Shown: positions 1-49,949 of the stretch, piece after piece | Layout: every line of letters starts with the position of its first letter | Position numbering within the stretch: the stretch's first letter is position 1 | Assembly: GCA_003697015.1 (NCBI GenBank) | Contig: RFGL01000017.1 | Span: forward strand, 1-49,949 | Length of the DNA: 49,949 nucleotides | Source: Acidobacteriota bacterium | GTDB lineage: Bacteria; Acidobacteriota; Thermoanaerobaculia; Multivoradales; J023 | Direction: 5' to 3' | Position numbers and translations under genes: made by a program | The notes under the pieces: generated by a model | Told to the model about the DNA's origin: nothing | Database searches by the model: none | Seen by the model: the letters and a program-made list of their open reading frames with translations, nothing else

Positions 1-1
1 C

Positions 2-685
2 GACGAGGCGACGCCGATCGAAGCCGCACCGGTCGAAGCCGCACCGGCCGAAGCCAAACCGGTCGAAGCCAAACCGGTCGAAGCCAAACCGGCCGGCGAA
101 GCCAAACCGAGCGACGACGTCAAACCGGTCGAAGCCGCACCGGCCGAAGCCAAACCGAGCGACGAAGCCAAACCGAGCGACGAAGCCAAACCGGTCGAAG
201 CCACGCCGGCCGAAGCCAAACCGAGCGACGAAGCCAAACCGGCCGACGAAGCCAAACCGAGCGACGAAGCCAAACCGGTCGAAGCCACGCCGGCCGAAGC
301 CAAACCGAGCGACGAAGCCACGCCGGCCGACGAGGACGCCACGCCGGACGAGGCGCCGGCCGCCGTCCAGGCGAAGCGGCGCAAACGGCGGCCGTCGGGC
401 ATCGACGCCCTGGCGGAGCTGGAGAAGATCCGCCGCCAGGCTCTGCGCCGGCGCCGGCCCGAAAAGCGGCCGAGCAACGGCCTGGGCGAGCTCAGTCGCG
501 ATCTGCAGCTGAGGCTGAGCCGCGCCGACCTGGCGCGGGCGCGCCGCGTCGCCTTGACCCTGCAGCTGGAAGACGAAAACCGCCAGGCGGTGGACGAGGT
601 ACGGCGGTTGGCGGTCGAGATCGACAACCCCGAGACCCTAGAGAAGCTCCTCTTGCACCTCAACATCGCCCTCGACGCCAGCTGA
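2..685 (+). CDS. Hypothetical protein with EAKP-type repeats, 3' part
   Basis: Reading frame 2 is open from the window edge to the TGA at 683-685, giving the last 227 residues of a protein that begins upstream. Residues 1 to about 115 are low-complexity Pro/Ala/Glu/Lys/Asp sequence built from EAKP units with VEAKP, SDEAKP, ADEAKP and VEATP variants. A basic patch (KRRKRR) follows at about residue 124. The last 100 residues look helical and charged and end in a leucine-rich helix (LEKLLLHLNIALDAS). I recognise no family. The repeat part is probably an extended, disordered spacer. The codon pattern is uniform and uninterrupted, so the frame is real although no start is visible. Confidence 0.75.
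   Translation, partial: DEATPIEAAPVEAAPAEAKPVEAKPVEAKPAGEAKPSDDVKPVEAAPAEAKPSDEAKPSDEAKPVEATPAEAKPSDEAKPADEAKPSDEAKPVEATPAEAKPSDEATPADEDATPDEAPAAVQAKRRKRRPSGIDALAELEKIRRQALRRRRPEKRPSNGLGELSRDLQLRLSRADLARARRVALTLQLEDENRQAVDEVRRLAVEIDNPETLEKLLLHLNIALDAS
50..332 (+). repeat. In-frame GAAGCCAAACCG-type tandem repeats
   Basis: The 12-base unit gaagccaaaccg recurs with 3- to 6-base inserts (gtc, gcc, agcgac, gccgac) that always keep the reading frame. It encodes EAKP with V, A, SD or AD between units. Long stretches are nearly identical at DNA level, so the block is prone to slippage and copy-number change. Confidence 0.85.
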
Positions 686-750
686 GCTCACGGCCGCGCT
701 CGTGGTAGCGTCGGGGGGAGCGGCAACCAACCGATGATCGAGTCAATCCG

Positions 751-1206
751 ATGAAGTGCCCATTCTGCTCGGTCAACCGCGATCGGGTCGTCGATTCCCG
801 CGAGAGCCGGGAAGGCGCCACCATCCGCCGGCGGCGGGAATGCCTGGCCTGCGGCCGTCGCTTCACGTCCTACGAGCAGATCGAGAACATCCCGTACATG
901 GTGGTCAAGAAGAACAACCGCCGCGAGGAGTTCGACCACGCCAAGCTGCTATCCGGCGTGCTCAAGGCGTGCGAGAAACGGCCGATCCCGTTGAAGACCC
1001 TGGAGGAGCTGGTGGCGTCGGTCGAGCACCGCCTGCACCAGCGGGAGGAGCGCGAGATCTCAACCCAGGAGATCGGCAACATGATCATGAACCGCCTGCG
1101 CGAGCTCGATCAGGTCGCCTACGTGCGTTTCGCCTCGGTCTATCGTCGATTCGAGGACATCGGCGCCTTCGTCGAAGAAGTCCAGAGCCTGCTCAACGAG
1201 CCTTGA
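751..1206 (+). CDS. nrdR: Transcriptional repressor NrdR
   Basis: A 151-residue protein of the usual NrdR length. It has an N-terminal zinc ribbon (C3, C6, C31, C34, in MKCPFC and CLACGRRF) and an ATP-cone from about residue 49 to 139. NrdR senses the ATP/dATP balance and represses ribonucleotide reductase genes by binding NrdR boxes. The ATG at 751 gives the canonical MKCPFC start. Lon and ThiL follow on the same strand 40 bases downstream, so it probably heads a small operon. No ribonucleotide reductase gene lies in the window, so its targets are elsewhere. Confidence 0.97.
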   Translation: MKCPFCSVNRDRVVDSRESREGATIRRRRECLACGRRFTSYEQIENIPYMVVKKNNRREEFDHAKLLSGVLKACEKRPIPLKTLEELVASVEHRLHQREEREISTQEIGNMIMNRLRELDQVAYVRFASVYRRFEDIGAFVEEVQSLLNEP

Positions 1207-1246
1207 GGCCTGCCGGCCAGCCAGGCCGAGCCGGCATGACAAGACC

Positions 1247-3612
<2,366 letters not shown>

Positions 3613-3616
<4 letters not shown>

Positions 3617-4629
3617 GCCGCGACCGGGGGCCGGCGCCGCCAGCGGGCGAGGATCGCCTGATCGCCTGGCTGCGGCGGCGCCTGCCCGGCGGCCTGATCG
3701 GCGACGACGCCGCCGTGCTGCCGCGGCAGGCGTGGGCGGTCACCACCGACGCTCAGATCGCCGGCGTCCACCTGCCCGCCGATCTCGACCCGGCGTGGGC
3801 GGCGCGCCGGCTGCTGGCGGTCAACCTCAGCGATCTGGCGGCGATGGGAGCCGTCCCCGCCTACGCCTTTCTCGCCCTCGCCGCGCCGGCCGACTACGAC
3901 CACCGGCGTTTCCTGGACGCCCTGCACCGCGCCGCCGCGCGCCACGGGATCGAGCTCGCCGGCGGCGACCTCGCCCGCCAGCCGCACCTCACCGCCGTCC
4001 TCACGCTTCTCGGCCGGCGGTCGCGGGGAGGTCGCTGGCTGCGCCGGGGCGGCGCCCGGCCGGGGGACGGACTCTGGCTCGGCGGCACGGTCGGCGAGGC
4101 CGCCCTCGGGCTCGAGCTGCTGGGGCGCGGCGCCCGCCTCGCCGGCCGCACGATCCACCTGCCGCCCGGCCTCCGCCTGAGCGATCGGCTGGCGCGGGCG
4201 GCGCGACGCGCGGTGCGGCGCCAGCTGGCGCCGTCGCCGCAACTCGCTCTCGGCCGCTGGTTGGCCGGGGAAACGCGCCGCGGCGGCGCCATCGACCTAT
4301 CCGATGGCCTGGCCCGTGATCTATACCGTCTCTGTCGCGAAAGCGACGCCGGGGCGGTGGTGCGATCGGAACGTCTGCCCCTGGCACGCGACGCCGTCGA
4401 GCTGGCCGCACGGCTCGATCGCGAACCGTACGAGATGGCGCTTTTCGGAGGCGAAGACTACGTCTTGCTCTTCAGCTTGCCGGCGGACGTCGTGCCACCG
4501 GCGGCGTTCGGCTGCCGGCGCATCGGTGAGATTCAGGGCGGCAGGAGGGTGGAGCTGATCGAAGACGGCGCCCGGCGGCGCCTCCCCGATCGCGGCTGGG
4601 ACCATCTCGACGGCGAACAAAACGGATGA
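3613..4629 (+). CDS. thiL: Thiamine-monophosphate kinase
   Basis: A 338-residue protein of the PurM/ThiL fold that phosphorylates thiamine monophosphate to the diphosphate cofactor. Family signatures are LIGDDAAVL (about 28-36), [11 protein letters not shown] (44-54), [10 protein letters not shown] (71-80), GGDLAR (about 116), [11 protein letters not shown] and [10 protein letters not shown] near the C-terminus. The start ATG overlaps the lon stop (ATGA), which explains the missing intergenic space and implies coupling. The frame stays open far upstream inside lon, but that part is a shadow. The stop codon lies inside the 5' arm of the terminator hairpin that follows. Confidence 0.93.
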
Positions 4630-4660
4630 AGCCCCGCCGCCGGTGGCGGGGCTTCATCCG
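4623..4660. terminator. Bidirectional hairpin between convergent genes
   Basis: A perfect 16-bp inverted repeat (4623-4638 with 4645-4660) around a 6-base loop (4639-4644), very GC-rich in the middle. It has no long T-run on either strand. It sits exactly between thiL (+) and the HTH protein gene (-) and contains the thiL stop codon, so a transcription-ending or mRNA-stabilising role for both strands is likely. Confidence 0.75.
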
Positions 4661-4680
4661 GGCGCCTTCCACAAGGCGTA

Positions 4681-5367
4681 TCAGCGCCTGACCGACAAAC
4701 GTATCGGCTTCTTGACCGCCTTTTCGAGCTTCTTGAGATAGCGCAGAATCTCTTTCTGGCCGCTCTCGAGGGCTCGGATGCGCCGGCTGACGCTGGCACT
4801 GGTGCCGGCGCCGGCGGCCGCCTTGCGACGCGTGCCTTTGGCTTTGCTCGCCGCGCGCCCGCGCGGACTCTCGGCGCGCAAACGCTGGAAGACCTCGACC
4901 GCTTCCGGCAGATAACGGCGCCCCCGCCCGGATCCCTTGTGCGGAATCTTTTTCAAGTGCAAGCGGACGTAACGCAGGAGCGTCGGATAGGAGATGCCCG
5001 TCACGTTCTTGATCTGGGTCAAGGTCAACAGACCCTCGCCCGCCGTCTTCTTCCTGGCCGTACGCTTGCGACGCGTCGCCGTCTTCTTCTTTCTCGCCGT
5101 CTTGGTCTTGCGGGTCTTGCGCGCACGCTTCGGCGCTGCCGCCGCCGAGGCGGCCTTGCGCGGCCGCCCGCGACGCTTGACGTTCTCTTTCTTCAACTGC
5201 TCGAAAACCGCCAACGCCTCTTCCGGGTAACGCTGAGTGCGCCCCTTGCCTTCCGACGGGATCCGATCCTGATAGAGCTTCTTGTAGCGCTGCAGCGTCG
5301 GCATCGAGATGCCGGTACGCCTCGACACCTCGGTCAAGGTGAGGAGCTTGCTATCCGCTTCAGCCAT
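4681..5367 (-). CDS. Tandem MerR-like HTH protein with AT-hook and basic linker
   Basis: A 228-residue DNA-binding protein. Two MerR-type winged-helix units (residues 8-62 and 113-167) align without gaps at 28 of 55 identical positions, so they arose by internal duplication. Between them are an AT-hook core (RRGRPRK, 65-71) and a Lys/Arg-rich H1-like linker (79-108). A second basic stretch (168-182) and a short predicted coiled coil (194-220) end the protein. The start is set by GGAGG five bases before the ATG at 5367. Upstream in-frame starts at 5388 and 5424 are less likely: the first has its SD touching the ATG, the second lies upstream of the predicted transcription start. Likely an architectural or regulatory nucleoid protein; targets unknown. 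Confidence 0.85.
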   Translation of the reverse strand: MAEADSKLLTLTEVSRRTGISMPTLQRYKKLYQDRIPSEGKGRTQRYPEEALAVFEQLKKENVKRRGRPRKAASAAAAPKRARKTRKTKTARKKKTATRRKRTARKKTAGEGLLTLTQIKNVTGISYPTLLRYVRLHLKKIPHKGSGRGRRYLPEAVEVFQRLRAESPRGRAASKAKGTRRKAAAGAGTSASVSRRIRALESGQKEILRYLKKLEKAVKKPIRLSVRR

Positions 5368-5426
5368 CACAGCCTCCGAATCTGCCATCCTCTTTGGTGG
5401 AACGTCCAAGAAGTGAGCCCGCACAT

Positions 5427-5455
5427 TATTTAGAATACTTCGCTGCGAAAGTCAA
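5427..5455 (-). promoter_or_regulatory. Putative sigma-70-type promoter for the HTH protein gene
   Basis: On the minus strand, TTGACT (5455-5450) and TAAATA (5432-5427) are separated by 17 bases in an unusually AT-rich stretch. A start point near 5420 would leave a leader of about 50 bases before the ATG at 5367. The -35 is strong, the -10 weak. Confidence 0.5.
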
Positions 5456-5510
5456 GTGGGATGAGAAAAGTTGTTCAAGAAAGGCGTAAGGGTTCCCCCC
5501 GCACCACAGG

Positions 5511-8500
5511 TCAGGAGTGAATCAGCCCGAGCTGACGCACCATGTAGGAGAGCGCCTGGCGGCTGAGCCCGAGCTGACGCGCCGCCGCCGCGCGATTGCC
5601 GCCGGTCGAACGCAAAGCGCGGTCGATCAGCTGCCGCCGGAATGCTTCGAGTTGAGCATGATACGTAGCTTCGGAACCGGCGGCCGATCCGGCATGCGGC
5701 AGATCGAGGTGCTCGGGGGTGATCTCACCCTCGCCGGCGAGAGCGGCGGCGACCTCCAATACGTTCTTCAGCTCGCGCACGTTGCCCGGCCAGGGGTGGG
5801 ATGAAAGCTGCTCCCGAGCGGCGCGGGAAAGGCGCAGGCGAGACCCGGCGACGCGTTCCACGAAGTGATCGGCGAGCAGCAGGACGTCGCCGTCGCGGTC
5901 GCGCAGAGGCGGCAATCGAACCATCGCCACCTTGAGACGAAAGTAGAGATCCTGGCGGAACGTACCCTCCGCCACCATGCGCTCCAGATCGCGGTGGGTG
6001 GCGGTCACCACCCGCACGTCGACGCCGCGCGGATGGCTCTCGCCGAGACGGCGGATCTCCCCCTCCTGCAGAACCCGCAGCAGCATGCCCTGCACCGGCG
6101 GCGGCAGATCGCCGATTTCATCGAGAAAAACCGTACCGCCGCGCGCCGCCTCAAAGACGCCGGGTCGATCGCGGTCGGCGCCGGTGAAGGCGCCGCGGAC
6201 GTGGCCGAAGAGATCGGAGGTGATCAGCGACTCGGAAAGGGCGGCACAGTTGACCGCCAGGAACGGTCCGCCGGCGCGGGCGCTCGAACGGTGGACGTAC
6301 CGCGCCGCCAGCTCCTTGCCGGTGCCGCTCTCGCCGAGAATCAGCAGCGGCAACTCGGCTTTCGCCAGCTTGCCCAGACGTTCGACGGCGGTACGCAGGG
6401 CGGCGCTGGCGCCGATCATGCCGCCGGTCGCCGGCGGCGGAGGGAGGCGGCCGGGAGCGGCCGGCAGATCGCGCCGGATGAGGGCGAAGAGCGCCCGCAG
6501 GCGGCTGTCGACGGCGGCGGCCGACAGCACCAGGCGACCGCCGCCGTCGTCCGCCGTCAGGGTCTCCTCGCCGCCCGGGCCGGCGACCAGCACCCGGCGG
6601 CGGCCGGCGTCGTCCTCGCGCACCAGGCGGACGTCGTCGTACCCCGCTCCGGCGAGGAGGGCCGCCCAGGCGCCGCCGCTGGCCGCCGTCCGCCGTTGCA
6701 GATACCGCTCCACGGCGCGCCAGGCGCTCAAGGAGCGCCCCTCCAGGCGCTCGGCCATGGGCTCGGCCCCGCAGCGGCGCAGGGTGTCGGCGGCCTGCCG
6801 GACCCGCAGCGACGGCACCATGCCGGGCTGCACCAGCTCGCAGTCGAAGATCAGGCGGGCGGCGCGGTAGGGCGCCAGGCTGGAGAGCTCGTCCCAGATC
6901 GCGGCGGAGGGCGAGCGGCCGGCGGCAAGCGAGCGCCACAGGGGAGCCCAGGGCGTGCCGTGAGCCAGCTCCGACGCCTGCTGGCGGCGGCCGGCGAGGG
7001 CGAGCAGGGCCGGCCCTTCCTCCGGCTCGAGCTCGGCCAGCGCCGCGGGGATGCCGTCCCCCAGCGCGGCGGACGCGGCGTCGGCCTGACCCTGCCAGCC
7101 GCGAGCCCGCGCTTCGAGCACCCGCACCAGCTCGAGGTCGCCGGCGGCAGGTCGCCGGGCGACCAGCTCCCGTGCCTCGACGCAGCGCGCCAGGGCCGCC
7201 GCCGTGCGTCCCTGAGCGAGCTCGTAGCGAGCCCACAGCTCGAGGTCTGCGAGCAGGCCGCGCACGTTGTCGGCACGGCGGTTCTCCCGCATCGAGACCT
7301 CGAGGATCGATCCCACGCCGGCGAGCCGGCCGCGGCGCAATCGCACTTCCGCCAGGTTGGGCAGTACCAGGGTCGTGGCGCTGGTGCCGTCGCATTCCTG
7401 CAGCCGTCGCAGCGCGTGGCGGCAGGCCCGCTCGGCGCCGGCCAGATCGTCGATCAGCACCCGCCCCAACGCCAGCTCGTTCCACAGCCGGCCGACCCGC
7501 TCCCGCGGCAGCCGGCGGCGCGCCTGGCGCAGGGCGGTGGCGACGTGGGTCACCACGCCGTCGCCGTCGCGGGCGAGGTGGCTGCGCAGGCCGCGGGCGT
7601 GGTGCCAGCGCCAGGCCAGGTCGGGGTCGTCGCGGGCGACGGCGGCGGCTTGCAGATGGCGATCCATGGCGCCGGCGTCGCCCTCGTCCCAGGCGGCGAG
7701 CGCCGCCAGCAGCCGTGCTCGCAGCTGCCAGCGGCCGCGGCCGGCGGCGAGGGCCCGCGCCACCCAGTCGCGCACGGCGTCGGGCCGGCCCTGGTTGGCC
7801 AGCAGCTTGACCGCCAGCTCGGCGGCCTCGACCGTGGCCGGCCCGGAGAGGGCGGTCGCCGCCAGCCGATCGAGGGTGGCACGGTCGGCCCGCAGCTCGC
7901 CGAGCTTCTCCTGACAGCGGGCGCGCAACAACCGCGCGGCGACGCTGCGCGCCCCTTGCAGGACGCTGCGCGCCCGCTCGTAGCGGCCGAGTGCGTAGAG
8001 CGCTTCGGCGAAGGCCAGGACCTGCGGCGCGGCGGTGGGCGGACGTCGTTCCCAGACGATGACCGCCTGGGCCGGGCGTCCGTCCGCGACCAGCCGCAGG
8101 GGATCTCCCAGGCCGCGGCGCCACCCCGACCACAGATCCTGCGCCCGCGGCCCGGCCAGCAGGCGCTCGAGGGTGAGGCGATCCCGCGCCCGAGCCAGGA
8201 ACCGCCGGCGGCAGGGCCCGGGTCCCGCGACCCGCAGCCGGCGCCGGCGGCCCTCCCGGTGAACCGCGGCCAGGGCGCGGCGCGCAACGGCGAACGGCGG
8301 CTGCCACAAGAACGGTGCCAGATCGAGGATCTGGGCTACCGCCCGGTCGCCGGCGAGGGGCGTCAAGGACGGGCGCCAGCGCTCGAGCAGGCGGCGGGCG
8401 GCACGGCGCGCCATGCCGCGGCCGGCGACCTCGGGACCGCGGAAGAGGATTTCCACCAGGGCCACCAACCACGCTTGATTGAAGCCATCCGGCCGGCCGC

Positions 8501-8774
8501 GACGCAGACCGCCGGCGATCAGACGGCCGTCCGCCGCCAGACGTGCGGCGCGCCAGCCGCCGGCCAGCACCAGGCCGCCGTAGTCGAGATGGGCGAGGAG
8601 CGCCGCCCCTTGCAATACCACCGCCAGCCGTTGCTGATCGGTGAGGACGGCGCGTTCGAGGGGCTCGCCGTCGTGCGGCGGATCGAGGGCCTGGTGATCG
8701 AGAAGCGCCGCCGCCGGGGGCGACTGGGCCGCGCCGGGGCGCGGTGCGGGGGAGCGCTCGTAAGCCGACTTCAT
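5511..8774 (-). CDS. Sigma-54-dependent activator with large TPR-like sensor region
   Basis: A 1087-residue protein. The C-terminal third is a bacterial enhancer-binding protein: an AAA+ domain (about 790-1020) with Walker A GESGTGKE near 812, the sigma-54 contact loop GAFTGA near 860, and a Fis-type HTH (about 1045-1085). The first 780 residues are Ala/Leu/Arg-rich helical repeats resembling TPRs, without a receiver, GAF or PAS domain that I can recognise. It should activate RpoN promoters in response to a ligand or partner bound by the repeats. The ATG overlaps the aroA stop as ATGA, so the two are translationally coupled. Confidence 0.9.
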
Positions 8775-10063
8775 CCGCCGAGCAGGCGTTCCAGATCGCG
8801 CCAGAACGCCGGGTACGACTTGGCGACCACCTGCGGCGCCCGGATCACCACGCCGGGCCGGCGCAGGCCGACCAGGGCCAGGGCCATGGCGATGCGGTGA
8901 TCGCCGTAGGTCTCGACCTCGACCGGCTCGCTGGGGGGAGGCGCCTCAGCCCACGTCCCCGGCACCACCAGGCCGTCGGCACGCTCCTCCACCGGCACCC
9001 CCAGCCGGCCGAGCTCGCGCGCCATGGCGGCGAGCCGGTCGCATTCCTTGATCCGCAGGTGGGCGACGTTTCGGATCACCGTCGTGCCGCGGGCGAAGGG
9101 CGCGACCGCCGCCAGGGTAGGCACCTGGTCGGGGACGTCGCTCAAGTCGGCGTCGAGCGCCGCCAGCGGGCCGCCTTCGACCACCAGCTCGGCACCGCGC
9201 CAGGCGACCCGCGCCCCCATCTCCGCCAGCAGATCGAGGAAGCGGCGGTCGCCCTGGGCCGAATCTCTCCGCAGCCCTTCGAGCACCACCGGGCCGCCGG
9301 TCAAGGCGGCGGCGGCGGCGGGGTAGGCGGCGGCGGAGTAGTCGCTCTCGACCGTCACCTCGCCGGCGGCGAGGGGCGACGGCTCGACCCGCCAGCGACG
9401 GCTGCCGCCGGGAGCGTCGGGGAGCGCCTCGAGGCGCCCGCCGAAGGCGGCGATGGCCTCGAACGTCAGATCGACGTACGGCGTCGAGGTCAGGCGCTCG
9501 ACCGTGACCTCGACCGGCTCGCGGGCGGCGAGGGCGGCGATCAGCAGGGCGGAGAGGTACTGGCTCGACTCGCCGGCATCGAGGGTCGTGCGACCGCCGC
9601 GCAGGCTGCCGCCGGTGATCTCGAGGGGGGCGTAGCCCTCGCGCTCCAGGCAGCGGATCTCGGCGCCCAGGGGCCGCAAGGCGGCGATCAGCGGGCCGAC
9701 GGGACGCTCGCGCAGGCGGGGGACGCCGTCGAGGCGCCAGCGGCCGGGGACGGTGGTCAAGGCAGCGGTCAGGAAGCGGAACATGGTGCCGCCGTTGCCA
9801 CAGAAGACGTCACCGCCGGCCGGCGGCGGACCGGGGGTGAGTCTGAGGGCTTCACCCCGTCGCTCGATGGCGAAACCGCAACGCGCGAGGGCGTCGAGGA
9901 ACAGCCGCGGGTCTTCCGAGGTCAGCGGGCGGTGGATGGTCAGGGGCAGGCGCCCGACCAGCGCCAGGCCGAAATAGCGCTGGGCGACGCTCTTCGACGG
10001 CGGCACGGCGCAGCGCCCGCGAGCCCGGCGACCGGCGGCGACGGCATAGGTCTCAGGCCCCAT
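8771..10063 (-). CDS. aroA: 3-phosphoshikimate 1-carboxyvinyltransferase (EPSP synthase)
   Basis: A 430-residue enzyme that joins phosphoenolpyruvate to shikimate 3-phosphate in the aromatic amino acid pathway. It has the N-terminal PPSKS motif (residues 21-25), the [10 protein letters not shown] region (class GNAGTxxR) and a C-terminal [10 protein letters not shown] segment with the catalytic acid/basic residues. The ATG at 10063 places SKS at residue 23, matching E. coli AroA. An ATG at 10099 has a better GGAGG nine bases upstream and would add 12 Arg-rich residues. The frame stays open to 10270, but that part has no family similarity. It is followed by a coupled sigma-54 activator and preceded by lpxH. 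Confidence 0.95.
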
Positions 10064-10282
10064 CGCCGGCCCCCGTCCGCGCAGCCGCCGGCGCCGCATC
10101 ACGACGCGCCTCCGGGGCGATCGACGGCTGGGGGTCAGGACGTTCATCGCAAGGCGCGAGCGGCGCGCCGCCGGACCGGATCGGCGGCCGCACGGGGATC
10201 GATGCGGCACCCCTCGCGGGCAGGCCGGACGCCCCTGAGGCGTCAGCCTGCCGCTGAGGTGCTCCTCCAAAACTTTCCGAAT

Positions 10283-11014
10283 TCATCTTGTCATACTCAG
10301 AGATTCTTTGGAATGCTCAGCGCCCCGCTCCGCGCCGCCCTCCAACCACTCCACCCGCCGGCTGTTGAACCAGGCGTCGAGCAGCCGGATCTCCCCGCCC
10401 GCCACCTGCAGGGTACGCGGCGCGTGGAAATGCCCGAGGAGGAGGACGTCGAAGCCTTCCGCCAACCGCCGTTCGCCATAGCGCCGGATCACTTCCTCCG
10501 GGATCGCCGTCTTGTGCTTGAAGTTGGTGCGGCCGAGACGCTGCTCGGAGGCGAACATCAACCGCCGGCTGAGGGTCGCGGGCAGGGAGCGCACCATGAG
10601 CCGCGTCGGCCAGCTCTTCGACAGCCAACGCCAGAAGCGGTAGGGATAATCGCGGTCGTTGAGCCCGTCGCCGTGAACCGCCAGATAGCGCCGGCCGCCG
10701 GCGGTGACCGCCACCTCCCTCGCCAGGCGGTCGAAGTAGCGCGCATAGGGTCCGTGCTGGAGGAAGAAGTCGCGATTGCCCTCGACGTAGTCGATCGTCA
10801 CGCCGCGCCGGCGCAGCCGCTCGAGGGCCGGCAGGAGGGCGCGGATCTCGTCGGTCTCGAAGGGGCGAAAGCCCACCCACACGTGGAAGACGTCGCCGAG
10901 CAGGATGAGCCGCTCGCAGCCCTGGTCGGGCAGCGCGTCGAGCTGCTCGATCAACGGCCCGGCAGGGCCACCGGGGCCGCCGAGGTGGGAGTCGGCGATG
11001 ACGGCTACGGACAT
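10283..11014 (-). CDS. lpxH: UDP-2,3-diacylglucosamine hydrolase-like metallophosphoesterase
   Basis: A 243-residue calcineurin-type phosphoesterase with all metal-site motifs of LpxH: D8-x-H10 (IADSHLGG), LLGDVFH (D41), GNRD (79-82), HGD (H114) and GHFH (194-197). LpxH cleaves UDP-2,3-diacylglucosamine to lipid X and UMP in lipid A synthesis. GGAG five bases upstream fixes the ATG at 11014; the frame remains open to 11674, but upstream is antisense shadow of the phytase-like gene. The match is to the LpxH-like class; another nucleotide-lipid or phosphoester substrate is possible. It probably shares a transcript with the two envelope-type genes upstream. Confidence 0.85.
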   Translation of the reverse strand: MSVAVIADSHLGGPGGPAGPLIEQLDALPDQGCERLILLGDVFHVWVGFRPFETDEIRALLPALERLRRRGVTIDYVEGNRDFFLQHGPYARYFDRLAREVAVTAGGRRYLAVHGDGLNDRDYPYRFWRWLSKSWPTRLMVRSLPATLSRRLMFASEQRLGRTNFKHKTAIPEEVIRRYGERRLAEGFDVLLLGHFHAPRTLQVAGGEIRLLDAWFNSRRVEWLEGGAERGAEHSKESLSMTR

Positions 11015-11051
11015 GACTGCTCCGGGCGCGGGCGCTACGCCGGGGCGATCG

Positions 11052-11057
11052 TTTATA
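11052..11057 (-). promoter_or_regulatory. Possible -10 element upstream of lpxH
   Basis: TATAAA on the minus strand lies 37 bases before the lpxH ATG, at the end of the phytase-like gene. I see no good -35 element 17 bases upstream, so an internal promoter is only a possibility. Confidence 0.25.
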
Positions 11058-12111
11058 GCACGCCGTCGTGCGATCCCTGGCGGGGCGCGGCGGCGTCGGG
11101 GACGCGCCCGGGCGCGTCGGCCGGCGGCGGGTCGAGGACCAGCTGCAGCAGCACGGTGCGCTGCTCGGCGTTGAAGTTGTCGTCCGACAGCAGGTAGACC
11201 AGCACCTCCCCCCGCGGACCGCGGCGGACCGCCACCGACTCCATGTTGTCGATCGGGTGCCGGGGGGTGAAGACCGCCAGCTCGTCGCCGCGCAGCAGGG
11301 CTCCGGGCACCACCGACGACGCCGGGATGCGCGACAGGCGGGCGTGGTTGCCCACCCCGGGGGCGTAGCTGCGTTCCAGCAGCAGCACGTCGCCGCCGGG
11401 CAGCAGATCGGCACTGGTGGGATGGAGATCGCCCTCGGCGGCGAGGCGCAGCTCCCGCCAGTCCGAGCCGTCCGCCGGCCCCAGCCAACCGCGCAGGTTG
11501 CCGCCGGCGACGCGCTGATCCTCCGCCATCACCAGCAGCCGGCCGTCGGCGAGTCGGACCAGGGCCTCCATGCCGCCGTTGTCTTCGCCCTCGGCGACGG
11601 CGGCGGGATGGGGCACCGGCACCGGCCGGCCGTCGAGGGCCGCCGCCGGCCGGCCGGCGGCGGGGAAACGCCACAGGCGATGGTCGCCTTCGAAGCTCAC
11701 CAGCCAGCCGCCGTCGACGGCCACGAGCTCCTCGGCGTCGTTGCGGGCGCGGCCGGCGACCGGCCGGCCGTCGGGCTCGTGCAGGACGCCGAGACGGGCC
11801 GAACCCACCCCTTTGAGGATCCCCGCCCGGTCGTGACGCAGCTTCGCCACCAACCAGCGACCGCGGTCGGACACCGCCACCATGCGCCGGCCGTCGGCGC
11901 TGATCGCCATGCCGGAGAGACCGCCGAAGGCCGGCTCTTCCGAGCTCAGCGCGAAGCCGGCGACGAATCGCACGGCGCCGACCCGCGTCTCCCCGGCCGG
12001 CATGGCGAGGGGCTCGGCGCGGATCCGCAGCCGCTGGCCGGCGGCGCCGGCGGGAAGCGCGCTCCAGGCCACCAGGGCGAGGACGGCGAGAGAGCGGAGG
12101 GTCTGCTTCAT
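11053..12111 (-). CDS. Secreted phytase-like esterase-domain protein
   Basis: A 352-residue protein with a Sec signal peptide (MKQTLRSLAVLALVAWS, cleavage near AGAAG at about 24). The mature part resembles the phytase-like / 'esterase-like activity of phytase' propeller family, with the typical GGLSGMAISADGRRMVAVSDRG opening, split here as GGLSGMAISADG then RRMVAVSDRG, and later the NDAEELV, NGGMEALV and DNMESVAV motifs. These motifs have conserved acidic residues but the substrate is not known for most members. The neighbours are an LCAT-like hydrolase and LpxH, suggesting a role in envelope lipid or phosphate metabolism; this is inference. Confidence 0.82.
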   Translation of the reverse strand: MKQTLRSLAVLALVAWSALPAGAAGQRLRIRAEPLAMPAGETRVGAVRFVAGFALSSEEPAFGGLSGMAISADGRRMVAVSDRGRWLVAKLRHDRAGILKGVGSARLGVLHEPDGRPVAGRARNDAEELVAVDGGWLVSFEGDHRLWRFPAAGRPAAALDGRPVPVPHPAAVAEGEDNGGMEALVRLADGRLLVMAEDQRVAGGNLRGWLGPADGSDWRELRLAAEGDLHPTSADLLPGGDVLLLERSYAPGVGNHARLSRIPASSVVPGALLRGDELAVFTPRHPIDNMESVAVRRGPRGEVLVYLLSDDNFNAEQRTVLLQLVLDPPPADAPGRVPDAAAPRQGSHDGVL

Positions 12112-12145
12112 CGAGGTCGGCGAATCGCGGCGGCGGGCGGAGCCG

Positions 12146-13561
12146 TCACTCCTGGGTAGTCCTTCCAGCCGCCGGGCCGAGGTCGTCGGCGAGGAAGGCC
12201 AAAAGAGCGCTCTGGGTCTCGTCGGCGAGGATCATGCCGAAATGGTCGCCGTCGACGTAGAACGGCTCGCCGGCGATCGCCGCACGTTCCTGCGGCGACA
12301 GGTAGAGCTGGCTGGTGACGGTGGCGTGGCCGTCGCCGGGGGCGGCGGTCAACGCCTGCAGATGGGGCTTGCGCAGCAGTCGATCGCCGGCGAAGAAGGT
12401 CTCCCAACCCTCCCCCTTGGCCACCAGGACGGCACGCTCCGGCGTCGGCTCGCGGTCGTTCTGCACCAGGTAGTAGCGCAGGGTGGCAGGGAAGCCCGCT
12501 ACGTCGCGCGCCAGCACCGCCTGCAGGCGGCGGGCCCGAGCGAGCACCCGGGCGAGGAAGGCACGGCGGTCGGCGATGCTGCCGAAGATCTCCGGCCGCG
12601 GATTCCGCGCCAGCCGCGCGCGGGCCTTGGCGCCGAAGATCGACCAGCCGTAGCGTTCCCAGGTCGCGGGATCGTAGAGGTCGACCGCCAGCGGCTTGCC
12701 GGAGGCGTCGAGGAAGAGGTCGTCGCGGTAGGCGGGCAGATCCTGGTAGAGCGACTCGAGGGTGAAGAGGGTCTCGGGCTTGATCAGACGGCCGAAGATC
12801 GGCACGTAACGCCGCCCGCGGTCGAGCTCGCGCAGGATGCGCAGGCTGCCGCCGTTGGCGGTGCCGACCAGGATCATGCGGCCGATCGCCAGGGTCGACG
12901 GCGGACCGGCATGGCCGGCCTCGACCTGCTCCAGGCTGGCGCCGCCGTACTTGGCGAGGTAGCGGCAGATGTAGGCGCCGTTCGACTGGCAGAGGAGGTC
13001 GATCCGCAGGCGTTCGACGCCGCGGGCCCGGCGCAGGCTCTCGAGCCGGCGGTAGAGGCGCTGGACGTTGGCCACGTTGTCGATCCGCCAGTCGTAGGGG
13101 AAGGGATAGAGGGTTTCGCCCGGCCGCGGCCGGGCGAGGTCGCCGCGGACGTAGCCGTTGGCCTCGAGCAGCTTGAGCACCGGTCCGTACGCCGGTTTGC
13201 GAAAGCCGGCCAGTTTGACCTCCTCGAGCACCGCGAACGCCTCGACCGGCAACGGCTCGCCGGGCCGGCGGACGATCGGCAGGGCGAGCCCGTAGCTGCC
13301 GTCGACCGGATCGGCGAAGGTCTTGCCCGGCCCCCAGATGACCTCGCCGGTGCGGGCATCGCGCAGCTTGCTGCCGGTCACCCCCGGCACCAGCACCAGG
13401 ATCGGCCTCTCGGCGCGCCGGCTGAGCTCGGCATGGATCAGAGGCTCGGCCGCCGCCGGCAACGCCGCCAGCACCAGCAGCAGCACGGCGACCGCGGGCG
13501 GCGCCCAGCGGGCGCGGACCGCGGCGGGGTTGAAGGCGGCGGCGTTGCACATGGCGTTCAT
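12146..13561 (-). CDS. Secreted LCAT-like alpha/beta hydrolase
   Basis: A 471-residue protein with a signal peptide or N-terminal membrane helix (about 22-38). It resembles the lecithin:cholesterol acyltransferase family: PGVTGSKL near 59-66 (oxyanion and lid region), PYDWR (about 156), a nucleophile elbow with S193 in LLCQSNGAY instead of the usual GHSMG, and a late GDHFGM with the likely catalytic His. This suggests an acyltransferase or lipase acting on envelope lipids. The start is chosen because a -10-like TATACT at 13604-13599 predicts transcription from about 13592; the longer open frame to 13684 would begin upstream of that. No strong SD is visible. An ATG at 13552 is an alternative. 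Confidence 0.8.
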   Translation of the reverse strand: MNAMCNAAAFNPAAVRARWAPPAVAVLLLVLAALPAAAEPLIHAELSRRAERPILVLVPGVTGSKLRDARTGEVIWGPGKTFADPVDGSYGLALPIVRRPGEPLPVEAFAVLEEVKLAGFRKPAYGPVLKLLEANGYVRGDLARPRPGETLYPFPYDWRIDNVANVQRLYRRLESLRRARGVERLRIDLLCQSNGAYICRYLAKYGGASLEQVEAGHAGPPSTLAIGRMILVGTANGGSLRILRELDRGRRYVPIFGRLIKPETLFTLESLYQDLPAYRDDLFLDASGKPLAVDLYDPATWERYGWSIFGAKARARLARNPRPEIFGSIADRRAFLARVLARARRLQAVLARDVAGFPATLRYYLVQNDREPTPERAVLVAKGEGWETFFAGDRLLRKPHLQALTAAPGDGHATVTSQLYLSPQERAAIAGEPFYVDGDHFGMILADETQSALLAFLADDLGPAAGRTTQE

Positions 13562-13598
13562 CGGTGGCTCGGGTCGGGCGCAGGCCTCAAAGAGGTGC

Positions 13599-13604
13599 AG
13601 TATA
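13599..13604 (-). promoter_or_regulatory. Possible -10 element of the LCAT-like gene
   Basis: TATACT on the minus strand, 38 bases before the chosen ATG, in the 149-base divergent space shared with the Rho-N-like gene. The -35 region is not recognisable. Confidence 0.3.
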
Positions 13605-13710
13605 CCCGACCGGCGGAACGCGTTCGCCGGCGGCGACGACGGCGGCGGCGGTTTGACGGTAGACTCGGGGGCCTTGAGCATCAACGACGACCCGAGGGAG
13701 GAACGCCACC

Positions 13711-14034
13711 GTGGCCCACACCTACGAGGAGATCAAGAACAAGACCGTCGCCCAGCTGCGCGAGATGGCCCAGGGCATGGAGCACGACGCCCTGCGCGGC
13801 TACTCCACCATGCACAAGGACGAGCTGGTGCACGCCATGTGCGTGGCGCTGGGGCTCGAAGAGCACGTCCACCACGAGGTGGTGGGAATCGACAAGCGAA
13901 AGGTCAAGGCCCAGATCCGCGCCTTGAAGGTCGAGCGCAACGCCGCCCTCGAGGCACGCGACAAGAAACGGCTCAAGTCCGTCCGCCGCCGCCTGCGCGC
14001 CCTGCGGCGCAAGATCAAGAAAGCGACGGTCTGA
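13711..14034 (+). CDS. Small Rho-N/SAP-like domain protein
   Basis: A 107-residue basic protein starting with GTG, with a strong GGAGG nine bases upstream. Residues 8-50 (KNKTVAQLREMAQGM and the following MHKDELVHAMCVALGLE) look like the small helix-extended-loop-helix fold of the Rho N-terminal domain: a VxxLRExA helix, then a KDELxxA helix. Residues 60-104 form a single charged Arg/Lys-rich helix. A nucleic-acid-binding role is likely. Acidic-neutral N-half and strongly basic C-half suggest a DNA- or RNA-associated adaptor. No partner can be read from the context; glyQS follows 70-90 bases downstream. Confidence 0.8.
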   Translation: MAHTYEEIKNKTVAQLREMAQGMEHDALRGYSTMHKDELVHAMCVALGLEEHVHHEVVGIDKRKVKAQIRALKVERNAALEARDKKRLKSVRRRLRALRRKIKKATV

Positions 14035-14121
14035 GCCGTCCGGGGCCCGCCCCCCCTGTGGTAGAACAAGGCGCCCGCCGCGGTCGACGGCCGGGGTCTG
14101 CCCATGACGGAGGAGCAGTAC

Positions 14122-15705
14122 GTGAGCGACGCCGAAAGCGCCACCATGCAGAAGATCGTCTCGTTGTGCAAACGGCGGGGCTTCGTCTTCCCCGGCTCGG
14201 AAATCTACGGCGGCCTGCGCTCGGCCTACGACTACGGTCCGATGGGGGTCGAGCTCAAGCGCAATCTGATGGACGAATGGTGGCGGACGATGGTCCACGG
14301 CCGCGAGGACGTGGTCGGCATCGATGCGGCGATCATGATGCATCCTCAGGTCTGGCGGGCGAGCGGCCACCTGGCCTCGTTCTCCGATCCGCTGGTCGAC
14401 TGCAAGGTGTGCGGCGAGCGCTTCCGCGCCGACAAGGCGCCGCGCGCCGAGCCGGGGGAGGCGGCGCCGATCACCCTCGCCGACAAAGGGCGCGCCAAGG
14501 CCGCCGTCGAACGCCTGGCGCGCGACGGCATCGAGCTCGAGCGGCGCGGCAAGACCCTGCACGGCGCGCACGCCGGCGAACGCGGCTACGTCTGCCCCAA
14601 TTGCGGCTCGCCCTTCCTCTCCGAAGAGCGCCAGTTCAACCTCATGTTCCGCACCCACATGGGCCCGGTCGATCCGATCGGGCGCATCATCGACGCCCTG
14701 CGACGGGAGCTCGCCGCCGGCGTCGCCGACGACGCCACCCTGCGGCAGCGGGCCGAGGAGGTTCTCGGCGACTCGTCGGTCTACCTGCGACCGGAAACCG
14801 CCCAGGCGATGTTCGTCCAGTTCGCCAACGTGCTGCAGGCGACCAGCGCCAAGCTGCCCTTCGGCATCGCCCAGATGGGCAAGAGCTTCCGCAACGAGGT
14901 GACCGTCGAGCACTTCATCTTCCGCTCGCTGGAGTTCGAGCAGATGGAGATGGAGTACTTCGTGCCTCCGGGGGAGGGGCCGCGCTGGCTGGAGTACTGG
15001 AAAGAGGAGCGCCTGCGCTGGTGGCAGCAGGTCGGCCTCCGGGGCGACAACCTCCGTTTGCGGGCTCACGGACCGGATGAGCTGGCCCACTACTCGGACG
15101 GCTGTTTCGACGTCGAGTACCGTTTCCCCTGGGGCTGGGACGAGCTCGAGGGCATCGCTTCGCGCACCGATTACGATCTCAAGGCCCACGCCGCCAGCTC
15201 GGGCAAGAAGCTCGACTACTTCGACCCCGAAGCGATCGATCCGGCGAGCGGCAAGAAGGGCTGGCGCTACGTGCCCCACGTCGTCGAGCCGGCGGCGGGG
15301 GCGACCCGCGGCGTCCTGGCGCTGCTCTGCGACGCCTACGACGAAGAGCCGGCGGACGCCGACGGCAAGGGGGCGCGCACCGTGCTGCGCCTCAAGCCGC
15401 GGCTGGCACCGATCAAGGCCGGCATCCTGCCCCTGGTCAAGAAAGAGGGCATGCCCGAGGTGGCGCGACGCATCACCGCCGACTTCCTCGCCGCCGGCAT
15501 CAACGCCCGCTTCGACCAGCAGCACTCGATCGGCCGCCGCTACGCCCGCCACGACGAGGTCGGCACCCCCTTCTGCCTGACGGTGGACGGCGAAACCGCC
15601 AAGGACGACACGGTCACGATCCGCTATCGCGACGACCGCCGCCAGGAGCGGATCAAGGTCGCCGCGGCGGTGGCGGTGGTCGAGGAGGCGCTGCGGACGT
15701 CATGA
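14122..15705 (+). CDS. glyQS: Glycine--tRNA ligase, dimeric type
   Basis: A class II synthetase of the archaeal/eukaryotic alpha2 type, 527 residues from this start. It carries LRSAYDYGPMGVELK near the N-terminus, the motif 2 region FRNEVTVEHFIFRSLEFEQME, split as FRNEVTVEHF and IFRSLEFEQME, motif 3 AGATRGVLALLCDAY, and a C-terminal anticodon-binding domain. An insertion carries two Cys pairs (CKVC and CPNC), probably a zinc site, and makes it longer than many relatives. GGAGGAG lies six bases before the GTG at 14122. The in-frame ATG at 14104, which has no SD, would add six residues and place the SD inside the gene, so I favour GTG. Confidence 0.93.
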   Translation: MSDAESATMQKIVSLCKRRGFVFPGSEIYGGLRSAYDYGPMGVELKRNLMDEWWRTMVHGREDVVGIDAAIMMHPQVWRASGHLASFSDPLVDCKVCGERFRADKAPRAEPGEAAPITLADKGRAKAAVERLARDGIELERRGKTLHGAHAGERGYVCPNCGSPFLSEERQFNLMFRTHMGPVDPIGRIIDALRRELAAGVADDATLRQRAEEVLGDSSVYLRPETAQAMFVQFANVLQATSAKLPFGIAQMGKSFRNEVTVEHFIFRSLEFEQMEMEYFVPPGEGPRWLEYWKEERLRWWQQVGLRGDNLRLRAHGPDELAHYSDGCFDVEYRFPWGWDELEGIASRTDYDLKAHAASSGKKLDYFDPEAIDPASGKKGWRYVPHVVEPAAGATRGVLALLCDAYDEEPADADGKGARTVLRLKPRLAPIKAGILPLVKKEGMPEVARRITADFLAAGINARFDQQHSIGRRYARHDEVGTPFCLTVDGETAKDDTVTIRYRDDRRQERIKVAAAVAVVEEALRTS

Positions 15706-15736
15706 GCGCGCGCCCCACCGGTCGAGGACCTTGAGC

Positions 15737-16222
15737 ATGATCTCGGAAGAGATCGTCGAGCAGTGCTGGCGCGAGGCGGCGACCTTGCCGCCGCGGCGGG
15801 CGCGCAACGAGATGACACGCATCGCCCGGCGCCAACCCCACCTCCTGACCTTCGTCACGCTGACCACCCAGGAGCTCTCCCGCGACGCCAACGAGCTGGC
15901 GGTCTACCTTTTCTTCGTCGTCTACCGCATGTTCGAGAAGGCCGCCACCGGCACCATCCAGCGCGTCGCCAGCGACCGCATCATCGAACGCTTCGAGGAG
16001 AACGAAGCGGCCGTCCAACAGCTCGAAGGCGCCCACGACCGCTTCTTCCAGCGCGCCGCCCAGCTGCAGGCCGCCAGTCAGCCGTGGGTGGTCCAGTACA
16101 TCGTCGACGCCCTGCTCGAGCCCGACGAGGAGAATCCCGTCGAGCTCGACGCCTTCGAGGTCGGCATCCTCTATCTGATCCTGAAAACCGTCGTCGACGT
16201 CCTCGACGAATCGAGCGCCTAA
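15737..16222 (+). CDS. Unknown all-helical protein
   Basis: A 161-residue soluble protein that I do not recognise. It has a basic N-terminal third (PRRARNEMTRIARRQ), a long hydrophobic/aromatic helix around residues 50-67 (ANELAVYLFFVVYRMFEKA), a charged helix at 80-110 and an acidic C-terminus (EPDEENP, then LYLILKTVVDVLDESSA). No signal peptide or catalytic motif is evident. It starts 31 bases after glyQS, so it may be cotranscribed. GAGG precedes the ATG by nine bases. Its TAA overlaps the TAG of the convergent SpeD-like gene (CTAA), leaving no room for a terminator between them. Confidence 0.8.
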   Translation: MISEEIVEQCWREAATLPPRRARNEMTRIARRQPHLLTFVTLTTQELSRDANELAVYLFFVVYRMFEKAATGTIQRVASDRIIERFEENEAAVQQLEGAHDRFFQRAAQLQAASQPWVVQYIVDALLEPDEENPVELDAFEVGILYLILKTVVDVLDESSA

Positions 16223-16674
16223 CGCACCGCCGTCACCCGCGCCGGCTGCTCGGGCGGTTGGTTCGACAGGGGCTTGACGCCGCGGCCGCGGTAGATCATC
16301 TGCCGCTCGACGTGCTCCGGCTGGAACCACTCGCGCACGAATTCCTCCACCTTGTCCGGGTCGAAGGGTTTGCACGAGTAGACGTCGATGCTGATGAAGT
16401 GGTTCTTGGCCGAGGTATGGATCTGGATGGCGCTTTCGATGATCGGCACCCAACCGCTGTACCCCGGCCGGCCGGGAAACGCCTTTTCGCAGGTCTTGAA
16501 GATGTAGGGCTGAGTCTGCTTGGTCATGCCCAAGAAGTCGCAGATCTTGTCCAGGAACTCGTATCCCTTGTCGAGATCGCAGCAGCTGTCGAAATCACAG
16601 CCGAAACAATCGACAAGCAGACAGTGCCCCCAGGCCACCCCGAACTCCCCTTGGCTCAACGCGCCATCCGTCAT
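16219..16674 (-). CDS. SpeD-like pyruvoyl-dependent decarboxylase, altered substrate site
   Basis: A 151-residue member of the bacterial S-adenosylmethionine decarboxylase (AdoMet_dc) family. The self-processing residues are all present at family spacing: S81 (IIESAIQ, pyruvoyl precursor), H86 (IHT) and C101 (VYSC), matching Ser63, His68 and Cys83 of the Thermotoga enzyme. The usual IHTWPE is replaced by IHTSAKN, so the Trp and Glu associated with AdoMet binding are missing, and Ala82 replaces the usual His after the processed Ser. The protein has eight cysteines, five of them within residues 18-32. GGAGG lies seven bases before the ATG, inside the end of the cupin/MetRS gene, whose stop is three bases upstream: tightly coupled. 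I infer decarboxylation of ornithine, lysine, arginine or a derived N-N product rather than AdoMet. Confidence 0.85.
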   Translation of the reverse strand: MTDGALSQGEFGVAWGHCLLVDCFGCDFDSCCDLDKGYEFLDKICDFLGMTKQTQPYIFKTCEKAFPGRPGYSGWVPIIESAIQIHTSAKNHFISIDVYSCKPFDPDKVEEFVREWFQPEHVERQMIYRGRGVKPLSNQPPEQPARVTAVR

Positions 16675-16677
16675 GGT

Positions 16678-18840
16678 TCACCTCCGGATGGGGATCGATC
16701 CCCCGGTAGCCGAATCGTTGATCACTCCCGCCCCTTCCCCCGGTGCTTGTAGACGATCCTTCCCCTGAGCTAGAACGGCGTCCAATCGACCGCGGACGCC
16801 GGGAATGTAGACGTCTCTCCCCAGTTCGCCGATCCGTTGCCCGGCCTCGACCCAGGCCGGCACGTCCTCCCAGGTACCGCGTTCCACCGACCCGGAGCAG
16901 CCGAGGTCGCGCCACAGGCGCCCGGCCAGCTCGGGCATGATCGGAGCCGCGAGGATGGCCAGGACCTTGACCGCCAGAAGCTCCAGCGCGACGGCGGTAC
17001 GCCGCTCCTGCGAGCGTTCCGGGACGCCCCGCCAATGGTCTTCGCCCTTGCCGAAGCGCCGCGCGCTGCGCACCAGCTCGCACAGCAGCCGCGCCGCCCG
17101 CTGGGGCGAGAAGGTGGCGGGGGCATAGGCCTCCGCCGCCTCCGCGACGAACCGCTCGAGGCGGCGGTAGAAGTAGCGCTGCTCGTCGGTCCAGTCGCCG
17201 GTGGCCGGCACCGTCGCGTCGAATTCGTCGCGCACCTTCCGCCCCAGGTCGGCCAGCCAGGCCTGAAGGTCCCGGCGCAGCTCGCGTTCGACCGTCTCCT
17301 CGAAGTCGGCGACGGTGAAGTTGGTCTCCTCGCGCTCGGGGCAGCTGTAGGCGAGGAAGAACCGCATCACGTCGCGCGGCACCGCCTCCGCCATGGTGCG
17401 GCCGAGGATGCGGTGGTTGCGGCTGGTCGAGAACTTCTCGCCGTCGAGGCGATAGAACTCGTTGGTGACGAAGGCGGTGGGCAGCCGCAGCTCGCGGTCG
17501 TAGGCGAGGTAGAGGGCGGGCAGGAGGATGGCGTAATAGAAGCTGTTGTCGAAGCCGAAGAACTGCACGATCTCGGCCTCGGGCGAGCGCCAGAAGGACT
17601 CGTAGCTGCCCTCCGTGCCGTCGCCGCTGCTCAGGTGCTGGGCGTAGGCGAAGTAGCGCGCCGCCATCTCGAACCAGACGTAGAGGGTCTGCTCGGCGTA
17701 GGCCGGATCGGACGGCGCCTCGCCGTCGCCGCCGGCCATCGGCACCGGGATGCCCCAGCTGGAGACGTGGGAGATCGCAACGTCCGGCAGGCCGTCGGCG
17801 ATGGCGCGCTCGCAGAACGCCCGCAGGTGGGCGTTCATCGTCACCGAGCGGTGGTAGCGGCGCAGCTCCTCGGCGTAGTGGCTCAGCGGGAAGATCAGCC
17901 GGGTGAACGGCCGGCTGCCGGCGGGGGTACCGCAGGCGGTGCACCGCGGCTCCTTGAGATCGATGCAGTCGTTGATCCGGCCGCAGTCTTCGCAGGTATT
18001 GCCGGTCACCGCAGCGCCGCAATGGGGGCAGCCGCCGGCGACGTCGGCCTCGTGCAGATAGCGCCCGCAGGGCTCGCAGTACGGCGCCGGCGCCCGGCGT
18101 TCTTCGAGCTTGCCGCGGCGGTAGAGGCGGTGGAAGAAGTCGAGCACCAGGGGCTTGAAGTAGGGCGACGTGCGCGGGTTCATGAAGACGTCCATCGCCA
18201 CCCCGGCGGCGGCCAGGGTGTCGCGGATCTGGGCGCTGAAGAAGTCGGCCGCCTCGTGGCCGCTCATCCCCAGGCTCTGGCCCATGCGCTCGACGTACAT
18301 GCAGTGATCGTCGGTGCCGCAGGCGTAGTAGCTCTCGCCGCCGCGCAGCCGCAAGTAGCGGGCGTAGACGTCCGCCGACAGGTAGGGCCCGGCGAGGTGG
18401 CCGAGGTGCAGGTCGCCGTTGGGAGTCGGCGGCGCGGCGGTGACCATCACCCGGCGACGCGGCGCCGGGGCGGGCGGCTTGTCGTCTTCCTGCGACGGCC
18501 ACAGCTCGCGGTCCTCCCACCAGACGGTGAGGAACATCAGGTCCTCGTCGGCGGAGGTGTTGGTCAGGGTGTGCTCGTCGAAGGGCTGTTGGAAGATGAC
18601 GCTCCCCGGCCCCACCGGCGTGGTCTCGCCGCCGACGCTCATCTCCCCGTGGCCGCGGACGATGAAGAAGGTCTCGCCCTCCTGGTGCTTGTGGGACTTG
18701 GTCGAACGGCCGGGGCCGAGGATCGCCCAGGCGGCGCCGAAGGGCGGCGTCACCACCCCTTCCCACGGGTAGAGGACCTGCAGGTCGACGCCATAGGCCT
18801 GGAGAAACTTCTCGGCGTCGAGATGTTGAACGTGCACCAT
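16678..18840 (-). CDS. Cupin/methionyl-tRNA-synthetase-like fusion, probable hydrazine synthetase
   Basis: A 720-residue fusion. Residues 1-115 are a cupin with a complete metal site (H50, H52, E56, H90). From about 130 there is a class I synthetase core of MetRS type: HLGH at 145-148, two zinc knuckles (C255/C258 with C271/C274; C283/C286 with C300/C303), and KFSTS at 469-473 in place of KMSKS. A helical C-terminal part follows, with no EMAPII-type tRNA-binding domain. This architecture is that of Spb40 (s56-p1) and Tri28 (triacsin), where the MetRS-like part activates an amino acid and esterifies an N-hydroxylated diamino acid, and the cupin drives rearrangement to an N-N bond. It lies 13 bases after an N-hydroxylating monooxygenase gene and 3 bases before the SpeD-like gene. 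A housekeeping MetRS role is unlikely. Confidence 0.9.
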   Translation of the reverse strand: MVHVQHLDAEKFLQAYGVDLQVLYPWEGVVTPPFGAAWAILGPGRSTKSHKHQEGETFFIVRGHGEMSVGGETTPVGPGSVIFQQPFDEHTLTNTSADEDLMFLTVWWEDRELWPSQEDDKPPAPAPRRRVMVTAAPPTPNGDLHLGHLAGPYLSADVYARYLRLRGGESYYACGTDDHCMYVERMGQSLGMSGHEAADFFSAQIRDTLAAAGVAMDVFMNPRTSPYFKPLVLDFFHRLYRRGKLEERRAPAPYCEPCGRYLHEADVAGGCPHCGAAVTGNTCEDCGRINDCIDLKEPRCTACGTPAGSRPFTRLIFPLSHYAEELRRYHRSVTMNAHLRAFCERAIADGLPDVAISHVSSWGIPVPMAGGDGEAPSDPAYAEQTLYVWFEMAARYFAYAQHLSSGDGTEGSYESFWRSPEAEIVQFFGFDNSFYYAILLPALYLAYDRELRLPTAFVTNEFYRLDGEKFSTSRNHRILGRTMAEAVPRDVMRFFLAYSCPEREETNFTVADFEETVERELRRDLQAWLADLGRKVRDEFDATVPATGDWTDEQRYFYRRLERFVAEAAEAYAPATFSPQRAARLLCELVRSARRFGKGEDHWRGVPERSQERRTAVALELLAVKVLAILAAPIMPELAGRLWRDLGCSGSVERGTWEDVPAWVEAGQRIGELGRDVYIPGVRGRLDAVLAQGKDRLQAPGEGAGVINDSATGGSIPIRR

Positions 18841-18853
18841 CGCTTCGTCGCTC

Positions 18854-20221
18854 TCAGGTCATCGCCAGCGCCGGCTGCCGGCTGCGGGCCTTGAGCACCG
18901 ACCGCCGGATGTCCTCGGCCCGCACCGGCAGCAGGGAGAGCACGGTCTCGCTGATGCCGTGGGTGTCTTCGCAAAACCCTTGCAGATAGACCCGCGGTTT
19001 GAAGCCGGGCTTGCTGGCGATGCCGTAGTCGCGTTCAACCTTGAATCCGCCCCGATCGTCGAGCTCGAGATAGCCTTCGAGGTCGGCGAGCAGGGGGTGC
19101 TTCTTATGCCACTCGTAGCCGGTGCAAAGCACCGCGCCGTCCAGGCCCTCGATGCGCACCGCTTCCTCGCGCATGACGTCGCGGAACTCGGCCGCGGCGC
19201 CTTCCGGACCGTCCTCGATGCCGATCAGCTCGAGAAACGGCACCAGGCGCGCCCGCTCGTTGCGCCGCACCTTCATCTGGTACAGCTTCTTGTAGATGCG
19301 GTGGATGAGGGCGTGGTCGATGACGGCGTAGTTGACGTCTTTCAGATCGTCGAAGAACTTGCGCCGTTTGTCGGCCGCCAGGCTGTGGTAGTAGTCGACC
19401 CACTCGGGGAAGAAGATGCGGTTGGTGAAGTCGCTCTCGTCGACCGGCTTGTAGGCGAAGCGGCGGGTGGTGGCGGTGACGTCGGCGGCCGGATAGTGAT
19501 CGATCAGGTACTCGAAGATCTCGGCCGCGCTCTGCCCCGAGCCCACCACCAGGAAGCGGTAGGGCGCATGGCGATCGGGGTAGGCCTTGATGCGCTCGAG
19601 AAAGTCGTTCGAATGGAAGATGCGGCCGCCGGGCTCGAGGGAGATCCCCGGCGGCGTCGCCGGCGTGCCGCCGGTGGCGACGACCAGGTTGCGGGTCAGG
19701 TAGGACTCGCGCGCTCCGTCGCCGCCGGTGCGCGCCTCGACCCGCAGCAGGGCCGGCGAGGCGCCGGCATCGGCCAGCGGCCGCCCGTCGGCGTCGGCCG
19801 GCATAATGCGCTCCACCCAGCGGCCGTAGCGCACCCGCTCGGCGAGGATGCCCGCCGCCCAGCGGAGGTAGTCGTTGAATTCGATGCGCGTGGGGAAGAG
19901 GTCGCGCAGGTTGAGGAATTCGTACAGCCGATCGTTTTCTTTCAGGTAGTTGAGGAAGGTGAAGCGGCTGCGCGGATTGACCACGGTGATCAGGTCCTTG
20001 ATCACCGTGATCTGAAGCAGGGAGTCCTCGAGCAGCATGCTCGGATGCCAGACGAAGCTCGGCTTCCCTTCGAGGAAGAGCCGTTCGAGCCGGTCCTCTT
20101 CCTGCGCTTCCTCGAGTACCACGGCGAGGGCCAGATTGGCCGGGCCGAATCCCACCCCTACAAGGTCGTAGACCTTGGCGCCGTCAGAAGGCTGCGCAAC
20201 CCGCGAGCCCCGTTCCTGCAT
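18854..20221 (-). CDS. L-ornithine/L-lysine N-monooxygenase
   Basis: A 455-residue class B flavin N-hydroxylating monooxygenase of the IucD/PvdA/SidA family. It has the FAD motif GVGFGPANLAL (22-32), the substrate region IKDLITVVNPRSRFTFLNYL (74-93), EFNDYLRW (114-121), the NADPH motif VVGSGQSAAE (225-234), and the C-terminal HGISETVLSLLPVR typical of the family. The EFNDYLRW and DESDFTNRIF segments look more like ornithine N5- than lysine N6-enzymes, but either substrate is possible. Such enzymes usually serve hydroxamate siderophores, but no NRPS, acyltransferase or NIS synthetase is present. The adjacent cupin/MetRS fusion points to N-N bond formation instead. First gene of a three-gene operon. 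Confidence 0.93.
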   Translation of the reverse strand: MQERGSRVAQPSDGAKVYDLVGVGFGPANLALAVVLEEAQEEDRLERLFLEGKPSFVWHPSMLLEDSLLQITVIKDLITVVNPRSRFTFLNYLKENDRLYEFLNLRDLFPTRIEFNDYLRWAAGILAERVRYGRWVERIMPADADGRPLADAGASPALLRVEARTGGDGARESYLTRNLVVATGGTPATPPGISLEPGGRIFHSNDFLERIKAYPDRHAPYRFLVVGSGQSAAEIFEYLIDHYPAADVTATTRRFAYKPVDESDFTNRIFFPEWVDYYHSLAADKRRKFFDDLKDVNYAVIDHALIHRIYKKLYQMKVRRNERARLVPFLELIGIEDGPEGAAAEFRDVMREEAVRIEGLDGAVLCTGYEWHKKHPLLADLEGYLELDDRGGFKVERDYGIASKPGFKPRVYLQGFCEDTHGISETVLSLLPVRAEDIRRSVLKARSRQPALAMT

Positions 20222-20568
20222 CGATCCGTATCCCCCGAATGACCCCGCACCCGTGACTCATCCACCGTACTGTGCACCAGCTGCACCGCACGTCCCCTTC
20301 CCGCACCGGACGAGACGTTCCCCGAGCCAGCTCAGACTCAGCTGGCCAGCGCGCTGGACGCGCCAGCCATAAAAGGCTCGTTTGTCGGAGATCCGAGCTT
20401 AACCCCCCCAGGCTGAGTCTCCTCGACCGACTCGAAGCTCGCTCTGGCCGCCAGCGGCCAGAACCTCGCGACCGGACCGTGTGGACGCGATGGTCGAACC
20501 CTCATGGTAGCGAATCCGCCCGGCGAACGCAAGACGGCGGCAAGCTCTCATACAAACTCGCCATAACG
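20222..20568. other. Intergenic leader region of the hydrazine-type operon
   Basis: No convincing gene in 347 bases. It is the upstream region of the monooxygenase operon (-). It holds a short inverted repeat GTGCA-5-TGCAC (20272-20286), about 50 bases before the ATG, which could be an operator, and a 12-base palindrome CCAGCGCGCTGG (20346-20357). No confident -35/-10 pair is seen. The stretch is less GC-rich in places than the flanking genes. Confidence 0.4.
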
Positions 20569-20611
20569 AAAAAAGCTCTGCCAGGGGGAATTTTCTCCCC
20601 TGTGCAGAGCT
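20569..20611 (-). terminator. Rho-independent terminator of the S9 peptidase gene
   Basis: On the minus strand an 8-bp stem (AGCTCTGC with GCAGAGCT), extended past a one-base bulge by six pairs (CAGGGG with CCCCTG), closes an A/T loop and is followed by six Ts (20574-20569). It is the clearest intrinsic terminator in the window and lies 24 bases past the peptidase stop. It separates that gene from the monooxygenase operon. Confidence 0.9.
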
Positions 20612-20634
20612 CGAAGGCCGGGGGTGGATCGGTC

Positions 20635-22572
<1,938 letters not shown>

Positions 22573-22657
22573 GATGGCTCCTTCGGTGATGGGCTGGCCG
22601 GGGGCTCAAGGCCTTCGGCGACTGGGATCGGATGGCGGACGGCCGCGCCTCGGCCGC

Positions 22658-25270
22658 TCAAGGGTAATACCCGGAGAGGGTCTTGACCACGACGTCGGGG
22701 CGGTCGACTTCGAGCTTGACGGTGCGGAATGCGTCGTCGTCGCTGGTGTTGGTGCTCTGGTAGGCGATCAGGTACTGGGAGCGCAGCTCGCGCTGGATGG
22801 TGGCGTACACCGGCTCCAGCTCTTCGATGCCGCTGATGAAGAAGCTGCGGCCGCCGGTCTCGTCGGCCAACCGCGCCAGCCGCCGGCGGGCACCGAGCTC
22901 GCCGCCGAGGCGAAAACCGATGGTGTAGATGGTGATGCCGGCGCGGCGCGCGTAGTCGAGGGTCTCGTCGAAGGTGAAGCGGCTCGACTCGTCCTTGCCG
23001 TCGGAGAGCACCAGGATCGCCCGCTGGCCGCGGATGCTGGTGAAGTAGTAGAGGGCGAACATGACGCTGTCGTAGAGCGCGGTGCGGCCCTCGGCGACCA
23101 GCCCGGCGAGACCGCTGCCGAGAGCGGCGCGGTCGTTGGTCAGCTCGACGGCGAGGTTGGGGAAGCTGTTGAAGGTGATCACCGCCGCCCGGTCCTTGGG
23201 GGTGATCGCCTGCTGGAAGAAGGATAGGGCGGCCTTGCGCACTTCCGCCAGCACGCCGTGCATCGAGGCCGAATTGTCGATCAGGATGCCGGCGTGGATC
23301 GGCAGATCCTGCACCCGTTCGAAGCGGGCGATGCTCTGGGGCGTGCCGTCTTCGAAGACCTTGAAGTCCCTCTCGACGAGGCCCTCGACCGGCCGGCCGC
23401 CGCCGTCGAGCACCGTGGTGAAGAGCTCGACCATCTGCACCTCGAGCTGCTCGTCGAAGATCTCCGGCGCGTTGATGAAGACCATGTCTTCGGTCGAGTT
23501 GCCGTCGGGCAGGTAGGCGACGGCGCGGACGTAGGTGATCGGCTGCCCCGGCGGCAGGATGATCGGGTGGACGAAGGGCTCCTGGTAGAGCGTCGCGACC
23601 CGGTTCTCATTGAGGAAGAGCTCGATGCGGTCGAGGCTGCGGCCCTCCGGCACCTCCACCTCGAGACGGGTGCGCAGGCTGCGCTCGTAGCGCCGGCCGC
23701 GGCGCGGCTCGATCAGCTTGACGCGGAAGCGGTAGCCGCCGCCGTTGATCAGCACCTCGTCGCTCGCCACCTCCGCGCCGCTTTCGTCGAGGCCCTCGGC
23801 GCGCAGGACGTGCAGGTCGGGATGCGGCCCGAGGTCGAGACGCACGTCGAAGGGCGGGCGGTTCTTGGTCAGAATCGGCTTGTCGTCGAGGAGGAAGCGC
23901 ACCTTGCGGATCTCGTCGCCGGCGACCAGGGCGTCGAAGCGCACGAAGCCGGTCAGGAGCCCGGCGCCGGTGGGCGCGATCAACTTGAGCTCGGTCTCCC
24001 CGGCCTCGATCGCGGCGATGGCCTCGGCGAAGAGCGACGCGGTCAGGGGGTCCTGGGCCTCCGGCGGGTCGAAGAGCCGATCGATCTGCGGCACGGTGAC
24101 CGGCACGTCGACGCGATAGACGCCGTCGCCGTTGAGGTCGTCGAGGCGCAGGATCAGGCGGTAGTCGCCGGGGCGCAGGTAGCGCTGGAAGGCGATCGGT
24201 ACGGTGGACTCGTCCCCGTCGAGCACCGGAAAATCGAATCGGTAGCGGAAGCTCTCGAAGAGGACGCCGTCCTTGATCACCTCGCCGGCGAGCTGCAGGT
24301 CGCGCGAACGGTAGCCGGCGAACTCGGCGACCCCCAGGTCGGCGGCCGCCAGGCTGATCACCCCCTGGACCACCGTGCGGCTCTGGTGACGGCCGAGGAA
24401 GGCGAGCTGCAGCTCGCCGGGCAGGGGCCGGGCGCCGGGCGGCAGGTCGGTCGACTGGGCGACGAAGGTCTGGATCCACTCCTGGCTGCTCGGCCGCGGC
24501 TTGGCCACCACCCGATCGATGCCGGCGCGATAGCTGTCCGGATCGGCGGCGACGGCGTTGACGATCTGGCCGAGGCGCGAGCCGTTGACGCAGGGCCGCA
24601 CCTGGCGCGCCAACTGCTGCAGGCCGAGGGCGTTGGGATACCACAGGCGCGCCGGCTTGTCGTCCTGGGGCTTGACGAAGATCAGCAGGAAGGGGAAATC
24701 GACGAAGTCACTTCGGCTGTAGTACCAGACTTCGGCCGGCACCCGGCTGGCGGTGCAGCGCACGGCGAAGGAGCCGGTGGGCCGATCGTGCAGCAGCAGG
24801 ATGCGCGCGCGGTCGTCGTTGAGGGTGCCGAAACGGGCGCGGGCCTCGGCCACCCGCAGGGGCCAGCGCTCCTTGAGCTCGTTGCGGGTGGTGCGCGGAT
24901 AGGGATCGCGCACCTTCCAGAAGGCGTCGATGAAGGCGTCGCGCTGGTAGCTGCGCTTGAGCTTGAGGAACATCTCGCGCTCGGCCCGGGTGATCAGGGG
25001 CTCGACCTCCTCCAGCCATCGCCGGTGGCGCTCGGCCAGGGGCTCGACGGCGGCGGCGGCGGGACGGGCCTCGCCGGTGGCGGCGGGCTGCGGCGTGGCG
25101 GCGGCGGGATCGGGAGCGCGGGGGGGGTCGAGCGGGTTCTGGGCGGCGGCGCCCGCGGCCACGAGAAGACTCGCCAGGACCGCGTGCCAGCGCTGCCTCA
25201 GGCGCCGCGGGATCGACCCGCGCGGCGGTCGAACGGCGGGTGCTGGCGTCGACTCGTGCATACCGGCCAT
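22658..25270 (-). CDS. GWxTD/von Willebrand factor A domain secreted protein
   Basis: About 870 residues. After a basic start there is a hydrophobic signal segment (HAVLASLLVAAGAAAQ) and a Pro/Ala-rich linker. Next comes a GWxTD-type domain (FWKVRDPYPRTTRNELKERW, split as FWKVRDPYP and RTTRNELKERW, then FGTLNDDRARILLLHDRP), a beta-rich middle, and a C-terminal VWA domain with the MIDAS motif DNSASM (D665) and LSDGKDES. Such proteins are frequent in Acidobacteriota; their role is unknown, probably envelope-associated binding. The start is uncertain: -10-like TATACT at 25318-25313 excludes the open frame up to 25336, leaving ATGs at 25270 and 25261, neither with an SD. Confidence 0.85.
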   Translation of the reverse strand: MAGMHESTPAPAVRPPRGSIPRRLRQRWHAVLASLLVAAGAAAQNPLDPPRAPDPAAATPQPAATGEARPAAAAVEPLAERHRRWLEEVEPLITRAEREMFLKLKRSYQRDAFIDAFWKVRDPYPRTTRNELKERWPLRVAEARARFGTLNDDRARILLLHDRPTGSFAVRCTASRVPAEVWYYSRSDFVDFPFLLIFVKPQDDKPARLWYPNALGLQQLARQVRPCVNGSRLGQIVNAVAADPDSYRAGIDRVVAKPRPSSQEWIQTFVAQSTDLPPGARPLPGELQLAFLGRHQSRTVVQGVISLAAADLGVAEFAGYRSRDLQLAGEVIKDGVLFESFRYRFDFPVLDGDESTVPIAFQRYLRPGDYRLILRLDDLNGDGVYRVDVPVTVPQIDRLFDPPEAQDPLTASLFAEAIAAIEAGETELKLIAPTGAGLLTGFVRFDALVAGDEIRKVRFLLDDKPILTKNRPPFDVRLDLGPHPDLHVLRAEGLDESGAEVASDEVLINGGGYRFRVKLIEPRRGRRYERSLRTRLEVEVPEGRSLDRIELFLNENRVATLYQEPFVHPIILPPGQPITYVRAVAYLPDGNSTEDMVFINAPEIFDEQLEVQMVELFTTVLDGGGRPVEGLVERDFKVFEDGTPQSIARFERVQDLPIHAGILIDNSASMHGVLAEVRKAALSFFQQAITPKDRAAVITFNSFPNLAVELTNDRAALGSGLAGLVAEGRTALYDSVMFALYYFTSIRGQRAILVLSDGKDESSRFTFDETLDYARRAGITIYTIGFRLGGELGARRRLARLADETGGRSFFISGIEELEPVYATIQRELRSQYLIAYQSTNTSDDDAFRTVKLEVDRPDVVVKTLSGYYP

Positions 25271-25312
25271 CGGCGTCTGGAGCGACGGCGAAGCGTCGCG
25301 GTCGCGCCTATG

Positions 25313-25318
25313 AGTATA
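25313..25318 (-). promoter_or_regulatory. Possible -10 element of the VWA protein gene
   Basis: TATACT on the minus strand 43-52 bases before the two candidate ATGs, in the 115-base gap after pilB. It repeats the TATACT seen before the LCAT-like gene. The -35 is weak. Confidence 0.3.
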
Positions 25319-25385
25319 CCGCCCTACCGATCTCAAACCGAGGATCTGGTACGGGTCGTCCGCCGGCGTGGCCGAGCCGCGGCGG

Positions 25386-27104
25386 TCAGTCGACGGTCTC
25401 GCGCACCACCTCTTCGATGGTGGTGACGCCGTCCTTGATCTTCTGCAGGCCGCTGGCGCGCAGGGTGATCATGCCGCTCTCGATCGCCTTCTCGCGCAGC
25501 TCGATGGCGCTGGCGCCGTTCAAGATCAGCTCGCGGATCTCGTCGTCGACCTCCATCACCTCGAACAGTCCGACGCGGCCCTTGTAGCCCGTATGGCCGC
25601 ATTTCTCGCAGCCGCGGCCCTGGAAGAGGCGGGTGGAACGGGCTTCGCGTTCGCTCATGCCGATGGCGGTGAGGGCGGCGGGCGGCGTGTCGACCGGCTC
25701 TTTGCAGAAGTTGCAGATGCGGCGCACCAGGCGTTGGGCGGCCACCAGGTTGACCGAGGTGGCGACGAGGAAGGGCTCGATGCCCATGTTCATCAGGCGG
25801 TTGATGGTCGACGGCGCGTCGTTGGTATGCAGGGTGGAGAGCACCAGATGGCCGGTCAGGGCGGCCTTGATCGCCACCTCGGCGGTCTCGAAGTCGCGGA
25901 TCTCCCCCACCAGGATGATGTTCGGGTCCTGGCGCAGGAAGGCGCGCAGGGAGGTGGCGAAGTTGAGGCCGATCGACTCCTTCATCTGCACCTGGTTGAT
26001 GCCGGGGAGGTTGAATTCGACCGGGTCCTCGGCGGTCATGATGTTGGTGCTGGGCTTGTTGATGCTGCCGAGGGCCGAATACAGGGTATTGGTCTTGCCC
26101 GAGCCGGTCGGGCCGGTGACCAGCACCATGCCGTAGGGGCGGTTGATGCTGTGCTGGAAGCGGTTCAGGGACTCGACTTCGAAGCCGAGCTTCGTCATGT
26201 CGAGCATCAGGTTGTCTTTGTCCAGCAGGCGCAGGACGATCTTCTCGCCGAAGATGGTCGGCAGCACGGAGACGCGGTAGTCGAGCTCCTTGTCCTTGTT
26301 GTCGATCTTGGTACGGATTTTGATGCGGCCGTCCTGCGGCAGGCGCTTCTCGGCGATGTCCAGCTTGGCCATGATCTTGATCCGGCTGGTGATCGCCTCG
26401 CGCAACCGCAGGGGGGGGTTCATCACCTCGTAGAGCAGGCCGTCGACGCGGTAGCGGCAGCGGTAGCGCTTCTCGTAGGGCTCGATGTGGATGTCGGAGG
26501 CGCCGCGCTTGATGGCGTCGGTGAGGATGATGTTGACCAGCCGCACCACCGGCGCTTCGTCCGACTCTTCCTCCAGGGCGTCGATGTCGAATTCTTCCGG
26601 TTCCTCGTCGAGCACCTCGAGGTCGCCGCCGCCGGTGTCGTCGAGGTCCTCCATCACCTTCTTCAGCTCGAGGGCGTGGGTGGAACCGTAGTACTTGTCG
26701 ATGGCGCTGCGGATCGCCGACTCGGAGGCCACCACCGGCTCGACGTTGTAGCCGGTCATGAACTTGATGTCGTCCATGGCGAAGACGTTCGTCGGATCGA
26801 GCATCGCGATGGTGACTTTGGCCCCCGCCTTGGAGACCGGCATGATGGTGTACTTGCGGGCGATGTCGGCCGGGATGATCTTGATCACCGCCTCGTCGAC
26901 GTCGACTTTGGACAGGTTGATGGCGGAGACGCCGAAGTGCTTGGAGAGGAGGGCCACCAGCTCCTCTTCCTCGATCAGGCCCATCTGCACCAGGTTGGTG
27001 CCCAGGCGCCCGCCCTTCTCTTTCTGCTGCTTGAGCGCCTCCCGCAGCTGATCGGTGGAGATCTTGCCCTCCTTGACCAGCAGGTCACCCAGTCGCTCGC
27101 TCAT
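25386..27104 (-). CDS. pilB: Type IV pilus assembly ATPase PilB
   Basis: A 572-residue GspE/PilB ATPase that powers pilus extension at the cytoplasmic membrane. The N-terminal MshEN domain (1-150) has two RLGxxLVxxGxI repeats (RLGDLLVKEGKI at 4-15, RLGTNLVQMGLI at 33-44), the motif known to bind cyclic di-GMP in MshE-type ATPases. The ATPase core has Walker A GPTGSGKT (331-338), an Asp box, Walker B ILVGEIRD, a His box and two CxxC pairs (CNFC and CEKC) for zinc. A GGAG precedes the ATG. Unlike many genomes, pilT and pilC are not adjacent; a VWA protein gene follows. Confidence 0.96.
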   Translation of the reverse strand: MSERLGDLLVKEGKISTDQLREALKQQKEKGGRLGTNLVQMGLIEEEELVALLSKHFGVSAINLSKVDVDEAVIKIIPADIARKYTIMPVSKAGAKVTIAMLDPTNVFAMDDIKFMTGYNVEPVVASESAIRSAIDKYYGSTHALELKKVMEDLDDTGGGDLEVLDEEPEEFDIDALEEESDEAPVVRLVNIILTDAIKRGASDIHIEPYEKRYRCRYRVDGLLYEVMNPPLRLREAITSRIKIMAKLDIAEKRLPQDGRIKIRTKIDNKDKELDYRVSVLPTIFGEKIVLRLLDKDNLMLDMTKLGFEVESLNRFQHSINRPYGMVLVTGPTGSGKTNTLYSALGSINKPSTNIMTAEDPVEFNLPGINQVQMKESIGLNFATSLRAFLRQDPNIILVGEIRDFETAEVAIKAALTGHLVLSTLHTNDAPSTINRLMNMGIEPFLVATSVNLVAAQRLVRRICNFCKEPVDTPPAALTAIGMSEREARSTRLFQGRGCEKCGHTGYKGRVGLFEVMEVDDEIRELILNGASAIELREKAIESGMITLRASGLQKIKDGVTTIEEVVRETVD

Positions 27105-27203
27105 GCTCCGTCCTCGCTAGAAGAATCTTGTCTCATCGTCCGCCGGCCGCCGCAGCACCGGATGCGCGGGGCCGCCACTCCGGCCGCCGGCGTGCCGCCG
27201 GCA

Positions 27204-28193
27204 TCAGGCCAGCAGGGCACAGGCGCGAGCCACCACGTCGTCCGGGGGGATGGTGAGCAGGCACGCTTTGGCGTCCACCAGGCGTTTATAGCAGAAACTG
27301 CACGGCAGCTGCCGCCACAGGGCGCGCTCGGGGGCGCCGTAGGGCCCGTTGCGACGCGGATCGGTGGGGCCCATGAGGCATAGGACGCTCACCCCGAGTG
27401 CGTGCGCCAGGTGCAGCGGTCCGGTGTCGCCCCCCAAGACCAGGCGGGCGCCGCGCAGCAGGGCGACGAGGCGCGGCAGCGGCCCGGCGTCGACGGCGCG
27501 GGCGGCACCGTCGCTCGCCGCCGCCACCGCCGCCGCCAGCTCCTCCTCCCCCGGCGCGATCGGGACCCGGATCTCGAGCCCGGTGCGCCGGGCGAGGGCA
27601 CGGGCCACCCGACCCCACCAGACCGGCGGATAGCGCTTGTTGCCCCAGCCGGCGCCGGCCTGGACGACGGCGTAGGGCGGATCCGCGTCGGCGACCGCGG
27701 CGGGCAGCAGCTTGTCGCCGGCGAAGTCGGCCGGCTGCGGCTCGAGGCCGAGAGCGCCGAGGAGCGCCAGCCCGCGGTCGACGGCGTGCACCCCGCCGGT
27801 GGCGACGGTCTCGTTGAGCCAGCGGGCGCTGGCCGGCTCGCGGCGCTGGTCGCGCGCCGCGCCGATCACCCGCCGGGCGCCCGACAGGCGGGCGAGGAGG
27901 GCCCCCTTGTGGTTGCCCATCAGGTCGAGGGCGACGTCGGCGTCGAAGGCGCGCAGCCGGCGGCGGACGCGGCGCCACTCCGCCGCCGCGCGCCAGGGGC
28001 GCCGCCGGTCCTGCCGCAGGCGCACCGGGATCAGCCGGTCGAGGTCGGCGTGGCCGGCGAGGAGGGGAGCGAAGCCTTCTTCGATCGCCCAGGCGATGCG
28101 CGCCTCGGGCCGCTGGCGGCGCAGGGCGGTGAGCACCGGCAGGGCGTGGACCACGTCGCCCATGGCGCTGGTGCGGACCAGGAGGACGTTCAT
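27204..28193 (-). CDS. Family 9 glycosyltransferase, heptosyltransferase-like
   Basis: A 329-residue GT-B enzyme of glycosyltransferase family 9 (WaaC/WaaF class) that transfers heptose from an ADP donor to the LPS core. Typical features are the N-terminal VLLVRTSAMGDVVHALPVLTAL (split as VLLVRTSAMGD and VVHALPVLTAL), the ALDLMGNHKGALLARLSGA region, and the C-terminal LGGDTGPLHLAHALGV and GPTDPRRNGPYG donor-site motifs. The ATG overlaps the rfaE2 stop by 4 bases. It lies at the end of a heptose-activating operon, which supports the assignment. Whether it adds the first or a later heptose is not clear. Confidence 0.92.
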   Translation of the reverse strand: MNVLLVRTSAMGDVVHALPVLTALRRQRPEARIAWAIEEGFAPLLAGHADLDRLIPVRLRQDRRRPWRAAAEWRRVRRRLRAFDADVALDLMGNHKGALLARLSGARRVIGAARDQRREPASARWLNETVATGGVHAVDRGLALLGALGLEPQPADFAGDKLLPAAVADADPPYAVVQAGAGWGNKRYPPVWWGRVARALARRTGLEIRVPIAPGEEELAAAVAAASDGAARAVDAGPLPRLVALLRGARLVLGGDTGPLHLAHALGVSVLCLMGPTDPRRNGPYGAPERALWRQLPCSFCYKRLVDAKACLLTIPPDDVVARACALLA

Positions 28194-28678
28194 CGACGCG
28201 ACCGTGGCAGCGCCTGAATGCGGGCGATCAGGTCGCTGGTGGCGTGGTCCTTGGGGTCGCCGACCAGCAGGGTGCGACCGCCGTAGGCGCGCACCACGTC
28301 GTACTCCGGCACCCGGGTCGGGGAGCCGTAGTCGGTGCCCTTGCAGTGGACGTCGGGCTCGAGCTCGGCGATGAGCGGCGCCGGCGACTCGCCGCTGAAG
28401 ATCACCACGTAGTCGACCGGCGCCAGGGCGGCGAGGAGCTCGGCCCGCTCGGCGGCGGGGACCAGCGGCCGTCCGGGGCCCTTGAGCAGGGTCACCGAGC
28501 GGTCGTCGTTGACCCCGACGACGAGCACGTCGGCGGTGGCGCGGGCGCCCTCCAGGTAGCGCAGGTGGCCGACGTGGAGGAGGTCGAAGTGGCCGTTGGC
28601 GAACGCCACCGTGCGGCCGGCGGCGCGCAGCTCGGCGCGGATCCGCTGGAGCTCGTCGCGGCTTACGACGCGGCCCAT
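28190..28678 (-). CDS. rfaE2: Heptose 1-phosphate adenylyltransferase
   Basis: A 162-residue nucleotidyltransferase of the cytidylyltransferase fold, the separate counterpart of the C-terminal half of E. coli HldE. It shows FANGHFDLLHVGHLRYLEGA (split as FANGHFDLLHVGH and LRYLEGA), the HxGH motif of the family, GVNDDRSV, and a C-terminal KGTDYGS region. It forms ADP-D-glycero-beta-D-manno-heptose for LPS core assembly. It overlaps rfaE1 upstream by 16 bases and the glycosyltransferase downstream by 4. Confidence 0.95.
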   Translation of the reverse strand: MGRVVSRDELQRIRAELRAAGRTVAFANGHFDLLHVGHLRYLEGARATADVLVVGVNDDRSVTLLKGPGRPLVPAAERAELLAALAPVDYVVIFSGESPAPLIAELEPDVHCKGTDYGSPTRVPEYDVVRAYGGRTLLVGDPKDHATSDLIARIQALPRSRR

Positions 28679-29706
28679 CGCAGTCCCTCGAGGGGCGCCG
28701 GATCCTGGCGTACGGCGGCCCGCAGCTCGTCGCGGGTGAGGGTGGCGGTGCCCATCTTCATCACCACCACGCCGCCGGCGTAGTTCGCCAGGCAGGCGGC
28801 TTCGAGCGGGGTCGCGCCGGCGGCGAGGGCGAGGGCGAAGGTGCCGATCACCGTATCGCCCGCACCGGTGACGTCGGCCACCTGATCGGTGCCGTGCACC
28901 GGCAGATGGCAGGCACCGGCGTCGGTGAAGAGGGCCATGCCGTCGCTGCCCTGGGTGATGAGCAGGAAGCCGACGCCGAGGCGGCGGCGCAGACTGTGGC
29001 CGGCGGCGTCGAGATTGCCGGCTTCAAGAGGGTGGCCGAGGAGGGCCTCGGCCTCCTCCGCGTTGGGGGTGGCGCCGTCGAGCTGGGGATAGGACGCCAG
29101 GCGGAAGCGGCTGTCGCCGAGCACGGCGCCGCCGCTGCCGAGCCGCCGGCGCAGCTCGGGCACCAGGGCGGGATCGACCGCGCCGTAGCCGTAGTCGCTG
29201 AGCACCGCCACCCGCAGCTCGCCGGGGTGGCGGTCGAGGAACGCCAGGAGACGCCGCCGCTCGTCGGCCGTCAGCTCCACCCGGTCCTCGACGTCGTAGC
29301 GCACGATCTGCTGCTTGCTGCCGTGGCGGGCGCCGCCGAGGATGCGGGTCTTGGTCGGGGTGCGGTAGCCGCCGCGCACCAGGATGCCGCCGGTGGCGAC
29401 GCCGCGGGCGGCGAGGGACTCGATCAGCGCCTCCCCCATGCGATCGTCGCCGACCACCCCGAGAGCCAGGGGACGACCGCCGAGGGCGACGACGTTGGCC
29501 ACCGCATTGGCGCCGCCGCCGGGGGCCAGGCGCTCGCCGTCGTAGCGCAGGATCAGGACCGGCGCCTCGCGGCTGATGCGCTTGGGGGTGCCGGTGATGA
29601 AGCGGTCGGCCACCAGGTCGACGAGCATCGCCACCGGCTGGCCGCCGATGGCGTCGATCAGCGCCAGCAGACGGGCGGTGGTCGGAGGGGCGAGATCGTG
29701 GCTCAT
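28663..29706 (-). CDS. rfaE1: PfkB-type heptose 7-phosphate kinase
   Basis: A 347-residue PfkB/ribokinase fold enzyme, corresponding to the N-terminal half of HldE. It shows the opening LVDLVADRFITG, GGGANAVANVVALGG (substrate-binding), SDYGYGAV, and the catalytic GAGDT motif (VTGAGDTVIGTFALAL). It phosphorylates heptose 7-phosphate to the 1,7-bisphosphate. It overlaps rfaE2 by 16 bases and the upstream HD-domain gene by 4. The phosphatase GmhB that acts between these steps is not seen in the window, so it must be elsewhere. Confidence 0.93.
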   Translation of the reverse strand: MSHDLAPPTTARLLALIDAIGGQPVAMLVDLVADRFITGTPKRISREAPVLILRYDGERLAPGGGANAVANVVALGGRPLALGVVGDDRMGEALIESLAARGVATGGILVRGGYRTPTKTRILGGARHGSKQQIVRYDVEDRVELTADERRRLLAFLDRHPGELRVAVLSDYGYGAVDPALVPELRRRLGSGGAVLGDSRFRLASYPQLDGATPNAEEAEALLGHPLEAGNLDAAGHSLRRRLGVGFLLITQGSDGMALFTDAGACHLPVHGTDQVADVTGAGDTVIGTFALALAAGATPLEAACLANYAGGVVVMKMGTATLTRDELRAAVRQDPAPLEGLRWAAS

Positions 29707-30257
29707 GAAGGGCGACGATCATAGCAGTCGAGAGCCGCGAGCAGCGCGCCGATGGAGGCGAAGCCGCCGTCGTCGAGGTCGGCGAGGGCGGCGCGCAGGT
29801 CGTCGAGGGAGCCGCTGCCCCAGCGCTCGTAGGCCATCACCTTGAGCCGCACCTGGAGCTCGTCACAACGCTTGACGAAGCGGGCCTCCGCCGTCTCCCC
29901 GGCCTGATATTCGGCGAACAGCTGCTGCGCGCCGTCGCCGAGGGGGGCCAGCAGCTCGGCGGCGATCGCCCTTTCGGCCCGGGCCTTCGCCCCCGCCGGC
30001 CAGTAGCGCGCCGCGGTGCGCGGCAGATCGCCGGTCCTGACCTCCACCAGGTCGTGCACCAGGGCCAGGGCCACCGCCCGGCCGCCGTCGACCTCGGGCT
30101 CGCGCGCGGCGAGCGCCCAGACCAGGAAGGCGAGGTGGAAGCTGTGCTCGCTGACGCTCTCCGGCCGGTCGACGCCGCGCAGGGCATAGCCGCTGCGCGG
30201 CACCCGATCGAGGGCCTGGAGCTCCAACAGCAGGTCGAGCAGGGCGCCGTCGTCCAT
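29703..30257 (-). CDS. HD-domain hydrolase, YfbR/HDDC2-like
   Basis: A 184-residue HD-superfamily phosphohydrolase. The metal-site motifs are SVSEHSFHLAF (first His), LVHDLVE (the HD pair), and a later FVKRCDELQ segment supplying the distal Asp. Family members hydrolyse deoxynucleoside monophosphates. Its ATG is 101 bases divergent from moaB. The stop overlaps the start of rfaE1, so it leads the heptose operon. A role in LPS precursor dephosphorylation is conceivable because GmhB is missing here, but nothing in the sequence shows this; nucleotide cleansing is the more usual role. Confidence 0.88.
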   Translation of the reverse strand: MDDGALLDLLLELQALDRVPRSGYALRGVDRPESVSEHSFHLAFLVWALAAREPEVDGGRAVALALVHDLVEVRTGDLPRTAARYWPAGAKARAERAIAAELLAPLGDGAQQLFAEYQAGETAEARFVKRCDELQVRLKVMAYERWGSGSLDDLRAALADLDDGGFASIGALLAALDCYDRRPS

Positions 30258-30358
30258 GGGCGGAGCGTATCGCGACCGCGGCGCTCACCCGCTTTCGACG
30301 TGACCCCGATCGATCATCAGCTCGCGCCCCTGCCGGGCGGCTGTGGCAAGATGAGGCG

Positions 30359-30871
30359 ATGACCGGATCGGCGGAAGAGCACCGGCGGGCGGCGCGGCGG
30401 CAGGTGGCGGACTGTGCGGTGCTGACGATCAGCGACAGCCGCACGCCGGAGACCGACGGCGGCGGCGACCTGATCGAGGCGGCGCTGACCGCGGCCGGCC
30501 ATCGGGTGGTCGAGCGGCGCCTGGTCAAGGACGAGCCACGGCGGATCGAGGCGCTGCTGCGCCGCTGGATCGACGGCGGCACGGTGCAGCTGGTGGTGAC
30601 CACCGGCGGCACCGGCCTGTCGCGCCGCGACGCCACCTACGAGGTGGTGGCCGGCCTGCTCGACAAGACCCTCGACGGCTTCGGCGAGCTCTTCCGCATG
30701 CTCAGCTACCAGCAGGTGGGCGCCGCCGCCATGCTCAGCCGCGCCGTCGCCGGCCTCGCCGGCGAGACCCTGATCTTCACCCTCCCCGGCTCCCCCAACG
30801 CCGTCCGCCTGGCCCTCGACAAGCTGATCGTCCCCGAGCTGAGCCACCTCCTGTGGGAGCGCCGGCGCTGA
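30359..30871 (+). CDS. moaB: MoaB/Mog family molybdopterin biosynthesis protein
   Basis: A 170-residue protein with the MoCF fold. It shows the opening CAVLTISDSRTPETD, VVTTGGTGLSRRD (TGGTG loop), and a C-terminal FTLPGSPNAV motif, all characteristic. MoaB/MogA-type proteins adenylylate molybdopterin before molybdate insertion. No other molybdenum cofactor gene is in the window. The next gene starts 28 bases downstream on the same strand. Confidence 0.95.
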   Translation: MTGSAEEHRRAARRQVADCAVLTISDSRTPETDGGGDLIEAALTAAGHRVVERRLVKDEPRRIEALLRRWIDGGTVQLVVTTGGTGLSRRDATYEVVAGLLDKTLDGFGELFRMLSYQQVGAAAMLSRAVAGLAGETLIFTLPGSPNAVRLALDKLIVPELSHLLWERRR

Positions 30872-30884
30872 TTCTGCGGCGGCG

Positions 30885-30893
30885 TGTTACACT
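30885..30893 (+). promoter_or_regulatory. Extended -10 element just before the cNMP-binding gene
   Basis: TG-T-TACACT ends six bases before the ATG at 30900, with no -35 and no Shine-Dalgarno. If used, transcription would begin at or next to the start codon, giving a leaderless mRNA. Confidence 0.35.
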
Positions 30894-30899
30894 CGATCG

Positions 30900-31358
30900 A
30901 TGGCCGAGTTGACCCGGATTGAGAGGGTCGTCTTCCTGCGCGGAGTCGACCTCTTCACCTATACCAGCGCCGAGCAGCTGGTGCGGATCGCCGAGATCGC
31001 GCGCCAGGAGCGTTTCGCTCCGGGGGAGACGATCTTCGATCGCAACACCCCGCCCGACGCGCTCTTTGCCGTGGTCGAGGGACGGGTGACCCTCGCCGGC
31101 GAAGCCGGGCGGGTACGGCGGGTCGGGCCGAAGGAGACCTTCGGCGTGGAGGAGATCCTGAGCGATCGACTGCGCGGCGAACGGGCGCGGGCGGAGCAGG
31201 AGACGTCGGTTCTGGTGCTCGAGGCCGAAGACTTCTTCGACCTGCTGTCCAACAACATCGAGATCGTCAAGGCGCTCTTCCGCCGGCTGTTGCGGCCGGC
31301 GGCAGAGGTGCCGGAGGTGGCGCCGCCTGCCGCGGTGCCGGCGGGGGTGCGGGCATGA
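30900..31358 (+). CDS. Cyclic-nucleotide-binding domain protein
   Basis: A 152-residue protein consisting of a single Crp/PKA-type cNMP-binding beta-roll (about 10-130): FLRGVDLFTYTSAEQL, ARQERFAPGETIFDRN, FAVVEGRVTL and FGVEEILSDRLRGERA in the phosphate-binding cassette position. It has no HTH domain, so it is a stand-alone sensor or regulatory subunit. It ends in a Pro/Ala tail. The last four bases overlap the start of the secreted phosphatase gene (ATGA). The Gly/Arg signature of a high-affinity cAMP site is not clear, so the ligand is unknown. Confidence 0.88.
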   Translation: MAELTRIERVVFLRGVDLFTYTSAEQLVRIAEIARQERFAPGETIFDRNTPPDALFAVVEGRVTLAGEAGRVRRVGPKETFGVEEILSDRLRGERARAEQETSVLVLEAEDFFDLLSNNIEIVKALFRRLLRPAAEVPEVAPPAAVPAGVRA

Positions 31359-32584
31359 AGGCGACGACGCCGAGGTGGAGATGGTGGCTGGCGGCCCTGC
31401 TGCTGCTGGCGGCGGATCGGGCGACCGCCGGGGTGGTGGAGATCGACGGCGTGGGGGATCGCCGGGTGGTCGCCGTCGGCGACGTCCACGGCGCCTTCGA
31501 CGCGCTGGCGTCGATCCTGCGCCAGGCGCGGCTGATCGACGAAGATCGGCGCTGGATCGGCGGCGACGCGATCCTGGTGCAGACCGGCGATCTGCTCGAC
31601 CGCGGGCACCGCGTCCTGCGGGTGCTCGACCTGATGATGGAGCTCGAGGAGCAGGCCGCCGCCGCCGGCGGCCGGGTGATCGTGCTGCTCGGCAACCACG
31701 AGTTGATGAATCTCCTCGGCGACCTGCGCGACGTCAATCCGGAGGTCTTCGCCCGCCTGGCCGACGGCCGCTCCGAGCCCCGTCGTCTCGCCCTCTGCCA
31801 GCGTCTCTTCGAGGCCCGGAAGCGCGCCGCCAAGGCGCGGGGGGAAAAGGCCCGCCGGCCGACGCGGGCGGAGCGCGAGGAGTGCCTGAACGCCCATCCG
31901 CCGGGCCTGATCGAGTACTGGCGCGCCCTGGGGCCCGAAGGCCGCTACGGCCGCTGGCTGCGGCAGCTGCCGGCGGTGGCGCGCATCGGCGACCTGCTGC
32001 TGGTGCACGGCGGCATCGCCCCCTCCTTCGCCGACTGGCAGCCGGAGGCCGTCGACCGCCAGGTGCACCGCGAGCTCGCCGCCTTCGACGACGCCAAACG
32101 CATTCTCCTCGACCGGCGCCTGGTGGTGGAGACCGCCGACCTCGGGGAGCTGCGCCGGGTGGTCCGCGAGCTCCTCGCTCAGCCGCCGGCCGAGGGCGTC
32201 GAGATGGCGCCGCTGCCGGCCTCGCTGGGCGCCGTCATGGAAGCCGAGGAATGGCTCGCCCTGCGCGCCGACAGCCCCCTGTGGTTCCGCGGCTACACCC
32301 GCTGGAGCGACGAGGAGGGGAGGGCCAACCTGTCGTCGATCCTCGCCGGGCAGGGGGTCTCCCGCGTCGTCGTCGGCCACACCCCGGAGCAGGCCCACCG
32401 CATCCGCCCGCGCTTCGACGGCCGCGTCTTCCTGATCGACACCGGCATGCTGCAGACGGTCTACCGCGGCGAGCCCGCCGCCCTCGAGGTCCACCGCGGG
32501 CAGTTCAAGGCCATCTACCTCGGCCTGGAAGAAGTCCTCACCGCCGCCGGCCCCACCCTGCCGGTGGTCGCCGCCCAGGACTGA
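31355..32584 (+). CDS. Secreted PPP-family metallophosphatase
   Basis: A 409-residue protein with a signal peptide (WRWWLAALLLLAADRATAG) followed by a PPP/calcineurin phosphoesterase domain: GDVHG (42-46), GDLLDRG (78-84), GNHE (113-116), LLVHGGI and VVGHTPE. These match the bacterial Shewanella-like (Shelp) protein phosphatase group. It should act in the periplasm on phosphoprotein or other phosphoesters. It is translationally coupled to the cNMP-binding protein. Long shadow frames overlap it in frame 1, but this frame has the intact motifs. Confidence 0.88.
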   Translation: MKATTPRWRWWLAALLLLAADRATAGVVEIDGVGDRRVVAVGDVHGAFDALASILRQARLIDEDRRWIGGDAILVQTGDLLDRGHRVLRVLDLMMELEEQAAAAGGRVIVLLGNHELMNLLGDLRDVNPEVFARLADGRSEPRRLALCQRLFEARKRAAKARGEKARRPTRAEREECLNAHPPGLIEYWRALGPEGRYGRWLRQLPAVARIGDLLLVHGGIAPSFADWQPEAVDRQVHRELAAFDDAKRILLDRRLVVETADLGELRRVVRELLAQPPAEGVEMAPLPASLGAVMEAEEWLALRADSPLWFRGYTRWSDEEGRANLSSILAGQGVSRVVVGHTPEQAHRIRPRFDGRVFLIDTGMLQTVYRGEPAALEVHRGQFKAIYLGLEEVLTAAGPTLPVVAAQD

Positions 32585-32598
32585 GACCGAGCTTCCCC

Positions 32599-32723
32599 CC
32601 TTCGGTGAGCGTCCCGGCGGTAACGCCGCGGGGCCTTCGGACGCCTGTATCCAGCAGACGACAAGGTCTGAGGGGCTGGAGCGGGTCCGGTCCGACAGAC
32701 GATCCCCGCCTTCCGGGGATCGT
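32599..32723 (+). promoter_or_regulatory. Structured leader before the secreted beta-helix gene
   Basis: The 152 bases between the phosphatase and the beta-helix gene fold readily: an outer 6-bp stem (32609-32614 with 32639-32644) around a CGGCG/CGCCG hairpin; a CCAGC/GCTGG stem (32651-32655 with 32675-32679) enclosing AGAC/GTCT; and a perfect 10-bp hairpin (32699-32708 with 32714-32723) directly abutting the GGAGG Shine-Dalgarno. I cannot match it to a known riboswitch class. It could equally contain the terminator of the upstream gene. Confidence 0.5.
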
Positions 32724-32736
32724 GGAGGGACTCGTC

Positions 32737-35700
32737 ATGAGAACGGCCTCTTGTCAACCCCGTCTTCGTCAACCCCGTCTTTCCCCCATCCGAACGCCGG
32801 TCTTGTTCGCGACGCTGCTGGTGCCGCTGCTCGCCGCGATGCTCGCCGGGCGCGCCTCGGCCCAGGGCTTCGCCGAGGAATTCTCCTCCGCCACCCTCGA
32901 TCCCGCCTGGCAGGTGGTCGAGTACGGAGGGCCGTTCCCGCGGGTGCACGGCCTCACCGCCGCGGCCAACCGCTTCTCCTTGACCGACAACCCCGGCCAC
33001 CTGCGCTACCTGGTCGAACCGATGACCCACCACGACGGCTTCGTCAACGGCTTCCAGACCACCTTCGGCGAGCACAGCTGCTGCAATCACGACCCCGGTC
33101 TCGAGCTGCGACGGGTGGTCAGCGGCGAGAACTGGCGCTTCGAGGCCAAGGCGAGCTACTTCATGCCGTTCTCGAACGGCCGCGGCCTGATCATCCGCAT
33201 CTACTTCGGCGACGGCTCGCCCGGCACCGTCTACGCCCAGTTCGGCCGCCATCGCGACGGCCCCTTCCCCCCTGGAACCCCGGAAGGCCCCGGCGCCATT
33301 GCGCTGCTCCTCTTCGAGAAGACCGGGCCCCGGGCCAACGACCACGTGGCGCTCGAGCAGGTGCTGGTCGACCGCAATGCCGCCGAGACGTACTTCTTCC
33401 GTCTCGAGCGCAGCGGCGGCCTGCTCGAGGCTTCCTGGAGCTTCGACGGCACGACCTGGAACCTGGGCTACAGCCATGACCTCGGGAGCTCCATCGCCGG
33501 CGTCGACCAGCATCTGGTGCTGGCCGGCCAGAGCTGGTTCACGCCGGCGGGTTCCTTCGCCGATTACGACTACCTGCGCCTGACGGCGACCAGCGCAGCG
33601 ACGGTGGTCACCAATACCAACGACAGCGGCCCCGGATCGTTGCGCCAGGCGCTGCTCGACGCCAACGCCGATCTATCGACGCCGGACGTCATCACCTTCA
33701 ACATCCCGACCAGCGATCCGGGCTTCGACGGCACGACGTTCACCATCCAGCCGCTGTCCGAGCTGCCCGTCGTGCGCCAGTCGACGGTGGTCGACGGCAC
33801 CAGCCAGACCGCGTTTACCGGCGACACCAATCCCTTCGGGCCCGAGATCGTGCTCAACGGCGACCTGCAGCCGTCGGGCAACGGCCTCCTGATCAGCGGC
33901 GACGGCAACCGCATCGAGAGCCTGGTGCTGAACGGCTTCCCCGGCCTGGCCACCGGCGTGGTGCGCAACGTCGACCCGGTGTCGACCGACAACGCGATCG
34001 TCGGCTGCTACGTCGGCACCGACGCCACCGGCACCGTCGCGGTGGCCAACGGTTCGGGGGTCTTCATCGGCGGCTTCGGCTCGGCCTTCGCCCAGGCGCA
34101 GCGCAATCGGGTCGAGGGCAATCTGATCTCCGGCAACCTCGGCGACGCCTTCAGTACCTGCGACGCCGCCGACGGCCTGATCCTCAACAACCGCATCGGC
34201 ACCGACCGCACCGGCACCCTGCCCCTGGGCAACGGCGGACACGGCATCGCCTTCGTCTGCGCCGGCTCGCCGCGCAACCGGGTGGAGGGCAACGTCATCG
34301 CCTGGAACGGCGGCGACGGCATCAGCGATCAGCCCGACTACCGCTTCGGCGTCGCCTTCACCGCCGGCGGCCACCAGGGCAACCTCATCCGCGGCAATTC
34401 CATCCACTCGAACGGCGGCCTCGCCATCGACCTGATCCCGCCCCCCTTCCCGCCCACCGATGCGCCGTCGACGCCGACCCCGAACGATCCCTGCGACGGC
34501 GACGCCGGCGGCAATCTGCTGCAGAACTTCCCCGACCTCACCCGCGCCGAGATCGCCGGCGGCAGCACGGTGATCGAGGGCGTCCTCGACAGCGCCCCGG
34601 GCGCCACCTACACGGTCGAGCTCTTCGCCAACGCCGCGGCCGACCCGTCCGGCTTCGGCGAGGCGGAGACGCCCCTCGGCACGGTGACGGTGACCACCGG
34701 CGCTTCGTGCCTCGGCAGCTTCAGCTTCGTCCACCCGGCGCCGCTCGCCGCCGGCAGCTTCGTCACCGCCACCGCCACCGACGCGGCGGGCAATACGTCG
34801 GAGCTCTCGCCCCCCGTCCAGGTCGCCGGCGGCAACCGGCCGCCGGTGGCCGACGCCGGCGCCGACCGCACGGTGGCCGCCGGCGCCGGCTGCCAGGCGG
34901 CGGTGACCCTCGACGGCAGCGGCTCCTCCGACCCGGACGGCGACCCGCTGAGCTTCGCCTGGAGCGGCCCCTTCGGCAGCGCCGGCGGCGCGACGCCCAC
35001 CGTCGCCTTGCCCCTCGGCAGTCACGCCATCCGCCTCGAGGTCAGCGACGGCCAGGCGAGCGCCAGCGACGAGGTGGTGATCACCGTCGTCGACCGGACG
35101 GCGCCGGTCCTGAGCGGCGTGCCCGGCCCGATCGTCGCCGAATGCGCCGCCCCCGGCGGCACCGCCGTCGCCGTGCCTGCACCCAGCGCCACCGACGACT
35201 GCGACGGCGCGGTAGCGGTGAGCAGCGACGCCCCGGCGCTCTTCCCCCTCGGCTCGACCACCGTCACCTTCACCGCCGCCGACGGCGCCGGCAACGCGGC
35301 CAGCGCCGCGACCACGGTGAGCGTCGTCGATACGACGCCGCCGGCGATCGCCACCGTCGTCGCCGACCCGCCGTTGCTGTGGCCGCCGAACCACAAGCTG
35401 CGGCCGGTATCGCTCATCGCCGTCGCCACCGACGCTTGCGACGGCGGCGACGCCAGCTGCCGCGTCGTCGGGGTGAGCAGCTTCGAGCTCCCCCGGCGAG
35501 ACGACGACAGCGACAGCGACAGCGACGACAGCGACAGCGACAGCGACAGCGACGACAGCGACGACGGCGGCAGGCCCGATTGGGTGATCACCGGCCCGCT
35601 CACCGTCGACCTGCGCGCCGAGCGCGCCGGCAACGGCGGCGGCCGCCGCTACCTCATCGAGGTGGCGTGCACCGACGCCGCCGGCAATTCGGCCACCGCC

Positions 35701-35748
35701 GAGGCCGCCGTCGACGTGCCCCACGACCGGGGGCGCGGCCGGAAGTAG
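32737..35748 (+). CDS. Secreted parallel beta-helix protein with PKD, HYR and Asp-Ser repeats
   Basis: A 1003-residue protein with a signal peptide ending near ASAQG. Domains in order: a concanavalin-like fold (about 45-285); TNTNDSGPGSLRQALLDAN at about 287, typical of the start of CSLREA-type beta-helices; a right-handed parallel beta-helix to about 620 (NRVEGNLISGN, NRIGTD, GNSIHSNGG rungs); a PKD-like domain (SGSSDPDGDPLSFAWSG); an HYR-like domain; then PLLWPPNHKLRPV near 877; a 22-residue Asp-Ser run and a final beta domain. GGAGG lies eight bases before the ATG. Likely a surface or extracellular protein, possibly calcium-binding or polysaccharide-interacting. A convergent terminator follows. 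Confidence 0.85.
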   Translation: MRTASCQPRLRQPRLSPIRTPVLFATLLVPLLAAMLAGRASAQGFAEEFSSATLDPAWQVVEYGGPFPRVHGLTAAANRFSLTDNPGHLRYLVEPMTHHDGFVNGFQTTFGEHSCCNHDPGLELRRVVSGENWRFEAKASYFMPFSNGRGLIIRIYFGDGSPGTVYAQFGRHRDGPFPPGTPEGPGAIALLLFEKTGPRANDHVALEQVLVDRNAAETYFFRLERSGGLLEASWSFDGTTWNLGYSHDLGSSIAGVDQHLVLAGQSWFTPAGSFADYDYLRLTATSAATVVTNTNDSGPGSLRQALLDANADLSTPDVITFNIPTSDPGFDGTTFTIQPLSELPVVRQSTVVDGTSQTAFTGDTNPFGPEIVLNGDLQPSGNGLLISGDGNRIESLVLNGFPGLATGVVRNVDPVSTDNAIVGCYVGTDATGTVAVANGSGVFIGGFGSAFAQAQRNRVEGNLISGNLGDAFSTCDAADGLILNNRIGTDRTGTLPLGNGGHGIAFVCAGSPRNRVEGNVIAWNGGDGISDQPDYRFGVAFTAGGHQGNLIRGNSIHSNGGLAIDLIPPPFPPTDAPSTPTPNDPCDGDAGGNLLQNFPDLTRAEIAGGSTVIEGVLDSAPGATYTVELFANAAADPSGFGEAETPLGTVTVTTGASCLGSFSFVHPAPLAAGSFVTATATDAAGNTSELSPPVQVAGGNRPPVADAGADRTVAAGAGCQAAVTLDGSGSSDPDGDPLSFAWSGPFGSAGGATPTVALPLGSHAIRLEVSDGQASASDEVVITVVDRTAPVLSGVPGPIVAECAAPGGTAVAVPAPSATDDCDGAVAVSSDAPALFPLGSTTVTFTAADGAGNAASAATTVSVVDTTPPAIATVVADPPLLWPPNHKLRPVSLIAVATDACDGGDASCRVVGVSSFELPRRDDDSDSDSDDSDSDSDSDDSDDGGRPDWVITGPLTVDLRAERAGNGGGRRYLIEVACTDAAGNSATAEAAVDVPHDRGRGRK
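35500..35565 (+). repeat. Asp-Ser coding repeat (gacagc units)
   Basis: Sixty-six bases of gac and agc codons with occasional doubled gac, encoding 22 residues of only Asp and Ser. The short unit is prone to length change by slippage. It resembles the acidic calcium-binding spacer repeats of some surface proteins. Confidence 0.9.
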
Positions 35749-35765
35749 CTCCCCGCCTTCGTCCC

Positions 35766-35798
35766 GCCCGGCACGGCGGCGGTCGCGCCGTGCCGGGC
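35766..35798. terminator. Bidirectional terminator hairpin
   Basis: A perfect 13-bp GC-rich stem (35766-35778 with 35786-35798) around a 7-base loop, placed between the convergent beta-helix gene (+) and the sulfatase-like gene (-). There is no long T-run. Confidence 0.75.
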
Positions 35799-35807
35799 TC
35801 GTCGTCT

Positions 35808-37907
35808 TCAGCTGCCCGGATCGAGTTGGCGCAGAAAGTCTTCCAGTCGGGCCCGGCGTCCCGGATCGGGTTCGGCGGCGATGGCTTGTTCGAGGGCGTG
35901 GCGGGCGCCGTCGCGGTCGCCGAGCTGCTGCAGGTAGAGGGTGGCGAGGGCGGCCCACAGGGCCGGCCGGCCGGGGTCGAGATCGAGGGACCGCCGGTAG
36001 AGCTCCGCCGCCTGCTGCGGCCGGCCGAGGAGCTCGGCGGCCTTGGCGGCGTTGTCGAGCGGCACGGGATTGTGCGGGTCGCGCTCGGCGGCGGCGAGGA
36101 AGTCGTCGAAGGCGGCGGCGACGTCGCCGCGGGCGGCAGCCAGCATGCCGCGCTCGAGGTAGAGACCGGGATGGCGGCTGCCGGCAGCGAAGGCCCGCTC
36201 GAGCACCGCGGCCGCCTCCGCCGCGGCGCCGCGGCCGCGCAGCAAGGCGGCCAGGTTCGACGCCACGCCGGGGGAGATCGGGTCGAGCTCGAAGGCGCGG
36301 GCGAAGACCTCCTCCGCCCGCCGCGCCTCCCCCAGCCGCAGCAGCGCGTTGCCGGCGTTCTTCAGCGGCACCGCCGACTGCGGGTTGACCTGGGCGGCGC
36401 GCTCGAAGGCGTTCAAGGCCGAGCGCAGGCGACCCGCTTCGAGCAGGCACAGGCCGGCTTGATTGTAGGCCGGGAAGTTGTAGCGGTCGCGGCGGGTGAC
36501 GCCCAGCAGCAGGGGCAGGGCGTCTGCACAGCGGCCCTGGCGCACCAGCTTCGCCGCCCGGTGGACGTCGGCGGCGACGCCGACCATGTCGCGCGGGTCG
36601 GGCAGGTCGTGGCGCACCTCGCCGCCGGCGCCGCCGCCGACGTAGCCCAGGCTCTCGAGGCGGGCGCGTTCCTCGTCGGACAGGGCGCGTTCGGCGCTCA
36701 CCTTTCCCTCGAGGCGCTCCCCCATCGCTGCCAGAAGGGCCTTGAGCAGCGCCGCCAGGCGGCCGGCGATCGCCGGCTGCTCGGCGGCCACGTCGCGGCT
36801 CTCGGCGGGATCGGCGGCGAGGTCGTAGAGCCCCGGCCGGGTACCGTGGACGTAGAGCCAGCGGCCCTCGGAGAAGGCCCGCAGGGGGTACCAGCGGTAG
36901 GCGAAGAAGGGCAGAAAGGATTCGGCGTAGCTGGTGCGCCCGCAGTCGTCGCCGTCGAGGAGCGGCAGCAGACTGGCGCCGTCGAGCCCCGCCGGCGGCG
37001 CGAGGCCGGCCAGGCGGTAGAGCGTGGGAGCGACGTCGGCGGTGCGCGTCAGGCAGTCGACGGTGCGCCCGCCGGGGATGCCCGGGCCGGCGAGGAGCAG
37101 GGGCACGCGGCGAGCGCCGTGGCCGAGGAGCAGGCCGTGGGTGGGCTCGCCGCCGTCGCCGAGCATCTCGCCGTGGTCGCCGACCACCAGCACGGTGGCG
37201 TCCGCCGGCAGCGCGGCGAGCAGGCGGCCGATCTCGGCGTCCATGTAGGCGATCTCGCCGTCGTAGGCCGCGTGCGGGCCGCGCGCCTGAGCGGCGTAGG
37301 GGGGCGGCGGAGCGTAGTCCTCGTGGGGATCGAAGTAGTGCACCCACAGGAAGTACGGCCGCCGCAGGGTGGGGAGAAGGGCGGTGGCGGCCGCGGTGGT
37401 GGCCGCCGCCCGCCGTTCGACGGCGTCCGGATCGCCGGCGCCGCCGGCGGCGAGGTCGTCGTCGTAGAGGCGGAAGCCCTGGGCGAGGCCGTAGCGGCGA
37501 GCGAGGACCGCCGCCGAAACCACCGCCGCGGTGTCGAAGCCGCCGGCGGCGAGCCCTTCCGCCACCGTCTCGACCGACTCCGCCAGCACGAAGGTGGCGT
37601 TGTCGCGCACGCCGTGGCGCGGCGGGTAGAGGCCGCTCAGGATCGTCGCATGGCTCGGCAGGGTGATCGGCACCGCGCTGTCGCAGCGGGCGAAGCGGAT
37701 CCCGCGCGCTGCCAGGGCGTCGAGATTCGGGGTGCGGGCGTGGGGCCAGCCCCAGGCGCCGAGGTGATCGGCGCGGGTGGTGTCGAGGGTGATCAGCACC
37801 ACCGCCGGCCCGCCTGCCGCCGCCGGCTCAGCGACGGCCGCGCCCCCCGTCGAGGCGACGAAGAGCGCCAGCAGGACGGCGGCGGACGATGAGGCGCGGA
37901 GGCTCAT
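35808..37907 (-). CDS. Sulfatase-like hydrolase with C-terminal TPRs
   Basis: A 699-residue protein with a signal peptide, an alkaline-phosphatase-superfamily domain (about 30-430) and TPR-like repeats (about 480-690). Metal-site segments are VVLITLDTTRADHLGAW near 36-52 and VVGDHGEMLG. At the position of the sulfatase nucleophile (CxPSR) it has T82 in ITLPSHATILSG. The Thr resembles the nucleophile of phosphoethanolamine transferases, so it may not be a formylglycine sulfatase; phosphodiester or phosphoryl-transfer chemistry is possible. The start is chosen for the signal peptide; an upstream ATG at 37961 adds 18 residues and breaks it. Confidence 0.87.
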   Translation of the reverse strand: MSLRASSSAAVLLALFVASTGGAAVAEPAAAGGPAVVLITLDTTRADHLGAWGWPHARTPNLDALAARGIRFARCDSAVPITLPSHATILSGLYPPRHGVRDNATFVLAESVETVAEGLAAGGFDTAAVVSAAVLARRYGLAQGFRLYDDDLAAGGAGDPDAVERRAAATTAAATALLPTLRRPYFLWVHYFDPHEDYAPPPPYAAQARGPHAAYDGEIAYMDAEIGRLLAALPADATVLVVGDHGEMLGDGGEPTHGLLLGHGARRVPLLLAGPGIPGGRTVDCLTRTADVAPTLYRLAGLAPPAGLDGASLLPLLDGDDCGRTSYAESFLPFFAYRWYPLRAFSEGRWLYVHGTRPGLYDLAADPAESRDVAAEQPAIAGRLAALLKALLAAMGERLEGKVSAERALSDEERARLESLGYVGGGAGGEVRHDLPDPRDMVGVAADVHRAAKLVRQGRCADALPLLLGVTRRDRYNFPAYNQAGLCLLEAGRLRSALNAFERAAQVNPQSAVPLKNAGNALLRLGEARRAEEVFARAFELDPISPGVASNLAALLRGRGAAAEAAAVLERAFAAGSRHPGLYLERGMLAAARGDVAAAFDDFLAAAERDPHNPVPLDNAAKAAELLGRPQQAAELYRRSLDLDPGRPALWAALATLYLQQLGDRDGARHALEQAIAAEPDPGRRARLEDFLRQLDPGS

Positions 37908-38127
37908 TCGAGCGATGATATCCGAGGGGTCCGACCCCGCTTCTCCGCCGCCGGCCCGCACGATTCGCCGCCTCCGTCGCGGCAGGCCGCAGGTGCCTGG
38001 AGCAGGGCATTCGGCGCTGGCGCGACGCCGGCGTCCTCGCCCGCACGTCGAGAAACGACCGGGCTTAAAACGCCGCAGATTCGGCCATCGACGGCCCCGC
38101 AGCAGGAGGCCGGCGGGATCCTGCCGC

Positions 38128-39189
38128 CTAGCGCCGCGTCACCGGCACCTTGCGCCAGCCCTGGCCCTCGGTGTATTCGCGCACGCTCAGACACCAGATC
38201 ACCAGCTTCTTGCCCGCCAGGCCGTCGCCGCGGCGCAGCAGGCTGACCCGCGCCGGGGTGGCACCGGAGCCCCGCACCCCGAGCAGGTCGACGGCGAAGC
38301 CGAGCTCGCGGGCGAGGTGGTCGGCGAGGCCGGCGCCGCGGGCGTGGAGATCGCCGCCGGCGTGGAAGACCAGGGTGTGGCTGTCGCCGAGGAGGAGCAC
38401 CGGACTGGTGCGCGACGGCGTCACCGGCTCGAGGCCCGCCGCCGTCTGGCGGCCCACCACCGCCACCTCGAGGCGCTCGCGCGGCGGCCGCGGCTCGGGC
38501 AGCTGGCGCCACAGATCGCCGCGGATCTCGACCGTCTCACGGCGGACCTCGAAGGCCTCTTTGGCCACCGCCGCCAGCCACGGTCGATCGGCGACGGTGG
38601 CGGCGATGCGGCGGGCGGTGAGCTCGCAGGCGCGCGGCGACCAATGGGTGTCCTGGCGGCAGTAGAGCGGCGGCCCGCTCGCCTTCTCGGCGCGGAAGAG
38701 CGCCCCCAGGTCGAGCACTGCGACGCCGTGCCGGCGCAACTCCTCGAGGAAGGCCCGGTCGGCCGCGTCGATGGCGTCGCCGCCCCCGCCGGCGGGCAAC
38801 ATCTCGCTATAGACCGCCGCCTTGGCCGGCACCGGCACGAAGAGCAGCTCGACCCCGAGGTCGCGCAGCTGATCGCGGAAGTCGAGGATCGCCGGCAGCG
38901 GGTCGGCCGCCGCCGGATCCGGGGCGCGGCTGGCGCCGGCGGCGGCGGCGCCCCAGAAGCGGCCGGCGCTCAGGTGGCGCAGCTCCGGGGCGAAGAAGAG
39001 CCAGCCCTGCCGCCCCCGCACCACCGTCGTACCGGCCGCCTCCGCCTGCGCCGCCAAGTCGGCGAGCACCCGCGGCCAATCCGCCTCCTCGGCCCGCGGC
39101 GCCGGGCACGCCGCCAGTACGACAGCGAGGATCGTCGCCGCGGCGAGGAGGGGATTGCCCCTCGGTCTTCGGTCCGGCCGAGCGTGCAT
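38128..39189 (-). CDS. AlgJ/AlgX-like SGNH acetyltransferase-type protein
   Basis: A 353-residue exported protein (signal region LLAAATILAVVLAACPA). It has the opening GRQGWLFF, the VPVPAKAAVYSEML segment, QDTHWSP (Asp-His pair) and VLLLGDSHT (Ser) typical of the SGNH-like AlgJ/AlgX/PatB group, which transfers acetyl groups to exported polysaccharides. It follows a second family member and an MBOAT acyltransferase on the same strand. The Cys in LAACPA could be a lipid-attachment site. The substrate is unknown; the likely donor comes through the MBOAT partner. Confidence 0.85.
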   Translation of the reverse strand: MHARPDRRPRGNPLLAAATILAVVLAACPAPRAEEADWPRVLADLAAQAEAAGTTVVRGRQGWLFFAPELRHLSAGRFWGAAAAGASRAPDPAAADPLPAILDFRDQLRDLGVELLFVPVPAKAAVYSEMLPAGGGGDAIDAADRAFLEELRRHGVAVLDLGALFRAEKASGPPLYCRQDTHWSPRACELTARRIAATVADRPWLAAVAKEAFEVRRETVEIRGDLWRQLPEPRPPRERLEVAVVGRQTAAGLEPVTPSRTSPVLLLGDSHTLVFHAGGDLHARGAGLADHLARELGFAVDLLGVRGSGATPARVSLLRRGDGLAGKKLVIWCLSVREYTEGQGWRKVPVTRR

Positions 39190-39331
39190 GGCTCACCGGC
39201 TCCGCAGCGGCAAGACGCCGCCGGACGCGGACCGCCGCGCCGCCGGCGGAGCGGCCCCGCGGCGAGCAGCGGCCCGGCGGCAAGACCCAGCCGTCGGACA
39301 GGGGCGCAGGAGATCGGGATAGAACCGGTGG

Positions 39332-40987
39332 CTAGTCGATCGCATGGTGTTCCTCCGCCCAGTAGGCATCGAGGAGAAAGGACGCTTCGCCGGCCAGCTC
39401 GAGGCGCTGGTACGGCTCCAGCTCGGCGGCCGCCGCCGACCACGGCACCAGCTCGAGCTCGAGGCGCTGACCGGGGCGGTAACGCGAGGCCGGCGCCGGC
39501 TGATCATCGCGCATCCCCCAGGCGTAGACCAGAATCTCGCCGCCGGCGCCGGCTTCGGGAGGTGCCTCGACGTCGCGCAGGTGGAGGGCGAGGATGGCGT
39601 CGCGGTAGGGGGTGGTGCCCGGCGGCGGCAGGCGGGCGGCGGCGACGACGGTGCCGCGGGCGCGAAACGCCGCTCCGGCCGGCGGCGGCACCCGGGCCGG
39701 TTCGGGCAGGCGGACGAGCTGCCAGTCGCCCTGCGCCAGCTCGCGCACCGCCAGCTGGTAGATCACCAGCACCTTGCCCGCCAGCCGGTCGTCCCCCTGC
39801 GCCAGCAGCTGGGCGAGCCGGCGGCGGGTGCCGCTGGCGCTGCCGTCGTTGACCGCCAACCGGTCGATCGGCCGCTGCAGGTGGAAGGCGAGCTGCTCCG
39901 CCAGGCCGGCGCCCGTGCCCCAGCCGAGATCGGGGCGCGAGAAGACGTTGGTGAAGCTGTCGCCGAGGAGGAGGACCGGCGACGACGGCGACGGCGACCA
40001 CGGCCGGCCGTCGCCGCCGGCGACGCGCTGCAGGACCACCGTCTCGGGCGCATAGAGCTCCTGCCACGGCGGCAGCTCGAGCATGCGCGCCAGGTCGCCC
40101 AGGGCGCGGTGCTCGACGCCCTGGCGCCGCCAGCCGGCCGCCGCGGCCGGCGGCAGCCGCGGGAGGACGTGCTGCGCCAGGAGGCGCGCCGCCACCGCGA
40201 CGCCGGCCGGGCTCCAATGGGAGTCGGTGCGCAGGAAGACGTCGTCGCCGCCGCGACGTCGCGCCGCCAGGAGCGCCGGAGCGGGGTCGACGACCGCGAT
40301 GCCCGCCTGCTCCAGCTCGGCGCGGAAGGCGGCGAAGGAGGGATTGTGGAGCGGTTCGTCGAGTGCCGCCAGGGCGGGGGCCAGGGCGTCGGGGTAGATC
40401 ATCGCCTTGGTCGGCACCGGCAGGACGACGAGGCCCACGCCGCGCGCCTCGAGCTGCCGCGCCAGATCGAGGATCGCCGGTCGCGGATCGGGCTGCGGCG
40501 GCGCCCGCCAGCTGGGAGCGGCGGCGCGGCGCCGGGCCAGGGTCACCGGATCGAGGAAGGGTCGGCCGGTCAGGTAATCGAGCCCCGGCCGGTAGATCAG
40601 CCAACCGCCGTCGCCGACCACCACCCGTTCGTTGCCGGCACCGCCCCAGCGGGTGAGCAGCCACTGGCTCGGCGGCAGGGCGCGCTCGAGCAGCCACGAA
40701 CGCCGCTCGAGGGCGTCCTCGAAGTTGGTCATCCGCTCCAGGAGCGCGCGATTGGCCGCCAGGAGACCGTCGCGACGGGCGGTGCGAGCCACCTCCGACA
40801 GGCCGGCGAAGAAGTCCTCAAACGGTGTCGGCGTCGCTTCGCCCCCCGGCTCGCCGAGTTGCACCACCGGTACCGCGAGCAGGAGCGCCAGGCAGGCGGC
40901 GGTCAGCAGCCGCGCCACCGCCGGCCGCACCGCCGTGTGGCCGACCTCGGCCCACGCTCGCCGCTCGTGAGGGGATCGCTGGTGCAT
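39332..40987 (-). CDS. AlgJ/AlgX-like SGNH protein with C-terminal carbohydrate-binding-like domain
   Basis: About 551 residues. An N-terminal membrane anchor (LLTAACLALLLAVPVVQL) is followed by an AlgJ/AlgX SGNH-like domain with GDGGWLIYRPG, VLPVPTKAMIYPDAL, RTDSHWSP and LLLGDSFTN, which supply the presumed catalytic Asp, His and Ser. The last 130 residues (about 420-551) form a separate beta-rich domain that looks like a carbohydrate-binding module, as in AlgX. The ATG at 40987 lies 10 bases after the MBOAT stop; a GTG at 40996 is an alternative. The neighbouring MBOAT and second AlgJ-like protein suggest one acetylation machine. Confidence 0.85.
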   Translation of the reverse strand: MHQRSPHERRAWAEVGHTAVRPAVARLLTAACLALLLAVPVVQLGEPGGEATPTPFEDFFAGLSEVARTARRDGLLAANRALLERMTNFEDALERRSWLLERALPPSQWLLTRWGGAGNERVVVGDGGWLIYRPGLDYLTGRPFLDPVTLARRRAAAPSWRAPPQPDPRPAILDLARQLEARGVGLVVLPVPTKAMIYPDALAPALAALDEPLHNPSFAAFRAELEQAGIAVVDPAPALLAARRRGGDDVFLRTDSHWSPAGVAVAARLLAQHVLPRLPPAAAAGWRRQGVEHRALGDLARMLELPPWQELYAPETVVLQRVAGGDGRPWSPSPSSPVLLLGDSFTNVFSRPDLGWGTGAGLAEQLAFHLQRPIDRLAVNDGSASGTRRRLAQLLAQGDDRLAGKVLVIYQLAVRELAQGDWQLVRLPEPARVPPPAGAAFRARGTVVAAARLPPPGTTPYRDAILALHLRDVEAPPEAGAGGEILVYAWGMRDDQPAPASRYRPGQRLELELVPWSAAAAELEPYQRLELAGEASFLLDAYWAEEHHAID

Positions 40988-40997
40988 GCTCCTCACC

Positions 40998-42452
40998 CTA
41001 GAAGATGAAGTAGATGAACGGGTTGTAGCCCTGGGTCTCCATCGCCAGCAGGGCGGCGACGAAGAGTCCCAACGCGACGGCGGCGCGCGGCGCGGTCAGC
41101 CGCCTCGTCCAGTCCCAGGTCTGGGGCGCTCCCCAGGTGACGAGGGCGGCGACGGCGACGGTGGCCAGGTAGTAGGGGCGGTGGATGACGCCGGCGGTCA
41201 GGAGGGCCGCCGGCGGCGTTTCCCCCAGCCCCACCAGACGGCCGAGATAGGCCGTGGCCTCCCCCAGGCTGGCGGCGCGGAACAGCACCCACGACCCCAG
41301 CACCAGGACGAAGGTCAGGGCCACGCGCAGGGGAGCGGGCAGGAAGGCCCAGGCCCGCACGCCGCCCAACCGCCGCTCGGCGGCGAGCAGCAGGCCGTGA
41401 TAGGCCCCCCACAGGACGAAGGTCCAGCTCGCTCCATGCCACAGGCCGCCGAGCAGCATGACGATCATCAAATTGGCATAGGTACGCGCCGTGCCGCGGC
41501 GGTTGCCGCCCAACGGAATATAAAGATAATCGCGCAGATAGCGCGACAGGGAAAGGTGCCATCGCCGCCAGAATTCGGTGATCGACTGTGACGTGTACGG
41601 CGAGTCGAAGTTCTTGGGAAAAACGAAACCGAGCATCAAGCCGAGCCCGATCGCCATGTCGGAATAGCCGCTGAAATCGAAATAGATCTGGAAGGCGTAG
41701 GCGATCACCCCGTACCAGGCGTCGAGGGTGGTGACGCCGCCGCCGTCGAAGGCCAGGTCCGCGACCTTGCCGCAGGGATTGGCGAGGAGGATCTTCTTCG
41801 CCATGCCGAGGGCGAAGAACGACCATCCCCGCGCCACCTTCTCGATGGTGTGGGTGCGGCTGTGGAGCTGGTCGGCAACCTCGGAGAAACGCAGGATGGG
41901 ACCGGCGACCAGCTGTGGAAACATCGACACGTAGCAGGCGAAGTCGAGCGGATTCTTGAGCGCCGCACAGTGGCCGCGGTAGACGTCGATGGTGTAGCTC
42001 ATCGACTGGAAGGTGTAGAAGCTGATGCCCAGGGGCAGGGTGATGCGCAGGGCGAGGTCGAGCTGGAGATGCGCCAGGCCGAGGTAGGCGAGGATCGCGT
42101 CGTAGCTGTCGGTGGCGAAGTTGAAATACTTGAAGAAACCGAGCAGCGAGAGGTTGGTGACGATCGACGTCACCAGCGCCGCCTTCTGCGCCCGGCTGCG
42201 CCCGCCGTCCGGCTCGAGCCTCGCGATCGGCCCGGGCGTCCCCGGCCGGTGCCGGGCGATGGTCAGGCCGCAGGCGTAGTCGACGGCGGTGGAGAAGAGC
42301 ATCAGGAAGACGAACGCCGGGTTGGCCCAGCCATAGAAGAGGTAGCTCAGGAGGGTCAGCCCCAGATGCCGACCGCGCTGCGGCAAGGCGTAATAGACCC
42401 CGAGCGCCAGGGGCAAGAAATAAAAGCAGAAGAGATGGGAGCTGAAGACCAT
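40998..42452 (-). CDS. MBOAT family O-acyltransferase, AlgI-like
   Basis: A 484-residue polytopic membrane protein of the MBOAT/AlgI family. It has many hydrophobic helices, the conserved FWRRWHLSLSRYLRDYLYIPLGG (split as FWRRWHLSL and SRYLRDYLYIPLGG) and H339 in GGLWHGASWTF, the invariant catalytic His. It should move acyl groups, normally acetyl, from a cytoplasmic donor across the membrane to the periplasmic AlgJ/AlgX-like partners encoded next. Nine bases separate it from the PD40/LamG lipoprotein gene upstream. A cell-surface polysaccharide or cell-wall target is likely. Confidence 0.95.
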   Translation of the reverse strand: MVFSSHLFCFYFLPLALGVYYALPQRGRHLGLTLLSYLFYGWANPAFVFLMLFSTAVDYACGLTIARHRPGTPGPIARLEPDGGRSRAQKAALVTSIVTNLSLLGFFKYFNFATDSYDAILAYLGLAHLQLDLALRITLPLGISFYTFQSMSYTIDVYRGHCAALKNPLDFACYVSMFPQLVAGPILRFSEVADQLHSRTHTIEKVARGWSFFALGMAKKILLANPCGKVADLAFDGGGVTTLDAWYGVIAYAFQIYFDFSGYSDMAIGLGLMLGFVFPKNFDSPYTSQSITEFWRRWHLSLSRYLRDYLYIPLGGNRRGTARTYANLMIVMLLGGLWHGASWTFVLWGAYHGLLLAAERRLGGVRAWAFLPAPLRVALTFVLVLGSWVLFRAASLGEATAYLGRLVGLGETPPAALLTAGVIHRPYYLATVAVAALVTWGAPQTWDWTRRLTAPRAAVALGLFVAALLAMETQGYNPFIYFIF

Positions 42453-42461
42453 GGGACGGGC

Positions 42462-44990
42462 TCACGGCTCCAGGGCGTAGAAGAGCTCGAGCGAGTAGTC
42501 CTCCGGCAGGGTCTCGGAGAGGTAGAGGCTCTCGAGCTGGGGCTGGGCGGCGAAGGGCTCGAGCAGGAGGGTGAGGGTCGATCCCGGCGGCCGCTCGACG
42601 ATCGGCAAGGTCTCGCCGTCGGCCAACACCCGGTGGACCACCCGCAGCCGGCGGCCGTCGTAGCGCCCCCGGCGCACCTCGTCGACCCGGTATTCGTAGA
42701 CCGCCAGGGCCTCGCGGTAGGGGGCGATCTGCTCCAGGGTCGGGGTGGCCGAACGCGCCGTCAAGGTGGCCTTGACCACCAGCTGCGGCACCCGCGGCCG
42801 GGCGGCGAGCTCGGCGCGGTAGCGGCGGGCGTTCTCCCGCGCCTCCGCGCCGTCGACGAAGCGGTTGTAGATCGCCACCCCCTCGAGGGTGCCCCACCAG
42901 GGGTGCTCCGCCTGCCACTCGTTGCCGAAGAGGAAGGGGCGCGGCTGCCAGTGGAAGAAGCCCCCCGCCAGCTCGTCGCTCTCCAGTACCGGCTCGCCGT
43001 CGACATAGGCCACCAGCCGGCCTGGGGTGTAGCTGAGGATCAGGTGGCTGGGCCGGTTGAGCGGGATCGGCGGCAGGACGATCTCCGGCCGGTCGGCGTT
43101 GGCGACGTTCTCCGCCGTCCGCAGGCGGTAGACCGGACGCCTGCCGATCTGCCCCAGGGTGACGTTGCGCGAACGCTCCCCGGGCGAGAAGGTGAAGATC
43201 CGCGCCAGGTCGGCGCCGTGATCGCGACCGGGCGTGAGGGTCGCCTCGAAGGTCAGCTCGTTGGTCGCCTTGGCTCCCTCCAGCACCCGTTCCATGGTCT
43301 CCATGTCGGCGAGAAAGTAGCCGCCGCGCAACACCATGGCGCCGTTTCGGTCGAGCCAGGCGCGGCCGTGGGGCTCGAGACGGCTGGCCCGCGGACCGCC
43401 GCGGGCGGGATCGTCGACGCGGTTGGCGTCGCCGGCGGTGCGCCATAGGAAGACCAGTCCGCGGCGGTCGCTCGGCCAGCGCGGCGGCGCGATCTCGAGC
43501 TCGACCGGCGGCATCGCATTGGGCGTCCCGGCGCGGTCGCGGACGCCGGCGAGGCGCAGCACGTCGGTACCGGAAAGCGGCGCCGCCAGCTCGATCTCGA
43601 GGCTGCGGCCGTCCGCTCCCGGCGCCAGGCGGCGGATTCCCAGCCCCGAGGCCAGCTCGGCCCGCGCCCGGGCGGCGTCGACCGGCTCGTCGAAGTGGAC
43701 GACGACGTGCCGTCCGTCCGCCGCCAGGGCGCTGTGCACCACCGCCGGCGGCCGCGCCGGCCGCACCCGCACCAGCCCGCGCAGCAGGCGGCCCGAGCGC
43801 TCGGCGAGCGGCGCGTAGGTCCCCGGCTCGCGGTAGGTGTGCACCACCCGGGCGCCGCGCCCCCGTCCGCCGTCCCCAAGCTCCCAGCTCCAGGCCGGAT
43901 CGCCGTCGGCGGCGGCCAGCTCGACGGTCAACGGCGCTTCGCCGAAGTGGCGGCCGAGGGCCAGCGGAGCGCGGTAGACGTCGGGGAAGCGGTCGGTGGC
44001 CGGATGGTCGGTGACGCGCCACGCCTCGCCGATCACCTCCAGGGTTTGCGGGTCGGTCTCGACCACGAAGACGTCGTAGTCGGCCCGCTGGTGGTCGTGC
44101 TCGCCCTCCGAGGCGGCGACGGCCAGCAGGGTGAGGTCGGCGGCGAGCATCGGGAAGTAGACGTAGCCCCGCCCCGGCGGCAGGCGCGGGTCGTTCTTGC
44201 GCAGGAGCGTGATCAGCCGGCCGCTGGCCAGCTCGCGGGCGCGGATCGGGCCGCCGGCGCCGGCCACCCAGTAGACCCAGCGCCCGTCGTGGGAGAAATA
44301 GGGCTGGCAGCCGCCGAGGGGGCGGTCGGGATCGACGCGCCGGCGGCTCGGGTCGTAGACGGCGAGGGTGCCGGTGCCGATCACCGCGTGACGCAGGGTG
44401 GGGTCGATCAACCAGCCGTGGGGCTCGACCCGCGGCGCGGTCAGCGGGCGGCTCTCCCCGCTCGCGAGCTCCAGCAGGCGGGTGGCGCCGTCGCCGGCGA
44501 CGTAGATCAGTTGCCGCCCATCGCGCCACACCGCTGCGCGATGCTCGAAGTAGGTCCGGGCGCGGGGCGCCAGCAGCCGATCGCCGGTGCCGTCCGGCCG
44601 GATCAGGCGCAGCACCCCCTCCGCCCCGGACTGGGGATAGCGCTCGGCGCCGCGCGGCAAGCTCAGGTAGACGACGCCGGCGCCGTCCGGGCTGAGGTGG
44701 GGGCAGCAATGGGCGCGGCCGGGCTCGTCCGGCGACAAGCGCCGCGGCGGGCCGCCGTCGAGGGGCCGGATCCAGATGCGCCAGGCGCCGCTGCGGTCGG
44801 ACTCCCAGACCACCAAGCCGTCCCCCGCCGGCGCGGCGACGGCGGGCGGCGACGGCGACGGCGGCGGCTGGCGGGCGTCGAGGGCCTCGCGACCGCAGCC
44901 GGCGAGCAGCTGCGCGGCGAGCAGCAGGACGAGGCCGCGGCGCTCGGCGCAGAGGCGGTGGCGGCGTGCACGGGCGGAAGCTCCGCTCAT
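42462..44990 (-). CDS. Large lipoprotein with PD40 repeats, PKD-like and LamG-like domains
   Basis: An 842-residue lipoprotein (lipobox LLAGC, C32). The N-terminal half has WD40-like/PD40 blades (LSPDEPGRAHCCPHLSPDGAG, split as LSPDEPG and HCCPHLSPDGAG; FSHDGRW), then a PKD-like segment (WSWELGDGGRG, HTYREPGTYA), a Big/fibronectin-like part, and a C-terminal LamG/concanavalin-like domain (LTFEATLTPG, GTLEGVAIYNRFVDGAEA). This arrangement suggests a surface protein that binds carbohydrate. It stands directly before the MBOAT and AlgJ-like genes and may help the polysaccharide acetylation system recognise its substrate. That link is inferred from position alone. Confidence 0.82.
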   Translation of the reverse strand: MSGASARARRHRLCAERRGLVLLLAAQLLAGCGREALDARQPPPSPSPPAVAAPAGDGLVVWESDRSGAWRIWIRPLDGGPPRRLSPDEPGRAHCCPHLSPDGAGVVYLSLPRGAERYPQSGAEGVLRLIRPDGTGDRLLAPRARTYFEHRAAVWRDGRQLIYVAGDGATRLLELASGESRPLTAPRVEPHGWLIDPTLRHAVIGTGTLAVYDPSRRRVDPDRPLGGCQPYFSHDGRWVYWVAGAGGPIRARELASGRLITLLRKNDPRLPPGRGYVYFPMLAADLTLLAVAASEGEHDHQRADYDVFVVETDPQTLEVIGEAWRVTDHPATDRFPDVYRAPLALGRHFGEAPLTVELAAADGDPAWSWELGDGGRGRGARVVHTYREPGTYAPLAERSGRLLRGLVRVRPARPPAVVHSALAADGRHVVVHFDEPVDAARARAELASGLGIRRLAPGADGRSLEIELAAPLSGTDVLRLAGVRDRAGTPNAMPPVELEIAPPRWPSDRRGLVFLWRTAGDANRVDDPARGGPRASRLEPHGRAWLDRNGAMVLRGGYFLADMETMERVLEGAKATNELTFEATLTPGRDHGADLARIFTFSPGERSRNVTLGQIGRRPVYRLRTAENVANADRPEIVLPPIPLNRPSHLILSYTPGRLVAYVDGEPVLESDELAGGFFHWQPRPFLFGNEWQAEHPWWGTLEGVAIYNRFVDGAEARENARRYRAELAARPRVPQLVVKATLTARSATPTLEQIAPYREALAVYEYRVDEVRRGRYDGRRLRVVHRVLADGETLPIVERPPGSTLTLLLEPFAAQPQLESLYLSETLPEDYSLELFYALEP

Positions 44991-45021
44991 GCACCGAACG
45001 ATATCGAAGTGGTGGCCGGCC

Positions 45022-46089
45022 TCAGCAGCGACGCCGCCAGCCGCCGGTTGCGGGGACGAGCAGGGCGGCCAGCAGGACGGCCAGCAGCACCAGGCCGGGG
45101 AGCGCCACCGCCGGAGCGACGGCGAGCGGCGGCGGCGCCGGCCCGACGTCGATGCCGACCGGTCCGTCGCCGACCGGGATCGAGCCGATCACCACGTCGC
45201 TTGCGGCGTCGATCACCGACACTGTATCGTCGTCGAAATTGGCCACGTAGACCCGGCTGCCGTCGAGGGTCACGGCGCCGCAATCCGGCCGCCGGCCGAC
45301 GGCGATGGTGGCGATCACCGACAGGCTGGCGGCGTCGATCACCGACACCGTGTCGTCCCCCGAATTGGTGACGTAGATGCGGCCGCCGTCCGGCGCCGTC
45401 TCGACCCCGTCCGGGGCGGTGCCGACCGCGGCGGTCGCGGTGACCTCGAGGGTGGCGGCGTCGATGCGCGCCAGGCTGTCGCCGTCGCGATTGGTGACGG
45501 CGACGGAGCCGTCGGCCGGGCTGACCTCGACGCCGATCGGCCCCGCGCCGGTGGCGACGGTGGCGACGGTGGCGAGGGTGGCGGCGTCGACGACCTGCAC
45601 GGTGCCGTCGAAATGGTTGGCGACGTAGATCCGGCTGCCGTCGTGGCTGACGGCGACGCCGATCGGACCGCTGCCGGCCGGCGTGGTGGCGATCACCGAC
45701 AGACTGGCGGCGTCGATCACCGACAGGGCGTTGGCCTGGTGGCTGGCGACGTAGACCCGCTCGCCGTCCGGGCTCACCGCCACGCCGTTGGGACCGCCCG
45801 CCACCGCCACGGTGCCGGCGAGGGTGCGGCTGGCGGCATTGATCACCGACAGCGCGTCGTCGCCGAAGCGGGTGACGTAGACCCGGGCGCCGTCCGGGCT
45901 CACCGCCACCCCGGTCGGCTGGGTACCGGCGGCGACGGTGGCGACCACCGCGTCGCTCGCCCCGTCGATCACCGACACGGTGCCGTCGAAGACGTTGGCG
46001 ACGTAGATGAAGGGCTGCGCGGCGGCGCCGCCGGCGACGAGCATGGCGGCGAGCAAGGCGGCGGCGACGGGTCGGATCACGATCTGCAT
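45022..46089 (-). CDS. YVTN-family beta-propeller protein with C-terminal membrane tail
   Basis: A 355-residue secreted protein. After a signal peptide (ALLAAMLVAGGAAAQ) seven repeats of about 42 residues follow, each with a YVAN/YVTN or related strand, a DGTVSVID or DDTVSVID strand and a VAVSPDG turn: a seven-bladed propeller. A Pro/Ala stretch, a hydrophobic helix (LPGLVLLAVLLAALLVP) and a basic end (GGWRRRC) resemble C-terminal sorting signals. Function unknown; propellers of this kind often bind peptide, polysaccharide or metal. It lies 36 bases after the EF-G-like gene and 31 before the lipoprotein gene. Confidence 0.85.
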   Translation of the reverse strand: MQIVIRPVAAALLAAMLVAGGAAAQPFIYVANVFDGTVSVIDGASDAVVATVAAGTQPTGVAVSPDGARVYVTRFGDDALSVINAASRTLAGTVAVAGGPNGVAVSPDGERVYVASHQANALSVIDAASLSVIATTPAGSGPIGVAVSHDGSRIYVANHFDGTVQVVDAATLATVATVATGAGPIGVEVSPADGSVAVTNRDGDSLARIDAATLEVTATAAVGTAPDGVETAPDGGRIYVTNSGDDTVSVIDAASLSVIATIAVGRRPDCGAVTLDGSRVYVANFDDDTVSVIDAASDVVIGSIPVGDGPVGIDVGPAPPPLAVAPAVALPGLVLLAVLLAALLVPATGGWRRRC

Positions 46090-46125
46090 GGCACTCCCTC
46101 CACCCCGGCGCCGCCGGCCGCCGCC

Positions 46126-48207
46126 TCAGGCGTCTTCCGCCGCCTTGGCCTCGGCGATGATCTTTTCCTGGATCTGCTTCGGCACTTCCTCGTACCCCGC
46201 CATCTCCATGGTGAAACTCGAGCGGCCCTGGGTGATGCGGCGCAGGACGGAGGCGTAGTCGAGCATCTCGGCCAGGGGCACCAGCGCCTTGATGATCTGG
46301 TGCTCGCCCTGGGTGTCCATCCCCTGCGGCCGGCCGCGCCGCGACGACAGGTCGCTCATGATGTCGCCCATGAACTCTTCGGTGGTCTTGATCTCGACGT
46401 TCATCACCGGCTCGAGGAGGGTCGGGGCGGCCTTCGCCATGGCGTCCTTGAAGGCCAGGGAGCCGGCGACCTTGAAGGCCATCTCCGACGAGTCGACGTC
46501 GTGGTACTGGCCGTCCTTGAGGCGGACGCGGAAGCCGCCGACGGGATAGCCGGCGAGATAGCCGCGCAGGCGCGCCTCCTCGATGCCCTTCTCCACCGCC
46601 GGGCGGAAGCCCTGGGGGATGGCGCCGCCGAAGATCTCGTCGACGAATTCGAAGTCGGAGCCGTCGGTCAGGGGCTCGATGGTGATGCGGCAGTCGGCGA
46701 ACTGGCCGCGCCCGCCGGTCTGCTTCTTGTGCCGGCCGTGACCGTCGGCCGAGCGCTTGATGGTCTCGCGGTAGGGCACCTTCGGCGGATGCAGGATGAC
46801 GTCGATCTTGTGGCGCTGCTTGAGCTTGGCGATGGTGATCTCGACGTGCAGCTGGCCGCTGCCCGACAGCAGCATCTCGCCGGTCTGCGGATCGCGGCCG
46901 AAGCGCAGGCCGATGTCCTCGTCCATCAAGCGGCTGACCGCCTCGCCGATCTTCTCCTCGTCGCCCTTGGACTTGGGCTCGATGGCGAAGGAGATCGCCG
47001 GCTCGCGCACGTCGATCCAGCCGAGTCGGATCGGCGCTTCCTTGGTGCACAGGGTGTCGCCGGTCTGGCTGTGTTTGAGCTTGGCGACGGCGCCGACGTC
47101 GCCGGTGACGAGCTTCGGCACCGGCGTGCCCTGCTTGCCCTGTTGCGCCATCAGGTGGCCGACCTTCTCCGCCTCCTCCACCCGGCTGTTCCAGTACACG
47201 GTGTCGCTGTTCAGGGTGCCGCTGACCACCCGCAGGAGGGAGATGCGACCGGAGAAGGGGTCGTTGAGGGTCTTGAAGATCAAGGCCGCCGCCGGCGCCT
47301 CCGGGTCGGTCTTGGCCGGACTCGGCTCGCCGCCGATGGTGGTGGCGGGAAAGGTGCCACGGTCGGTGGGGGTGGGCAGGTAGTCGACCAGCACGTCGAG
47401 GAACGTCGACGTGCCGATGCCGTGGAGCGACGAGCCCGCGGTGACCGGTACGACGTCGCGGTTGAGGATCGCCTTGCGCAGCCCCTTCTGCAGGTCCTCG
47501 GCAGGCAGGTCGCCGTCCTCGAAGTAGCGCTCCATCAGCGCCTCGTCGAGCTCGGCGATGCCCTCGACCAGCTTCTCCCGCCAGGTCGCCACCTGCTCGG
47601 CGACCTCCGCCGGCACCTCGCAGGCTTCGCCCTTGCCGTCGCCGCCGGCGGTGAAGCGGTAGGCCTTCCGGGTGATCAGGTCGACCACCCCCTCGAAACC
47701 GGCCTCCTTGCCGATCGGCCACTGGATGGGTCGCACCAGGCGCCCGCAACGCTCGCGCAGCAGCTCGATGGTCTTGACGAAGTCGGTGTGCTCGCGATCG
47801 AGCTTGTTGACGTGGATGAGGGTAGGCTGGGAGATCCGGGCGGCGAAATCCCACATCTTCTCGGTGCTGACCTCGATGCCGGAGACGGCGTTGACCAGCA
47901 GCACCATGGCGTCGGTGGCGCGGATCCCCGAACGCGCCTCGATCTCGAAGATCCCCAGGCCGGGGGTGTCGACGACGTTGATCTTGTGCTTGCGCCAGGG
48001 GGCGAAGCAGGTGGCGAGCCCGATGGACGAACGGCGCTCGATCTCGACCGCGTCGAAGTCGGTGACGGCGTTGCCGTCCTCCACCCGATTGAGTCGATTG
48101 ACCGCCCCGCTGGTGTAGAGCAGCGCGCTGGCGAGCGTCGTCTTACCCGTATCGCCGTGGCCGGCCAGGGTGACGTTGCGGATCAGGTCCGGGCTTTCCA
48201 CCTGCAT
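46126..48207 (-). CDS. EF-G-like translational GTPase
   Basis: A 693-residue EF-G paralogue with all five EF-G domains. The G1 motif is GHGDTGKT (16-23), G4 is NKLD (134-137), and domain IV-V signatures (GGRGQFADCRITIEP, GAIPQGFRPAVEKG, QGRSSFTMEM) are present. The switch II motif reads DTPGL (80-84), so the catalytic His of canonical DTPGH is replaced by Leu. That is typical of EF-G2-like paralogues rather than the main translocase. GAGGAGGT lies nine bases before the ATG. It is divergent from a Ser/Thr kinase gene, and both have readable promoters. A role under stress or in ribosome recycling is possible. Confidence 0.9.
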   Translation of the reverse strand: MQVESPDLIRNVTLAGHGDTGKTTLASALLYTSGAVNRLNRVEDGNAVTDFDAVEIERRSSIGLATCFAPWRKHKINVVDTPGLGIFEIEARSGIRATDAMVLLVNAVSGIEVSTEKMWDFAARISQPTLIHVNKLDREHTDFVKTIELLRERCGRLVRPIQWPIGKEAGFEGVVDLITRKAYRFTAGGDGKGEACEVPAEVAEQVATWREKLVEGIAELDEALMERYFEDGDLPAEDLQKGLRKAILNRDVVPVTAGSSLHGIGTSTFLDVLVDYLPTPTDRGTFPATTIGGEPSPAKTDPEAPAAALIFKTLNDPFSGRISLLRVVSGTLNSDTVYWNSRVEEAEKVGHLMAQQGKQGTPVPKLVTGDVGAVAKLKHSQTGDTLCTKEAPIRLGWIDVREPAISFAIEPKSKGDEEKIGEAVSRLMDEDIGLRFGRDPQTGEMLLSGSGQLHVEITIAKLKQRHKIDVILHPPKVPYRETIKRSADGHGRHKKQTGGRGQFADCRITIEPLTDGSDFEFVDEIFGGAIPQGFRPAVEKGIEEARLRGYLAGYPVGGFRVRLKDGQYHDVDSSEMAFKVAGSLAFKDAMAKAAPTLLEPVMNVEIKTTEEFMGDIMSDLSSRRGRPQGMDTQGEHQIIKALVPLAEMLDYASVLRRITQGRSSFTMEMAGYEEVPKQIQEKIIAEAKAAEDA

Positions 48208-48261
48208 GTCGTCAAGACCTCCTCATGGTCGGGGGATGGCGTCGTCGCTCGAAGAGGCGGC

Positions 48262-48290
48262 ACTATACCACCGAACCGGGACCGGGTCAC
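48262..48290 (-). promoter_or_regulatory. Sigma-70-type promoter of the EF-G-like gene
   Basis: On the minus strand GTGACC (48290-48285) and TATAGT (48267-48262) are 17 bases apart. The predicted start near 48255 leaves about 48 bases before the ATG. Confidence 0.55.
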
Positions 48291-48315
48291 CGGGGCTCAC
48301 GGGGCTCGGCGGCGT

Positions 48316-48344
48316 TTGACTCCCCCCGGGCGGGCGCCTACAAT
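48316..48344 (+). promoter_or_regulatory. Sigma-70-type promoter of the Ser/Thr kinase gene
   Basis: TTGACT (48316-48321) and TACAAT (48339-48344) are spaced by 17 bases: five of six consensus bases in each. It is the best promoter in the window. Start near 48351, 29 bases before the ATG at 48380. It is 25 bases from the divergent EF-G-like promoter, so the two may share a regulator. Confidence 0.75.
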
Positions 48345-48379
48345 CGAGCTTTGACCTCCGCAGGATCCTCCGACGGACC

Positions 48380-49949
48380 ATGACGCCCCAAAAGCTAGGC
48401 CGCTACGAAGTCTTAGGCGAGCTTGGCAAGGGCGCGATGGGCGTCGTCTACCTGGCCCGCGATCCGATCATCGGCCGCAAGCTGGCGCTCAAGACCTTCC
48501 GCCTCGCCTACTCCGCCCAGGACGCGGAGCTCGAGCAGTTTCGCGTCCGCTTTCTGCGCGAGGCCCAGAGCGCCGGCATCCTCAACCACCCCAACGTCGT
48601 CACCATCCACGACGTGGTCGAGGACCAGGAGGCCGGGGCGATCTTCATCGCCATGGAGTACGTCAAGGGGACGGATCTCAAGCAGCTGATGCAGCGCCAC
48701 GACAAGCTCCCCCTGGCCTTCGTCATCGACGTCGTAGCGCAGATCGCCGAGGGGCTCGACTACGCCCACCGCCAGGGGGTGGTGCACCGCGACGTCAAGC
48801 CGGCCAACATCATCATCACCGCCGACAAGAAGGCCAAGATCACCGACTTCGGCATCGCCCGGGTCAACGCCTCCAACCTGACCGTCGAGGGCCAGCTCCT
48901 CGGTACCCCCAACTACATGGCGCCGGAACAGGTGCTGGCGCAGGAGGTCGACCACCGGGCAGACATCTTCTCCCTCGGGGTGATGCTCTACGAGATGCTG
49001 ACCGGCCAGAAGCCCTTCGCCGGCGAGAACCTGACGGTGGTGACCAACCGCATCGTCAACGACGCCTTCACCCCGCCGAGCGAGCTGGTGCCGGGCCTGC
49101 CGGCGCCGCTGACCGCGATCCTCGGACGGGCGCTGCAGAAACGCCCCGCAGACCGCTACGCCAGCGCCGCCGACATGGCCGCCGACCTGCGCGCCCTGCT
49201 CAAGCCCAAAGAGGGCGCGCCGGCGCCGCCCCGCAGCACCTCCTTCCTCACCCCGCTCGAGCCGCAGCCCGCCGCCCCGCCGCCGGCGGCGGCGACCGCC
49301 GGCGGCACCGTCGTCCAGCCGGCCGTTGCGCGGCCGGACAGCGGTACCGTCGCCGTCCTGACGCCGCCGGAGGGCGGCACCGTCGCCACCCCTGCCGACC
49401 GCACCACCGGCACCTTCGTCCAGCCGCCGCCGGCCGCGGCCCAGCCGCCGGCTGATGCGGCCGCCGCCGGCCGTCGCATCAGCCCCCTGCGCCTGGCGGC
49501 GATCGTCGTGCTGACCGCGGTGGCGGCGTCGGCGGCCATCGGCCTCGGCTACCTGCTGGTGCCCGAGGTCGACGACCCCCAGGGGCTGAGCCCGGAGGCC
49601 GAGCTCCAGCGCCAGTGGGTGCCGCTCTACCGCGAAGGCAAGCGCCTGCTGGCGGAGGGACGGCCGGCGGCGGCGATCGAGGCCTTCGATCAAGCCCTGG
49701 CGATCGTGCCCGAGAACCGCACCGTGCGCCAGGCCCGCGACGAGGCCGACCGCGCCCTGCTGGCGGGGGGCGACGAGGCGGCCCAGGACGCCCTCGCCAG
49801 CCGCCTCCAGGCAGCCCGCGAAGCCCTCGCCGGCCGGCGGTACCAGAGCGCCCTGGACCTCGCCGTGCAGGTGCTCGAGGCCGATCCGCGGCAGCGCGAG
49901 GCCCAGCGCATCAAGCGCCAGGCGGAGGACGGCCTGGCGCGCCGCGACC
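48380..49949 (+). CDS. Pkn-type serine/threonine protein kinase with TPRs, 5' part
   Basis: The frame is open from the ATG at 48380 to the window edge (523 codons), so the 3' end is missing. The Hanks-type kinase domain (about 8-272) has GELGKGAMGVVY (13-24), K38 in LALK, HRDVKPAN (136-143), DFG (156-158) and APEQ. A Pro/Ala/Thr-rich linker of about 100 residues, a membrane helix (about 371-395) and TPR-like repeats (from about 415: WVPLYREGKRLLAEGRPAAAI, split as WVPLYREGKR and LLAEGRPAAAI) follow. It is probably a membrane kinase with an extracytoplasmic TPR sensor. Acidobacteria carry many such kinases; the substrate is unknown. Confidence 0.95.
   Translation, partial: MTPQKLGRYEVLGELGKGAMGVVYLARDPIIGRKLALKTFRLAYSAQDAELEQFRVRFLREAQSAGILNHPNVVTIHDVVEDQEAGAIFIAMEYVKGTDLKQLMQRHDKLPLAFVIDVVAQIAEGLDYAHRQGVVHRDVKPANIIITADKKAKITDFGIARVNASNLTVEGQLLGTPNYMAPEQVLAQEVDHRADIFSLGVMLYEMLTGQKPFAGENLTVVTNRIVNDAFTPPSELVPGLPAPLTAILGRALQKRPADRYASAADMAADLRALLKPKEGAPAPPRSTSFLTPLEPQPAAPPPAAATAGGTVVQPAVARPDSGTVAVLTPPEGGTVATPADRTTGTFVQPPPAAAQPPADAAAAGRRISPLRLAAIVVLTAVAASAAIGLGYLLVPEVDDPQGLSPEAELQRQWVPLYREGKRLLAEGRPAAAIEAFDQALAIVPENRTVRQARDEADRALLAGGDEAAQDALASRLQAAREALAGRRYQSALDLAVQVLEADPRQREAQRIKRQAEDGLARRD

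Follow-up and report, generated by a model that had tools for sequence, protein, structure and literature searches.

A conserved family of tandem winged helix-turn-helix proteins in one order of the Acidobacteriota

The tandem wHTH gene and its signals

The window analysed here is the whole 49,949-nt stretch of DNA from an Acidobacteriota bacterium. An open reading frame on its minus strand (4681-5367, stop codon at 4681-4683) encodes a 228-aa protein with two winged helix-turn-helix (wHTH) units. The start was picked from the homologues, which begin near the ATG at 5367 and favor it over an in-frame ATG at 5388, and the coordinates given for the gene in the original prediction were right. Unit 1 (residues 5-65; 5173-5355), of the M/Q type, and unit 2 (residues 110-170; 4858-5040), of the Y/R type, were each placed by Pfam, unit-profile matches and AF2. 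Right behind unit 1 lies RRGRPRK (5155-5175), whose RGRP core and basic flanks make it a candidate AT-hook, and a Lys/Arg-rich linker of 44 aa (5041-5172; 50% K/R, net charge +22) leads to unit 2. A C-terminal helix with a heptad a/d pattern (residues 189-219; 4711-4803) is followed by a terminal PIRLSVRR motif (4684-4707). All these features are encoded on the minus strand. The predicted likeness of the linker to histone H1 extends to composition and nothing beyond it. In this gene, CGT makes up 31% of the Arg codons, whereas its share is 7% both in the ribosomal cluster and in the other ORFs of the window.

The two units share 28 of 55 positions without a gap, while 20,000 same-register shuffles of the pair gave at most 14. 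Pfam HTH_17 scored 39.6 bits against a cut-off of 27 and MerR_1 36.6 bits against 21.6, each with matches in two stretches of the protein, bearing out the proposed duplication; HTH_29 and HTH_IclR passed their cut-offs narrowly. Only HTH models exceeded the Pfam cut-offs, with no effector domain, and no NCBIfam model exceeded its own. Among excisionase profiles, PHROG 66 scored 41.9 bits and TIGR01764 17.7 bits, under its cut-off of 28.8. In the full-length AF2 model, built on a two-sequence alignment, both units have a pLDDT of about 90, the linker stays below 55 (about 40-53), and residues 189-219 form a helix; unit 2 modelled alone from one sequence reached 74. Thus, the wHTH folds and the disorder of the linker are predicted features.

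As proposed originally, the gene is probably transcribed from a promoter of its own, although this is backed by the homologues and not by the scan of the window. A promoter prediction tool found nothing in the window stretch of the gene, and our own scan reached 8/12 at spacings of 16-18; TTGACT-N19-AATAAT (5425-5455, minus strand) scores 10/12 if a spacer of 19 is allowed, and it is here taken as a putative sigma70 promoter. Among the homologues, with spacings of 16-18 tried and 260 nt measured upstream of unit 1 rather than of a mapped start, a sigma70-like site of at least 10/12 was present in 24 of 31 two-unit genes (shuffle mean 0.3, maximum 2). By the same test, such a site was present in none of 21 genes of genus g7, none of 32 genes from the neighbourhood (NrdR 3, Lon 8, ThiL 19, EBP 1 and AroA 1) and none of 30 further genes of the window, the last two sets overlapping in a few window genes.

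Between the convergent stops of thiL and the tandem wHTH gene lies an inverted repeat (4623-4660) with 19-nt arms that are 95% complementary. A terminator scan called one site, on the minus strand only, and shuffles gave a mean of 1.9 (sd 1.8). Therefore, the symmetry of the predicted terminator holds for the stem, not for the T-runs.

Distribution and genomic context

Of the 148 class genomes searched with the full protein, 53 matched, including the window's own, and all of them belong to the window's order; 19 of 72 order genomes and all 76 class genomes outside the order had no match (the 72/76 split was inferred from listing order, 75 negatives being unlisted). All but one of the 53 positive genomes encode a protein with at least two units: 31 of these 52 proteins have two, 20 have three and one has four, and the 21 three- and four-unit proteins all belong to genus g7. 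The 53rd positive genome (G048) holds only a fragment. The finding named in advance as counting against the idea, namely homologues with one HTH only, was thus not borne out. The count of 52 leaves out 16 duplicate loci, one-unit frames and frames with a best score below 50 (L004, L005, L047-L054 and a second short frame of L043), among them L049 and L053, which have two divergent units.

At the level of the phylum, the unit profile (E 1e-8) matched 22 of 396 genomes, two of which lie outside the order (G211 and G230) and encode one unit each in a differently built protein; because scoring in this search was limited to 16 candidates per genome, distant tandem proteins may have escaped it. A phylum-wide family was rejected, given that only single-unit proteins of another build were found outside the order. 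Conservation among Acidobacteriota, which the original prediction had put forward for checking, thus extends to 53 of 72 genomes of the order, with no tandem protein found beyond it.

Single-unit or divergent relatives include L047, L048, L051, L052, L054, L099, L100 and two Sporomusa proteins with a single unit (L004 and L005). The multi-unit gene is also present in the genomes that encode L047, L048 and L051. Apart from the Sporomusa proteins, a named relative is L003, from an Acidobacteria MAG. Within the stretches covered, thiL was seen at none of 12 loci of single-unit, fragmentary or divergent relatives. The Sporomusa proteins have one MerR-like unit, a coiled-coil-like stretch and an SFWQRLF C-terminus. 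In a 784-aa frame (L051, G031 C484), one unit is fused to a long protein, the C-terminal part of which presumably resembles a CHAT-type peptidase, judging from its motif. In genus g10, L049 (G012, 441 aa) and L053 (G020, 321 aa) are second, divergent two-unit proteins at another locus; the match of the second unit of L053 is weak, and both proteins end, by eye, in a similar heptad-like helix.

The tandem wHTH gene adjoins thiL on the opposite strand, in convergent orientation, at 47 of 52 loci. thiL was not seen at L026 (1.1 kb downstream covered) and L072 (3.8 kb covered), and the gene lies at a contig edge in L038, L056 and L064. A sigma54-activator homologue was found on the same strand at 36 of 52 loci, many flanks being short. 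Overall, the neighbours tested for and found were nrdR, lon, thiL, the sigma54 activator and aroA. An origin from mobile elements or phages was rejected, because tblastn (E 1e-3) gave no match in 72,556 plasmid and 50,697 phage records and the chromosomal neighbours are conserved.

A second search, with the unit profile at E 1e-4, covered 18 genomes, namely 17 of the 19 negatives (G081 and G082 were left out) and G048. No unit was found in 16, G048 again gave its fragment, and G019 gave one weak match. thiL was present in 15 of the 18, and the three genomes in which it was not found (G001, G019 and G042) may have assembly gaps. At L111 and L118, other ORFs occupy, by eye, the stretch behind thiL. 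Because units are missing despite thiL in most rechecked genomes, and because of these other ORFs, the gene seems truly absent from some members of the order.

Units, linkers and tails across the homologues

By Pfam and by its fold matches, the window protein has both the sequence and the fold of MerR-type wHTH proteins. The full-length model matched CbpM in its complex (3ucs_B; Z 7.8, rmsd 1.9, 62 aligned residues) at the top, followed by RacA (5i44_B; Z 7.3, rmsd 2.2, 59 aligned residues), CvkR (7.3), GlnR (7.0) and SoxR (6.7). No match reached Z 8 in the VIA structure comparison, and the top matches were nearly tied. With Foldseek, Xis, RacA, BldC and RdfS were matched at E 0.05-0.17, none reaching E 0.001, with a probability of 0.99 for RacA; a sequence-only PDB profile search gave a best E of 0.03. 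The rank of CbpM raises the question of whether the units bind proteins instead of DNA, as this fold relative would suggest. We consider this very improbable: RacA and CvkR lie within 1 Z unit of CbpM, the positions of the DNA-contact Arg, the aromatic residue and the wing Arg are kept, and the hook and the charge of the protein point to DNA.

These contact positions were compared with BldC in 125 units (52 first units and 73 later ones, the cut unit of L043 being left out). The base-contact R30 of BldC, mutation of which to Ala abolished saturable DNA binding (PMC5859096), corresponds to R in 45 of 52 first units (K in the other 7) and in 73 of 73 later units. The position of W31 is Y, and that of the wing residue R48 is R, in all 125 units. 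At the position of H46, which is needed for binding in BldC, 80 of the 125 units have K, and His is absent among the letters listed.

Assembly of the units in the head-to-tail manner of BldC was set aside as a default. As described in PMC5859096, the core of that interface consists of F21, W31 and L43, and a charged or polar residue at L43 would be expected to block the head-to-tail dimer. Most of these core residues are lost in the family, although L11, V23 and G44 of the interface are kept. The position of F21 holds A, T or S (V in two units), that of I40 is mostly E or V, R22 is also not kept, and at L43 there is a gap beside polar residues, the place of which depends on the alignment.

The units of the family probably arose by a duplication that predates the radiation of the order. 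Among 32 two-unit proteins (including L043, the third unit of which is cut by a run of N), the mean identity was 60% between first units, 56% between second units and 43% across units, and the unit tree sets first units apart from later ones, although deep forks have weak support and some outgroups fall inside; both observations argue for an early duplication. The third and fourth units of g7 are probably of the later type. The one exception in the tree is unit 2 of L078 (G012), which groups with first units at weak support and suggests gene conversion or a renewed duplication there. In 19 pairs chosen by hand, pN/pS was 0.20 for unit 1, 0.22 for later units, 0.42 for linkers and 0.39 for tails, values that at the codon level mark the proteins as being under purifying selection. 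Taken together, a bipartite one-chain wHTH protein with an AT-hook core is supported as an old, selected architecture of the order.

Linkers and tails were compared in 51 proteins, L043 being left out because of its run of N. The first linkers of two-unit proteins span 20-90 aa (median 36), with a median of 33% K/R and a net charge of +12; this length spread and K/R content are consistent with a tether. A GRP[RPKS] hook behind unit 1, in line with the predicted AT-hook, was found in 29 of 31 two-unit proteins and in 0 of 20 g7 proteins. The predicted coiled-coil tail also has counterparts in the homologues: in 42 of the 44 tails ending in a P-hydrophobic-x-hydrophobic motif, the 28 residues before this motif were enriched in hydrophobic a/d positions (p<0.05 by shuffling, single register), the 7 of 51 tails without the motif being left out. 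The four-unit protein L035 (G047) has a 201-aa tail with acidic AAPEE-type repeats and a net charge of -33, the sole negative tail among those analysed.

The conserved end motif (44 of 51 tails) and the place of RacA among the best fold matches would fit a role like that of RacA, in anchoring or segregating the chromosome, with the units holding DNA while the tail and terminal motif bind another protein. Such a role appears improbable, given that a Z below 8 over one domain speaks for the fold only and that the neighbours found among those tested are not segregation genes.

Candidate function and relation to known DNA-binding proteins

Based on these features, we propose that the tandem protein binds or bridges DNA in an architectural role, multivalently and probably as a dimer, a function inferred from its sequence to which we assign a probability of roughly 0.55. 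Two wHTH units of the MerR/BldC/RacA type on a single chain would make up an architectural DNA-binding protein, in which the recognition helix of each unit would enter the major groove and the wing would contact the minor groove next to it. The linker, flexible and cationic, would let the units reach separate sites while its RGRPRK hook grips the minor groove. Pairing of chains through the C-terminal coiled coil would bring four wHTH units together per dimer, and such paired chains could loop, bridge or stiffen DNA. In g7, a third or fourth unit would raise the valence further, and covalent linkage together with the coiled coil would replace the head-to-tail interface of BldC. We infer DNA binding, dimerisation and bridging from the tandem units in 52 of 53 genomes, the mostly kept contact residues, the hook, the heptad tails, the low pN/pS of the units and the expandable unit number, all of which favor the architectural reading, as does the likeness of the modules to those of bridging nucleoid-associated proteins described in PMC6936261.

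The loss of H46, the missing hook in g7, the absence from 19 of 72 genomes, low codon adaptation and the presence of HU in every genome searched stand against it. HU-type proteins were found in all 59 order genomes searched (the window's own, with five matches, and 58 relatives), leaving no gap in the set of nucleoid-associated proteins to be filled. The tandem wHTH gene had a CAI of 0.498, the third lowest of 31 window ORFs picked by a GC3 rule (one of them, 3894-4292, a likely spurious antisense ORF taken instead of thiL), and the 22 ORFs of the ribosomal cluster ranged from 0.58 to 0.82 (median 0.717). Since CAI failed to separate this cluster from ordinary window ORFs, it carries little weight; nonetheless, high abundance of the protein gains no support. 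A nucleoid-associated role, as originally proposed, is thus unproven and has the layout of the protein as its basis.

Low CAI, HU in every genome searched and absence from some members leave room for a regulator. Here, the two units would read the half-sites of one bipartite operator in a sequence-specific manner, and the linker would merely add affinity. This main rival of the architectural reading is possible, though we regard it as rather unlikely. The units keep distinct letters, with Q in 50 of 52 first units versus R in 70 of 73 later ones at the wing (position R47 of BldC) and, in most, M versus Y ahead of the recognition helix, and these unit-specific residues hint at sequence specificity. 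Low codon adaptation would fit a scarce factor. MerR regulators act at long promoter spacers, and the 19-nt spacer of the putative window promoter contains TTCGC-N-GCGAA (5439-5449), a possible autoregulation site. However, this site is not shared: a palindrome with 5-nt arms near TTGAC occurs in just 4 of 31 two-unit genes (the window, L076, L012 and L056), with different letters each time, and the spacer is 17 in 18 of the 24 good promoters (16-18 tried). Moreover, a spread of 20-90 aa in the first linker is ill-suited to a fixed bipartite site, and the Pfam search gave no effector domain.

The architectural reading can be placed beside several known systems. Classical MerR regulators (SoxR, BmrR and CueR) have the wHTH fold in common with the tandem protein and carry a single HTH plus an effector domain. 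Their layout of one HTH, dimerisation helix and effector domain is not matched by proteins with 2-4 HTH units and a low-confidence linker. RacA of Bacillus subtilis (PDB 5i41/5i44) embeds a MerR-like wHTH within an architectural protein, as proposed here; it has a single wHTH per chain and is not known to carry an AT-hook. In H-NS, Lsr2 and MvaT, the DNA-binding domain has a different fold and is present once per chain, and oligomerisation is N-terminal, whereas it would be C-terminal in the tandem protein. According to PMC6936261, these proteins combine a dimerisation part, a flexible linker and a DNA-binding domain, and a Q/RGR minor-groove motif is present in H-NS and Lsr2. The tandem protein would have comparable modules. 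As described in PMC5859096, classical MerR regulators bind palindromes as symmetric dimers with their own coiled coil, and RacA also binds as a symmetric dimer, unlike the covalent units of the tandem protein. BldC of Streptomyces (PDB 6ama/6amk) has in common with it the wHTH fold, the base-contact Arg, the adjacent aromatic residue and the wing Arg; in the account of PMC5859096, BldC is a 68-aa protein of one unit that lies head-to-tail on DNA, while the tandem protein joins its units covalently in 228 aa. RdfS and other wHTH excisionases (PDB 8dgl, 4j2n) have the small wHTH fold as a single unit, and RdfS assembles head-to-tail through an extra N-terminal helix (PMC11963761). Unlike RdfS-type excisionases, the tandem wHTH gene occupies a conserved chromosomal locus.

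Literature searches returned no paper combining MerR, nucleoid-associated protein, AT-hook and helix-turn-helix. Among the matches listed, judged by titles and the starts of abstracts, no such family appeared for tandem or duplicated MerR, and no title concerned nucleoid proteins of the phylum in a search for those of Acidobacteria. The tandem wHTH proteins are thus a real, conserved family, a prior description of which was not found in the Pfam, NCBIfam and literature searches. More tentatively, they may represent an order-specific class of architectural chromatin proteins, with arrays of 2-4 wHTH units, basic linkers that often carry an AT-hook and coiled-coil pairing, in which a dimer would bridge four to eight DNA sites. 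If this is true, multivalent DNA binding would be reached in these bacteria through covalent concatenation of MerR units, in contrast to self-assembly in BldC or dimerisation in MerR and RacA, and the natural two-, three- and four-unit variants would suit testing how valence relates to bridging and compaction.

What the first reader, a model, noticed from the sequence alone, without database searches (positions are those of the whole stretch)
16219..20221. Three-gene operon for a probable hydrazine (N-N bond) metabolite
An ornithine/lysine N-monooxygenase, a cupin/MetRS-like fusion and a SpeD-like decarboxylase are encoded on one strand with gaps of 13 and 3 bases. The first two reproduce the known N-N forming pair (N-hydroxylation, then amino-acid activation, esterification and rearrangement by a cupin/MetRS-like hydrazine synthetase) of s56-p1 and triacsin biosynthesis, known chiefly from Actinobacteria. 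Finding them in what looks like an Acidobacteriota genome, with a pyruvoyl decarboxylase as third partner and no NRPS, PKS or siderophore genes nearby, suggests a new small hydrazine product or cofactor-like metabolite. The sequence directly shows the genes, motifs and spacing; the product is inference.
Basis: partly seen in the sequence, partly recalled or inferred. Interest (0 to 1): 0.95.

Follow-up and report, generated by a model that had tools for sequence, protein, structure and literature searches.

The report
Acidobacterial nitrogen–nitrogen bond pathway with decarboxylase
Three neighbouring genes in an acidobacterium encode the known enzyme pair that joins two nitrogen atoms plus a decarboxylase descended from a polyamine enzyme, and across related genomes the decarboxylase occurs only with one sub-type of the nitrogen-joining enzyme, pointing to an undescribed variant of a hydrazine natural-product pathway.

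Summary
On the minus strand lie an ornithine/lysine N-monooxygenase (NMO), a cupin/MetRS-like hydrazine synthetase (HYS) and a SpeD-like protein, with gaps of 13 and 3 bases. HYS keeps every tested catalytic residue of PyrN (H50, H52, E56, H90 and the KMSKS lysine). Its best structural match is the PyrN C-terminal domain, and it lies outside housekeeping MetRS. The SpeD-like protein has the class-1b AdoMetDC fold and S/H/C catalytic residues but lacks the Pro conserved in real AdoMetDCs; the genome has no other SpeD and no ordinary-sized SpeE.

In 119 relatives the SpeD occurs in exactly the ten genomes that carry one HYS sub-clade, marked by an Arg (R395) also found in PyrN. NMO and a Spb39/Tri27-type oxidase (DAO) split the same way. 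In all ten genomes the SpeD gene adjoins NMO, HYS, DAO or NRPS genes. In the window's own genome the DAO and NRPS genes exist on other contigs, so "no NRPS, cofactor-like metabolite" is not supported.

Best reading: a dispersed NRPS-associated hydrazine pathway in which a SpeD-derived pyruvoyl decarboxylase removes CO2 from the ornithine/lysine-like half. Its substrate and place in the pathway are inferred. New variant of a known kind.

The parts
18854..20221 (-). NMO: flavin-dependent ornithine/lysine N-monooxygenase, 455 aa; predicted first step (omega-N-hydroxylation)
   Evidence: PF13434 E 2.8e-99; best PDB relatives MbtG 9nns and PvdA 3s5w; keeps the residues aligned with PvdA K69, N254, N284, S410
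16678..18840 (-). HYS: cupin/MetRS-like hydrazine synthetase, 720 aa; predicted amino-acid activation, ester formation and N-N rearrangement
   Evidence: Pfam; 40-67% identity over nearly full length to relatives; AF2 pLDDT 87, pTM 0.79; top Foldseek hit 9l8v, PyrN C-terminal domain with L-glutamyl-sulfamoyl-adenosine, E 3.3e-48, target TM 0.93-0.95
18511..18840 (-). cupin domain (residues 1-110) with predicted Zn-site residues H50, H52, E56, H90, at the same residue numbers as in PyrN
   Evidence: PyrN mutants (PMC8664883); invariant in 20 homologues including azaserine AzsN
16861..18456 (-). MetRS-like domain (residues 129-660); HLGH motif and K469-F-S-T-S (KMSKS equivalent, PyrN K458)
17656..17658 (-). 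codon of R395, the Arg that marks the SpeD-associated HYS sub-clade; otherwise seen here only in PyrN and PyrN-like L093; Gly in 73 of the aligned sequences
16219..16674 (-). SpeD-like pyruvoyl-type decarboxylase, 151 aa, Cys-rich (C23, C26, C31, C32, C45, C62 and C101 invariant in the five aligned members)
   Evidence: PF02675; AF2 pLDDT 78, Foldseek to T. maritima AdoMetDC 1tmi/1tlu, target TM 0.83-0.84; only PF02675 gene in the genome; clade of ten, support 100/99
16432..16437 (-). predicted self-cleavage site E80-S81 (equivalent of T. maritima S63); H86 and C101 stand at the +5 and +20 spacing of T. maritima H68 and C83

Best explanation
The three genes are the N-N-forming core plus a tailoring decarboxylase of a dispersed, NRPS-associated hydrazine pathway of one Acidobacteriota order. 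Predicted steps: (1) NMO hydroxylates the side-chain nitrogen of ornithine or lysine. (2) The MetRS-like domain of HYS adenylates a second amino acid, perhaps glutamate or aspartate (R395), and forms the O-acyl-hydroxylamine ester; the Zn cupin rearranges it to the N-N-linked bis-amino acid. (3) A Spb39/Apy10-type FAD oxidase encoded on another contig cleaves one C-N bond and leaves a hydrazino building block. (4) The SpeD-derived pyruvoyl decarboxylase removes the alpha-carboxylate from the ornithine/lysine-like half, as the amino acid, the N-N adduct or the released omega-hydrazino amino acid. (5) NRPS genes elsewhere use the building block. Shown: genes, motifs, folds, co-occurrence, co-segregation, gene neighbourhoods. 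Inferred: all chemistry, the substrates and the position of step 4.
For: Catalytic residues of PyrN conserved; best structural match PyrN; HYS outside housekeeping MetRS, SH-aLRT 99. SpeD fold and S/H/C residues intact, but the Pro conserved in bona fide AdoMetDCs is absent, there is no second SpeD, and spermidine-synthase-like hits lie only in 803-851-aa open frames. In 119 genomes SpeD = R-type HYS, 10 for 10; DAO in 12 of 13 HYS genomes and no others. NMO, HYS and DAO trees split into R- and G-type sets. SpeD sits beside NMO, HYS, DAO or NRPS genes in all ten genomes. In sister species G001 the DAO lies between HYS and topA; in the window genome the DAO is still next to topA. Cleavage of such adducts by Spb39/Apy10 oxidases is published (PMC11705231).
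Against: No activity, product or substrate was tested. The trio, the DAO and the NRPS genes are on different contigs in the window genome, so the DAO and NRPS links are by orthology of neighbourhoods. R395 alone does not prove Glu use: PyrN differs at other pocket positions (A for W389, R for Y436). The p-value ignores shared ancestry. The ornithine-decarboxylase diagnostic residues could not be scored because they are only in a figure.
Confidence: 0.6

Rival explanations
1. SpeD is a pyruvoyl ornithine decarboxylase (SpeDC-like) acting first: it makes putrescine, which the NMO hydroxylates and HYS couples, so the hydrazine carries a diamine from the start.
For: SpeD-derived ornithine decarboxylases are widespread and act on free ornithine (PMC10407285). 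The nearest outside SpeDs here include a phage copy beside a second SpeD and SpeE. Hydrazine synthetases accept N4-OH-putrescine (PMC11705231).
Against: The NMO keeps the residues aligned with PvdA K69, N254 and N284, which from general knowledge of PvdA bind the alpha-amino acid end of ornithine, and it resembles amino-acid hydroxylases more than the putrescine hydroxylase 7us3.
Confidence: 0.25
2. SpeD makes a polyamine or other amine that the NRPS adds to the product, independent of the hydrazine chemistry.
For: SpeD lies directly beside NRPS genes in several genomes (L028, L131, L132; close in L135).
Against: It tracks the R-type HYS exactly, not NRPS genes in general: G-type HYS loci with NRPS neighbours (L030, L031, L034) carry no adjacent SpeD, and in three genomes it follows HYS in the same gene order.
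Confidence: 0.15
3. SpeD is an ordinary AdoMet decarboxylase for spermidine that happens to sit in the operon.
For: Pfam and NCBIfam nearest models are AdoMetDC; class-1b fold.
Against: Only 41.7 bits against the 75.65-bit NCBIfam cut-off; Pro of bona fide enzymes missing; spermidine-synthase-like hits in the genome only in very long frames; clade separate from canonical Acidobacteriota SpeDs with a long stem; strict tie to HYS.
Confidence: 0.05
4. The set makes a small stand-alone or cofactor-like hydrazine.
For: No NRPS, PKS or siderophore genes found in the window; compact operon.
Against: NRPS genes in the same genome and orthologous loci beside NRPS genes in relatives; patchy distribution, as for specialised metabolism, not a cofactor.
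Confidence: 0.1

Closest known systems
Spb38-Spb39-Spb40 (s56-p1), Tri26-27-28 (triacsin), AzsL-M-N (azaserine): N-hydroxylase, FAD oxidase, cupin/MetRS hydrazine synthetase
   Same: Same three enzyme kinds; cupin/MetRS order and catalytic residues identical; an oxidase of the same broad family exists in the genome
   Different: Oxidase not in the operon; a SpeD-like decarboxylase is; Arg in place of Gly at position 395; NMO of the PvdA/MbtG kind rather than the actinobacterial kind seen in azaserine loci
PyrM/PyrN (pyrazomycin): N6-OH-Lys + L-Glu
   Same: Best solved-structure match of the MetRS-like domain (9l8v); same Zn-site residues; shares the Arg at 395
   Different: PyrN works with a saccharopine-dehydrogenase-like PyrL; other pocket residues differ; no SpeD within 10 kb of the PyrN-like locus L093
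Apy9-10-11 (actinopyridazinone)
   Same: NMO + HYS + FAD oxidase; the oxidase leaves the hydrazine on the diamino-acid half (PMC11705231)
   Different: No decarboxylase described in the review; Ala as partner amino acid
SpeD-derived ornithine/arginine decarboxylases (SpeDC, SpeDA; PMC10407285)
   Same: Class-1b SpeD scaffold with S/H/C residues, loss of the AdoMetDC-specific Pro, no ordinary SpeE in the genome
   Different: Those sit in polyamine gene clusters; this one sits with hydrazine and NRPS genes, is Cys-rich, and forms its own clade on a long stem

Membership tests
cupin/MetRS-like hydrazine synthetase (Spb40/Tri28/PyrN) | N-terminal cupin followed by MetRS-like domain in one chain (or adjacent genes) | tested here: met
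cupin/MetRS-like hydrazine synthetase (Spb40/Tri28/PyrN) | metal-site residues H50, H52, H90 and essential Glu56 of PyrN | tested here: met
   same residue numbers in the window; invariant in 20 homologues
cupin/MetRS-like hydrazine synthetase (Spb40/Tri28/PyrN) | ATP-site Lys (PyrN K458) and HIGH-type motif | tested here: met
   K469-FSTS and HLGH
cupin/MetRS-like hydrazine synthetase (Spb40/Tri28/PyrN) | tree position apart from housekeeping MetRS | tested here: met
   own and E. coli MetRS outside, SH-aLRT 99; the genome has a separate MetRS gene at C326
cupin/MetRS-like hydrazine synthetase (Spb40/Tri28/PyrN) | co-encoded diamino-acid N-hydroxylase | tested here: met
   adjacent NMO
cupin/MetRS-like hydrazine synthetase (Spb40/Tri28/PyrN) | N-N bond formation in vitro | not testable with these tools
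   needs enzyme assay
hydrazinoacetic acid pathway (glycine-type, Spb/Tri/Azs) | Gly at the R395 position, as in the azaserine enzymes L110 and L115 (a marker proposed here, not a published criterion) | tested here: not met
   Arg in the window and nine relatives
hydrazinoacetic acid pathway (glycine-type, Spb/Tri/Azs) | Spb39/Tri27-type FAD oxidase | tested here: inconclusive
   DAO-family PF01266 homologue at C255, unlinked, tied to HYS across genomes; direct similarity to AzsM not detected in L115 at phmmer E<1
bona fide AdoMet decarboxylase (SpeD class 1b) | class-1b fold and pyruvoyl Ser, catalytic His and Cys | tested here: met
bona fide AdoMet decarboxylase (SpeD class 1b) | Pro completely conserved in bona fide AdoMetDCs (taken here as the Pro of HTWPE) | tested here: not met
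   HTSAKN in the window, HTSA in all ten members; the paper's position is marked only in a figure
bona fide AdoMet decarboxylase (SpeD class 1b) | spermidine synthase partner | tested here: inconclusive
   two PF01564 hits, only inside 803-851-aa open frames; no ordinary-sized SpeE
SpeD-derived ornithine decarboxylase (SpeDC) | four diagnostic residues Gln, Thr, Phe, Tyr | tested here: inconclusive
   Q, T, F, Y do occur in that order in the window motif (Q84, T87, F93, Y99), but the exact positions are only in a figure
SpeD-derived ornithine decarboxylase (SpeDC) | ornithine decarboxylase activity | not testable with these tools
   needs enzyme assay

The most novel reading that the evidence does not exclude
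A SpeD-derived pyruvoyl decarboxylase has been recruited into N-N natural-product biosynthesis and acts on an N-N-containing amino acid (the hydrazino-ornithine/lysine or its bis-amino-acid adduct), giving aminoalkyl-hydrazine units for an NRPS; HYS, NMO, oxidase and decarboxylase have co-diversified as one module.
Probability: 0.35. Interest if true: 0.8.

Novelty: new variant of a known kind. Interest (0 to 1): 0.6.

Why it matters
Hydrazine synthetases are a young enzyme family sought for biocatalysis, and a recent review notes that decarboxylation steps may be needed to broaden their products (PMC11705231). Here evolution appears to have paired one HYS sub-clade with a dedicated decarboxylase, in a phylum whose products are little known; no paper in the searched library described such a set. 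If right, it gives a compact three- or four-gene cassette for decarboxylated hydrazines and shows AdoMetDC recruited outside polyamine metabolism. It also yields a sequence rule (R395 with SpeD) for genome mining.

Tried and rejected
Housekeeping MetRS: rejected by tree, catalytic cupin and structure match. Ordinary AdoMetDC for spermidine: rejected on the missing Pro, the lack of an ordinary SpeE, and tree position. Cofactor-like metabolite: weakened by NRPS genes elsewhere and in relatives. Scoring the SpeDC diagnostic residues failed because they are only in a figure; AdoMet-binding residues were sought in PMC12467396 without result. Papers on PDB entries 9l8v, 9vq4, 9vqj and 9vr2: none in the library. 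GlyRS as a species-tree marker failed because most of the order has a distant GlyRS. A search for PLP-type ornithine/arginine/lysine-family decarboxylases (PF02784) found one in the window genome but could not tell LysA from ODC/ADC and was not used. Motif-based reading of NRPS A-domain codes gave Ser-like codes in some modules but was not carried further. A sigma-70 scan found no promoter. The first DAO tree script failed on row names and was rerun; G012 and G027 were left out of that tree because the captured fragments were too short.

Full report
WHAT IS THERE. The window (contig C307 of a 5.3-Mb, 500-contig genome) carries three minus-strand genes with gaps of 13 and 3 bases: NMO 20221-18854, cupin/MetRS fusion HYS 18840-16678, SpeD-like 16674-16219. 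The rest of the window looks like ordinary chromosome where Pfam gave a name (GlyRS, Lon, EF-G-like, PilB-type ATPase, S9 peptidase). Titles of the nearest named records (Acidobacteriota bacterium, Thermoanaerobaculia bacterium) support an acidobacterial origin.

THE N-N PAIR. HYS has the residues that PyrN needs: metal-site residues H50, H52, E56, H90 at the same residue numbers, and K469-FSTS for PyrN K458 (PMC8664883; alignments; these are invariant across the 20 homologues, which include the azaserine enzymes). In a maximum-likelihood tree the own and E. coli MetRS lie outside the family (SH-aLRT 99). The AlphaFold2 model (pLDDT 87, pTM 0.79) has as its best PDB match 9l8v, the PyrN C-terminal domain with L-glutamyl-sulfamoyl-adenosine. 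The NMO is closest to MbtG and PvdA among solved structures and keeps the residues aligned with PvdA K69, N254, N284 and S410. I take these, from general knowledge of PvdA, to bind the alpha-amino acid part of ornithine. The PvdA and E. coli MetRS sequences used as rulers were an alignment printout with recalled letters, and a recalled sequence, respectively; the comparison between homologues does not depend on them.

THE THIRD GENE. The SpeD-like protein has the class-1b AdoMetDC fold (T. maritima 1tmi/1tlu, target TM 0.83-0.84). The Ser, His and Cys used for self-processing and catalysis stand at the right spacing (S81, H86, C101; compare S63, H68, C83; PMC10407285). The Pro that PMC10407285 says is completely conserved in bona fide AdoMetDCs is absent (HTSAKN instead of HTWPE); I assume that is the Pro meant, since it is marked only in a figure. 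It is the only PF02675 gene in the genome. Spermidine-synthase-like hits there lie only inside open frames of 803-851 aa. In the SpeD tree the ten relatives form one clade (100/99) on a long stem. Two phage SpeDs, one of which (Microcystis phage MaAM05) sits beside a second SpeD and SpeE, and SpeDs of two acidobacteria with several copies fall on the same side, away from canonical Acidobacteriota SpeDs; long branches make that deeper grouping uncertain. So it is probably not an AdoMetDC. Ornithine decarboxylases derived from SpeD are the nearest described precedent (PMC10407285), but membership could not be tested.

CO-OCCURRENCE. In the same 119 relatives, HYS is in 13 genomes, the SpeD in 10, and a DAO-family FAD oxidase in 12. 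HYS falls into two types. The R-type has Arg at window position 395 (ten genomes). The G-type has Gly there, as do most other family members, including the azaserine producers L110 and L115. The ten R-type genomes are exactly the ten SpeD genomes (G000, G001, G006, G012, G013, G018, G019, G020, G025, G031). The three with G-type HYS only (G002, G021, G027) have no SpeD. The naive probability is 9e-15; it is not corrected for ancestry. However, within genera g3, g8 and g9 one species has both and another neither, which argues for repeated joint gain or loss. R-type NMOs form their own clade (SH-aLRT 98) and G-type DAOs a separate one (99/98). DAO is in every HYS genome except G006 (86% complete). 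SpeD was not found within 10 kb of HYS in any non-acidobacterial locus among the 80 fetched.

NEIGHBOURHOODS. Same order NMO-HYS-SpeD: window, L023, L024. NRPS-SpeD-FG-GAP: L028 (also with HYS and NMO), L131, L132; L025 has HYS, FG-GAP, SpeD and the start of an NRPS-family frame. NMO-SpeD-amidase-DAO: L134. SpeD beside DAO and NRPS: L133. SpeD-MFS/M28-NRPS: L135 (sister species G001). In the window genome the DAO is on C255 beside topA; in G001 the DAO lies between HYS and the same topA gene, so the two halves belong together. The window genome has NRPS on C61, C179, C250 and C312. C312 is NRPS + FG-GAP, like L132 and L131. C61 has MFS + FtsX + NRPS, whose MFS and NRPS resemble those of L135.

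MECHANISM. Known oxidases of this family cut the N-N adduct on either side: Spb39 gives hydrazinoacetic acid, whereas Apy10 leaves the hydrazine on the diamino acid and releases the keto acid (PMC11705231). If the acidobacterial oxidase works like Apy10 and HYS uses an acidic amino acid, that amino acid would serve as nitrogen donor and leave as a keto acid. The remaining omega-hydrazino amino acid would be an ornithine/lysine analogue, a plausible substrate for a SpeD-derived decarboxylase. This is inference. Decarboxylation of ornithine itself (before hydroxylation) or of the adduct remains possible. Decarboxylating an alpha-hydrazino acid seems less likely to me because hydrazines trap pyruvoyl groups (general knowledge). 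R395 as an acidic-side-chain reader is suggested by PyrN but is not conclusive, since PyrN differs at other pocket positions.

VERDICT. A real, conserved gene set; the N-N core is a clear member of the hydrazine synthetase family; the SpeD partner makes it a new variant. The cofactor-like-metabolite idea is not supported. Interest 0.6.

Noticed in passing
L036 and L038 (G021, G027): HYS with two tandem N-terminal cupin domains before the MetRS-like domain; beside it lies a Flavoprotein/DFP (CoaBC-like) gene (PF02441 + PF04127, tested in L038).
   Followed up: partly
L039 (G002 C54, about 7991-9754): A divergent MetRS-like protein without a matching cupin, about 30 kb from a full HYS (L037) on the same contig and near an NRPS.
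   Followed up: no
L025, L028, L032, L131, L132; own genome L151: An FG-GAP/ASPIC-UnbV protein is a recurrent neighbour of the SpeD, HYS and NRPS genes; role unknown.
   Followed up: partly
window 16219-16674 (SpeD residues 23-62): Cys-rich segment CFGC-x4-CC plus C45 and C62 (CFGC followed by Cys-Cys in nearly all members), absent from ordinary SpeDs; possibly a metal site or structural.
   Followed up: no
L183 (Microcystis phage MaAM05, MW495066): Phage with two adjacent SpeD genes followed by speE; one is the closest phage relative of the window SpeD and may be a SpeDC-type ornithine decarboxylase.
   Followed up: partly
L187 (G389 C12): One open frame with two fused SpeD-like domains in an acidobacterium; the first lacks the Glu-Ser cleavage site.
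   Followed up: no
L026 (G013 C14, 1612-4521): Cytochrome P450 domains (two matched stretches) encoded directly downstream of an R-type HYS.
   Followed up: no
window 15731-16222 (+): Gene of 163 aa with no Pfam or NCBIfam hit, convergent with and overlapping the SpeD gene by 4 bases.
   Followed up: no
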